Shown: one piece after another, positions 1 to 42,581 of the stretch
Layout of the letters: each line of letters opens with the position of its first letter
Numbering within the stretch: position 1 is the stretch's first letter
Translations under genes and position numbers: made by a program
The notes under the pieces: model-generated
What the model saw: only the letters and a program-made list of their open reading frames with translations
Database searches by the model: none
What the model was told of the DNA's origin: nothing
Assembly (NCBI GenBank): GCA_903858965.1
Contig: CAIOKY010000105.1
Span: 1-42,581, forward strand
Direction: 5' to 3'
From: an uncultured Nitrosomonadales bacterium
Lineage (GTDB): Bacteria; Pseudomonadota; Gammaproteobacteria; Burkholderiales; Gallionellaceae
DNA length: 42,581 nt

Positions 1-80
1 CCTTTTTCATTTGTCACCAATCCTGATCGAGCATAAAGCTCATGCGAAGTGGACGTGTCTTACCGTCGTCACCACAAAGT

Positions 81-111
81 AAAAAAGACTGATCAACACA
101 GACCAGTCTTT
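81..111 (-). terminator. Rho-independent terminator after the cytochrome c4 gene
   Basis: Read on the minus strand there is an 8-bp stem (AAAGACTG pairing with CAGTCTTT, at 104-111 and 84-91) with a 12-nt loop, running into a T tract. It lies about 60 bases after the stop codon of the minus-strand cytochrome gene. A second hairpin (CCCCGCA/TGCGGGG, 119-145) lies just before it and may add to termination or protect the 3' end. Confidence 0.7.
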
Positions 112-118
112 AATTAAC

Positions 119-145
119 CCCCGCACTGAAACGCTCAATGCGGGG
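119..145 (-). other. GC-rich hairpin between cytochrome c4 stop and terminator
   Basis: Perfect 7-bp arms CCCCGCA and TGCGGGG separated by 13 bases. No T tract follows directly, so on its own it is a weak terminator. It probably works with the T-tailed hairpin next to it or acts as a 3' stabilising stem. Confidence 0.45.
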
Positions 146-170
146 ACGTACAGAAATGCCGAAGAAAACT

Positions 171-938
171 TTATTTGACGATCTTGACGTTTTTCAAGAC
201 AGTCTTGTTTTCAATTTCCATTCCGTCGCCTACAGTGCTGTCGGCTGCTTGTGACAAGAAGGCTGCGGCATTCTTTATATCGTCATCGGACAAGTTTCTG
301 GCAATCTTCTGCATCTGCTCCATAGGATCATTTGCACGGGTACCATCACGCCAGTGTGTCAACTGATTGACCAGATATACATATTTCTGTTGGCCAATCT
401 TTGGGTACACTGGATCGGAACCCCGGCCATTAAAGCCGTGGCAGGATTGACAGGCCGAGACCTTGCCTTCTACGCCATAACGAACCAGTATCTGACCCTT
501 GTATGCCTCACCTACCGCTGTCCCGTTGGCCTTCAGGTCTTTGAGGTCGGACAATTCTGGATCCCTAGGAAAACTGTTTTCATAAGCAGCCAAATCGCGC
601 TTGTCCTGAACACTTAATCCTTTTGCGATACCATTCATTTGATCCATCGTCAGATCCTTGCGTTTATCTTCCGCAAAGTTGGTCAATTGCTTGACGATAT
701 ATACATAACCAATATTGGCAAGTCTCGGGGCGCCCATTGCATCATTGCCCATCGCCTTATCGCCGTGGCATGTAGCGCAAGCCGGGACGTTCGTGTCCGA
801 TTTGCCGTTTTCGTAGATATTTTTTCCGTTAGTGACATTTGCCGTTACAGCACCTTCTTCAGCAATACTTGCAGCCGAAAAAACCAGCATGGCGACCGAA
901 CTCCAACATACTATCGCCAACTTGGATAAGTTACGCAT
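171..938 (-). CDS. Diheme cytochrome c4-like protein
   Basis: Periplasmic electron carrier of 255 residues. A signal peptide (about residues 1-26, ending ...ASIA) is followed by two homologous class I cytochrome domains. The heme sites are C54-A-T-C57-H58 and C163-Q-S-C166-H167, and each is followed by the c4-type pattern P-x-[LI]-x-x-x-x-x-Y-x-x-x-Q-L and a Met-rich segment (M98/M101 and the matching MEQM) that can supply the sixth ligand. Proteins of this family pass electrons between quinol-oxidising complexes or outer-membrane cytochromes and terminal oxidases. The gene stands downstream of a small membrane-protein gene on the same strand and ends at a terminator. A tail of about 25 residues after the second domain is somewhat longer than usual. 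Family assignment is firm; the partner oxidase is not visible here. Confidence 0.88.
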   Translation of the reverse strand: MRNLSKLAIVCWSSVAMLVFSAASIAEEGAVTANVTNGKNIYENGKSDTNVPACATCHGDKAMGNDAMGAPRLANIGYVYIVKQLTNFAEDKRKDLTMDQMNGIAKGLSVQDKRDLAAYENSFPRDPELSDLKDLKANGTAVGEAYKGQILVRYGVEGKVSACQSCHGFNGRGSDPVYPKIGQQKYVYLVNQLTHWRDGTRANDPMEQMQKIARNLSDDDIKNAAAFLSQAADSTVGDGMEIENKTVLKNVKIVK

Positions 939-1022
939 GTACCCCTCCCCATTCTAAAATTTTTAATTGCCCGTATCTGCATACAGGCTAACGCTAATGC
1001 GCCAGTTAATCAGACTATCAAA

Positions 1023-1127
1023 TCAGGAATTTTTCTTCATCAGAAAAAAAGCCAATCCAAATAAAAACCCGAAAATGCCAACATACATCATGAGAACTTC
1101 GCTGGTTGTTACGTCTGGTTCAAGCAT
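1023..1127 (-). CDS. Small single-pass membrane protein (34 residues) upstream of cytochrome c4
   Basis: A short open frame starts with ATG at 1127 after a good ribosome site (AGAGGAG, 7 bases away on the minus strand) and ends with TGA at 1023-1025. The product has an acidic N-terminus (MLEPDVTTSE), one hydrophobic helix (about residues 11-29, VLMMYVGIFGFLFGLAFFL) and a basic end (MKKNS). This is the pattern of small accessory subunits of respiratory membrane complexes. It lies about 85 bases upstream of the cytochrome c4 gene on the same strand, so the two may be co-transcribed. I do not recognise the family. It resembles in size and layout, but is not shown to be, a CcoQ/CydX-type subunit. 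It could also be a chance frame, but the ribosome site, helix and charge pattern argue against that. Confidence 0.6.
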   Translation of the reverse strand: MLEPDVTTSEVLMMYVGIFGFLFGLAFFLMKKNS

Positions 1128-1503
1128 TTGTGCTCCTCTGTCAACGATGGTTATAAAAAACTTGCGACCTTTGAGAAAGTCTTAATTCAGGACATTGCAA
1201 ATACTAGCACCAAGAAAACCATGAGGCAAGCAGGTTGTTTGATAACGGTGCAGTGGATAGGTAAGTTCCTCAGTGCATTACTCGGGATATCTGCCGGCAT
1301 GGAAAGCCTATCAGAACTGCGTTCGGAGCAGGCTTGATGTATCCGGAATATCCGCAATTTGCACCCGATAGAGCGGCATGAGGCGCTGCTCAGCCTGGTT
1401 ATTCCAGAGTAATACGGTTGGGCATTTTGCCGGAAATTTATATGCATTTTGAATCAATACTCATGGGCGAACTGGCATAATGTGAGGCACTTAAGGAGGC
1501 ATT
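1128..1503. other. Intergenic region between divergent small ORF/c4 and hemN
   Basis: About 376 bases separate the divergent genes. Frames here on either strand have no ribosome site and no recognisable domain. A possible -10 box CATAAT (1476-1481) lies just before the hemN ribosome site AAGGAGG, without a good -35. I looked for an FNR/ANR box (TTGAT-N4-ATCAA) for hemN and found none; TTGAATCAA near 1459 has the wrong spacing. Confidence 0.4.
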
Positions 1504-2898
1504 ATGGGTAGTGCAGTCAATCAACTGGTAGTCGACTTGGAACTGATACGCAGGCTGGATAAAAATGGTCCGCGCTATACTTCTTATCCGACCGCAGACC
1601 GGTTCACGGAAACGTTCAGCACCGCGACTTACGGCAAGTGGGTGGCCAAACGCGAAAGCGATGGCGTGGCGCGTCCGCTGTCGCTGTATATCCATATTCC
1701 GTTTTGCAATACGCTGTGTTTCTATTGCGCCTGCAACAAGGTGATCACCAAGGATCGCACCAAATCCGCCGAATATGTGCGCTACCTGATCAAGGAAATG
1801 GCCATGCAGGCGATGCTGCTCGGGCCGGACCAGGTCGTGGAGCAATTGCACTTTGGCGGGGGAACGCCGACATTTCTGAGTGACGAGGAAATAAGGCAGG
1901 TCATGACGGCGATCCGCCAGCACTTCAAGCTGGTGGAAGACGGTGAATATTCGATCGAAATCGATCCGCGCAAGGTCAGCGACGCGACGATCGCGTTGCT
2001 CGGCGAGGCCGGCTTTAATCGCATCAGCATCGGCGTGCAGGATTTTGACGATGAGGTGCAGCGTGCGGTGAATCGTATCCAGAGCGAAGAAGAAACGTTG
2101 CGCGTGATCCATGCGGCGCGAGCCAACGGTTTCAAGTCGGTGAGCATCGATCTGATCTACGGCTTGCCCAAGCAGACGCTGGCAGGATTTGCCACGACGC
2201 TGGACAAGATCATCGCTGCTAACCCGGATCGCTTGTCCATCTACAATTATGCGCACATGCCGACCATGTTCAAGCCGCAACGGCGCATACACGAAGCGGA
2301 TCTGCCGGCGCCGCAAGTGAAGCTGGACATACTCAGCATGGCGGTGGACAAGCTGACCAAGGCGGGTTATGTATATATCGGCATGGACCATTTTGCCAAA
2401 CCGGAAGACGAACTCGCGGTGGCGCAACGCCAGGGCAGGTTGCATCGCAATTTTCAGGGTTATTCCACGCATTCAGATTGCGACCTGGTCGCGCTTGGTC
2501 TGAGCGCCATCGGCAAGATAGGTCCGACCTACAGCCAGAATTTTCGCGAGCTGGAAGACTATTATGCCGCGCTGGATCGGGATGTGCTGCCCGTCATGCG
2601 CGGCATGGAGTTGAATGCCGACGATCTGGTGCGCCGCGCCATCATCCAGGCACTGATGTGCCACTTTGAGTTGACCAAGGAAACTTTCAATAACGATTTC
2701 CAGATCGACTTCGATCGCTATTTTGCTACCGAGCTAGAAGAATTGCGCGAATACGAACGCGAAGGCCTGTTGGAAATTTCCCCGCAGCAGATCAGCGTGA
2801 CGCCCAAAGGACGCATGCTGATCCGCAACATCTGCATGGTGTTCGACAAATATCTGCGCACGCGGCAGGAACATGCCACCTATTCCAAGGTGATTTAG
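1504..2898 (+). CDS. hemN: Oxygen-independent coproporphyrinogen III oxidase (radical SAM)
   Basis: Radical-SAM enzyme of heme synthesis that decarboxylates two propionates of coproporphyrinogen III without oxygen, in the cytoplasm. At 464 residues it matches the HemN family length (about 457). The N-terminal YTSYPTADRF stretch and the cluster motif C68-x3-C72-x2-C75, followed at once by A-C77, are typical of true HemN rather than HemW. GGGTPTFL and the later SIGVQDF motif (SAM binding) follow. A strong ribosome site AAGGAGG (1493-1499) fixes the start. Having this enzyme suits a microaerophile with high heme demand (many c-type cytochromes are encoded in this window). It is transcribed alone or with the AsmA-family gene 97 bases downstream. 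Confidence 0.95.
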   Translation: MGSAVNQLVVDLELIRRLDKNGPRYTSYPTADRFTETFSTATYGKWVAKRESDGVARPLSLYIHIPFCNTLCFYCACNKVITKDRTKSAEYVRYLIKEMAMQAMLLGPDQVVEQLHFGGGTPTFLSDEEIRQVMTAIRQHFKLVEDGEYSIEIDPRKVSDATIALLGEAGFNRISIGVQDFDDEVQRAVNRIQSEEETLRVIHAARANGFKSVSIDLIYGLPKQTLAGFATTLDKIIAANPDRLSIYNYAHMPTMFKPQRRIHEADLPAPQVKLDILSMAVDKLTKAGYVYIGMDHFAKPEDELAVAQRQGRLHRNFQGYSTHSDCDLVALGLSAIGKIGPTYSQNFRELEDYYAALDRDVLPVMRGMELNADDLVRRAIIQALMCHFELTKETFNNDFQIDFDRYFATELEELREYEREGLLEISPQQISVTPKGRMLIRNICMVFDKYLRTRQEHATYSKVI

Positions 2899-2946
2899 AA
2901 ACGGGAGCCGGAGCAAGACTGGCTCTCGGCAGTTTCGCCTCTCCGT

Positions 2947-2952
2947 TATAAT
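2947..2952 (+). promoter_or_regulatory. Possible -10 element for the AsmA-family gene
   Basis: A perfect TATAAT lies 44 bases before the AsmA-family start codon. No good -35 hexamer is found at 16-18 bases, so the promoter is only tentative. An imperfect stem (GGGAGCC/GGCTCTC, about 2903-2927) just before it may be the end of the hemN transcript. Confidence 0.35.
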
Positions 2953-2995
2953 CTGCCCCTATCCTTTTATGAGGGACATTTCGTGAGGGGCAATC

Positions 2996-5299
2996 ATGAA
3001 CAAAATCCTTAAATACGGTTTGCTGGGTGCAGGCGCAGTGGTCGCCGTCGCCGTGGCGGGCGCCGCTTACGTGGCGCTAACCTTCAATCCCAACGATTAC
3101 AAGGCACAGATCATCAAGGCAGTGAAGGACAGCAAGCAGCGCAATCTGCATCTGGACGGCGACATCAGGCTGTCGTTTTTCCCCAGCATCGGCGCGAGTC
3201 TGAGCAAGGTATCGCTGTCCGAATATAAAAGCGACAAGGAATTCGCCGCGATCGAATCCGCGCGCGTCTCGGTCGCATTGATGCCCTTGTTGCGCAGGCA
3301 GATGGTGGTGGACGAAGTGTCGGTGAGCGGTCTGAGGGCCAATCTGGTCATGCACAAAAATGGCACGACCAACATCGACGACCTGCTGGGGACAACAGAA
3401 AAGCAGCCGGGAGAGCCGATATCTGGAGAAGCAAAATCTGCAAATAAGGATCAGGCGCAAGCCAAGACCGCAACGGCGCCTCCAGTCAAATTCGACATCG
3501 CATCAGTATCCATAGCAAACACCAGTCTGAGCTATCGCGATGAAGGCAGCGGCGCGCAGTACGCAGTCAAGGATTTGAACCTCAAGACCGGACGCATCGC
3601 GATCGGCGTGCCGGGCAAGATCGATCTGTCGGCAGTCATACAGGCCAATCAGCCCAAGCTCGACATCAATACCCAGCTCAAGACCACGCTGACCTTCGAT
3701 TTGGATAAGCAGAAATATCAGCTGCAGGATTTGCAATTGCAGGTCACTGGTGCGGCTCTGGATATCAACGATCTGAAAATACAAGCCAGTGGCGATGTGA
3801 GTGCATATCTGGCCACACAGGAATTTACCGCGAAAAAATTCTCGTTGAATGCGAGCGGTGTGAAGGTCAAGGATAAATTCGAGGTTGCGCTGGATGCACC
3901 GTCGCTGAATCTTGCCAAAGATAAATACTCCGGCGACAAGCTGACACTGAATGCCAAGCTGGATGGGGCTCTCGGCAACATCGTCGCTAACCTGACATTG
4001 CCGGGTGTGGAAGGCAACGCGCAATCGTTCAAGGTCAGCACGCTGACCCTGGACCTGGATGTGAAGCAGCCCGAGCAGGCTTTCAAAGTGAAGCTCAGTT
4101 CGCCGTTGTCGGGCAATATCAAAGCGCAGCAGTTCAATCTAAGTAATCTCAGCGTAGCGGTGAACGCCAGCGGCGACAAGCTGCCGAACAAATCGGTGAG
4201 CAGCGAGATGAAGGGCAGCGTGCAGGTGGATACACTCAAACAGAACGTGCAAGCGAATCTTTCCGGTGGTTTATTGCAAAGCCAGATCAAGGCAAAAGTC
4301 GGCGTGCAAGGTTTCGCCGAACCGGCGATCAAGTTCGATGTTGATGTAGACCAGTTCGATGCCGATCTCTATCTGCCAAAAAAATCTGCGTCCACTTCCA
4401 CTGCCGATACATCGGCCGCCTCGACCTCTTCGAAATCAAAAGAGCCGGAACAGCCGCTGGATCTGTCCGCACTGCGCAAGCTCAATCTGGATGGCAGCCT
4501 GCGTATAGGCTCGCTGAAAATGATGAACGTGAAAACAACCGAGCTGCGCGTCGATGTGAAGGCGCTCAAGGGCTTGGTGAACATCAATCCCTTGTCCGCG
4601 AAACTTTATCAGGGCAGCATGAACGGCAGCCTGAGCCTGAATGCGCAAGCCACTCCCAGCGTCGCGATCATCGAGAATCTCAACGGCATCAATGTCGCAC
4701 CGCTGGCGAAAGATGCCGCCAATCTCGACATGCTGGAAGGCAAGGGCAATATCGGCGTGAACCTCGCCGCGCATGGCGACACCATAGCCGCGATGAAAAA
4801 AGCACTCAACGGCAACTTCTCGCTGAACCTGGCCGATGGCGCGCTCAAGGGCATAGACATCGACAAGAAACTGCGCGCCGCGCAAGCCATGCTTAGTCAG
4901 GGTGGCGCGAGCAGCGAAACATCATCTGCCAACAAGGACGAGAAGACCACCTTCAAGGAATTCAAGGCGACCTTCAAGGTGACCAATGGTATTGCGCATA
5001 ACGATGATCTTTCAATGAGGTCGGAATTGGTGCGCGTCAGCGGGGCAGGCGACATCAACATCGGCAACGACAGTATCGATTACACCGCCAAAGCCTCGAT
5101 CAGTAAGACACCGGATGGCAAAGGTGGCATCACTGTACCCATGCATATTAGCGGCACTTTCGCCGAGCTGAAGTACAAACTGGATTATGGCGCGGTGGTC
5201 AAGGAAGCACTCAAGCAAAAAGTTGACGCCAAAAAAGATGAATTGAAGAACCAGTTGCAGGAACAGCTCAAGGGCAAATTGAAGGGGCTGTTCAAATGA
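2996..5299 (+). CDS. AsmA-family envelope protein
   Basis: Large (767 residues) inner-membrane-anchored periplasmic protein. It has one N-terminal helix (about residues 8-29), then the AsmA N-terminal domain with the characteristic phrase FNPNDYKAQI and the S-G-x-I-R-L-like stretch, and a C-terminal AsmA_2 region (D-x-x-L-x-G-K-G-N near residue 585). It ends in a Lys/Gln-rich helix (KDELKNQLQEQLKG). A Ser/Thr/Ala/Lys-rich linker is present at about residues 460-485. AsmA proteins are members of the bridge-like lipid-transfer group and affect outer-membrane lipid balance; the exact cargo is not known from sequence. mutY follows 27 bases later, a frequent betaproteobacterial pairing. Confidence 0.85.
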   Translation: MNKILKYGLLGAGAVVAVAVAGAAYVALTFNPNDYKAQIIKAVKDSKQRNLHLDGDIRLSFFPSIGASLSKVSLSEYKSDKEFAAIESARVSVALMPLLRRQMVVDEVSVSGLRANLVMHKNGTTNIDDLLGTTEKQPGEPISGEAKSANKDQAQAKTATAPPVKFDIASVSIANTSLSYRDEGSGAQYAVKDLNLKTGRIAIGVPGKIDLSAVIQANQPKLDINTQLKTTLTFDLDKQKYQLQDLQLQVTGAALDINDLKIQASGDVSAYLATQEFTAKKFSLNASGVKVKDKFEVALDAPSLNLAKDKYSGDKLTLNAKLDGALGNIVANLTLPGVEGNAQSFKVSTLTLDLDVKQPEQAFKVKLSSPLSGNIKAQQFNLSNLSVAVNASGDKLPNKSVSSEMKGSVQVDTLKQNVQANLSGGLLQSQIKAKVGVQGFAEPAIKFDVDVDQFDADLYLPKKSASTSTADTSAASTSSKSKEPEQPLDLSALRKLNLDGSLRIGSLKMMNVKTTELRVDVKALKGLVNINPLSAKLYQGSMNGSLSLNAQATPSVAIIENLNGINVAPLAKDAANLDMLEGKGNIGVNLAAHGDTIAAMKKALNGNFSLNLADGALKGIDIDKKLRAAQAMLSQGGASSETSSANKDEKTTFKEFKATFKVTNGIAHNDDLSMRSELVRVSGAGDINIGNDSIDYTAKASISKTPDGKGGITVPMHISGTFAELKYKLDYGAVVKEALKQKVDAKKDELKNQLQEQLKGKLKGLFK

Positions 5300-5326
5300 G
5301 CGGTCCATATCTGAATCTGCTCATAC

Positions 5327-6364
5327 ATGGCATCTGATTTTGCCCAACGCCTGATTGCCTGGCAGTGCACGCACGGCCGCCACGACTTGCCGTGGCAATC
5401 TGCGGATGCCTATCGCGTGTGGCTGTCCGAGATCATGTTGCAACAGACACAGGTCGCCACCGTCATCCCGTATTATCAGCGCTTCACCGCATCTTTCCCG
5501 ACCATCGCCGCACTCGCCGCCGCCACTGAAGAACAGGTGCTCGCGCACTGGAGCGGGCTCGGTTACTACGCGCGCGGGCGCAACCTGCACCGCACCGCGC
5601 GTATCATCGCCGAAAAGTATCACGGCGAATTTCCGCGGGAATTCGATGACATTATTGAACTGCCCGGCATCGGTCGTTCCACCGCTGCGGCGATCTGCGC
5701 GCTGGCGTATCACGAACGCCGCGCGATACTCGATGGCAACGTCAAGCGCGTTTTGGCACGTTACTGTGGCATCGCGGGCTGGGCAGGCGATAAAAAAGTG
5801 GAGACACAATTCTGGCAACAAGCAGAAGCCCTGTTGCCGCAGCACGATATTGCTGCATACATACAGGCGCAGATGGACCTGGGCGCGACGCTGTGCACAC
5901 GCAGCAAGCCCAAGTGCGGCGAGTGTCCGGTGCGCAGCGATTGTGTTGCATATCAAAGCGGACGAGTGAGCGAGTTGCCCACGTCACGTCCGCGCAAAGC
6001 CGTGCCGGAAAGACACGCCATTTTTTTATTGTTGATACATGGCAACGATATCCTGCTGGAGAAGCGTCCCGGCAGCGGCATCTGGGGCGGGTTGTGGTGT
6101 CCGCCGCAGTTCGATGACGAGGATGCAGCCAGGGATTGGTTTTTGCGCAACGGCATGAGTGCGAGTGACGGAGTAAGACTGGCGACATTCACGCATACCT
6201 TCACGCATTTCAAATTGCACATCACGCCGCTGAAGATACAGCTCGCGCGCAAGCCTGTGCGTGCAGCGCAACCGGGGAGTGTGTGGCTGGATGTGGAGGA
6301 GGCGTTGCGGGCGGCGATACCGACACCGGTACGTAGCATACTGAACAAACTTCGCCGGGGGTAG
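5327..6364 (+). CDS. mutY: A/G-specific adenine DNA glycosylase MutY
   Basis: Base-excision repair enzyme that removes adenine paired with 8-oxoguanine. The 345 residues show the catalytic Glu35 in LSEIMLQQTQV, the helix-hairpin-helix ELPGIGRSTAAA (about 111-122), catalytic Asp136 in ILDGNVKRVLARY, and the 4Fe-4S loop C190-x6-C197-x2-C200-x5-C206. A C-terminal NUDIX-like domain (from about residue 225) reads out 8-oxoG and shows the GGLWCPP motif. All key residues are present. No clear Shine-Dalgarno precedes the ATG, so translation may be coupled to the AsmA gene 27 bases upstream. The gene ends directly before a palindromic repeat and the AT-rich orphan gene. Confidence 0.95.
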   Translation: MASDFAQRLIAWQCTHGRHDLPWQSADAYRVWLSEIMLQQTQVATVIPYYQRFTASFPTIAALAAATEEQVLAHWSGLGYYARGRNLHRTARIIAEKYHGEFPREFDDIIELPGIGRSTAAAICALAYHERRAILDGNVKRVLARYCGIAGWAGDKKVETQFWQQAEALLPQHDIAAYIQAQMDLGATLCTRSKPKCGECPVRSDCVAYQSGRVSELPTSRPRKAVPERHAIFLLLIHGNDILLEKRPGSGIWGGLWCPPQFDDEDAARDWFLRNGMSASDGVRLATFTHTFTHFKLHITPLKIQLARKPVRAAQPGSVWLDVEEALRAAIPTPVRSILNKLRRG

Positions 6365-6375
6365 CCCGGCAGCTA

Positions 6376-6409
6376 GTTACTTTCTTTTGCGTCGCCAAAA
6401 GAAAGTAAC
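6376..6409. repeat. Palindromic intergenic element (14-bp perfect arms)
   Basis: GTTACTTTCTTTTG (6376-6389), six-base loop CGTCGC, then CAAAAGAAAGTAAC (6396-6409): a perfect 14-bp inverted repeat twelve bases after the mutY stop. From memory, near-identical GTTACTTTCTTT...AAAGAAAGTAAC palindromes are scattered between genes in many beta- and gammaproteobacterial genomes. As RNA it would form a strong stem and may end mutY transcripts, although no long T tract follows. It marks the boundary between conserved genes and the accessory-looking gene. Confidence 0.75.
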
Positions 6410-6531
6410 CCAAGAAAAGGCGACCCCAATCCGCCACCTCTTTGAGGTTCCCTGCGCTACTCGGTAGCCGATGATAGGAAGGAAAAAAATTCAAGTCCTT
6501 AAACCACACAAACGCGGATTAAGTATTTTTA

Positions 6532-7362
6532 TTAGTGGGGGCGCACCGCAGTGTTAGGGGTTTTGGTAGCAGGATTGCTTGCCGTGCTAGAACTTGGTTC
6601 AGACGTTTGAGGTAACAAGGTATTCGTGTAAATGGTGGCCATGACAGATACGGTAAAACCAACAATGACAACCCATAATATATTCTGCCTAATGCCCTCA
6701 AATTGATTGTATGAGGTGGCCTGCTCTCCCCAATGAAAAGATGATTCTGGTCCTGCCCACCTTGAAATCATTGTATTTCGATCTCCGAAGGTCGACATAG
6801 ACAAGATAAATGCACCTATCCAAATAACAAGTTCGATTGATGAAATTGTATCGGGAGTAGTTTTTACAACTGTCTTTGTCAGCGTATGCAACAAATATGC
6901 TAATGCAATATATGAAGGAATCAGTAACCAAGTTGGGATCTCCTTGGCTGTGAATGTTCTAGCTATTTGAGGTTCTATTGCGTCTGCTAATAAGAGAGCC
7001 CAATTTCTATCTTCAGAAGCGACGTCGATACTTTGTTTTTCTCCATTACCACTAAATTGCACGGCAACTATCCAATCTCGCTCCCAAGGTGCAGCGACTT
7101 TATTGGGGTCAACATTCCTTAACTCAATTCTCAGCAGTTTGATTCGGGAGCCTGGTGTATTTGCATCTGCCAAGACATCTTCAGCTTGTGTCGTTTCGTA
7201 GAAACGATCGTCTTCACGTTTAACATGAAAAACAACAGAGCATGGATATGGCAAGTCCTTTGCTTTCTCCGAGAGCACCCCAGCTATTCTGCGAAGTCCA
7301 TTTTCATCAAGGATAAAGTGTCCTTTTAATTCTCGGGAAAGGCCTGAACTTAGCTTAATCAT
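6532..7362 (-). CDS. Unknown membrane protein, accessory-looking
   Basis: I do not recognise this 276-residue protein. The first ~140 residues look soluble, with mixed alpha/beta character and phrases such as HFILDENGLRRI and YPCSVVFHVKRED. Three hydrophobic segments follow (about residues 145-163, 177-195 and 229-250), then a Ser/Thr/Pro/Asn-rich tail (about 252-276) with no features. The reading frame is intact and begins after AGGTATCC-like sequence. The stretch is visibly richer in A and T, and uses more A/T-ending codons, than the genes on both sides. It is wedged between mutY with its palindrome and ubiX, which suggests horizontal arrival. A sensor/effector layout (soluble domain plus membrane helices) is possible but unproven. 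Confidence 0.6.
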   Translation of the reverse strand: MIKLSSGLSRELKGHFILDENGLRRIAGVLSEKAKDLPYPCSVVFHVKREDDRFYETTQAEDVLADANTPGSRIKLLRIELRNVDPNKVAAPWERDWIVAVQFSGNGEKQSIDVASEDRNWALLLADAIEPQIARTFTAKEIPTWLLIPSYIALAYLLHTLTKTVVKTTPDTISSIELVIWIGAFILSMSTFGDRNTMISRWAGPESSFHWGEQATSYNQFEGIRQNILWVVIVGFTVSVMATIYTNTLLPQTSEPSSSTASNPATKTPNTAVRPH

Positions 7363-7407
7363 TTAAGGATACCTCTTGATAATTAGACAAAACAAAATGT
7401 GGACAAC

Positions 7408-8010
7408 TCATTTCCCCCACTTCTTCATCAACTCCTGCTTCACTCCCAGATGATCCAATATCCGCGCCACGACAAAATCCACGATGTCCTGCACATTCTG
7501 CGGATGATGATAGAAACCCGGATTGGGCGGCATGATGACGGCACCGGCGTGCGAGAGTTTGAGCATGTTCTCCAGATGGATCGCGGAGAAGGGCATCTCG
7601 CGCGGCACTAAAATCAGTGTGCGTTTTTCCTTGAGCATCACATCGGCAGCGCGCGCAATCAAGTCATCGCTGATGCCGCCGGCGATCTTGCCCAGCGTGC
7701 CCATCGTGCAGGGGCAGACCACCATCGCGTCGCCGGGATTGGAGCCGGAGGCCATCGGCGCATACCAGTCCTGGATGCCGAACACTTTCAGTTCGCCGCT
7801 GAATTTTCCTAAGCGTTCCGCGAACATCTGCTCGGCTTCCTGCGGACGATTCGGCAGCGTGAATTCCAGTTCCTGTTTGGCGACGATCTGTGCGGCTTGA
7901 GAGTAGACCAGATGCACGCGCTGTCCGCTTTGCAGCAGGCATTCCAGCAGGCGCATGCCGTAGGGCATTCCGGACGCGCCGGTAAACGCGAGAGTGATCG
8001 TTTTTTTCAT
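7408..8010 (-). CDS. ubiX: Flavin prenyltransferase UbiX
   Basis: Makes prenylated FMN (from FMN and dimethylallyl phosphate), the cofactor of UbiD-type decarboxylases in ubiquinone synthesis. The 200 residues show the FMN-binding start TLAFTGASGMPYG (G-A-S-G at 11-14), the PCTMGTLGKIAGG segment, the KRTLILVPREMPFS stretch and the C-terminal LGV region, all family hallmarks. It overlaps the upstream Gx-transporter gene by 4 bases (ATGA), so the two are translationally coupled. It is the last gene of the long minus-strand row. A conserved quinone/flavin gene coupled to a putative prenyl/Gx transporter is notable. Confidence 0.95.
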   Translation of the reverse strand: MKKTITLAFTGASGMPYGMRLLECLLQSGQRVHLVYSQAAQIVAKQELEFTLPNRPQEAEQMFAERLGKFSGELKVFGIQDWYAPMASGSNPGDAMVVCPCTMGTLGKIAGGISDDLIARAADVMLKEKRTLILVPREMPFSAIHLENMLKLSHAGAVIMPPNPGFYHHPQNVQDIVDFVVARILDHLGVKQELMKKWGK

Positions 8011-8555
8011 GCGGGTTTTTCGCTCATGGGTTTGCTTGCGATATCCGCATTATCCATGAAACGTGCCGCGATCAATCCGTTCACCGTGCCGAACACCAGT
8101 GCGGCAGTGGCGAAGATCGGGATCAGGTAGGCGATGCCGGCATGCGGGATCAGCCACAGGTATACCACCAGCATCTGCCCGGTGATATGCGCGAAGGCAG
8201 CGTAGATGCTGTGGCTGACCGGGCCGAACCAGCGCTTGGGCAAATGCTGTGCGCCGGCCAGCACGATCAGGCTGAGCGTTGCGCCGGACAGGCTGAGAAA
8301 AAATCCCGGCGTCAGAAAATTGCCGAACAGCAAACTGCCCGCGACGACGCGCAGCAGCGATACCCATGCGGCGGTGCGCCAGCCGTAACGTGCCAGCACG
8401 ATCAGCGTGACGATATTCGCCAGCCCCGGTTTGACACCCGGAAGCGGCGAAGGGATGGCGCTTTCCAGCACGGTGAGGCCGAGCGCCACTGCCGCCATGC
8501 GCGCGATGCGATGGTCTTCGGCGGTGGTATCGAGCTTAATAATTGAGGCTGTCAT
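8007..8555 (-). CDS. Gx transporter family membrane protein (HepS-I/EetB-like)
   Basis: Polytopic protein of 182 residues with about five hydrophobic helices and the family pattern L-E-S-A-I-P-x-P-L-P-G-V-K-P-G-L-A-N (about residues 31-48), then a G-x-L-F-x-x-x-L/F-x-x-x-F-x-x-S-x-x-G-A segment. These match the family annotated as heptaprenyl diphosphate synthase component I / Gx transporter, whose substrate is not settled. To my knowledge EetB of the Gram-positive flavin-based extracellular electron transfer locus belongs here. It overlaps the NusG-domain gene by 20 bases upstream and ubiX by 4 bases downstream, so all three are one translational unit. Confidence 0.8.
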   Translation of the reverse strand: MTASIIKLDTTAEDHRIARMAAVALGLTVLESAIPSPLPGVKPGLANIVTLIVLARYGWRTAAWVSLLRVVAGSLLFGNFLTPGFFLSLSGATLSLIVLAGAQHLPKRWFGPVSHSIYAAFAHITGQMLVVYLWLIPHAGIAYLIPIFATAALVFGTVNGLIAARFMDNADIASKPMSEKPA

Positions 8556-8916
8556 ATTTCTTTTTATGGCCTATTAACTCCAGGCTGACTTGATTAGGCA
8601 GGCACAGTGCGATCTCGCCGGCCTGTTGCAGCCAGCCCTGGCGCACGCAATATTGTCTGGGGCTGGGGTCGGAGGCGATGCGCGCCTTGCGCTGCTGGAT
8701 GCTGATGACGCTGATGCCTAGCGGGCCGGGCACTTTGATCTGCTGGTCGGGCGACAGCGGCACCTCGCGAAATATTTTTCCGCCACTGCGGATGATGGCC
8801 TTGTCGGCGAGGTCGCCGCTCCACAGCGTGAGAGTGAGCATGACGACGAACAGGCTGCCCAGCAACAGTGTCAGCCAGTCGCCCGGCTTGATGTGCTGCA
8901 AAGCATTTGCATACAT
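8536..8916 (-). CDS. NusG domain II-containing membrane-anchored protein (EetA-like)
   Basis: Protein of 126 residues with one N-terminal helix (about residues 14-32, LTLLLGSLFVVMLTLTLW) and a small beta domain of the NusG-II type (about 40-118). That domain contains the GPLGISVISIQQRKARI strand, a conserved CVRQGW segment and CLPNQVSLEL. The two Cys in these positions are conserved in the family, as far as I recall. It is not the transcription factor NusG. The family is often next to Gx-transporter and ApbE flavinyltransferase genes; EetA of the flavin-based electron export system is an example. Here it starts 2 bases after the rapZ stop and overlaps the Gx gene. Confidence 0.8.
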   Translation of the reverse strand: MYANALQHIKPGDWLTLLLGSLFVVMLTLTLWSGDLADKAIIRSGGKIFREVPLSPDQQIKVPGPLGISVISIQQRKARIASDPSPRQYCVRQGWLQQAGEIALCLPNQVSLELIGHKKKYDSLNY

Positions 8917-8918
8917 GG

Positions 8919-9758
8919 TTACTGGCCCAGTTCGCGGTGGCGCACCAGCACCTGTTGCTGATGCTCGAAATAGCGCGCGAGTTTTTCGGCGAGATAGACC
9001 GAGCGGTGTTGTCCGCCGGTGCAGCCGATGGCCACGGTCAGATAACTGCGATTGTCGGCGACGAAACTGGGCAGCCAGCGTTCGACGAAATCGCGGATGT
9101 CGCCGAACATATCCTGTGCGCCGGGCGTGTTGTCGAGGAATTCGATCACTGCTTTATCGCGCCCGGTCAGCGGACGCAGCATTGCGTCGTAATGCGGATT
9201 GGGCAGGCAGCGCACATCGAACACCAAGTCAGAATCGAGCGGGATGCCGTGCTTGTAGCCGAACGACTGGAACAGCAGCGTCAGCCGCGCGCGATCCACC
9301 TTGATAAATTGCTTGATCCAGGCGCGCAAGGCGTTGGCGTTGAGCTCGGCGGTGTCGATATGATGGCCGATGTCGCTGATCTCGGCGAGCAATTCGCGCT
9401 CCTGGCTGACGCATTCCGGCAAGGTCTTGATACCATCGCTGAGCGGATGCAGGCGGCGTGTCTCGGAAAAACGTTTGACCAGTGTGTCGGATTGCGCATC
9501 GAGGAACAATACATGTACATCCACGCCCTGCTGCTTGATCTGCTGCAACAGCGGCGGCAGGCGCTGCACGCTGTTGGCGCTGCGCACATCGATGCTGACG
9601 GCGATGTTGCTGTAACCGGCGCGCTGCAGGTTTTCCACCAGTGCAGCGAGCAGGTCTGCGGGCAGGTTGTCAACGCAGTAATAGCCGCTGTCTTCCAACA
9701 CCTTCAGCGCGATGCTTTTGCCGGAGCCTGACAAGCCGCTGATCAGGAATAATTGCAT
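8919..9758 (-). CDS. rapZ: RNase adapter protein RapZ
   Basis: Nucleotide-binding adapter that in E. coli hands GlmZ sRNA to RNase E and senses glucosamine-6-phosphate. The chosen start gives 279 residues (E. coli 284). Walker A GLSGSGKS lies at residues 8-15, and the C-terminal sensing domain contains the signature [17 protein letters not shown]. An upstream in-frame ATG at 9812 would add 18 low-complexity residues (Ser/Asn/Thr/Cys) and overlap hprK by 47 bases; the family begins directly with the Walker A strand, so the start at 9758 is preferred. It follows hprK by 7 bases. Whether a GlmZ-like RNA exists in this lineage cannot be seen here. Confidence 0.9.
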
Positions 9759-9765
9759 CGGTTTT

Positions 9766-10707
9766 TTATTGGTCGTCGTGCAGCAGTTGTTCGTGCCGCT
9801 CGATGAACTCATCCATGCTGTTGATGCCGCGCTGTTGCAGCACGAAGTTGCGCGCTGCCGCTTCCACCAGCACGGCGAGGTTGCGTCCGGCGACCACCGG
9901 AATGTTGACGGTGCTGATGTTCACGCCGAGGACTTCCTGATGCGAAGCATTGATCGGCAGGCGTTCCATTTGCGACAGGTCGCCGCCGGGCGGGCGATGC
10001 AGATGCACGATGAGCTTCAGGCTTTTCTTTCTTCTCACCGCTGTCTCGCCGAACATGGTGCGGATGTTCAATACGCCCAGACCGCGCACCTCGAGAAAGT
10101 CGCGCAACAGTTCCGGGCAGCGGCCCTCCAGCGTATCCGGTGCGATGCGGTGCAGCTCGACGATGTCGTCGGCAACCAGCCCACTGCCGCGCGAGATCAG
10201 CTCCAGCCCGAGTTCGCTCTTGCCGACCGCGCTTTCGCCGGTGATCATCACGCCTACACCCAGCACGTCAAGAAACACGCCATGGCGCGTGGTGGATTCG
10301 GCCAGTTCCTTGGCAAGATAGTGGCGGACCAGCCACATCAGGTGTACGCTGGCCTTGGGTGAAGCGAACAGCGGGATGTTTGAGCGATTGGCGAAGGCGA
10401 TCAGTTCCTCCGGGATATTGTTCGCGCCGGCCACGATCAGACAGGTCGTGCCGCTTTGTTCGATCTGGCGGAACGCGTCATTGCGCTGTTCCGTGCTCAG
10501 GTCGCGCAGATAATCCAGTTCGGTTTCGCTGAGCACCTGCACCCAGTTCGGATGGATCAGGTTGAGATGGCCGATCAGGCCCTTGTTGGAAGTGTTGACC
10601 TCATCGCTATCTACGGTGCGATCGGTGCCGTCCGCCCCGGCAACACGGGTGAGCTGCAGGCGTTCCTGCTTGTCTTCGAACAGTTGCCGGATGTTGACCT
10701 GGCTCAT
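9766..10707 (-). CDS. hprK: HPr kinase/phosphorylase
   Basis: Bifunctional kinase/phosphorylase acting on Ser of HPr. The 313 residues include the catalytic H142 (RHG), the P-loop G157-E-S-A-V-G-K163-S, and the signature [16 protein letters not shown] (about 214-229) with the following KKSLKLIV stretch. In Proteobacteria HprK usually belongs to the regulatory PTS rather than sugar uptake. It overlaps ptsN by 4 bases and precedes rapZ, the normal betaproteobacterial order. No HPr, EI or sugar EII gene is within the window. Confidence 0.95.
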
Positions 10708-11165
10708 GCCGCGCTTTTCCAGCCACCGAACAATTGAAAGATGCTGGCGCTGTCTTCGCAGGCGAGCAGGCGAGTACGGAATGACGTGTCGCTGAACATT
10801 TCCGCGAGTTCACCGAGGATTTGCAGGTGCAGATCGGTGGCGCGTTCCGGTACCAGCAGCACGAAGATCAGGTTCACCGGCAGTCCATCCGGCGCATCGA
10901 ACGGAATCGGGTGGGAGGTTTTTACAAATGCGGCTGTTGCGTCGCGCAACTTGGCGATGCGGCCATGCGGGATCGCCACGCCCTGGCCCAAACCGGTCGA
11001 GCCGAGTTTCTCTCGGGCGAACAGGCTGTCGAATACCTGGCTGCGGGCGATCTGCTGGTTGTTCTCAAACAGCAGGCCGACGCGCTCGAACACGCGTTTC
11101 TTGCTGGTGGATTCGGTGTCCAACAGGATGTTGTCGGGCAGCAGGATTTTGCTGATCTGGTTCAT
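10704..11165 (-). CDS. ptsN: Nitrogen-PTS EIIA protein PtsN
   Basis: EIIA-type regulator (153 residues) that takes a phosphoryl group on H67 within the conserved GVAIPHGRI, the hallmark of EIIA(Ntr)/fructose-type EIIA domains. It affects potassium transport, cell-envelope and sigma-54-linked processes in other bacteria. The start follows a purine-rich site, and the stop overlaps hprK's ATG. A large inverted repeat (11185-11239) lies between hpf and this gene. A potassium/proton antiporter gene lies 5 kb away, but no direct link can be shown. Confidence 0.93.
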   Translation of the reverse strand: MNQISKILLPDNILLDTESTSKKRVFERVGLLFENNQQIARSQVFDSLFAREKLGSTGLGQGVAIPHGRIAKLRDATAAFVKTSHPIPFDAPDGLPVNLIFVLLVPERATDLHLQILGELAEMFSDTSFRTRLLACEDSASIFQLFGGWKSAA

Positions 11166-11184
11166 GGTGGGGGCAGATAAATAT

Positions 11185-11239
11185 GGGCGGCGGCCTTCAT
11201 GTTGGATTTTACTGTTTTAAGGAAGGAACCGCGCCGCCC
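11185..11239 (-). other. Inverted repeat in the hpf-ptsN gap
   Basis: Perfect 8-bp GC arms GGGCGGCG (11185-11192) and CGCCGCCC (11232-11239) with a 39-base AT-rich loop fill most of the 82-base gap. In the minus-strand transcript this would form a long stem-loop shortly before the ptsN ribosome site. It has no T tract. It may lower read-through or be a processing site; function is inferred only. Confidence 0.4.
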
Positions 11240-11247
11240 GTTGTTGA

Positions 11248-11574
11248 TTACTCTACAGCGGCATGTTTGCCGGAATCGTCGTGGCGGCGTGCGGACAGCT
11301 TGTCCTTGTGCTTCCGCACTTGACGGTCCAGTTTGTCTACCAGCATCTCGATCGCTGTATACAGATTTTCATCATCGCATTCCACAAACAGGTTTTTGCC
11401 GCTGATGTGCATGGTGGCCTCGGCCTTCTGCTTCAGTTTTTCGACGGAAAGAATGACGTTTACGTCGATGATCACGTTGTCGAAATGGCGTTTGATTTTA
11501 CCAAATTTTTCGGTCGCATAATCGCGAATTGCCGGCGTGATTTCCAGGTGGTGTGCGGTTAGATGGAGGTTCAT
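11248..11574 (-). CDS. hpf: Ribosome hibernation promoting factor (short form)
   Basis: Protein of 108 residues of the HPF/YfiA family, which binds the 30S decoding centre in resting cells and promotes 100S dimers. It begins MNLHLTAHHLEITPAI and has the basic YATEKFGKIKRHF helix, the beta strands and the second helix typical of the family. A short charged tail (RKHKDKLSARRHDDSG) makes it the short form, not the long dimerising form. A clear AAGGAG site lies 8 bases upstream. It follows rpoN by 14 bases, the usual order, and co-transcription with rpoN is likely. Confidence 0.95.
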   Translation of the reverse strand: MNLHLTAHHLEITPAIRDYATEKFGKIKRHFDNVIIDVNVILSVEKLKQKAEATMHISGKNLFVECDDENLYTAIEMLVDKLDRQVRKHKDKLSARRHDDSGKHAAVE

Positions 11575-11588
11575 GAAGTGCTCCTTGT

Positions 11589-13049
11589 TTAGAGTGATTT
11601 ACGGAGATTCACCGGGAGGATGCGTAATGCTTCCCGGTACTTTGCTATGGTACGCCGGGCGACGACTATGCCCTGCTGTGCCAAGATTTCTGACATGCGA
11701 CTGTCGGTAAGCGGCTTGCGCTGGTCTTCAGCGTTGACGAGTTGTTTGATCAACTCGCGTATCGCGGTAGAGGAACAGGTGCCGCCGCTTTCCGTGGCCA
11801 GACCGCTGCCAAAAAAATGCTTGAATTCATATATGCCGCGCGGGGTCAGCATGAATTTTTGTGTGGTGCTGCGGGATACTGTGGATTCGTGGAGTTCCAG
11901 CTCATCGGCGATTTCGCGCAACACCAGCGGTCGCATGCCGATCTCGCCGTGCTCGAAAAAATTTGTCTGCCGCTCAACAATGGCTTGGGCGACGCGCAGA
12001 ATGGTGTCGAAACGCTGTTGCAGGTTCTTGATCAGCCACTTTGCCTCCTGTAATTGTGTGGCGAGTTGCGAGGAGTTCTTCTCGCCGCGCTGTTGCAGGA
12101 TGTTGGCGTAAATCTGGTTCACCCGCAGTTTGGGCATCGCTTCCACATTGAGGCGCGCGTGCCATTTACTTCTGTGTTTTTCCACGACCACGTCGGGCAC
12201 CACGTAATCGGCGACGCTTTGGCCGAACTCCGCGCCAGGCTTTGGGTTCATGTCGGTGATCAGGCATTGTGCAGCGCGCAATTCATCGTCGGTGCAGCGC
12301 AGCAACCTTTTTATTTTGGCAAAATCATGCGCGGCCACCAGGTCGAGATGCTGGCACACCAGCCGGATCGCCAGATCGCGTTCTGGAGTGTCTTCCGGCA
12401 AGGCTTTGAGTTGCAGGGCCAGGCACTCGCCCAGATTGCGCGCGGCCAGACCGGGTTGATCCAGGTGCTGTAATTGCACCAGTGCGGTTTCCAGATCGTC
12501 CAGCGTGATTTCAAGTTCGGCGGGCAGGAAGGCGACCATCTCTTCCAGATCCTGCGCTAGATAACCGTTTTCATCCAGTGCGTCGATCAGCATGCCGACC
12601 ACATGGCGGTCTTTGTCATCCAGAGAGCTGGTGGTCAATTGATTGTGCAGATGGGCGCGCAGGCTGGCTTGTTCGGCAGCCTGTTCCGGATAGGTCTCGT
12701 CTTCATCGTCCGTGCTGCGCATCGCCCCGCCGCCGGTATTCCAATCGGCAGGCTCATTGCCGAAACTGTCTGCGCCAAAATCGTCTGCCACCCGGTCATC
12801 GCCCCGATCATCACTGCGGGACGGTTCGGATTCGTCGCTGGTTGTACTGGTACTGCTGCTGCGCGGCTCGGTTTGGAAGATAGTGGTTGCGGATTCATCG
12901 GCCACTTCCAGCATGGGATTTTCTTCCAGCATGCGCGCGACTTCCTGATGCATATCCTGCGTGGACAGTTGCAGCAAACGAATAGCCTGTTGCAACTGCG
13001 GGGTGAGCGTCAGTTGCTGGGATATGCGAAGTTGGAGAGAGGGTTTCAT
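11589..13049 (-). CDS. rpoN: RNA polymerase sigma-54 factor
   Basis: Alternative sigma factor for -24/-12 promoters, which needs AAA+ enhancer-binding activators. The 486 residues show the Gln/Leu-rich region I (LQLRISQQLTLTPQLQQAIRL within residues 5-25), an acidic region II (about 60-115), the core-binding region, the HTH and the C-terminal RpoN box ARRTIAKYREAL (about 463-474). It lies in the standard lptB-rpoN-hpf-ptsN order. A perfect sigma-54 promoter exists elsewhere in this window (19414-19429), giving it at least one nearby candidate target. Confidence 0.97.
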   Translation of the reverse strand: MKPSLQLRISQQLTLTPQLQQAIRLLQLSTQDMHQEVARMLEENPMLEVADESATTIFQTEPRSSSTSTTSDESEPSRSDDRGDDRVADDFGADSFGNEPADWNTGGGAMRSTDDEDETYPEQAAEQASLRAHLHNQLTTSSLDDKDRHVVGMLIDALDENGYLAQDLEEMVAFLPAELEITLDDLETALVQLQHLDQPGLAARNLGECLALQLKALPEDTPERDLAIRLVCQHLDLVAAHDFAKIKRLLRCTDDELRAAQCLITDMNPKPGAEFGQSVADYVVPDVVVEKHRSKWHARLNVEAMPKLRVNQIYANILQQRGEKNSSQLATQLQEAKWLIKNLQQRFDTILRVAQAIVERQTNFFEHGEIGMRPLVLREIADELELHESTVSRSTTQKFMLTPRGIYEFKHFFGSGLATESGGTCSSTAIRELIKQLVNAEDQRKPLTDSRMSEILAQQGIVVARRTIAKYREALRILPVNLRKSL

Positions 13050-13094
13050 TGCCTGGTGTCGTAGCGGGAAATTGATTCTGCGGAAAACTTTATG

Positions 13095-13823
13095 TCACAG
13101 TTTGAAGTGTTCGCCCAGATACACTTTCCTTACGCCCTCATTATAGATGATTTCATCCGGCTTGCCTTCTGCCATCACCGAACCGGCATTGATGATGTAT
13201 GCACGGTCACAGATACCCAGCGTTTCGCGCACGTTGTGGTCGGTGATCAGCACGCCGATATTGCGTTCCTTGAGGAAGCGGATGATCTTCTGTATGTCCA
13301 GCACGGCGATCGGATCCACGCCGGCGAAAGGTTCATCGAGCAGGATGAAGCGCGGGTCGGTCGCCAAGGCGCGCGCAATCTCGACGCGCCGCCGCTCACC
13401 GCCGGAAAGGCTGACGGCGGGATTGTCGCGGATATGTCCAATATGCAGGTCTTCCAGCAACTTTTCGAGACGATTCTTCATGTCATCTTCGGAGAGTTTC
13501 TGCAATTCCAGTACAGCCTGAATGTTCTGCGACACTGTCAGGCGGCGGAAGATCGAAGCTTCCTGTGGCAAGTAACCCAATCCCAGACGTGCGCGCCGGT
13601 GTATCGGGAAATGGGTGATGTTCTGGTCATCGATGAAGATTTCGCCGCCATCGGCAGCGATCAGGCCTACGATCATGTAGAACGTGGTGGTCTTGCCCGC
13701 GCCGTTCGGGCCGAGCAGGCCCACCACCTCGCCGCTTTTTACCGAAAGCGACGCATCGTGTACCACGATGCGTGAGCCGTATTTCTTTTTCAGTCCAACT
13801 GCGCGCAGTTCACTCATGTTCAT
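13095..13823 (-). CDS. lptB: LPS export ABC transporter ATP-binding protein LptB
   Basis: Cytoplasmic ATPase that drives LPS extraction by LptFG. The 242 residues contain Walker [10 protein letters not shown] (38-46), the Q-loop YLPQEASIF, the signature LSGGERRR, Walker [14 protein letters not shown] and the H-loop ITDHNV. The gene overlaps the lptA stop by 4 bases (ATGA). A second ATG two codons in is an equally possible start. lptF and lptG are not in the window. Confidence 0.96.
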
Positions 13824-14428
13824 TCCGTGGGGACAATAGTTTTGTCAGGCATGATGGATGGCGTACCCGGAGCAGGCGAGGAAGCTTCGGGCGTTTTTGA
13901 TTTGGGTTGCAACACTGCACGCACCCGCTGTGGCTTGGTCGTCGCGGAGTTCTCATCGCTGCTGTCTACCTTGAAGATTTCGGTCTTGACGCTGTATACA
14001 ATATGTTTGCCACTCACTTCATCCAGGTCGCGTTTGAGACGCGCGTTTTCGTGGAAATCCAGCGTGTCAGTGCGCGTGTCATATTCGATGCGTTCGCCAT
14101 AACCTTCCACATATTCATCCGCGCCTTCGCGCTTCTGCCGGAACTCGGCGGTCTTGCCATATGCCGTTGCGTGCTTGAAGCCGTCCTTGTCTTCCACGAC
14201 GATGATCTTGTCGCCACTGAGCAATAGCGTGCCCTGAGATAATCGCACCTTGCCGATAAAAGTACTGATTTGCTTTGCGTCGTCCATCAGTACCTGGTCG
14301 GCTTCCAGGTGGATAGGCTTGCTACGGTCGGCACGTTCGGCAAAACAGGCCGGTGACCAGGGCAGCATAAAGACCGGAACCAGAATGGTTGCCAGAAGGA
14401 GTTTATTGTTTAGCCGGCACATATTCAC
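13820..14428 (-). CDS. lptA: LPS transport periplasmic protein LptA
   Basis: Periplasmic beta-jellyroll bridge for LPS. The 202 residues start with a signal peptide (about 1-30, ending ...ACFA), then the OstA/LptA domain beginning [12 protein letters not shown], followed by repeated G-x-V-x-L/I-x-Q-G-T-L-L-like strands and [26 protein letters not shown] Pro/Ser/Thr-rich tail of about 35 residues (from about 168) is longer than in E. coli LptA (185 residues). It overlaps lptC by 26 bases and lptB by 4. Confidence 0.93.
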
Positions 14429-14984
14429 TGTTGACTCGTGAAAGCAGTTTCAAAGTGCGCGTCTTGCTGTCCATTTCCATGCCTGTCGCATGTACCGTGG
14501 TGTGCGCATCCGTGATGGTCACGGGTTGGTCGGTATTGGTCAAGTTCTGATCCGGGATGATATGCAGGTACCCGGTTTGCAGCGCAAGCTCATCCTGCTT
14601 TGCACTTGCCTCGCGCAACACTTCGACATCATCGTGCAGGAAGATTTCATCGCCTTTGCTGGAAATGGTGCCGCGTTTGGCGATGGCATGTATTGCCGGA
14701 TGTTCGGCAGAAAATATGGTGATGCGCGGCACTTCCAGTGTGGTGCTGTCGTCATCCGGGTAATGCAGCATCTTTTTTGCGGCCATGATGAAGCTTGGCG
14801 CACCCTGCTCATTCAGCTTGGTCGCGGAAAAGTTTTCCACGATGGCATCCGGGTCGTGACGTTTGCTGCTATCGGGTTTGTCCGGCACCGGCAGCACCTG
14901 CTGGTTCAGCCAATAGGTCGCCCCCAGCAAACCGAACAACGGCAACAGCGGCAGCCAGTAACGGGCACGGGAGGAGAAATTCAT
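14403..14984 (-). CDS. lptC: LPS export protein LptC
   Basis: Bitopic inner-membrane protein that passes LPS from LptBFG to LptA. From the ATG at 14984 the product has 193 residues: one N-terminal helix (about 9-27, WLPLLPLFGLLGATYWLNQ) and a periplasmic jellyroll containing DAIVENFSATKLNEQG and YPDDDSTTLEVPRITIF. An earlier in-frame ATG would add 20 residues lying wholly inside kdsC. The chosen start gives an ATGA overlap with the kdsC stop and places the membrane helix at the N-terminus as expected. Confidence 0.9.
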   Translation of the reverse strand: MNFSSRARYWLPLLPLFGLLGATYWLNQQVLPVPDKPDSSKRHDPDAIVENFSATKLNEQGAPSFIMAAKKMLHYPDDDSTTLEVPRITIFSAEHPAIHAIAKRGTISSKGDEIFLHDDVEVLREASAKQDELALQTGYLHIIPDQNLTNTDQPVTITDAHTTVHATGMEMDSKTRTLKLLSRVNSEYVPAKQ

Positions 14985-15499
14985 TGCAGATACGGTGCCA
15001 ATTGTGCATCCAGTGTGCCTTGCGCCGACATGATCATCTCGCATGCTTCGCGTACCGCGCCATGTCCGCCACTTCGTTGCGTGACGTAGTTGGAATGCTC
15101 GCGCACCAAAGACGGTGATTCCGGCACACTGATAGCCAGACCGACATGGCGCATCACCATCAGGTCGACCACATCGTCGCCCATATAGGCCGCAGCATCG
15201 CGCGGCAGTTTGAGCTTGTTGAGCAGATCGACCATTGCTGCGAGCTTGTCTTCCACTCCCTGGTAGACATGCGTGATCCCAAGGTTGCGTGCGCGCGCTT
15301 CGACGCAGCGCGAAGTACGTCCGGTGATGAGGGCGACCTCGATTCCGCTGGCACGCAGCATCTTCAGGCCATGGCCATCCAGTGAATTGAAGCGTTTGAA
15401 TTCTTCACCGGAATCGGAATAATACAATCCGCCGTCGGTCATCACACCATCCACATCAAACGCGACCAGGCGTATCAGCTTTGCGCGGCTTACCAGCAT
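14981..15499 (-). CDS. kdsC: 3-deoxy-D-manno-octulosonate 8-phosphate phosphatase KdsC
   Basis: HAD phosphatase that releases KDO from KDO-8-phosphate for lipid A core synthesis. At 172 residues it matches the compact, cap-less C0 subfamily. The catalytic motif is D15-V-D17-G-V-M-T-D-G; motif II is ALITGRTS, Lys in the KLAAMVDLL region, and motif III is YMGDDVVDLMVM. It lies between kdsD and lptC, so KDO supply and LPS transport genes are grouped. Confidence 0.95.
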   Translation of the reverse strand: MLVSRAKLIRLVAFDVDGVMTDGGLYYSDSGEEFKRFNSLDGHGLKMLRASGIEVALITGRTSRCVEARARNLGITHVYQGVEDKLAAMVDLLNKLKLPRDAAAYMGDDVVDLMVMRHVGLAISVPESPSLVREHSNYVTQRSGGHGAVREACEMIMSAQGTLDAQLAPYLQ

Positions 15500-15520
15500 G
15501 TCATGCTCCCAGATTACTTT

Positions 15521-16507
15521 TTAGATCACTTTTGCATGCAACAGGTCGTGCATGTTCAGCGCACCGACCAGCTTGTTCTGCTCATCCACCACCAGCATCT
15601 GGCTGATGTTGTATTGCTCCATCATTTGCACGGCTTCGGCGGCGAGACTGTCCGGGCCGATACAGCGCGGATGGGCAGACATCACATCGCGCACCGGAGT
15701 GGCATTAAAATCCAGTTTCTTCGCCAGCGTGCGGCGCAGATCGCCATCCGTGTAAATTCCCAGCACATGCTGACCGGCATCCACGATGGCGGTCATGCCC
15801 ACGCCTTTTTTTGAGATTTCAAGGATCGCATCGCCCAGCATCGCATGCTCGCGCACCATCGGCAGCCGTTCACCGCTGCGCATGATGTCACTGACGTGCG
15901 TGAGCAAACGCCGCCCCAGGCTGCCACCGGGATGCGAACGGGCAAAATCTTCCGCACCGAAACCCTTAGCATCCAACAGCGCCATTGCCAGTGCGTCGCC
16001 AAGTGCCAGCGCGGCAGTTGTGCTGGTTGTCGGTGCCAGACCCATCGGGCAAGCCTCCTTGTCGACAGCGGCATTGAGGTGTACATCAGAAACTTTGGCC
16101 AAGGTTGAAGCTGGGTTGCCGGTCATACTGATGAGTTTTGCACCCTGGCGTTTGATGGCAGGGACGATGGCAACAAGTTCCTGGCTTTCGCCGGAATAGG
16201 ACAATGCGATGATGACATCGTCCGGTGTAATCATGCCGAGATCGCCATGGCTGGCTTCGCCCGGATGCACGAAATAGGCAGGGGTGCCGGTGCTGGACAT
16301 GGTCGCGGCGATCTTGCGCGCGATGTGTCCGGACTTGCCCATGCCGCTGACGATGACACGGCCTTGGCAGCGCAGGATGACATTCAGCGCATGGAGGAAA
16401 TTTTCATCAAGGCGCGTGCTGAGTGCCTGTATTGCATCGGCTTCGATTTTCAACACTTCGCGAGCGAGGTCTAGTGCGCGGGGTGCGGCGGAGATCGGTT
16501 TGTCCAT
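15521..16507 (-). CDS. kdsD: D-arabinose 5-phosphate isomerase KdsD/KpsF
   Basis: Converts ribulose-5-phosphate to arabinose-5-phosphate, the first step to KDO. The 328 residues comprise an N-terminal SIS sugar-isomerase domain (GRVIVSGMGKSGHIARKIAA, SSTGTPAYFVHPGEASHGDLG) and two C-terminal CBS domains (about 205-325). The length equals E. coli KdsD. It is the first gene of the long minus-strand row, and its promoter should lie in the 152-base gap before the divergent antiporter gene. Confidence 0.95.
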   Translation of the reverse strand: MDKPISAAPRALDLAREVLKIEADAIQALSTRLDENFLHALNVILRCQGRVIVSGMGKSGHIARKIAATMSSTGTPAYFVHPGEASHGDLGMITPDDVIIALSYSGESQELVAIVPAIKRQGAKLISMTGNPASTLAKVSDVHLNAAVDKEACPMGLAPTTSTTAALALGDALAMALLDAKGFGAEDFARSHPGGSLGRRLLTHVSDIMRSGERLPMVREHAMLGDAILEISKKGVGMTAIVDAGQHVLGIYTDGDLRRTLAKKLDFNATPVRDVMSAHPRCIGPDSLAAEAVQMMEQYNISQMLVVDEQNKLVGALNMHDLLHAKVI

Positions 16508-16659
16508 AGACTGGGATTATAGCAGCGCGTTCAAGCCGCAACGAAATTTTGACCGGCAAGGAATATGGGCTCATGTGGAAATGCGCCAATAAATTTTGAA
16601 AGCATACGCCAATTAGGGCATTATCCGGACATGGCAACGATGTCGCTGGAACACTCATT

Positions 16660-18633
16660 ATGACTGATTCATTACAGCTCCTGCTGATCCTGCTGGCCGT
16701 CGCCGTGGGCGTGGTGGTACTGTGCCGTATCCTGCGTCTGCCGGCGATGCTGGGTTATCTTCTGGTCGGTATCCTGATCGGGCCGCATGCATTGGGCTGG
16801 ATACATGATGCGCCGGAAACCCGCCATCTGGCGGAGTTCGGCGTGGTGTTCCTGATGTTCAGCATCGGGCTGGAATTCAGCTTGGCGCGGTTGCGCAGCA
16901 TGCAACGCCTGGTGTTTGGCTTGGGCACTGCTCAGGTGGTGGCGACCATATTGCTGGTCATGTTCACCTCGCTTTTTTTCGGGCTGGATTGGCGCGCCGG
17001 GCTGGCGTTGGGTGGCGTACTGGCGATGTCCTCCACCGCGATTGTCAGTAAATTACTGATTGAGCGCGCTGAACTGAGCACGCCGCACGGCCAAAGGATC
17101 ATGGGCGTGTTGCTGTTCCAGGATCTGGCTGTGGTGCCGCTGATCATTATTATCCCGGCGCTGGCCAACAGCGGGCACAGCATCTATGCCACGCTCGGCA
17201 TAGCACTGTTCAAGGCCGCGCTGGTCTTGGCCGCGCTGCTGATCTTTGGGCAGCGCTTGTTGCGGCCATGGTTTCATCTGGTGGCCAGACAAAAATCTTC
17301 CGAGCTGTTCATGCTCAATGTGTTGCTGTTCACTCTCGGGTTGGCTTATCTCACCGAGCTGGCCGGACTATCGCTGGCGCTAGGTGCATTCGTTGCCGGG
17401 ATGTTGATCTCCGAAACCGAATACCGCTATCAGGTGGAAGAGGATATCAAACCGTTCCGTGACATGTTGCTTGGCTTGTTCTTCGTCACTATCGGGATGC
17501 TGCTCGATCTGGGCAGCGTGATTGCCGGATTCGGTTGGGTACTGTTGATTCTACTGATTCTGTTGCCGTTCAAGGCGGCGGTGGTGGCGCTGCTGGCGCG
17601 TTGGTTCGCCGGAAATTGGGGTGAGGCGATCCGCAGCGGTTTGGGTCTGGCGCAAGCAGGTGAATTCGGTTTCGTGCTGCTGACCCTCACGGGCCAGGTA
17701 AATTTGTTGCCGCCGGATGTGATGCAGAATGTGCTGGCGGCCATGCTAATTTCGATGCTGGCTGCGCCATTCCTGATTCAATATGCCGAGGTCATCGTTC
17801 GGAATCTGACCCCGTCCGCATGGATGGACAGCGCCATGCTGATACACCAGATCGCGGTGAAAAGCATGTCCAGCGACGCGCACATCATCGTCTGCGGTTA
17901 CGGGCGCAGCGGTGAGACGCTGGCGCGTTTCTTAACGCGGGAGAATTTCCGTTTCATCGCGCTGGATATCGACCCGCGCCGTGTGCATGAAGCCGCAGCA
18001 CACGGCGAGAGTGTGGTGTACGGTGACGCCGCAAAACGCGAAGTGTTGCTGGCCGCAGGGTTGATGCGCGCCAAAACTTTGGTGATCACCTACAACGATA
18101 AACATTCCGCCCTCAAAATTTTGCACCATGTGAACCAGATACGCCCCGATCTTCCGGTGGTGGTGCGCACTACCGACGATGCTCATATCGAGGAGCTGAA
18201 GAAAGCCGGCGCGGCCGAGGTGGTGGCGGAAGTCACAGAAGGCAGCGTGATGTTGGCGTCACAGGCGTTACTGATGTCCGGTGTGCCGCTGAGCCGCGTG
18301 ATACGCCGTGTCCAGGAAAGCCGGGCAGGGCGCTATGCGGCATTCAGCGGTTATTTTCGTACCGCTCAATATACTATAGACGAGCCAGGTGAAAACCTGC
18401 AACCGCGCTTTTTAAGCGTGTTACTCAAAGACGATTCTGTCGCGACGGGCAGGAAATTGGGTGATGTTGGTCTGGCCGAGTTGGATGTCGAAGTGAATGC
18501 CGTGCGTCGGCGCAACGTATACGGCGCGCAACCGAGCGAAGATATGCTGCTCCAGGCCGGGGACATCCTAGTGTTGCTCGGCTTGCCGGAAGCATTGCAA
18601 GCGGCCGAGCTGCAACTACATAAAGGGCAATAA
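16660..18633 (+). CDS. CPA2 monovalent cation:proton antiporter (KefB/KefC-like)
   Basis: Inner-membrane antiporter of 657 residues. About twelve helices (residues 5-380) form the Na_H_Exchanger domain, with the family stretch FGVVFLMFSIGLEFSLARL and LALGGVLAMSSTAIVSKLL. After these comes a cytoplasmic RCK/TrkA-N domain with nucleotide fold HIIVCGYGRSGETLARFL (about 408-425) and a TrkA-C domain at the end (about 575-650). The RCK domain makes ligand control (NAD(H) or glutathione adduct) likely. I cannot tell K+ from Na+ transport or prove glutathione gating, so no symbol is given. It is transcribed alone and ends at a terminator. Confidence 0.88.
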   Translation: MTDSLQLLLILLAVAVGVVVLCRILRLPAMLGYLLVGILIGPHALGWIHDAPETRHLAEFGVVFLMFSIGLEFSLARLRSMQRLVFGLGTAQVVATILLVMFTSLFFGLDWRAGLALGGVLAMSSTAIVSKLLIERAELSTPHGQRIMGVLLFQDLAVVPLIIIIPALANSGHSIYATLGIALFKAALVLAALLIFGQRLLRPWFHLVARQKSSELFMLNVLLFTLGLAYLTELAGLSLALGAFVAGMLISETEYRYQVEEDIKPFRDMLLGLFFVTIGMLLDLGSVIAGFGWVLLILLILLPFKAAVVALLARWFAGNWGEAIRSGLGLAQAGEFGFVLLTLTGQVNLLPPDVMQNVLAAMLISMLAAPFLIQYAEVIVRNLTPSAWMDSAMLIHQIAVKSMSSDAHIIVCGYGRSGETLARFLTRENFRFIALDIDPRRVHEAAAHGESVVYGDAAKREVLLAAGLMRAKTLVITYNDKHSALKILHHVNQIRPDLPVVVRTTDDAHIEELKKAGAAEVVAEVTEGSVMLASQALLMSGVPLSRVIRRVQESRAGRYAAFSGYFRTAQYTIDEPGENLQPRFLSVLLKDDSVATGRKLGDVGLAELDVEVNAVRRRNVYGAQPSEDMLLQAGDILVLLGLPEALQAAELQLHKGQ

Positions 18634-18635
18634 AA

Positions 18636-18659
18636 AAGCCCGCTGCGAACAGCGGGCTT
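18636..18659 (-). terminator. Terminator shared by antiporter and pilin genes
   Basis: Perfect 10-bp stem AAGCCCGCTG/CAGCGGGCTT with a 4-base loop. On the minus strand it is followed by a T6 tract, so it ends the pilin-like gene. On the plus strand the stem follows the antiporter stop directly but has few T residues after it, so it is a weaker terminator in that direction. Confidence 0.8.
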
Positions 18660-18679
18660 GTGTCACGCCGGGTGATTGT

Positions 18680-19372
18680 TTAGTAACCCATGCACACCAG
18701 GTAAGTAGTGTCATCGACTATGGCTGAAGTCGCTAGCGCTGTCGCACCCCCACCTGCAGCTGCTGGGGTAGCTGTGCCGGCAGCAACGACCATCACAGAG
18801 CCGGTTTGGGTATTGCCATCATCCAGCGTGGTATCAAGCTGTTTGGCAAACTTGCCTGGTATTGCGTCGGAGCAGACGATGTAGGTTCCTTTTATCCCGG
18901 CAACCGGGGATAGCGCCGCGTTGGTTACGCCAATAAAGCCGTTGACAGCATTCTTGGGCCGGTAGTCGGCTGCGGCTGTGCTGGTTGCGCCCGGGCCAAA
19001 ACCTGCCAGACGGACGTGTTGCCAGAATACGAAAGATTCATCTGCGGCAGTAGTGGCATCCCAGCCGCCGTCGATGACACCGTTATTCGTTGCACAATGC
19101 AAGGCGGCAGCAGTGGTGCAAACCGTGCCGGTATTGGCAGGAGGGAATTGTGAATCGAGACTGGCCTGGGTCTGATCCCCTGGCAAAGCTTTGTACTTGT
19201 CCTGATAGCCATAGATGAATACCGGAACGTTCTTGAAGTCGTTGGCGAGGTTCTTCACCTTTGCGCTGTTGATTAACTCTTGTCCTTTCAGCACGCCGCC
19301 GAGCAGCAAGCCGATGATCACCAGTACGATGGCGATTTCGATCAAGGTAAAACCGGATTGGTTACGTTTCAT
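18680..19372 (-). CDS. Solitary type IV pilin-like protein (prepilin N-terminus)
   Basis: Product of 230 residues with a class III signal: short basic leader MKRNQSG, then FTLIEIAIVLVIIGLLLGGV (Phe+1, Glu+5) forming the pilin helix. The rest is a globular Gly/Ala/Thr-rich head containing YQDKYKALPGDQ, seen in many beta/gammaproteobacterial pseudopilins. Six Cys are present, four in the head (positions around 85-94 and 190-228), including a C-terminal pair that could form a D-loop. No other pilus assembly genes are nearby. The start has an AGGAG site. Upstream is a perfect sigma-54 promoter. It could be a major pilin, an adhesin-like minor pilin or a type II secretion pseudopilin. Confidence 0.85.
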   Translation of the reverse strand: MKRNQSGFTLIEIAIVLVIIGLLLGGVLKGQELINSAKVKNLANDFKNVPVFIYGYQDKYKALPGDQTQASLDSQFPPANTGTVCTTAAALHCATNNGVIDGGWDATTAADESFVFWQHVRLAGFGPGATSTAAADYRPKNAVNGFIGVTNAALSPVAGIKGTYIVCSDAIPGKFAKQLDTTLDDGNTQTGSVMVVAAGTATPAAAGGGATALATSAIVDDTTYLVCMGY

Positions 19373-19413
19373 TGTGATAATCTCCTAAAATGTATGTGCT
19401 GCGCCAGTTATGC

Positions 19414-19429
19414 AGCAAGCGCTGTGCCA
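19414..19429 (-). promoter_or_regulatory. Sigma-54 (-24/-12) promoter of the pilin-like gene
   Basis: On the minus strand TGGCAC-AGCGC-TTGCT matches the sigma-54 consensus TGGCAC-N5-TTGCW at every fixed base. The predicted start of transcription is near 19402, giving a leader of about 30 bases containing the AGGAG ribosome site. An IHF-like sequence (AATCAA at 19483-19488, one mismatch in the distal half) and an inverted repeat AACTAA/TTAGTT (19532-19537, 19551-19556) lie upstream, where an enhancer-binding activator would be expected. Confidence 0.8.
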
Positions 19430-19510
19430 GTAATTGCAATGACAATGGATTTTGTTATTCCGTTCGTTAAATAATTAAATTTAATCAATCATATAAATAA
19501 ATTTTACGTG

Positions 19511-19526
19511 TGGCACTACCTCGGCT
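19511..19526 (+). promoter_or_regulatory. Possible sigma-54-like promoter of the histidine kinase
   Basis: TGGCAC-N5-CGGCT: the -24 hexamer is perfect and the invariant GG and GC are at the correct spacing, but the two T residues of the -12 box are replaced by CG. It would start transcription near 19538, 63 bases before the kinase start codon. This is tentative. Confidence 0.3.
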
Positions 19527-19600
19527 AGAGAAACTAACTGGGAGCGGCGTTTAGTTGGATAAGGATAGTTTTGACGATATGTTGACAGGATGATGACGAA

Positions 19601-21319
19601 ATGCTGACTCTGAATATGGGGGATCGCTTGCGTACAGGACGCTGGCTGTTGCTGGCGATGCTCGGGCTATTGCACGGCGCGTTGTTGCTCGGTGTGGAAA
19701 GCACATGGGTACACCCTTTGTTACTTGCTCACCTGGGGTTGTTCCTGCTTTGGCAGCCGCTGTGGCGCGGCGAACGCGAAGTCGGGCGCGGAGCGCTTGT
19801 ATTCATCCTGTTGGCGTCCATGGTGGCGATTTTCTGGTTGAGCTGGTGGGCGATTGCTTTTTGGCTGACCGGTTTGTTTGGCCTGGTTGGTGCGCGTGTA
19901 TTTGTTTTTCGCGACCGTTGGACGCGCCTGTTATATCTTTCATTGATCGTTTATTTGCTGGCGGTGTTGTTGCTCTGGGTAGTGCCGAATATATTTTCTG
20001 CTCAATCCACCATTGAGGTGGGGCGCATCATGATGCGTTATGTGTTGCCGCTGCTGATATTGGTCATGGCGATTCTGCCGCTTAACAAGGAGCCGTCCGA
20101 TAACAGTCAGTCGGTGGATTTCATATACAGCCTGATGCTGTTCATGCTGTTGACGCTGGTAGTGCTTGGCAGCCTTGCTTTCATGACCTTGGCGCAGCTG
20201 GATTATTTTGAATCCTTGTTGCGCACCCTGTTCCTGATCGGGTTGGTGCTGCTGGCACTGGGTGGATTGTGGAGTCCGCGCTTCGGCTTTAGCGGCCTGC
20301 AAATCATGTTTTCGCGCTATTTGTTGAATGTAGGCACGCCCTTTGAGAGTTGGCTCAGCCAATTGACCGAAGCAGCTCATCGCGAACCCGATGCGACATC
20401 TTATCTGCGTCGTGCCATTACACTGCTTGAAGATTTTTCGTGGCTGTCCGGTTTTTCCTGGCAATCGGCTGGTGTTGCCGGACAGTCCGGGCAATTCAGT
20501 GAATACTCCGTGGTGGTGCAAGAAGGCGAATTGCGTCTGACTCTATATGCGAAGCAGCCGCTCAACCCCACGTTGCTACTGCATATCCAGTTGCTCGTGC
20601 AATTGATCGGCTATTTCTATCAGGCTAAACAACGTGAGCAAAGCCTGCGTGACATCACGCGCTTACAGGCCGTGTACGAGACCGGGTCGCGCCTCACGCA
20701 CGACTTGAAAAACATGTTGCAATCGCTGCTCTCACTGACCTCCATCGCACAGAGCCGCGAAGAACGGGCGCAACAATTGCTCCAGCAGCAACTCCCGCTG
20801 CTTACCCAGCGTATCGAGATGACCTTGGTCAAACTCCAACAACCGTTGCTTGAGAGCGAAACCCCGCACCTCGCCTTGAACGTATGGTGGGAAGCTCTGC
20901 GTTTGCGCAACCAGTATCGGGCTATAGACTGGCATGCACCGGATGATTTGCCGGGCAGTCATATTCCTGCCGCCCTGTTCGATTGCATAATGGACAATCT
21001 GATCGATAATGCCTTAAGAAAGCGCCAATCCGAATCCGGCATCACCATCTCTGTCGAGATTCAAGCCGAACCACTGCGCCTGACGGTTTGCGACGGCGGC
21101 TATCCTATAGCGGAACACATTGCGGCAAGTTTGTTGCGCGGTGCCGTCGCCTCCGAAAATGGCTTGGGGATAGGCTTGTACCAGGCTGCGCGTTGGGCCA
21201 GTCAGATGGGCTATCGGCTGGCGTTAGTCAGCAATCAGGCGGGAAAGGTGTGCTTTGAACTGAGGGTGGAGGAAGGCCAGAGAACGGATGGCCGAAGTTC
21301 TGTTACGGCTTTGCCGTGA
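19601..21319 (+). CDS. Membrane sensor histidine kinase
   Basis: Sensor kinase of 572 residues. The first ~225 residues hold about seven or eight hydrophobic helices. A GAF-like linker region follows (about 270-350), then a dimerisation helix with phospho-acceptor H367 in SRLTHDLKN, and an ATPase domain with N-box DNLIDNALRKR and G-box GLGIGLYQAA. The H-D-L-K-N phrase recalls PrsK-type kinases of the exosortase/PEP-CTERM system, and the many-helix input recalls PilS, but neither identity is proven. No response regulator is adjacent, so the partner is elsewhere. The gene diverges from the pilin-like gene. The start is uncertain (weak ribosome site); a second ATG six codons in is possible. Confidence 0.8.
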   Translation: MLTLNMGDRLRTGRWLLLAMLGLLHGALLLGVESTWVHPLLLAHLGLFLLWQPLWRGEREVGRGALVFILLASMVAIFWLSWWAIAFWLTGLFGLVGARVFVFRDRWTRLLYLSLIVYLLAVLLLWVVPNIFSAQSTIEVGRIMMRYVLPLLILVMAILPLNKEPSDNSQSVDFIYSLMLFMLLTLVVLGSLAFMTLAQLDYFESLLRTLFLIGLVLLALGGLWSPRFGFSGLQIMFSRYLLNVGTPFESWLSQLTEAAHREPDATSYLRRAITLLEDFSWLSGFSWQSAGVAGQSGQFSEYSVVVQEGELRLTLYAKQPLNPTLLLHIQLLVQLIGYFYQAKQREQSLRDITRLQAVYETGSRLTHDLKNMLQSLLSLTSIAQSREERAQQLLQQQLPLLTQRIEMTLVKLQQPLLESETPHLALNVWWEALRLRNQYRAIDWHAPDDLPGSHIPAALFDCIMDNLIDNALRKRQSESGITISVEIQAEPLRLTVCDGGYPIAEHIAASLLRGAVASENGLGIGLYQAARWASQMGYRLALVSNQAGKVCFELRVEEGQRTDGRSSVTALP

Positions 21320-21436
21320 ATTGCACGTTATATACCTATAGCAGTGCACAAAAAGTTTGCCTTCGGTTCCCTGCGACGTCCCGAGTTCTGTGCAATGTGA
21401 TAAGCTTGTCGCTGTTATTACGTTTTATTTTGTTTC

Positions 21437-22531
21437 ATGTCCACCATCTCCGCATCTTCTCTCGCAGCCGCGCTACTGCGCCAGGAAGTCCTTGACCTGC
21501 ATGCTTACCATGTGCCGGAAAGTTCCGGTTACATCAAGCTGGATGCGATGGAGAATCCCTATCTCGTGCCGCTCGAACTGCGTGATGCAATCGCAAGGAT
21601 AGTCGCCGCCGCTGCCATCAATCGCTATCCCGATCCCAATGCCACATCTCTCAAGGAAAAGATCCGTGCTGTGACAGGTTTGCCGCAGGGGATGGAAGTG
21701 TTACTCGGCAACGGTTCGGATGAGTTGATCCAGTTACTGGCGATGGCCGTCCACAAACCGGATGCGGTGATGTTCAGTGTGGAGCCGTCGTTCGTTATGT
21801 ACAAGATGATCGCGACGTTTACCGGTATGCGTTACGTGGGCGTACCGTTGAACGCGGATTTTTCCCTGGATCTGCCTGCGACACTTGCAGCGATCAAACG
21901 TGAACGTCCTGCGTTGATCTTCCTGGCCTATCCCAACAATCCTAGTGGCAATTTGTTTTCTGCGGATGCGATGGCTCAAATCATTCGGGCGGCGCCGGGT
22001 TTGGTGGTGGTAGATGAGGCTTATTATGCTTTTGCCAGCGACAGTTTTATTCCCTGCTTGGCGAGTTATCCGAATTTGTTGGTAATGCGTACCTTTTCCA
22101 AGCTCGGCATGGCCGGGTTGCGTCTCGGTTTTCTGGCGGGCAGCCCGGCGTGGATCGGGCAGTTGGAAAAGCTGCGCTTGCCGTATAATGTGGGTGTCTT
22201 GCCGCAATTGGTCGCCGAAAAATTGTTGGGGCATCATGAGGTGCTGTTGCAGCAAGCGGAGCAAATCAAACGGGACCGGGCAAAGCTTTACCAGCAATTG
22301 AGTGAAATAGCCGCTGTAAAGGTTTACGCAAGCGAGGCGAATTTCCTGTTGTTCCGTGTGGCAGATGCAAATAGGGTGTTCAACGGTTTGAAGCAACGCG
22401 GCGTGCTAATCAAGAACCTGAACAGCGGGCATCCGATGTTAAAGGACTGCTTGCGAGTGACAATAGGTACGCCAGACGAGAACGTTAAGTTTATTGCTGC
22501 ATTACGAGAAGTCATTATTCAATCCGCTTAG
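21437..22531 (+). CDS. hisC: Histidinol-phosphate aminotransferase
   Basis: PLP enzyme of histidine synthesis (imidazole acetol phosphate to histidinol phosphate). The 364 residues contain the substrate loop YIKLDAMENPY, YPDPNATSLKEKIR, GNGSDELIQLLA, YPNNPSGN, and the PLP lysine K222 in RTFSKLGMAGLRLGF. It is the first gene of the his run; hisB follows after 9 bases. No leader peptide with a His run was found upstream, so regulation by attenuation is not supported. Confidence 0.95.
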   Translation: MSTISASSLAAALLRQEVLDLHAYHVPESSGYIKLDAMENPYLVPLELRDAIARIVAAAAINRYPDPNATSLKEKIRAVTGLPQGMEVLLGNGSDELIQLLAMAVHKPDAVMFSVEPSFVMYKMIATFTGMRYVGVPLNADFSLDLPATLAAIKRERPALIFLAYPNNPSGNLFSADAMAQIIRAAPGLVVVDEAYYAFASDSFIPCLASYPNLLVMRTFSKLGMAGLRLGFLAGSPAWIGQLEKLRLPYNVGVLPQLVAEKLLGHHEVLLQQAEQIKRDRAKLYQQLSEIAAVKVYASEANFLLFRVADANRVFNGLKQRGVLIKNLNSGHPMLKDCLRVTIGTPDENVKFIAALREVIIQSA

Positions 22532-22540
22532 GAACAGATC

Positions 22541-23128
22541 ATGCGTAGCGCGAAAGTTTCACGCAACACACTGGAAACCCAGATCAACATCGAGTTGAAT
22601 CTGGACGGCAACGGCAAGACCAAGTTTGATACCGGACTGCCGTTTCTCGATCACATGCTCGACCAGATCGCCCGGCACGGCATGTTGGATATGAACATCC
22701 TGGCCAAAGGCGATCTGCATATCGATGCGCATCACACTGTAGAAGACATCGGCATCACACTGGGCCAGGCGTTGAATCAGGCCTTGGGCGACAAGAAGGG
22801 ATTGCGCCGCTACGGTCACGCCTACATACCTTTGGATGAAGCCTTGTCGCGAGTGGTGCTGGATATTTCCGGTCGTCCAGGCTTGGTATTCAATTGTGAA
22901 TTCGTGCGCGGCAATGTCGGTGATTTCGATGTGGATCTGATCAAGGAATTTTTTCAGGGATTCGTCAACCACGCTTTGGTGACATTGCATATCGATAATC
23001 TGGCGGGCAACAATGCCCACCATCAGGCCGAGACCATTTTCAAGGCATTCGGCCGCGCGCTGCGTATGGCGATTGAGCTGGATCCGCGTATGGTCGGCGT
23101 GATGCCATCCACGAAGGGCACGCTATAA
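22541..23128 (+). CDS. hisB: Imidazoleglycerol-phosphate dehydratase
   Basis: Dehydratase of histidine synthesis. The 195 residues match the monofunctional form (no HAD phosphatase domain as in E. coli HisB). Metal-binding motifs are [31 protein letters not shown] and [20 protein letters not shown] separate histidinol-phosphatase is therefore needed and is not in this window. Confidence 0.97.
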
Positions 23129-23134
23129 ATTCAA

Positions 23135-23767
23135 ATGGTTGATGTCGCGGTAGTCGATTACGGGATGGGTAACTTGCGTTCGGTAGAACAGGCCTTGCGC
23201 AAGGTTGCTTCCGCCGCAAAGATTGCCGTAACAGACGATGCGGATGTGATTGCCAATGCCAAACGCGTGGTATTTCCCGGACAAGGTGCAATGCCCGACT
23301 GCATGCGTGAACTGGATGCGCGCGGTTTGCGCGATGCCGTGTTACTGGCTGCGCGCAGCAGGCCGTTCCTCGGTATTTGCATCGGTCTGCAAATGTTGTT
23401 CGAGCATAGTGCCGAGGGTGATGTCGCAGGGCTGGGTATTCTGCATGGGGGGGTGGTGCGTTTTCCCAGTAATATGCATGATGCGCAGGGTAACAAACTC
23501 AAGGTGCCGCATATGGGCTGGAACCAGGTGCATCACGGGCAACATCCTTTGTGGGATGGCATAGAACAGGATGCGCGTTTTTATTTCGTCCACAGCTATT
23601 ACGTGCAGCCGCAAGATGCCGCGTTGGTGCAGGCGACCAGCCAATATCCGCAATCGTTTGTTTGCGCTGTGGCGAAGGCGAATTTATTTGCGGTGCAATT
23701 TCATCCGGAAAAATGCTCTACAGCAGGGCTGAAACTGCTGCTAAAGTTTATGCAATGGATCCCTTAA
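23135..23767 (+). CDS. hisH: Imidazole glycerol phosphate synthase, glutaminase subunit
   Basis: Class I glutamine amidotransferase (210 residues) that feeds ammonia to HisF. The nucleophile is C82 in [12 protein letters not shown], and the His/Glu of the triad lie in AVQFHPEKC near the C-terminus. The oxyanion strand is [10 protein letters not shown]. It starts six bases after hisB and is followed by hisA after 16 bases. Confidence 0.97.
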
Positions 23768-23783
23768 ATTTTTACGTACTGCC

Positions 23784-24551
23784 ATGTTGATAATTCCTGC
23801 GATTGATTTGAAAGACGGTCATTGTGTGCGCCTGAAACAAGGTGTAATGGAGGGTGCCACGGTGTTTTCAGAAGACCCTGCCGCTACGGCAAAAAACTGG
23901 CTGGCGCAAGGCGCACGCCGTCTGCATCTGGTGGACTTGAACGGCGCCTTTGCCGGCAAGCCGAAGAACGAAGCCGCCGTGCGCAGCATTATTGATGCGG
24001 TGGGTCTTGATGTGCCGGTGCAATTAGGCGGAGGTATACGCGATCTGGAAACCATCGAACGCTATCTTGATATCGGTGTGACTTACATCATCATTGGCAC
24101 AGCCGCAGTCAAGGTACCGGGTTTTTTGCATGAAGCCTGTGACGCTTTTCCCGGGCATATCATGGTGGGTCTGGATGCCAAGGGCGGCAAAGTGGCAGTG
24201 GATGGCTGGTCCAAGCTGACCGGACATGATGTCGCCGATCTGGCGCACCGCTTTGAAGGTTATGGCGTGGAAGCCGTCATTTATACCGACATCGGGCGCG
24301 ATGGTATGTTGTCCGGGGTGAACATTCCCGCTACCGTAGAACTGGCACGGCCGCTACACGTTCCGGTGATCGCCAGCGGCGGCATCACCAACCTGGACGA
24401 TGTGCGTGCGCTATGTGCGGTGCAGGCTGAAGGCATCACAGGCGCAATTACCGGTCGTGCGATCTATGAAGGCACGCTGGATTTCAAGGCGGCACAAAAA
24501 CTGGCTGATGAGCTGACCGGGGCCGATGAGCTGACCGGGGCATCGCACTGA
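23784..24551 (+). CDS. hisA: ProFAR isomerase HisA
   Basis: TIM-barrel isomerase of histidine synthesis, 255 residues. It has the general base Asp8 in [14 protein letters not shown], the phosphate loops GGGIRD and SGGITN, and catalytic Asp in [12 protein letters not shown]. The C-terminus carries a tandem duplication of six codons (24504-24521 and 24522-24539), giving ADELTG twice just before the stop, which is outside the conserved barrel. Confidence 0.96.
24504..24539 (+). repeat. 18-bp tandem duplication at the 3' end of hisA
   Basis: Two adjacent 18-base units (GCTGATGAGCTGACCGGG and GCCGATGAGCTGACCGGG) differ at one base and keep the frame. The second copy probably arose by slippage and lengthens HisA by six residues (ADELTG). 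Confidence 0.85.
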
Positions 24552-24554
24552 TTC

Positions 24555-25313
24555 ATGCTCGCCAAACGTATCATTCCTTGTCTCGACGTGACAGCGGGGA
24601 GGGTCGTCAAAGGCGTGAGCTTTGTTGAGCTTCGCGATGCCGGTGATCCGGTGGAGATCGCACGCCGTTATGACGAACAAGGCGCCGACGAACTGACTTT
24701 TCTCGATATCACGGCAAGTTCGGACGACAGGGGGATCATTTTTCGCATCGTCGAACAGGTCGCCTCGCAAGTATTCATTCCACTGACCGTCGGCGGCGGT
24801 GTGCGCGAAGTCGGCGATGTGCGCAACCTGCTGAATGCCGGGGCGGACAAGGTCAGTATCAATACATCTGCGGTACTCAATCCGCAATTGGTCGCCGATG
24901 CGGCGGGACGCTATGGTTCACAATGCATCGTCGTGGCGATCGATGCCAAACAGAGTGCGTCTGGGCGCTGGGAGGTGTTCACCCATGGCGGACGCAACGC
25001 GACCGGACTGGATGCGGTAGCATGGGCGAAGAAGATGCAGGACTTGGGCGCGGGTGAAATCCTGCTGACCAGCATGGACAGGGACGGGCAAAAAATCGGT
25101 TTCGATCTGGCGTTGACCCGGTCTATCACCGACGCATTGGATATTCCGGTGATCGCCAGTGGCGGCGTGGGTAATCTGCAACACCTCGTTGACGGTGTAA
25201 AAAAAGGCGGAGCTGATGCGGTACTTGCCGCGAGCATTTTTCACTTTGGCGAATATACTGTGCAACAAGCCAAGCAGTTTATGATGCAACAAGGCATCGA
25301 GGTGCGGTTATGA
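24555..25313 (+). CDS. hisF: Imidazole glycerol phosphate synthase, cyclase subunit
   Basis: TIM-barrel cyclase of 252 residues, partner of HisH. Catalytic Asp11 lies in [16 protein letters not shown] and the second Asp in [16 protein letters not shown]. Phosphate loops are GGGVR and [11 protein letters not shown]. It follows hisA by 3 bases. Confidence 0.97.
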
Positions 25314-25382
25314 CACGGTGCGCAAAAGCGACGGGTGCCCCGCTGCTTTGCAGCGCCCATTCGCTCTGTCGGAGGTGCGCCT

Positions 25383-25772
25383 ATGAGCGAAACATGGTTG
25401 AATAAAGTCAACTGGTCTGCAGACGGCTTGGTAACGGCCATTGCTCAAGATGCCATTACCGGACGGATCCTGATGGTGGCGTGGATGGATAGGGATGCGC
25501 TAAAGCTTACTCAGCAAAAAGGCGAGGCGGTATATTGGTCCCGTTCGCGCAAAAAACTCTGGCGCAAGGGCGAAGAATCCGGACACATCCAGAAAATAAA
25601 AGAGATTCGTCTCGATTGCGATGGTGACGTGATCCTGCTTCAGGTTGAACAACAAGGTGGCATCGCCTGTCATACCGGGCGCGAGAGCTGCTTCTACAGC
25701 CGTTTGGAACAAGGCAAGTGGGTGGAAGTGGATGCGGTGCTCAAATCTCCCGACGAAATATATAACAAATGA
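25383..25772 (+). CDS. hisI: Phosphoribosyl-AMP cyclohydrolase
   Basis: Zinc enzyme of histidine synthesis, 129 residues from the chosen start. The conserved [42 protein letters not shown] and [10 protein letters not shown] segments hold the Zn/Mg ligands. A start 48 bases earlier is possible in frame but lies before the GGAGGTG ribosome site (25371-25377), so the ATG at 25383 is preferred. It is separate from hisE, and its stop overlaps hisE's ATG. Confidence 0.95.
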
Positions 25773-26107
25773 ACCCGGACAATATGAACAAGGATATTTT
25801 ACAAAGGCTGACCGAAACACTCGCGGCGCGCAAACAGGCATCGCCGGAAAGCTCCTATGTGGCGAAGCTGTTCAGCAAGGGCGAAGATGCGATCCTGAGA
25901 AAGATCGGCGAAGAAGCCACCGAGGTAATCCTCGCAAGCAAAGAAAGCGACAAGACTCATCTGGTATATGAAACCGCTGATTTGTGGTTTCATTGCATGG
26001 TGCTGTTGGCGCAACACGGCTTGAGCGCGGACGATGTGTTGCAAGAGTTGGCGAGGCGGGAGGGATTGTCCGGGATCGCCGAAAAAGAAAGCAGGAAAAA
26101 GGACTGA
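25769..26107 (+). CDS. hisE: Phosphoribosyl-ATP pyrophosphatase
   Basis: MazG-like all-alpha hydrolase of 112 residues, the second step of histidine synthesis. The typical [15 protein letters not shown] and [14 protein letters not shown] helices carry the metal-binding acidic residues. ATGA overlap with hisI indicates coupling. The HIT gene starts two bases after the stop. Confidence 0.95.
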
Positions 26108-26109
26108 GC

Positions 26110-26457
26110 ATGAGCGACTGTCTGTTTTGCAAGATTGTGCGCGGTGAAATTCCGAGCCGCAAGGTATATGAGGACGACGAGATGCTGGCGTTCCACGACA
26201 TTAACCCGGTCGCGCCGGTACATTTCATGCTGGTGCCGAAGTTGCATCTGGATTCGTTGGCCGAAGCCGGGAATGAGCATGCGGCTTTGCTGGGCAGGAT
26301 GATGTTGCTGGCACCCAGGCTGGCGAAAGAACAAGGATTGCATAATGGTTTTCGTACCGTGATCAACACCGGCAAAGGCGGCGGACAGGAAGTATTTCAT
26401 CTGCACATCCATATCATTGGCGGTGGCAATATTCCGCCCATGGTGCGGCGTAATTAA
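26110..26457 (+). CDS. HIT family nucleotide hydrolase (HinT-like)
   Basis: Histidine-triad protein of 115 residues. It has CLFCKIVRGEIPSRKVYEDD at the start (Cys pair CxxC seen in zinc-containing HinT relatives), HDINPVAPVHFMLVPK, and the triad HLHIHIIGG near the C-terminus. The family hydrolyses purine nucleoside phosphoramidates. The frame stays open upstream into hisE, but homologues start at MSDCLFCKI, so the ATG at 26110 is taken. The position after hisE and before tat genes is standard in Betaproteobacteria. Confidence 0.93.
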   Translation: MSDCLFCKIVRGEIPSRKVYEDDEMLAFHDINPVAPVHFMLVPKLHLDSLAEAGNEHAALLGRMMLLAPRLAKEQGLHNGFRTVINTGKGGGQEVFHLHIHIIGGGNIPPMVRRN

Positions 26458-26497
26458 TTTACCATGATGCTGCACAATTAATTTTAAGGAGAACGAA

Positions 26498-26695
26498 ATG
26501 AACGGATTAAGTATCTGGCATTGGTTGATCGTCTTAATTGTGTGGGCGCTGTTATTAGTACCTATTGTGAAGATTATCAATAAGGCTGGATTTTCAGGAT
26601 GGCGGTCAATTGTTAGTTTAATTCCATTGGTGAATATTTTAGGTTTATGGGTTTTTGCTTATTCAAAGTGGCCGAATTCAGAAGATATTAAGTAA
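26498..26695 (+). CDS. Small two-helix membrane protein with TatA-like N-terminus
   Basis: Protein of 65 residues with two hydrophobic helices (about 5-25 and 37-54). The first eleven residues after the start ([11 protein letters not shown]) nearly equal the TatA N-terminus encoded 230 bases downstream ([11 protein letters not shown]), and the ribosome sites (AAGGAGAA...GAA before ATG) also match. The second half (AGFSGWRSIVSLIPLVNILGL) resembles small GxSGWW...IPLVN membrane proteins and has no TatA amphipathic helix. It lies in the tat row and may have arisen by copying the 5' end of tatA. Function unknown; it should not be called a second TatA. Confidence 0.7.
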   Translation: MNGLSIWHWLIVLIVWALLLVPIVKIINKAGFSGWRSIVSLIPLVNILGLWVFAYSKWPNSEDIK

Positions 26696-26727
26696 TCTGA
26701 ATGATGTGGCGTTAAAAGGAGAAAGAA

Positions 26728-26964
26728 ATGGGTTCGATAAGTATTTGGCATTGGCTGATTGTGTTACTGGTGATCGTGTTGATCTTTGGCACCAAAAAAC
26801 TGCGCAATATTGGCAGTGATCTGGGTGGTGCGGTAAAAGGTTTCAAGGAGGGCATGAAGAGCGATGATGAAGCGGCTAACAATAATAAGGTAGCAGGGCA
26901 CATCAAAGAAGGTGGACAAACCATCGAGGGCGAAGTGAAAGACAAAAAAACCACCAACGTTTAA
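26728..26964 (+). CDS. tatA: Sec-independent translocase subunit TatA
   Basis: Pore-forming subunit of twin-arginine translocation, 78 residues. It has a short N-terminal helix ([17 protein letters not shown]), the [24 protein letters not shown] amphipathic helix region and a hydrophilic tail. An AAAAGGAG site lies 7 bases before the start. First of tatA-tatB-tatC. A Tat substrate, ActB1, is encoded 4 kb downstream. Confidence 0.96.
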
Positions 26965-26987
26965 GCCTATTCGCGCCGCAGGCAAAA

Positions 26988-27380
26988 ATGTTTGACTTCA
27001 GTTTTTCTGAATTGATGGTGGTTATGGTGGTGGCGCTCATCGTCATCGGGCCGGAACGCCTGCCGAAAGTGGCACGCACGCTTGGGCACCTGTGGGGGCG
27101 TGCGCAACGTTATGTGAACGGCGTGAAAGCCGACATCGAGCGCGACATGGCGATCGAAGAATACCGCCAGTTACAGCAAAAGATCCAGGCTGAAGCCAGT
27201 GGATTGGAGCAGTCCGTCAAGCAGGCGACATTGACGGCGGATCGACAAGTGCAACAGATCAACGAGGCAGTGGCCAAGCTTTCATCACCCGACCAAACAA
27301 TTCAATCAGATCAAACACCATCAATGCCACCGCCTGCCGCTGAACCATCCTCAGTGCCTGCCAATAAATCCGCCAACTAA
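26988..27380 (+). CDS. tatB: Twin-arginine translocase subunit TatB
   Basis: Receptor-complex subunit of 130 residues. MFDFSFSELMVVMVVALIVIGPERLPKVARTLG contains the TatB helix and the Glu-Arg-Leu-Pro hinge (GPERLP), followed by a long amphipathic helix and a Pro/Ser/Gln-rich tail. It lies 23 bases after tatA and 5 bases before tatC. Confidence 0.95.
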   Translation: MFDFSFSELMVVMVVALIVIGPERLPKVARTLGHLWGRAQRYVNGVKADIERDMAIEEYRQLQQKIQAEASGLEQSVKQATLTADRQVQQINEAVAKLSSPDQTIQSDQTPSMPPPAAEPSSVPANKSAN

Positions 27381-27385
27381 TCCGA

Positions 27386-28120
27386 ATGAATACTGGCGAA
27401 AGTTTCATCGCGCATCTGGTCGAATTGCGCACCCGCTTGCTGAACTCCGTAGTGGCAGTGCTGCTGGTGTTCATCTGTCTGTTCCCGTGGGCATCCAACC
27501 TTTACACTCTATTGGCACAACCGCTGTTGGCCAAGTTGCCCAAAGGCGGGCAAATGATCGCCACCGATGTCACCACCCCATTCTTCGTGCCGCTCAAAGT
27601 TGCGATGATGGCGGCATTCCTGATCGCGTTGCCTTATATCCTTTACCAGATATGGCGCTTCGTTGCCCCCGGCTTGTATGCACACGAGAAGCGCCTGGTG
27701 TGGCCGCTGATCATCGCCAGCACAACCTTGTTTTTTTGCGGCATGGCATTCGCCTACTTCGTGGTATTTCCGGTGGTGTTTGGCTTCATCACCGCCAGCG
27801 CGCCGCAGGGTGTCGCCGTGATGACCGACATCGACAAATACTTGAGCTTTGTCCTTTCCATGTTCATGGCATTCGGTGTTACCTTTCAGGTTCCGGTGGC
27901 CGTGGTCCTGCTGGTACGCATGGGTTTCGTCACCGTTGCAAAACTTCGCGAAGCCCGGCCATACGCCGTGGTCGGGGCATTTGTGGTCGGTGCGATCTTC
28001 ACCCCGCCGGATGTCGTGTCGCAGTTCATGCTGGCAATGCCGCTGTGGCTGTTGTATGAGGCTGGGATCGTGGTGGCGAATTGGTCTAAGCCCGTCGAGA
28101 AAACAACAGAGGCCGAATAG
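27386..28120 (+). CDS. tatC: Twin-arginine translocase subunit TatC
   Basis: Six-helix receptor for twin-arginine signals, 244 residues. It has the N-terminal SFIAHLVELRTRLLNS with the conserved Glu-Leu-Arg, the first loop ATDVTTPFFVPLKVAMM, and the FAYFVVFPVVFGFI stretch with the conserved F-Y-x-x-x-P region. Complete. Confidence 0.97.
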   Translation: MNTGESFIAHLVELRTRLLNSVVAVLLVFICLFPWASNLYTLLAQPLLAKLPKGGQMIATDVTTPFFVPLKVAMMAAFLIALPYILYQIWRFVAPGLYAHEKRLVWPLIIASTTLFFCGMAFAYFVVFPVVFGFITASAPQGVAVMTDIDKYLSFVLSMFMAFGVTFQVPVAVVLLVRMGFVTVAKLREARPYAVVGAFVVGAIFTPPDVVSQFMLAMPLWLLYEAGIVVANWSKPVEKTTEAE

Positions 28121-28170
28121 TCATCCAGCCATCGCCAACGTGTTGATGGTTCACCGCGTCTTGATAGGGG

Positions 28171-29325
28171 CTACTGGGCAGTTGGTTTCGGGCGCTTGGC
28201 GATTTTTACCGGCAAACTGATCGCTTCTCCGTTGCGCATCAGTTTGATAGGGACAATTTTTCCCGGCGGCAGATTGGCTACTGTTTCCAGCATGGCACTC
28301 CAATTTTCGATAGCATTGTTGTCTATCGTAATCAGGATATCTCCGGTCTTGATGCCGGCCTGGTCTGCCGGGCTGTGATGTATCACTTCGGTAACCAGCA
28401 CGCCTTTCAGGTCGCCGAGCTTGAAGGATTCCGCCAGTTCAGGCGTGAGTTCCTGCACGCCCGCGCCTATCCAGCCGCGCGTTACGGAGCCGTGCTGGAT
28501 GATTTGTTCCATGGTTTTTTTTGCGGTGGTTGCGGAAATCGCGAAGCCTATTCCGAGTGAGCCGCCGTTCGGCGAATAGATTGCGCTGTTGATGCCGATC
28601 AGGTTGCCGTTGCCATCAACCAGCGCCCCGCCCGAGTTGCCGGGGTTGATTGCCGCATCGGTCTGGATGAAGTTCTCGAAAGTGTTAATACCGAGGTGAT
28701 CGCGCTTGAGCGCGCTGACGATGCCCATCGTGACTGTTTCACCGACACCGAACGGATTGCCGATGGCAAGCACCATGTCACCCACGTGCGCATTTTCCGG
28801 GTGGCCGAATGTGATCGCGGAAAGATTGCCGGGCAGTTCGATCTTGATCACGGCCAGATCGGTTTCCGGGTCGGAGCCGATGACGTGCGCTTTGGCTTTG
28901 CGGCCATCGGACAGCGCGACTTCTATCTGGTCGGCGGCTTCCACCACGTGATGGTTGGTGAGGATATAGCCATCAGGGCTGACTATCACACCCGAGCCAA
29001 GACTGGAACTGGTTTGTGGTTCGGTATCCAACTCATCGCCAAAGAAAAATTTGAAGCGCGGATCATCCATGAACGGATTGACCGGATTTTTGATAGTGGT
29101 GCTGGTAAAAATGTTTACCACCGCAGGCATGGCTTTTTGTGCGGCGGCACTCATGCCCATCGCAGGAGACTTATCGCCGCTCGCCAGCGGGGTATTTTCG
29201 TACAAAGTCACCACGCCACTGCGTGCGGCGTTCGGCAGTAACTCCGGCTTGAGGGTGTGGACAATAAACAGCAGCGCCAGCGCAATGGTGACGGTTTGGG
29301 TGAATAGAAGCCAGTGTTTGCGCAT
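28171..29325 (-). CDS. Membrane-anchored trypsin-like serine protease (DegS/HtrA family)
   Basis: HtrA-type protease of 384 residues, with an N-terminal helix (about 8-24) that anchors it in the inner membrane, a trypsin fold with H126 (TNHHVV), D156 (ETDLAVIK) and S231 (NPGNSGGAL), and a single PDZ domain (about 285-375). One PDZ domain plus an anchor is the DegS layout, but whether it starts a sigma-E cascade is not known here; automatic names such as DegQ or 2-alkenal reductase are common for this group. It converges on tatC and diverges from the nif3-like gene, a usual betaproteobacterial order. Confidence 0.92.
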   Translation of the reverse strand: MRKHWLLFTQTVTIALALLFIVHTLKPELLPNAARSGVVTLYENTPLASGDKSPAMGMSAAAQKAMPAVVNIFTSTTIKNPVNPFMDDPRFKFFFGDELDTEPQTSSSLGSGVIVSPDGYILTNHHVVEAADQIEVALSDGRKAKAHVIGSDPETDLAVIKIELPGNLSAITFGHPENAHVGDMVLAIGNPFGVGETVTMGIVSALKRDHLGINTFENFIQTDAAINPGNSGGALVDGNGNLIGINSAIYSPNGGSLGIGFAISATTAKKTMEQIIQHGSVTRGWIGAGVQELTPELAESFKLGDLKGVLVTEVIHHSPADQAGIKTGDILITIDNNAIENWSAMLETVANLPPGKIVPIKLMRNGEAISLPVKIAKRPKPTAQ

Positions 29326-29368
29326 GGTAAGATGAATTCGAACAATTTACATCGTTAAAGGGAACATC

Positions 29369-30115
29369 ATGCTGCTTAATGAATTGCGCGATTATAACGC
29401 AAGCCTGTTGCAAACCAACTTGTTCAAGGATTATTGCCCGAATGGCGTGCAGGTGGAAGGGCGTTCTGAAGTGCGGCGTATTGCTACCGGAGTGACGGCT
29501 TCGCAGCATGTGCTGGATGCCGCAATCGAGTGGGGTGCGGATGCGATTCTGGTGCATCACGGTTATTTCTGGCGCAACGAAGAGGCCACTATAACTGGCA
29601 TCAAGAAAAAACGTATCGCACAGTTGTTGCGTAACGACGTAAGCCTGCTGGCCTATCACCTGCCGCTTGATGCACACGGCGAATTAGGCAACAACGCACA
29701 ACTCGGCAAGTTGCTTGGTCTGATTGACCAGGGCCGGTTCGGGGAACAAAACATCGCCTGGCTGGGTTCGCTTGTGCGGCCCAAGGCGCTGATGCAATTC
29801 GCCCAGCAGATCGCCCATGATTTGCAGCGCACACCGCAAGTGATCGGGGATGGCAATAGGAACATACGCAAAGTGGCATGGTGCAGCGGCGGCGCACAAG
29901 GCTACTTTGAAGCGGCGATTGCACAAGGCGTGGATGCCTACATCACCGGAGAGATCTCAGAGCAGAACTTTCATCTGGCCAATGAAACCGGCGTGGCTTT
30001 CATCGCTGCGGGACACCATGCGACCGAGCGTTTTGGGATACAAGCGCTGGGCGAACATCTGGCAAAACAATTTGGCCTGGAGCATCGTTTTTTTGACCAG
30101 ACCAATCCGGTCTAA
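29369..30115 (+). CDS. Nif3-like dinuclear metal-centre protein
   Basis: YbgI/Nif3 family protein of 248 residues that forms toroidal hexamers with a two-metal site. Metal ligands are expected in ILVHHGYFW (about 63-71), YHLPLDAH (about 96-103) and the C-terminal AAGHHATERFG (about 211-221), all present. Annotated in databases as GTP cyclohydrolase I type 2, but its reaction is not established. In many Betaproteobacteria this gene is followed by petABC; here the unknown gene and the ACIII operon follow. Confidence 0.92.
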   Translation: MLLNELRDYNASLLQTNLFKDYCPNGVQVEGRSEVRRIATGVTASQHVLDAAIEWGADAILVHHGYFWRNEEATITGIKKKRIAQLLRNDVSLLAYHLPLDAHGELGNNAQLGKLLGLIDQGRFGEQNIAWLGSLVRPKALMQFAQQIAHDLQRTPQVIGDGNRNIRKVAWCSGGAQGYFEAAIAQGVDAYITGEISEQNFHLANETGVAFIAAGHHATERFGIQALGEHLAKQFGLEHRFFDQTNPV

Positions 30116-30168
30116 TTTGGCCAAGCCAATTCGATGTGCCCCAATCTTTTTGTATTGCCTGATTTAGG

Positions 30169-30804
30169 TCAATCGATCAGTTCGTCGCGCAATCGATTCA
30201 AGGAGGCAGCCAGGTTGTGCGGCGCGCTGGCCAGTGCTGCGTTGGCCTGTTCCACCGCTTCGCGGTGAGCTATCAGCAATGATCTGAAAATCATTTCGAC
30301 ATCGGCCAATGATTTTTCGGGTTGTTGTGCAAAGCGCAGCAAGAAATCTTTGCGACGCGGATGAAAGTTCGTCCACTGCCAGCCGAGGAAGCTTGCATTG
30401 TTCTTGAAGCCAGCTTGTTGCAGAGATGCTTTCAGGCTGCTGATGGCAGGCAATCTGAGTTGATCCGGTGTCGGTGCGGCGCTCCACATCAGCCCGAAAT
30501 AAATACGCCACACCCCACCGAGAAATTGTTGTTCCATCATTGGCCGCAAATAAAGCGGTTGCTCGGCGCTGCCCAGACAGTACAGTCCAACCAGATTATC
30601 CGGTGAATTACTGCCCTCGGTAAGCTCGATTCGCCACGCAAGGCCATATTCGTTTATCAGTACCTTAAGACATGACAATAACTCCCGCCAGAAACGGTTA
30701 TTTATTTGTTCGCGTAATGTATCCATTTGTTCGGCAACTGCGAGACCCAGTGGCAGGTTTTCTGCCTGGGCAAAAAAATCCATAACAGCTTGTTCTTCGT
30801 TCAT
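30169..30804 (-). CDS. Unknown soluble protein between nif3-like gene and ACIII operon
   Basis: I do not recognise this 211-residue protein. No signal peptide or membrane helix is visible, and it looks mainly alpha-helical in its last third (DVEMIFRSLLIAHREAVEQANAAL region). It contains several Trp/Phe-rich phrases (FLGGVWRIYFGLMW, FLGWQWTNFHPRR) and only two Cys. The start has no strong ribosome site. It is read against the ACIII operon and is divergent from it across a 335-base AT-rich gap, and it converges with the nif3-like gene. Base composition is not clearly foreign. A regulatory or accessory role for ACIII is only a guess from position. Confidence 0.65.
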   Translation of the reverse strand: MNEEQAVMDFFAQAENLPLGLAVAEQMDTLREQINNRFWRELLSCLKVLINEYGLAWRIELTEGSNSPDNLVGLYCLGSAEQPLYLRPMMEQQFLGGVWRIYFGLMWSAAPTPDQLRLPAISSLKASLQQAGFKNNASFLGWQWTNFHPRRKDFLLRFAQQPEKSLADVEMIFRSLLIAHREAVEQANAALASAPHNLAASLNRLRDELID

Positions 30805-30948
30805 AAAAATTAAGATCCTAAAATTCGGTCGGGAATTAACAATTTATATAATATGGTTAAACTTGAAAAGGTATATAAGTAATTGCTGTAATTCTGCATA
30901 GCATATAACTTTTTTTGCGGTGCAGAGGGTAACTTGTGATATTCAGTG

Positions 30949-30977
30949 TTGACTTTATTTTTCAGACTAGACATTAT
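30949..30977 (+). promoter_or_regulatory. Candidate sigma-70 promoter of the act (ACIII) operon
   Basis: TTGACT (30949-30954), 17-base spacer, CATTAT (30972-30977). Transcription would start near 30984 and give a leader of about 155 bases before actA. A second possible pair, TTGAAA (30863-30868) and TGTAAT (30887-30892) with 18-base spacing, lies further upstream. The gap from 30805 to 31139 is AT-rich and holds no supported gene. Confidence 0.5.
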
Positions 30978-31087
30978 TCGTCTGTGTGGTCGCGCCGTGC
31001 TCGTTTAGGCGGATAAAAATGTATGTGGATGATAAATAATTATCGCGGCACAACGCATCAATAAATAATCCGATTTATCTGTTCAAT

Positions 31088-31109
31088 CATGCTGGCGCAA
31101 GCCAGTATG
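31088..31109 (+). promoter_or_regulatory. Stable GNRA-capped hairpin in the actA leader
   Basis: CATGCTGGC, loop GCAA, GCCAGTATG: nine base pairs (one G-U) closed by a GNRA tetraloop. It ends about 12 bases before the GGGGGAG ribosome site and 30 bases before the actA ATG. It has no T tract, so it is not a terminator. It could set mRNA stability or translation of the operon. Confidence 0.5.
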
Positions 31110-31139
31110 GGACCATTGTTTGCTGGGGGAGCCCTTACG

Positions 31140-31928
31140 ATGCACCGTTTTTTACGTTTGTCTGTTTTACTGATGGGGCTGTTTGCTGCCGTAGGCAGCT
31201 ATGCCGTCGATGCGCCGCAATCCGAACCAGTGGATCCAGGTATTGAAGGTTCTGCTATCGACAAGTCTGCAAAGGAAAAATCCGATAGTGGAGGCTCTGC
31301 TTTATCTACATGGGAGTCGAAATACTTTGGATTGGGTTCTGAGGGCGAAGATGATAATGTGGGCCCTGCGGTCGAACAGCCGATCGAGTTCCCGCACTTT
31401 CGTCATGCTGGCGACGCTGACAAGGGCGGTATGGAGATCAATTGCATGTATTGCCATACCTACGCCCGGCGCAGTCTGGTGGCCGGTATTCCTCCTGTTC
31501 AAAAATGCATAGGTTGCCACCAGAACATCGAGTCGGTGCGTGACAAACCGCGCATCAAAAAATTGTTCGAATACTGGGACGCCAAAAAAGCCATTCCCTG
31601 GAAGAAGGTGCATGACCTTCCCGACTTCGTGCGCTTCAGCCACGAGCGCCATGTCAAACGTTTTATCTTTCAGTTGAACCGTCCGGTCCAGGAAGTCTGC
31701 GGCTACTGTCACGGCGAAGTGAAAACGATGACTGTGGCGCGCCGCCAGAAACTGCTTTCCATGGGATTTTGCGTGACCTGCCATGAAAAAGATCATCCGG
31801 TTACCGCCGAAGGCGGCACGCCGATTGGCGATCAGGCATATTGGTACAGCATGCGCAAGCCGCTTATTGATGCCTCGGGCATTATTAAAGCCAAAGGCCC
31901 GAACGACTGTTCGGTATGCCACAAATAG
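31140..31928 (+). CDS. actA: Alternative Complex III subunit ActA, pentaheme cytochrome c
   Basis: Periplasmic pentaheme subunit of ACIII, the quinol:electron acceptor oxidoreductase that replaces bc1. The 262 residues carry five CXXCH motifs: C102, C123, C187, C211 and C257 (first Cys of each), the last one only one residue from the C-terminus. The N-terminus has a hydrophobic helix (about 3-22) that serves as signal peptide or anchor, then an acidic Ser/Asp-rich linker (about 25-80). An in-frame ATG 51 bases earlier exists, but the GGGGGAG site and signal peptide favour the start at 31140. First gene of the operon actA-B1-B2-C-D-E-F. Confidence 0.92.
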   Translation: MHRFLRLSVLLMGLFAAVGSYAVDAPQSEPVDPGIEGSAIDKSAKEKSDSGGSALSTWESKYFGLGSEGEDDNVGPAVEQPIEFPHFRHAGDADKGGMEINCMYCHTYARRSLVAGIPPVQKCIGCHQNIESVRDKPRIKKLFEYWDAKKAIPWKKVHDLPDFVRFSHERHVKRFIFQLNRPVQEVCGYCHGEVKTMTVARRQKLLSMGFCVTCHEKDHPVTAEGGTPIGDQAYWYSMRKPLIDASGIIKAKGPNDCSVCHK

Positions 31929-31942
31929 TTAGAGAGGTTGTG

Positions 31943-34156
31943 ATGATGAACAATGTTTTTGATCGACGTGATTTTCTGAAGGTGCTGGGTTGGGGCGGTG
32001 CGGCGGTTGCGTTGAGCGGTTGCGGCAACGGTTCCGTGGAAAACGGCGAGGAAACTGTCGTTTCGTATGTTGAAACGAACGATTTCATGATCCCCAGTAT
32101 CAGCGTGTATTTCAATTCGACCTGCGCGCAGTGCGATGCGGGTTGCAGCATCACCGGGCGTATCCGTGAGGGGCGCGTGCTGAAGGTGGAAGGCAATCCC
32201 GATTCGGGAATCAATCGCGGCAAAACCTGCGGGCTGGGGCAGGCGGGCGTGCAACACCACTACAATCCCGATCGTGTGCGCGAGCCGTTGCTGCGTACCG
32301 GTAATTCGGGCGAAGCCATCACTTGGGAAAAGGCCTATGCGCTGATCGCCGAGAAGATGAACGGCGTGAGCGGCGAAGAAATCGCGTTTTTGAGCGGCGG
32401 CGTGAGCGGTCATTTGAAAGTGTTGCTGGGCAACTATCTGGACAGCTTCGGTTGCAAGAACCACTTCGTGTATGAAGCGATCGCGCCGGCTGTAGTGCGC
32501 GCCGCAAACAAGAAATCGTACGGCGTGGAGATGCCGCGCTTCAATATCAGCAAGGCCAAGGTGGTGCTGTCGTTCGGCGCCGATTTCCTGGGCGCGTGGA
32601 TTTCACCGGTGCATTTCTCGCAACAATATGCGCAGTTCCGCAAAGGTGCGGATGGGCAGCGTGGCGTGCTGGTGCAGGTCGAATCCAAGATGACATTGAC
32701 CGGCGCCAATGCGGATCGCTGGTTGGTGGTACGCCCCGGGACGGAAGGCATTCTGGCGCTGGGCATCATCAATGCGCTGGGTAGCCACGGTGTCGCGCTG
32801 TCCGGTGATATTGCCGCTGCGGTGAAGAGTTATAACAAGGATCGTGTCAGCAAGGATACCGGCGTATCGGCAGAGCAGATCGACAAGATCGCTGCCCTGC
32901 TGAAGACGCGTACCCCCAGTCTGGTGCTGGCTGGCAGCGCGGCAGAAGGCTACGCGCATGGTTCACAGAATGCAGCCGCAATCAACCTGCTCAATCAGGT
33001 GTTGGGTAATGTGGGCAAGACAGTAGAAGCCGCGGAAGCGGTTCCGTTCCCGCAGATGGCGCCGGCGACAGGCAATACCGTTGCGCTGAAGACGCTTAAC
33101 GATGGGCTGAATGCAGGCAAGTACAAAGTGCTGTTCAGCTACGCAACCAATCCGGTATTCACCGCGCCCGGCGTGATGAAGTTTCAGGACAATATGGCCA
33201 AGGCAGGCTTCAAGGTGGTGTTTTCCCACTACATGGATGAGACTGCCATGCAGGCCGATCTGGTCTTGCCATTGGATTCCGCGCTGGAAGATTGGGGCAC
33301 GCAGGTTCCGGAATATCTGGCGACTTGCGCGCAAATCAACATCCAGCAACCGTTGATGGAAAAACTGCACGCCAATACACGCGGCATGGGCGACATTTTG
33401 CTGGCATTGATCAAACAGCGCCGTGCGGAGGACTACAAGAAATTCGATGATTACTATGCCTACCTGCGCGCGGCAGTACTGCAAAACAAGGGCGCGTTGG
33501 GCGGCAAAGCTATCGCCGATGACGATATCTTCTGGAATGAAACGTTGAGCAAGGGCATCATCAAGCTGGAAGGGCCGGTCAAGGCGTTATCAAGCAAGGC
33601 TAGTGTGGCGGGATTGATGCTGCCGGCACCCGTCGCGATTGATGCGCAATATCCGCTGCAACTGATTCCAAGCGTGAATGCCAGTCTGCGCGATGGGCGT
33701 AATGCCAACCAACCCTGGTTGCAGGAATCGCCTGATCCATTGACCACGATCGTGTGGGATTCCTGGGTGGAGATTCATCCCAGGAAGGCCGCCGAACTGG
33801 GGATAGTCGAAGGCGATATCGTCGAAGTGACCAGCAAGAACGGATCGGTAAAAGCACAAGCGTATCTGTTTCCCGGAATACATCCTGACGCAATATCAAT
33901 ACCGCTGGGCCGCGGCCACGAAGCGATGGGTCGGTATGCCAAGGGTTATGGCGTGAACCCGTTCCAGATTCTGGATGCGGTATTCGACAAGGAAACCGGT
34001 GAGCTGGCGTTGCATGAAACACGCGTCAAAGTCAGCAAGACTGGGTCGCGCGTGATCGTGGTCAAAGATGAAGGTCCTGCGGGAGGTAGTCAAATGGGCA
34101 AGAAGATTGCCGCACGCTTGCCCAGCGACAAAGTTAAGCTTTCGGAGGAGATCTAA
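31943..34156 (+). CDS. actB1: ACIII subunit ActB1, molybdopterin-oxidoreductase-like, Tat lipoprotein
   Basis: Large periplasm-facing subunit of 737 residues, homologous to the catalytic chain of the CISM (PsrA/TtrA) family. It starts with a twin-arginine signal D7-R8-R9-D-F-L-K and a lipobox L-S-G-C27, so it should be exported folded and lipid-anchored. C61-x2-C64-x3-C68-x27-C96 is a complete cluster motif of the molybdopterin family. The usual protein ligand of Mo is not apparent, in line with ACIII lacking Mo. The C-terminal cofactor-binding-type domain (SWVEIHPRKAAELGI, IPLGRGHEAMGRYAKG) is retained. In many ACIIIs this part is fused to the ferredoxin-like part; here a stop codon and 2 bases separate them. 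An ATG 27 bases upstream inside actA is less likely. Confidence 0.88.
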   Translation: MMNNVFDRRDFLKVLGWGGAAVALSGCGNGSVENGEETVVSYVETNDFMIPSISVYFNSTCAQCDAGCSITGRIREGRVLKVEGNPDSGINRGKTCGLGQAGVQHHYNPDRVREPLLRTGNSGEAITWEKAYALIAEKMNGVSGEEIAFLSGGVSGHLKVLLGNYLDSFGCKNHFVYEAIAPAVVRAANKKSYGVEMPRFNISKAKVVLSFGADFLGAWISPVHFSQQYAQFRKGADGQRGVLVQVESKMTLTGANADRWLVVRPGTEGILALGIINALGSHGVALSGDIAAAVKSYNKDRVSKDTGVSAEQIDKIAALLKTRTPSLVLAGSAAEGYAHGSQNAAAINLLNQVLGNVGKTVEAAEAVPFPQMAPATGNTVALKTLNDGLNAGKYKVLFSYATNPVFTAPGVMKFQDNMAKAGFKVVFSHYMDETAMQADLVLPLDSALEDWGTQVPEYLATCAQINIQQPLMEKLHANTRGMGDILLALIKQRRAEDYKKFDDYYAYLRAAVLQNKGALGGKAIADDDIFWNETLSKGIIKLEGPVKALSSKASVAGLMLPAPVAIDAQYPLQLIPSVNASLRDGRNANQPWLQESPDPLTTIVWDSWVEIHPRKAAELGIVEGDIVEVTSKNGSVKAQAYLFPGIHPDAISIPLGRGHEAMGRYAKGYGVNPFQILDAVFDKETGELALHETRVKVSKTGSRVIVVKDEGPAGGSQMGKKIAARLPSDKVKLSEEI

Positions 34157-34158
34157 AA

Positions 34159-35013
34159 ATGTCGATCAGCACTTTATTGGAAAATTACTCGGAGTTTCGC
34201 CATTTTCATCCGGTGGATGATGTGCCGCACAACCCCTACAAATGGGCGATGAGTATCGATCTGGACGCATGCAGCGGTTGCAATGCGTGCAGCGTCGCTT
34301 GTTATGCGGAAAACAATCTGCCTGTGGTTGGCAGGGAAAAATATCTGCACGGCCAGGCGATGCACTGGATGCGCATCGAGCGCTACTGGGATGAAGACGG
34401 CCGCGAGTTCCCGGATCAGGGCGCGCAGTTCCTGCCGATGATGTGCCAGCAATGCGAAGCCGCTCCATGCGAAACGGTCTGCCCGGTTGGCGCGACCAAC
34501 CATACGCCGGACGGCATCAATTCGCAGATATATAACCGCTGCATCGGTTCGCGTTATTGCTCGGCCAACTGCCCGTACAAAGTACGTTACTTCAACTGGT
34601 ATGACTACCCAACCACCGATAATGTCTGGCCTGCCGAGATGAATCAGCAGCTGAATCCGGATGTGACGGTGCGCGGCAAGGGCGTGATGGAAAAATGCAC
34701 ATTCTGTATCCAGCGTGTCACGGTGGCCAAAAATAACGCCAAGAGTGAAGGGCGACTGGTGCATGATGGCGAGGTGCAGACAGCCTGCCAGCAAGCATGT
34801 CCGACCAGTGCCATATCTTTCGGCAATCTGGTTGACCCGGAATCCAGGGTGCACAAGCAATGGCAAGTCCAGAAAGTCGAGCTGGATAAAGATGCGCAAA
34901 CCAAGGATAAGGAAGAGGGCGGCAGCGATCTGCGCGGCTATCGTATCCTGGAAGAACTGCGTCCTTATCCATCGGTCATGTATCTGGAACGTGTGCGCGA
35001 AACCGCCATTTGA
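34159..35013 (+). CDS. actB2: ACIII subunit ActB2, four-cluster ferredoxin-like
   Basis: Iron-sulfur subunit of 284 residues (PsrB/NrfC-like). Four ligand sets are visible: C38/C41/C44/C48; C96/C99/C104/C108; C128/S131/C134/C138; C180/C183/C210/C214. In the third set a Ser replaces the second Cys, as expected for the one [3Fe-4S] cluster of ACIII, leaving three [4Fe-4S] sites. It has no signal peptide of its own, so it should be carried out with the Tat-targeted ActB1 (hitchhiking). Usually this is the C-terminal domain of one fused ActB. Confidence 0.9.
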   Translation: MSISTLLENYSEFRHFHPVDDVPHNPYKWAMSIDLDACSGCNACSVACYAENNLPVVGREKYLHGQAMHWMRIERYWDEDGREFPDQGAQFLPMMCQQCEAAPCETVCPVGATNHTPDGINSQIYNRCIGSRYCSANCPYKVRYFNWYDYPTTDNVWPAEMNQQLNPDVTVRGKGVMEKCTFCIQRVTVAKNNAKSEGRLVHDGEVQTACQQACPTSAISFGNLVDPESRVHKQWQVQKVELDKDAQTKDKEEGGSDLRGYRILEELRPYPSVMYLERVRETAI

Positions 35014-35052
35014 GCCAGCAAAAATCACTGCAATTTCTTTAGGAAATAAACA

Positions 35053-36435
35053 ATGAAAGATATCCGCGAAGACATCGCTTGGGCGCAGATCAATAAAGAC
35101 GTGCTCAAGAGCTTAGAAAATCCCCGAAGAATGTATTGGGTAATATTATTCATCGCGATCGCCATGGTCGGTGTTGCCGTGGGTTGCGAGGTTTATCAAT
35201 ACACCACAGGTCTGGGTGTGGCAAATTTCAGTAATCCGCATGTGTGGGGTTTGTATATCGCCACGTTCATCTTCTGGATCGGCATGAGCCATTCCGGTAC
35301 CCTGCTGTCGGCGATCTTGCATTTGATGCATGCCGACTGGCGCAAGCCGATCTACCGGTTTGCCGAAGCGATGACAACCTTTTCGCTGATGACCGCCGGC
35401 CTGTTTGTGGCGGTGCACTTGGGTCGCGTGTGGCAGATTTATTATGCCTTGCCGTATCCGAACATGCGTCAGGTGTGGCCGAACTTCCAGTCGCCGCTGC
35501 TTTGGGATGCGATGGCGATCTTCACTTATCTGAGTTCGTCCATCCTGTTCCTGTACGTTGGGATGATTCCCGATCTGGCGATCTGCCGCGATAACATGAA
35601 TCCTGGCTGGCGCAAAAAACTCTACACCGCATTGGCACTGGGCTGGGAAGGGACGGACCGCCAATGGCGTAATTTCCGTGTCACCTACCTGACGATCGCG
35701 TGCTTCCTGATCCCACTAGCGGTATCGGTGCACTCCATCGTGGCGTCGGACTTCGCGATGTCGCAACAGCCCGGCTGGCACATTACTTCGTTCCCGCCGT
35801 ACTTCGTGGCCGGCGCGCTGTATTCCGGTTGTGCCGCGATCATCACGCTGTTCATCATCCTGCGTTATGTGTTCAAGTTCGAGGAATATATGACGATGGG
35901 GATTCTGAAGAAAATCGTGCGCCTGACTTTTGCGATTGCGATGGTGTGGACTTACCTGAACCTGATCGAGTACGCAGCAGTCTGGTACGGCCATGATCAG
36001 GCAGCCAAAGATGTACTGATCCAGAAAGCCACAGGCCCTTATGCGCCGTTCTGGTGGGCGATGAATTTCTGCGGCTCTATCGTGCCGCTGATCATGCTGT
36101 TCAAGCGTTTCCAAACGCATATTCCGATGATGATGGCAGTGTCCATATTGCTGAATCTGGGCATGTGGCTGGAACGCTGGATGATTGTTGCGCCGACTTT
36201 TTCGCACGGTTACTACCCGTGGACTTGGGATCATGACCAGTGGCCGAGTCTGGTGCAATGGGGCATCGTGTTCGGCAGTTTCGGCTGGTTTGGCTTGCTG
36301 TTCATGGTGTTCTGCAAGGTATTCCCGTCGGTCTCCATGTATGAGGTTAAGGAAATGGTTTATCACCGCAGTCAGGCAACTAAAAAGCTGGAAGCCACCG
36401 GAAAAATGGCAGCAGCCGGGAAGGGAGCACACTAA
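35053..36435 (+). CDS. actC: ACIII subunit ActC, NrfD-like quinol-oxidising membrane protein
   Basis: Polytopic protein of 460 residues with about ten helices in two four-helix bundles plus extra helices, of the NrfD/PsrC family. It has conserved phrases FWIGMSHSGTLLSAILHLM (His of the quinol site), EAMTTFSLMTAGLFVAVHLGR, and HSIVASDFAMSQQPGWHITSFPPYF. In ACIII, ActC binds menaquinol/ubiquinol near the periplasmic side. A Lys/Ala/Gly-rich tail ends the protein. actD starts directly at its stop. Confidence 0.93.
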   Translation: MKDIREDIAWAQINKDVLKSLENPRRMYWVILFIAIAMVGVAVGCEVYQYTTGLGVANFSNPHVWGLYIATFIFWIGMSHSGTLLSAILHLMHADWRKPIYRFAEAMTTFSLMTAGLFVAVHLGRVWQIYYALPYPNMRQVWPNFQSPLLWDAMAIFTYLSSSILFLYVGMIPDLAICRDNMNPGWRKKLYTALALGWEGTDRQWRNFRVTYLTIACFLIPLAVSVHSIVASDFAMSQQPGWHITSFPPYFVAGALYSGCAAIITLFIILRYVFKFEEYMTMGILKKIVRLTFAIAMVWTYLNLIEYAAVWYGHDQAAKDVLIQKATGPYAPFWWAMNFCGSIVPLIMLFKRFQTHIPMMMAVSILLNLGMWLERWMIVAPTFSHGYYPWTWDHDQWPSLVQWGIVFGSFGWFGLLFMVFCKVFPSVSMYEVKEMVYHRSQATKKLEATGKMAAAGKGAH

Positions 36436-36966
36436 ATGAGCAAACGTCATTTACTCGCGTTATTCACCAATTTTGACGAGGCCGAGGCGGTGGTCAAAGA
36501 GTTGCGCGGTGTCAGCCTCAAAGGCTTTGATGCAAACAAAGACATGGTTATCAAATCACCGATTGAGCATCCGGAATGCGAGAGTCTTTTGGGTGAAAAG
36601 CCTGTTCGTGTCCAGTGGTTCACTTTGGGTGGAGCATTAACAGGAGGTTTGTTGGCCTTCTCTTTGATTTCGGCTTCACAAGGCAATTTTTTCGCACAGA
36701 TGAAGGGTGGAAAACCCATCGTGCCATTCCCGCCCAATTTTGTGTTGACCTACGAGATGTTCATTCTGGGCGGCGTGTATATTTCCGTGCTGGGCTTCCT
36801 GATATGCGCGGGTTTGCCGGCTAGGCGTTCGCCGTTATACAGCGCAAAGGTGTCCGAAGATCAAATCGGTATCCTGGTGCAGTCTGATGAAGCTGCGAGC
36901 GGTTCCTTGAAGGCAATTTTCACGAAACACAAAGCATTGGAAATTCAGGAAGAGGCGGGGAAATGA
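36436..36966 (+). CDS. actD: ACIII subunit ActD (DUF3341)
   Basis: Membrane subunit of 176 residues of the DUF3341 family. A cytoplasmic N-terminal ferredoxin-like domain (KRHLLALFTNFDEAEAVVKEL) is followed by two helices (about 62-82 and 103-128). No cofactor motif. In ACIII it packs against ActC and has a structural role. It abuts actC and overlaps actE by 4 bases. Confidence 0.92.
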   Translation: MSKRHLLALFTNFDEAEAVVKELRGVSLKGFDANKDMVIKSPIEHPECESLLGEKPVRVQWFTLGGALTGGLLAFSLISASQGNFFAQMKGGKPIVPFPPNFVLTYEMFILGGVYISVLGFLICAGLPARRSPLYSAKVSEDQIGILVQSDEAASGSLKAIFTKHKALEIQEEAGK

Positions 36967-37592
36967 GAAAGTTATCCTTAGCAATGATAAAACAACTAGC
37001 CATTCGACTAGGCTATCAAATGACAATAGCCAAGTCGCTGGTTATTGCGTTGTTGCTTGCACCCACGTTTGCGCATGCGTGGCCATGGTCCATGGACATG
37101 GCCAATCAAATCAGCATCAAACCGCAGGAAAGCGTTGACCCGGCCAATCCCGGCATGAATTCTTTCCCCAAGCGCTCGGTGCCCGTTGCCGGCACTGCGA
37201 CTTCTTCCATAGAGGTCAAGGATAAAGACGCCGCATTCAAACTGGTCAATCCTATTCCCGCTGACAAAAAGTCGGTCGAAATGGGTGGTCGTTTGTTTGC
37301 AATTTATTGTGTCCCGTGTCACGGCAAGTCGGGTACCGGAGATGGGTACGTCGGCAAAAAATTGCTCATGACGCCGTTCAATCTGACGTCGAGCAACGAT
37401 ATGCATCCCTGGGATTCCAAAGATTACCCGGATGGATACATCTTTGGCATGATGACTTTTGGCGGTGTGGTCATGCCGATTTATGCCATTGATCTGAGCC
37501 CCACCGAACGTTGGCATGTCGTAAATTATGTTCGTACTGTGCTGCAAAAGAAAGCGCCCGTTGCTGCTACGGCTGCGCAGAAGACAAAATAG
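36963..37592 (+). CDS. actE: ACIII subunit ActE, monoheme cytochrome c
   Basis: Periplasmic monoheme cytochrome of 209 residues, with heme motif C116-V-P-C119-H120 and a possible Met ligand in FGGVVMPIYA. The N-terminus has a long basic leader and a hydrophobic stretch (about 22-38) ending in FAHA, a clear signal-peptidase I site. No lipobox Cys is present, whereas ActE of some other ACIIIs is a lipoprotein. A start at 37020 (MTIAKSL) would give a shorter leader, but it has no ribosome site, while the ATGA overlap with actD supports 36963. Confidence 0.9.
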   Translation: MRKLSLAMIKQLAIRLGYQMTIAKSLVIALLLAPTFAHAWPWSMDMANQISIKPQESVDPANPGMNSFPKRSVPVAGTATSSIEVKDKDAAFKLVNPIPADKKSVEMGGRLFAIYCVPCHGKSGTGDGYVGKKLLMTPFNLTSSNDMHPWDSKDYPDGYIFGMMTFGGVVMPIYAIDLSPTERWHVVNYVRTVLQKKAPVAATAAQKTK

Positions 37593-37604
37593 GAGACGGT
37601 CAAA

Positions 37605-38624
37605 ATGTTTTCATATAGCAATTGGTCTGTTTTGACTGTGAATTTTCTGGTGGTGCTGTATCTGGCGCTGGGCGGTGTGACGCTCTCCGCAGTGCTGTAT
37701 CTGGTTGGCGCACGCTGGAGATATGAGGTTCGCCAAGTCGCAAGCTCTTTGTTTGCGCTGTTCCCATTGGCATTTGTGTTATTGATCGTGTTGCTGGTTA
37801 ACGGCGAGTCGACTTTCCCGTGGCTGAAAGAAACCGGCGAACACGCGCACCATCACATGCCGGCCTGGCACAATTACACCTTCCTGGTTGCGCGCGAAAT
37901 CCTCGGCATGCTGGTGGTGATGGCGATACACTGGGTGTTCATCCAGCGTCAAGCCGTGAGCGAACGCAGTGCGGAAGATGCGGCACGATTCCATGTTATT
38001 GCCTGCGCGGTTCCTTATGCTTACGTGCTGTACGGCACGATGGTGGCTTGGGATTTTGAAATGACCATGCTTCCTTCTTGGGAGAGCGCGATTTACGGGA
38101 TGCAGCATTTCGTCAGCAATTTCGGCATGTTCCTGTCGTTCCTGGTGATCTGGATCTTTGCCCTGAACAGTTGCAAGAAGCTGGTGCGTCCGGTTGAAAC
38201 CTATGTTTACAACTATCTCGCACAAATGCTGTTTGCCTTTACCTTGTTGTGGGTCTATACCTTCTTTGCGCAATACCTGACGATCTGGTACGGCAATCTG
38301 CCGCCAGAACGGGATCGCATGGTGGGCATGCAAGACGGTGATTACACCTTTATCTTCTGGGGCATGTTTGTGCTGAAATTGGTGATTCCGTTCAGTACGC
38401 TTGCGTTCCCATTCACCCGGCATAATCCCAAGGCGACGGCGGCGGTGGCGACCTGTATCATCATCGGTACGTTGTTTGAGCGCTATGTCTGGATTGCCGG
38501 AGTTAATGGCGGCGTGGGTACATATCCGATATTGGCTGCAATAGTGGTCAGCGGAGTAGTTGCGGTAATTGGTTTTTTCCTGGTGCGTATGCGCATGCAA
38601 AGCACCCAGTTGATCAAAGGGTAA
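37605..38624 (+). CDS. actF: ACIII subunit ActF, polytopic membrane protein
   Basis: Membrane subunit of 339 residues with about nine or ten helices, distantly related to ActC. It contains a His-rich loop EHAHHHMPAWHNYTFLVAREIL (periplasmic loop, about 73-94) and later LLWVYTFFAQYLTIWYGNLPPE. It has no heme motif. In ACIII, ActF pairs with ActC and may contain a proton pathway. Preceded by an AGGAGACGG site. It is the last act gene; no actG-like gene follows. sspA starts within a few bases. Confidence 0.9.
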   Translation: MFSYSNWSVLTVNFLVVLYLALGGVTLSAVLYLVGARWRYEVRQVASSLFALFPLAFVLLIVLLVNGESTFPWLKETGEHAHHHMPAWHNYTFLVAREILGMLVVMAIHWVFIQRQAVSERSAEDAARFHVIACAVPYAYVLYGTMVAWDFEMTMLPSWESAIYGMQHFVSNFGMFLSFLVIWIFALNSCKKLVRPVETYVYNYLAQMLFAFTLLWVYTFFAQYLTIWYGNLPPERDRMVGMQDGDYTFIFWGMFVLKLVIPFSTLAFPFTRHNPKATAAVATCIIIGTLFERYVWIAGVNGGVGTYPILAAIVVSGVVAVIGFFLVRMRMQSTQLIKG

Positions 38625-38630
38625 ATGGTA

Positions 38631-39230
38631 ATGATGAGATTGTATTCCGGGACTTCAGATCCCTATAGTCATCGCTGCCGAATCGTGCTGTTCGAAAAGG
38701 GCATGGATTTTGAGGTGATAGACGTGGATTTGATGAACAAATCTGAAGATGTAGCCGCAATCAATCCCTATGGCAAAGTGCCGGTGCTGGTGGAGCGCGA
38801 TCTGGTGTTGTATGAAGCGAACATCATCAACGAATATATTGATGAGCGTTTCCCCCATCCGCAACTGATGCCGCCCGATCCTGTTATGCGTGGCCGCGCG
38901 CGCTTGTTTCTGCATCGCTTCGAACAGGAGATATACAGCCAGATTGGCGTGATCGAGCATGGTGTACCAAAGGCGGCCGACAAGGCGCGCGCGATCATTC
39001 GCGACAATCTGACTCAGCTTGCGCAGATATTGGCCAACCAGAAGTTCTTGTTGGGTGATGAATTCTCCATGCTGGATGTGGCGATTGCGCCGTTGCTATG
39101 GCGGCTAGACCATTATGGTATCCAGATGGGCAAAGATGCCGTGCCGCTGATGAAATACGCCGAACGGCTGTTTTCCCGTCAGGGGTTTATCGATTCACTG
39201 ACGGCATCGGAAAGAGCGATGCGCAAGTGA
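38631..39230 (+). CDS. sspA: Stringent starvation protein A
   Basis: Glutathione-S-transferase-fold protein of 199 residues that binds RNA polymerase in stationary phase and acid stress. It begins MMRLYSGTSDPYSHRCRIVLFEKGMDFE. The segment YGKVPVLVERDLVLYEANIINEYIDERFPHPQLMP is SspA-like. The Cys of GST enzymes is absent at the active position (SDPYSH), as usual for SspA. Other in-frame ATGs (38625, 38634) are possible. It is co-transcribed with actF. In many Betaproteobacteria sspA follows petC. Confidence 0.93.
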   Translation: MMRLYSGTSDPYSHRCRIVLFEKGMDFEVIDVDLMNKSEDVAAINPYGKVPVLVERDLVLYEANIINEYIDERFPHPQLMPPDPVMRGRARLFLHRFEQEIYSQIGVIEHGVPKAADKARAIIRDNLTQLAQILANQKFLLGDEFSMLDVAIAPLLWRLDHYGIQMGKDAVPLMKYAERLFSRQGFIDSLTASERAMRK

Positions 39231-39308
39231 TGCCAGTCGTGCTTCATCGGTGATGTTGCTGAAGTTTCCTTGCCTGCCTGCGATTTTGTTTAACCGACCG
39301 GGGGTGGA

Positions 39309-39707
39309 ATGAGCGATTTATCCACGCGTCCGTACTTGATCCGTGCGATTTACGAATGGTGTGTGGATAGCGGATTGACTCCCTATCTGGCCGTTCGTGT
39401 CGATGAGCATACCGAGGTGCCGCGCGCCCACGTGAAGGACGGCGAGATCGTGCTGAACCTGAGTGCCGATGCAGTGCGCAATCTGCTGATGGGCAACGAG
39501 ATGATCACCTGCACCGGACGATTTGGCGGCGTTCCATTCGATCTGATGGTACCTGTTATAGCGGTTATCGGTATATTTGCCAAGGAGACCGGACAAGGAT
39601 TGGTGTTTCAAGGGGATGGCCCTCAACCTCCCCCCCTTGCTACGCATGGCGGCATTGATGAATCAAAGCCTAAACCCCACAAACCGCAATTGAAAATCGT
39701 CAAATAA
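39309..39707 (+). CDS. sspB: ClpXP protease specificity-enhancing factor SspB
   Basis: Adaptor (132 residues) that delivers ssrA-tagged and other proteins to ClpXP. It has the conserved start TRPYLIRAIYEWCVDSG, YLAVRVDEHTEVPRAHVKDG and an F-G-G-V-P-F strand. The flexible C-terminus PKPHKPQLKIVK ends with the ClpX-tethering motif (LKIVK). It follows sspA by 78 bases and ends just before a terminator. Confidence 0.95.
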   Translation: MSDLSTRPYLIRAIYEWCVDSGLTPYLAVRVDEHTEVPRAHVKDGEIVLNLSADAVRNLLMGNEMITCTGRFGGVPFDLMVPVIAVIGIFAKETGQGLVFQGDGPQPPPLATHGGIDESKPKPHKPQLKIVK

Positions 39708-39734
39708 AAAAGCCGCAGACCCTGCGGCTTTTTT
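39706..39734. terminator. Bidirectional terminator between sspB and rpoH
   Basis: AAAAAAGCCGCAG, loop ACC, CTGCGGCTTTTTT: an 8-bp GC-rich stem flanked by A6 and T6, which works for the plus-strand act-ssp operon and for minus-strand rpoH. Confidence 0.9.
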
Positions 39735-39772
39735 CATCTGATAATAAGAAAATATCAAATACCCGGAACCGG

Positions 39773-40636
39773 CTAAGCAGAGGGAAGTGCAAGGGTTGCA
39801 TGCATCTTGCTCATCGCCTTCTGCTCGATCTGGCGGATACGTTCAGCGGACACATTGAATTCGGCGGCCAAGTCATGCAGCGTCGCCGCTGTACCTTCGT
39901 CGCACAACCAGCGTGCCTCAACAATGCGGCGGCTACGCTCATCCAGTTCCGCCAGAGCACTTGCCAAACCGGAAGTTTGCAGATGTTCGCGCTCTGTTGT
40001 TTCCAGAATATGTGAGGGTTCATGCTCTTCGTTGTCTGCCAGATACTGTATCGGCGCATAGCTCTCATCGTCATCAATACCGCCGGGTTCCAGCGCGATC
40101 TCATGTCCGGCGAAGCGCGCTTCCATATCTATCACATCGTGTTCGCTGACGTTGAGCTGCTGTGCGATCTCGCTGATTTGCTGGGGTTTGAGCGGTTCCA
40201 AACCTTTCTTCATGCTGCGCAAATTGAAGAACAGCTTGCGTTGCGATTTGGTGGTGGCAATCTTCACCAGCCGCCAGTTGCGCACCACGAATTCGTGAAT
40301 CTCGGCACGTATCCAATGCAATGCGAAGGAAACCAAGCGTACACCCCGATCCGGGTCGTAGCGTTTCACGGCCTTCATTAATCCGATGTTACCTTCCTGA
40401 ATCAGGTCGGCTTGCGGCAAGCCGTAACCAGCATAACCTCGAGCCACGCTGACTACTACCCTCAAGTGAGAAAGTACTAACTCACGCGCAGCCTCCAAGT
40501 CGTTTTCGGTTTTGAAGCGTATCGCCAAACTAACCTCTTCCTCCTGAGACAGGATAGGGAAGCGATTGACCGTCTGGATATAGCCATCCAAGCTACCAAC
40601 GGCAGACGGTATGGGTAAACTCATTGTGGTATTCAT
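39773..40636 (-). CDS. rpoH: RNA polymerase sigma-32 (heat-shock) factor
   Basis: Heat-shock sigma factor of 287 residues. Region 2 (DLIQEGNIGLMKAVKRYDP and FALHWIRAEIHEFV) is followed by the RpoH box QRKLFFNLR (about 133-141), which separates it from RpoD/RpoS, and region 4 with the HTH (AAEFNVSAERIRQIEQKAM). The start MNTTMSLP is fixed by an AAGGAGAG site 8 bases upstream. Promoter and CIRCE element lie just upstream. Confidence 0.97.
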   Translation of the reverse strand: MNTTMSLPIPSAVGSLDGYIQTVNRFPILSQEEEVSLAIRFKTENDLEAARELVLSHLRVVVSVARGYAGYGLPQADLIQEGNIGLMKAVKRYDPDRGVRLVSFALHWIRAEIHEFVVRNWRLVKIATTKSQRKLFFNLRSMKKGLEPLKPQQISEIAQQLNVSEHDVIDMEARFAGHEIALEPGGIDDDESYAPIQYLADNEEHEPSHILETTEREHLQTSGLASALAELDERSRRIVEARWLCDEGTAATLHDLAAEFNVSAERIRQIEQKAMSKMHATLALPSA

Positions 40637-40657
40637 GGTGTTCTCTCCTTGCTGTTA

Positions 40658-40687
40658 ATTCTAGCACTCGTAGCATAAGAGTGCCAA
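40658..40687 (-). promoter_or_regulatory. CIRCE operator overlapping the rpoH promoter
   Basis: CTAGCACTC (40661-40669), nine bases, GAGTGCCAA (40679-40687): the HrcA operator TTAGCACTC-N9-GAGTGCTAA with one mismatch per arm. On the minus strand TTGGCA (40687-40682) and TAGAAT (40663-40658), 18 bases apart, make a sigma-70 promoter that lies on top of the operator, so HrcA should block it directly. rpoH under HrcA is known in Betaproteobacteria. Confidence 0.85.
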
Positions 40688-40859
40688 GTTGCAAAATGGT
40701 TCGGCAAAATTTTTAGGGAGCCGGCATAGAAAACCGGCATTACAAAATGTGGGGTATATTAAAAATATCGTGGGAATGATGACGTGCCTCAGCCAGAAAT
40801 ATTTTACCTAACCTTCACCTGACATAATAATAAAGGAATTCTGGATGGCACTTTCATCG

Positions 40860-40888
40860 TTGACACAAGGCTCGACAAAGCATGATAT
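40860..40888 (+). promoter_or_regulatory. Candidate promoter of the Cyc2-like gene
   Basis: Consensus -35 TTGACA (40860-40865), 17-base spacer, weak -10 TGATAT (40883-40888). An alternative -10, TATAAC near 40897, fits a weaker -35, TCGACA. Either would give a leader of about 85-95 bases that includes the palindrome at 40925. Confidence 0.4.
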
Positions 40889-40924
40889 TGTGCGCTTATA
40901 ACGAGGTGGTTAGGCTGTCTATAT

Positions 40925-40939
40925 CAATCAGGCTGATTG
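40925..40939. promoter_or_regulatory. Operator-like palindrome upstream of the Cyc2-like gene
   Basis: CAATCAG-G-CTGATTG is a perfect 7+1+7 palindrome, placed between the candidate promoter and the start codon (52 bases before the ATG). That is a typical place for a repressor. It is not an FNR or Fur box. The regulator is unknown. Confidence 0.5.
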
Positions 40940-40991
40940 GCCGAATCGCGGAATCCCATCGTTGTAATCATCAAATCTTTGAGGAAAAGGC

Positions 40992-42416
40992 ATGAATAAA
41001 ACCATTCTCTTTCTGGCAGGAATAGCGGCCATGACTTTGGTATCGGAAGTGTCGGCCCTACCCCTGTTTGCCCGCCAAACAGGCATGGCATGTTCAGCGT
41101 GCCATTTCCAGCACTTTCCGTTGCTGAACGGTTTTGGCCGTGCATTCAAGTCTGCCGGCTACACAATGATTGCCACGCAGGGAAAAGTTGAAGGCGAAGG
41201 ATTGAGCATACCCAGTACCTTGAATATGGCCGTTTTGACGACTGCAGGATATGAAAAATCCAACCAGACCGTCAGCAAGACTGCCGAAAATACAACGGGT
41301 GATGGCGCATTCTATGTGCCGGGCAATGGCGGCGAGCTGGACCTGTTCATCGGCGGAAGGGTCAGCAGCAATACCGGATTCCTCGCTGAGGTAGGTAGAG
41401 GTGGAGCAGTGTCGGGTACCGCCATCAGCAGTACGCGCAGTTCTGCCAAGTTGCCTATTCTTTTTGAAATCAATTCCAATATGTTCAAATTGGCGGAAGG
41501 CACGCGTGCCGGTTTCGTGCCGTTCAGTACAGATGACGAGGGCGCGTCCTACGGTTTCGAGCTGTTGAATACCGGCGCGAATGCCGTGCAGCAGATGAGC
41601 GCCACTTCGGGTCTGAATGATGCCCACAGCGCGGCGCTTTCGGCACAGCAATATATCGGGACCGCAGGCGCCGTGACCGGCGTGGCATTGGTGGCGAACA
41701 ACCCGGCCGGTTTCATCAACCTGACCAAGTATAACCAGACCGGCATATCCCACGGCGCTCTGGCGGTGCTGGGGTCCACATATTTGCGCGTGACGGGCAT
41801 GTTCGATCTGGCCGGATGGGATGCCGGGGTGGGAATACAGAGCTGGAGCGGGAGCTCGGTCAGCCCCACGGGTACGCCTGGATACATTTTTTCCACTCCA
41901 ATATGCGGGCCGAATGGGGCGAACTGTAATCCTGTCAACCAGACTGCTCCAGCTACCTATGGCGTCACCCAAACGAAGGCGACCGCGATCGATGGTCAGA
42001 TGCAGGGCAGCATGGGGCCCCTGCCGGTGGGTTTCTACTTCAGCTATGCCAGGGCGCCAGCCGGGAATTCCAATTCGTATAACATCGATCCGGCCGCCGC
42101 AGTGGCAGGCTCTGCGGTAATCACAGCCTATGGTACGGCGACCAAGAGTGCTTTGAATATTTCTATGGAAGTGGGCGTGATTCCTGAAAAAGCCACCTTG
42201 GGAGCAGCCATGCGCCGCGGCAGGAGTGGTGTTGCCGTGGGAGCTGCCGACAATGCAAGCGATAATGCGATTACGCTTGTCGCCACTTACAATCTGGCAC
42301 AGAACATGATGGCATCCTTCTCGCTCACTAATTCGAACGGTGAGTACTGGGATGCAGCGCACCAGGATGCACTGGGCAGCAAAACCTGTACGATCAATTT
42401 GGTTACCCTGTTCTAA
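40992..42416 (+). CDS. Cyc2-like outer-membrane monoheme cytochrome-porin fusion
   Basis: Protein of 474 residues: signal peptide (about 1-22, ending VSA), then at the very start of the mature chain a single heme site within LPLFARQTGMACSACH (C34, C37, H38) followed by F-P-L-L-N-G-F-G-R-A-F-K-S-A-G-Y. Residues ~60-474 look like an outer-membrane beta barrel: many short amphipathic Gly/Ser/Thr/Ala-rich strands, no helices, and a terminal Phe (NLVTLF). The FARQTG-x2-C-x2-CH start plus barrel is the layout of Cyc2 iron oxidases, but related cytochrome-porins of unknown role share it, so Fe(II) oxidation is inferred. A Cys pair about 330 residues in (ICGPNGANC) may bridge a loop. GAGGAAAAG lies before the start. 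Confidence 0.7.
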   Translation: MNKTILFLAGIAAMTLVSEVSALPLFARQTGMACSACHFQHFPLLNGFGRAFKSAGYTMIATQGKVEGEGLSIPSTLNMAVLTTAGYEKSNQTVSKTAENTTGDGAFYVPGNGGELDLFIGGRVSSNTGFLAEVGRGGAVSGTAISSTRSSAKLPILFEINSNMFKLAEGTRAGFVPFSTDDEGASYGFELLNTGANAVQQMSATSGLNDAHSAALSAQQYIGTAGAVTGVALVANNPAGFINLTKYNQTGISHGALAVLGSTYLRVTGMFDLAGWDAGVGIQSWSGSSVSPTGTPGYIFSTPICGPNGANCNPVNQTAPATYGVTQTKATAIDGQMQGSMGPLPVGFYFSYARAPAGNSNSYNIDPAAAVAGSAVITAYGTATKSALNISMEVGVIPEKATLGAAMRRGRSGVAVGAADNASDNAITLVATYNLAQNMMASFSLTNSNGEYWDAAHQDALGSKTCTINLVTLF

Positions 42417-42433
42417 CTATTTTTTACAAAGGT

Positions 42434-42482
42434 GTTTCAATAATATTTTTTAGGGCATGATATATTTGAAACGCAAGTGCGA
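42434..42482. other. Inverted repeat downstream of the Cyc2-like gene
   Basis: GTTTCAA (42434-42440) and TTGAAAC (42476-42482) are perfect 7-base arms around a 35-base AT-rich centre. A second small pair, AAGTG/CACTT, follows at about 42475-42495. These may belong to the regulatory region of a gene beyond the window. The last 165 bases contain no supported gene. Confidence 0.3.
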
Positions 42483-42581
42483 GAAAATCACACTTGATTT
42501 TAAATGCATAAACAGCGGCTGGAAATCTTTATGTGTGCCAGCGCACAGAGAGTGGTGGATGCAAGTGGCATAAGTGAGGGA

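Follow-up and report, generated by a model that had tools for sequence, protein, structure and literature searches.

One slot between nif3 and sspA holds alternative complex III or a type-II bc1 complex in Gallionellaceae

The act locus and its neighbours

The window, by which we mean the whole analysed stretch of 42,581 nucleotides from an uncultured bacterium of the family Gallionellaceae, contains a gene cluster in the order nif3, orf211 (minus strand), actA-B1-B2-C-D-E-F, sspA, sspB, and rpoH (minus strand). The left flank is formed by nif3 (29369..30115, plus strand), a DUF34/NIF3 gene matching Pfam PF01784, which is the left neighbour in the fetched loci of both ACIII-bearing and bc1-II-bearing relatives. 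The genes hisA, hisF, hisI, hisE, a HIT protein gene, tatB, tatC, and a minus-strand gene of an HtrA/Do-type protease are located upstream. The orf211 gene (30169..30804, minus strand) is positioned between nif3 and actA and has no Pfam match. It is an element that the preliminary description of the locus left unmentioned; the gene calls and coordinates given there for nif3, the seven act genes, sspA, and sspB are right, and the claimed left flank of hisI, hisE, HIT, tatB, tatC, HtrA-type protease, and nif3 was recovered.

The seven act genes (31089-38624) are all encoded on the plus strand. The cluster begins with actA (31089..31928), the product of which is a pentaheme cytochrome c with five CXXCH motifs and matches to Pfam cytochrome c families. 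The actB gene is split into actB1 (31916..34156), encoding a molybdopterin-oxidoreductase-like subunit (Pfam PF00384, PF01568, PF04879), and actB2 (34159..35013), encoding an iron-sulfur subunit with Pfam 4Fe-4S dicluster domains. The NrfD-type membrane subunit is encoded by actC (35053..36435; Pfam PF03916), and is followed by actD (36436..36966; Pfam PF11821 ActD, E 2.5e-32) and the monoheme cytochrome c gene actE (36963..37592; one CXXCH motif, Pfam PF13442). The membrane subunit gene actF (37605..38624) lacks a Pfam match and was named from its position and from homologs at the same place. The cluster is the gene set of an alternative complex III (ACIII) with an ActD-family subunit, since it combines this subunit with an NrfD-type ActC, a split ActB, a five-heme ActA, and a one-heme ActE. 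ACIII is regarded as an alternative to bc1 in the role of complex III. Judged by its family membership, the ACIII of the window probably acts as a quinol:electron-acceptor oxidoreductase.

The right flank starts with sspA (38625..39230, plus strand; Pfam GST domains), for which the last codons of actF contain a Shine-Dalgarno-like stretch, as read from the sequence of the junction. It is followed by sspB (39309..39707, plus strand; Pfam PF04386) and by the sigma-32 gene rpoH (39773..40636, minus strand), which scores above the cut-off of NCBIfam TIGR02392. Beyond rpoH, the window encodes a 474-residue protein (40992-42416, plus strand) with one CXXCH motif near its N-terminus and no match in Pfam or NCBIfam; it may be similar to fusions of a monoheme cytochrome with a porin, of which Cyc2 is an example.

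The petABC genes of a bc1 complex are missing from the gap between nif3 and sspA, as had been claimed, and a search with PF00033 detected no cytochrome b there. The replacement of bc1 proposed in the same description does not extend to the whole genome, because petABC of the type I lineage is encoded on another contig, C34. Its cytochrome b gene (G000:C34:9063-9620) provides the sole PF00033 match of the genome and is accompanied by genes for the Rieske protein and cytochrome c1 in the order cysG-petA-petB-petC-small cytochrome c-mrp. The PetB of this type I complex is approximately 50% identical to the sspA-linked PetB of type II. With 95.25% completeness and 2.08% contamination in the assembly, there is a slight possibility that the C34 bc1 is a binning error, though bc1 of this type is found in many genomes of the family. 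No petABC beside another copy of sspA was found in the genome, in which a single SspB match and a single strong match to cytochrome b are located on different contigs. A small cytochrome c gene with a PSCyt1 match (10963-11370 of locus L002, plus strand) adjoins petABC-I. Eight bc1-II loci carry, between nif3 and petA, an open reading frame of 138-153 residues, the first 50 of which were examined and have a signal-peptide-like start; its product may be similar to the small cytochrome c next to petABC-I.

Slot contents in the order and the family

The neighbourhood of petABC and sspAB was surveyed in 160 genomes of the order, 142 of which have both a strong PetB and an SspB among the matches listed. 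The two genes are at most 4 kb apart in 131 of the 142 genomes, and in 128 of the 137 outside the family of the window, again among the matches listed, which bears out the earlier view of petABC-sspAB as the usual arrangement. ActD was found in 11 of the 160 genomes and is adjacent to sspB on assembled contigs only in two genomes of the same family. In 60 of 80 named ACIII loci, sspA comes next after actF; in 13, more than 1 kb of downstream sequence is without sspA, and the remaining 7 end too early or lack actF. Genome G273 has two ActD loci (C1:2005331 and C1:3007743), only one of which is beside sspB.

A census of 121 genomes of the family with at least 85% completeness shows that the place before sspB is taken by ACIII in 64, by type II bc1 (bc1-II) alone in 32, and by type I bc1 (bc1-I) in one; 20 genomes are unlinked or undetermined, and four are without an SspB match. 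The unlinked class is partly an assembly effect, because in G267, which is counted there, petC adjoins sspA at a contig end. ACIII is present in 68 genomes, two of which, G248 and G250 (8% and 6% contamination), also have type II bc1; G248 is the one such genome among the 64 with ACIII in the slot. Type II is found in 42 of the 53 genomes without ACIII. Type I was found in 51 genomes, of which 47 also have ACIII, and together with type II only in G250. These types were assigned from the ends and scores of Pfam profile matches with E <1e-60 only, and type II was confirmed by sequence in fetched loci only. Comparison of independent pairs on the RpoB+RpoC tree gave a median p of 0.125 for the association of ACIII with bc1-I, which is not significant, a borderline 0.0625 for ACIII against bc1-II, and 0.031 for bc1-I against bc1-II. 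In G205 and G162, putative relics of ActD that score under the family cut-off and contain stops were rejected, as no act match with E<=1e-3 was obtained from the corresponding stretches L219 and L220; with these genomes left out, the ACIII count is 68 and not 70.

We fetched 60 sspB stretches from 59 genomes (four outside the family). The flanks htrA (minus strand) and nif3 on one side and sspA, sspB, and rpoH (minus strand) on the other are common to either content wherever the stretch reaches far enough. The slot is empty in G160, G162, and G163, where nif3 is followed directly by sspA. In locus L167 of G223, the slot contains type I bc1 in the arrangement cysG-mrp-petABC-sspAB, and the related L032 has mrp-petABC-I-orf211-act-sspAB.

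A petC stub is located 127 bp before sspA in G211 (63% identity over residues 190-241 and 75% over 137-152, E 6e-20), and an intact petABC-II is found elsewhere in this genome. It is the one petABC relic that we accept. Weak petC matches in ACIII loci and actE matches in bc1-II loci, with E values mostly between 1e-4 and 0.05, keep falling on one and the same part of cytochrome c, and we attribute them to common heme motifs and not to relics. In the G211 locus (L224), the stub is followed by a divergent gene, which we take to be protein-isoaspartate methyltransferase-like, and then by a gene that we take to be TolC-like. Relocation of a type-II operon, as in G211, together with the presence of petABC elsewhere in the genome of the window, allows the reading that the C34 petABC is the old slot operon, moved when ACIII arrived. 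Nevertheless, C34-type PetB is only about 50% identical to the slot type, whereas slot-type PetBs of four other families share 75-79% with that of the family. Moreover, the C34 PetB is 70% identical to that of G036 (locus L229, family f36), in which nif3 stands directly before sspA and both ACIII and a type-I-like bc1 are encoded elsewhere. The chance that the C34 operon came from the slot is therefore very slim.

Flanks, gene trees, and the start of sspA

In-situ (xenologous or non-orthologous) gene displacement is the replacement of a resident gene set at its place by a set with the same role. Close relatives in our sample have the same flanks with different contents, as exemplified by G254 (ACIII) and G260 (bc1-II), in which HtrA is 86%, Nif3 88%, SspA 97%, and SspB 86% identical, and the same 249-residue minus-strand gene, 87% identical, is located to the left of the slot; others show the same. 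The in-place swap that had been proposed for the window is borne out by such relatives as an exchange of petABC-II and ACIII between nif3 and sspA, but not as a single event, because the RpoB+RpoC tree (46 genomes) requires at least six changes between ACIII and bc1-II, and eight when the empty and bc1-I states are included. All trees were calculated with LG+G4, mostly by quick searches, including that of RpoB+RpoC.

The trees of the flanks, sspAB (63 loci) and htrA-nif3 (43 loci), broadly agree with genus assignment and the RpoB+RpoC tree, and slot contents change eight and seven times on them, respectively. The sspAB genes broadly follow the species tree and not the slot content, which speaks against act genes that were inserted elsewhere and moved with them. 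The slot genes themselves are partly at odds with the species tree. The act tree (34 family loci and nine outgroup loci) joins genus g2 to G252 and G226 (support 100/100) and G229 to genus g1 (100/99); holding the g2 act genes with their RpoB+RpoC relatives was rejected (p 5e-48), in line with transfer of ACIII. The petABC-II genes of G214/G215 cluster with those of G203, G206, and G218 (95/96), and their placement with G225, G172, and G174 was rejected (p 0.0042). The test for the petABC-II of g2 was modest (AU p 0.0215). The flanks thus follow the species tree and the slot genes do not in three cases: the ACIII of g2, the ACIII of G229, and the petABC-II of G214/G215. The conflict between trees suggests transfers into the slot that ran both ways. 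It is best read as replacement of type II by ACIII more than once and, in G214/G215, as a return to type II, because RpoB+RpoC and both flank trees place these two among ACIII genomes.

Losses from an ancestor of the family in which petABC-II adjoined ACIII ahead of sspA would explain the distribution without transfer. Two loci do carry both complexes side by side: L070 has petABC-II, orf211, act, and sspAB on a contig that starts at petA, with the left flank unseen, and G248/L047 has act, sspAB, and petAB-II. Contig C10 of G248 groups with other families in trees, contig C66 groups with its own genus, and C10 is probably a contaminant. The arrangement in G223 also resembles a deletion of act from an L032-like locus. 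Against such losses, the act and petABC-II trees conflict with that of RpoB+RpoC, the petABC-II genes of L070 and G248 group together at 93/94 though act and sspAB place them in different genera, and a single clade of g1 petABC-II and L070 was rejected (p 0.0022). We consider ancestral coexistence unlikely and favor repeated exchange at the slot, with which the loci carrying both complexes and the petC stub of G211 also agree.

The start of sspA differs according to slot content. In g1 (24 loci), similarity in the first two 30-nucleotide windows of the gene is 10.2 and 8.8 points higher within slot types than between them, and the mean contrast over the rest of sspA is 0.09 (SD 1.6); the contrast at the sspA start in g2 (12 loci) is 5.0. 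None of 500 label shuffles, which ignore relatedness, reaches the contrast of the first 60 nucleotides in g1, and none of 500 in g2. G195 is an exception, with ACIII next to a bc1-II-like sspA start, and g103, which includes one bc1-II genome only, gave no signal in the first 30 nucleotides. A nearest-neighbour measure on sspA did not discriminate, with 23/24 and 12/12 in both parts. The sorting suggests a right-hand crossover within the start of sspA; it is also possible that it reflects adaptation of the translation start.

Movement of larger segments, in which nif3 and sspAB were carried along with the slot content and the flanks are not native, fits G151, where htrA-nif3 and petABC-II cluster with those of G023/G260/G261/G262 but RpoB+RpoC and sspAB cluster with those of G270/G070. 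At this locus, the left flank may have been carried along as well. As a general account it is very improbable, as the flank trees of g2 and G214/G215 agree with RpoB+RpoC on genus-level neighbours, and nif3 is not sorted according to what the slot contains, the contrast being reached by 99 and 158 of 500 label shuffles.

The actF-sspA junction, a model of exchange, and orf211

The two complexes differ in how they are joined to sspA. The petC-sspA spacer has a median length of 129 bp (21 bc1-II loci, other families included), and the actF-sspA spacer 8 bp, with a range of -1 to 11 bp (32 ACIII loci). A hairpin with a T-run within 140 nucleotides before sspA is present in 17 of 18 bc1-II loci of the family (27% in dinucleotide shuffles) and, by the same search, in six of 32 ACIII loci (11% in shuffles). 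As read from the sequences, such an element also follows actF in four of nine outgroup act clusters (L071, L072, L073, and L082). Compared with the petABC-sspAB neighbourhood of Burkholderiales, the flanks and position in the window are the same, but the slot contains ACIII, and the hairpin-bearing spacer is gone. The operon link to sspAB had been suggested to be kept from petABC; since a terminator-like hairpin and about 129 bp separate bc1-II from sspA, and it is ACIII that abuts sspA, the sequences indicate that the link was made with ACIII. The near-constant junction suggests one founding join that then spread, and sspAB are probably co-transcribed with act.

We propose, with a probability of roughly 0.8, that the nif3-sspA stretch is a chromosomal slot that accommodates a quinol:cytochrome c oxidoreductase, with petABC of type II as the usual content in the order, and that repeated swaps occurred by recombination in the flanks. 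An ACIII cassette would have joined sspA in the Gallionellaceae, lacking the terminator-like elements that elsewhere follow petC or actF. Since then, this cassette and bc1-II would have replaced each other several times, with at least one reversion to bc1-II. The agent was most likely homologous recombination through the shared flanks, to the left of orf211 or petA and, on the right, at the start of sspA. ACIII would take on the electron exchange between quinol and cytochrome c that relatives perform with bc1-II, and in iron oxidizers it would probably run uphill as well. This would differ from a simple in-situ displacement in that two unrelated multi-subunit complexes were exchanged, repeatedly and at least once back.

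ACIII with the same gene set and a split actB is on record for the Gallionellaceae Gallionella ES-2, Sideroxydans ES-1, Ferriphaselus, and Nitrotoga (PMC4643136), and was proposed as a stand-in for bc1 in ES-2 (PMC3770913). Published accounts report the absence of bc1 from ES-2 and of canonical complex III from Nitrotoga fabula, as well as act gene transfer between Beta- and Zetaproteobacteria (PMC3770913, PMC4643136, PMC6050957). According to a pangenome study, 85.1% of the iron oxidizers of the family have bc1 and 55.2% have ACIII (PMC10734462). Both complexes are thus already published for the family; the sspA-linked slot, the exchange with petABC, the actF-sspA junction, and orf211 are not described in the passages covered of PMC4643136 and PMC3770913, and we found no description of a shared slot or its exchange in the open-licence literature. 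Exchange at one locus between relatives with 97% identical SspA provides evolutionary evidence that ACIII can replace a bc1, and such relatives constitute natural matched pairs for studying the role of each enzyme in Fe(II) or nitrite oxidation. A further prediction is that sspAB and the act operon respond jointly. The act cluster of ES-1 is induced up to log2 6.84 after Fe(II) addition, and sspA is absent from the main text of that study (PMC8788666).

The orf211 gene is present in 63 of the 68 ACIII genomes and in one of the 53 others (G237, 85% complete), an association supported by independent pairs at 7 to 0 (p 0.0156). It is located within 12 kb of actD in 41 of the 63 genomes; the association is more than linkage, because the other 22 copies are on another contig or farther away. 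We guess that its product is an assembly partner of ACIII, which makes it a new candidate partner protein. More tentatively, and with somewhat doubtful prospects, the slot may be a recombination-served exchange site for complex III, at which two unrelated quinol:cytochrome c oxidoreductases change places among lineages. Wherever ACIII prevails, the stress regulators SspA and SspB would be drawn into the act operon and thereby come to be controlled by electron-donor supply, and orf211 would be a dedicated ACIII assembly partner. Structure comparison revealed no clear structural relative of the orf211 protein, the predicted structure of which is confident (pLDDT 91).
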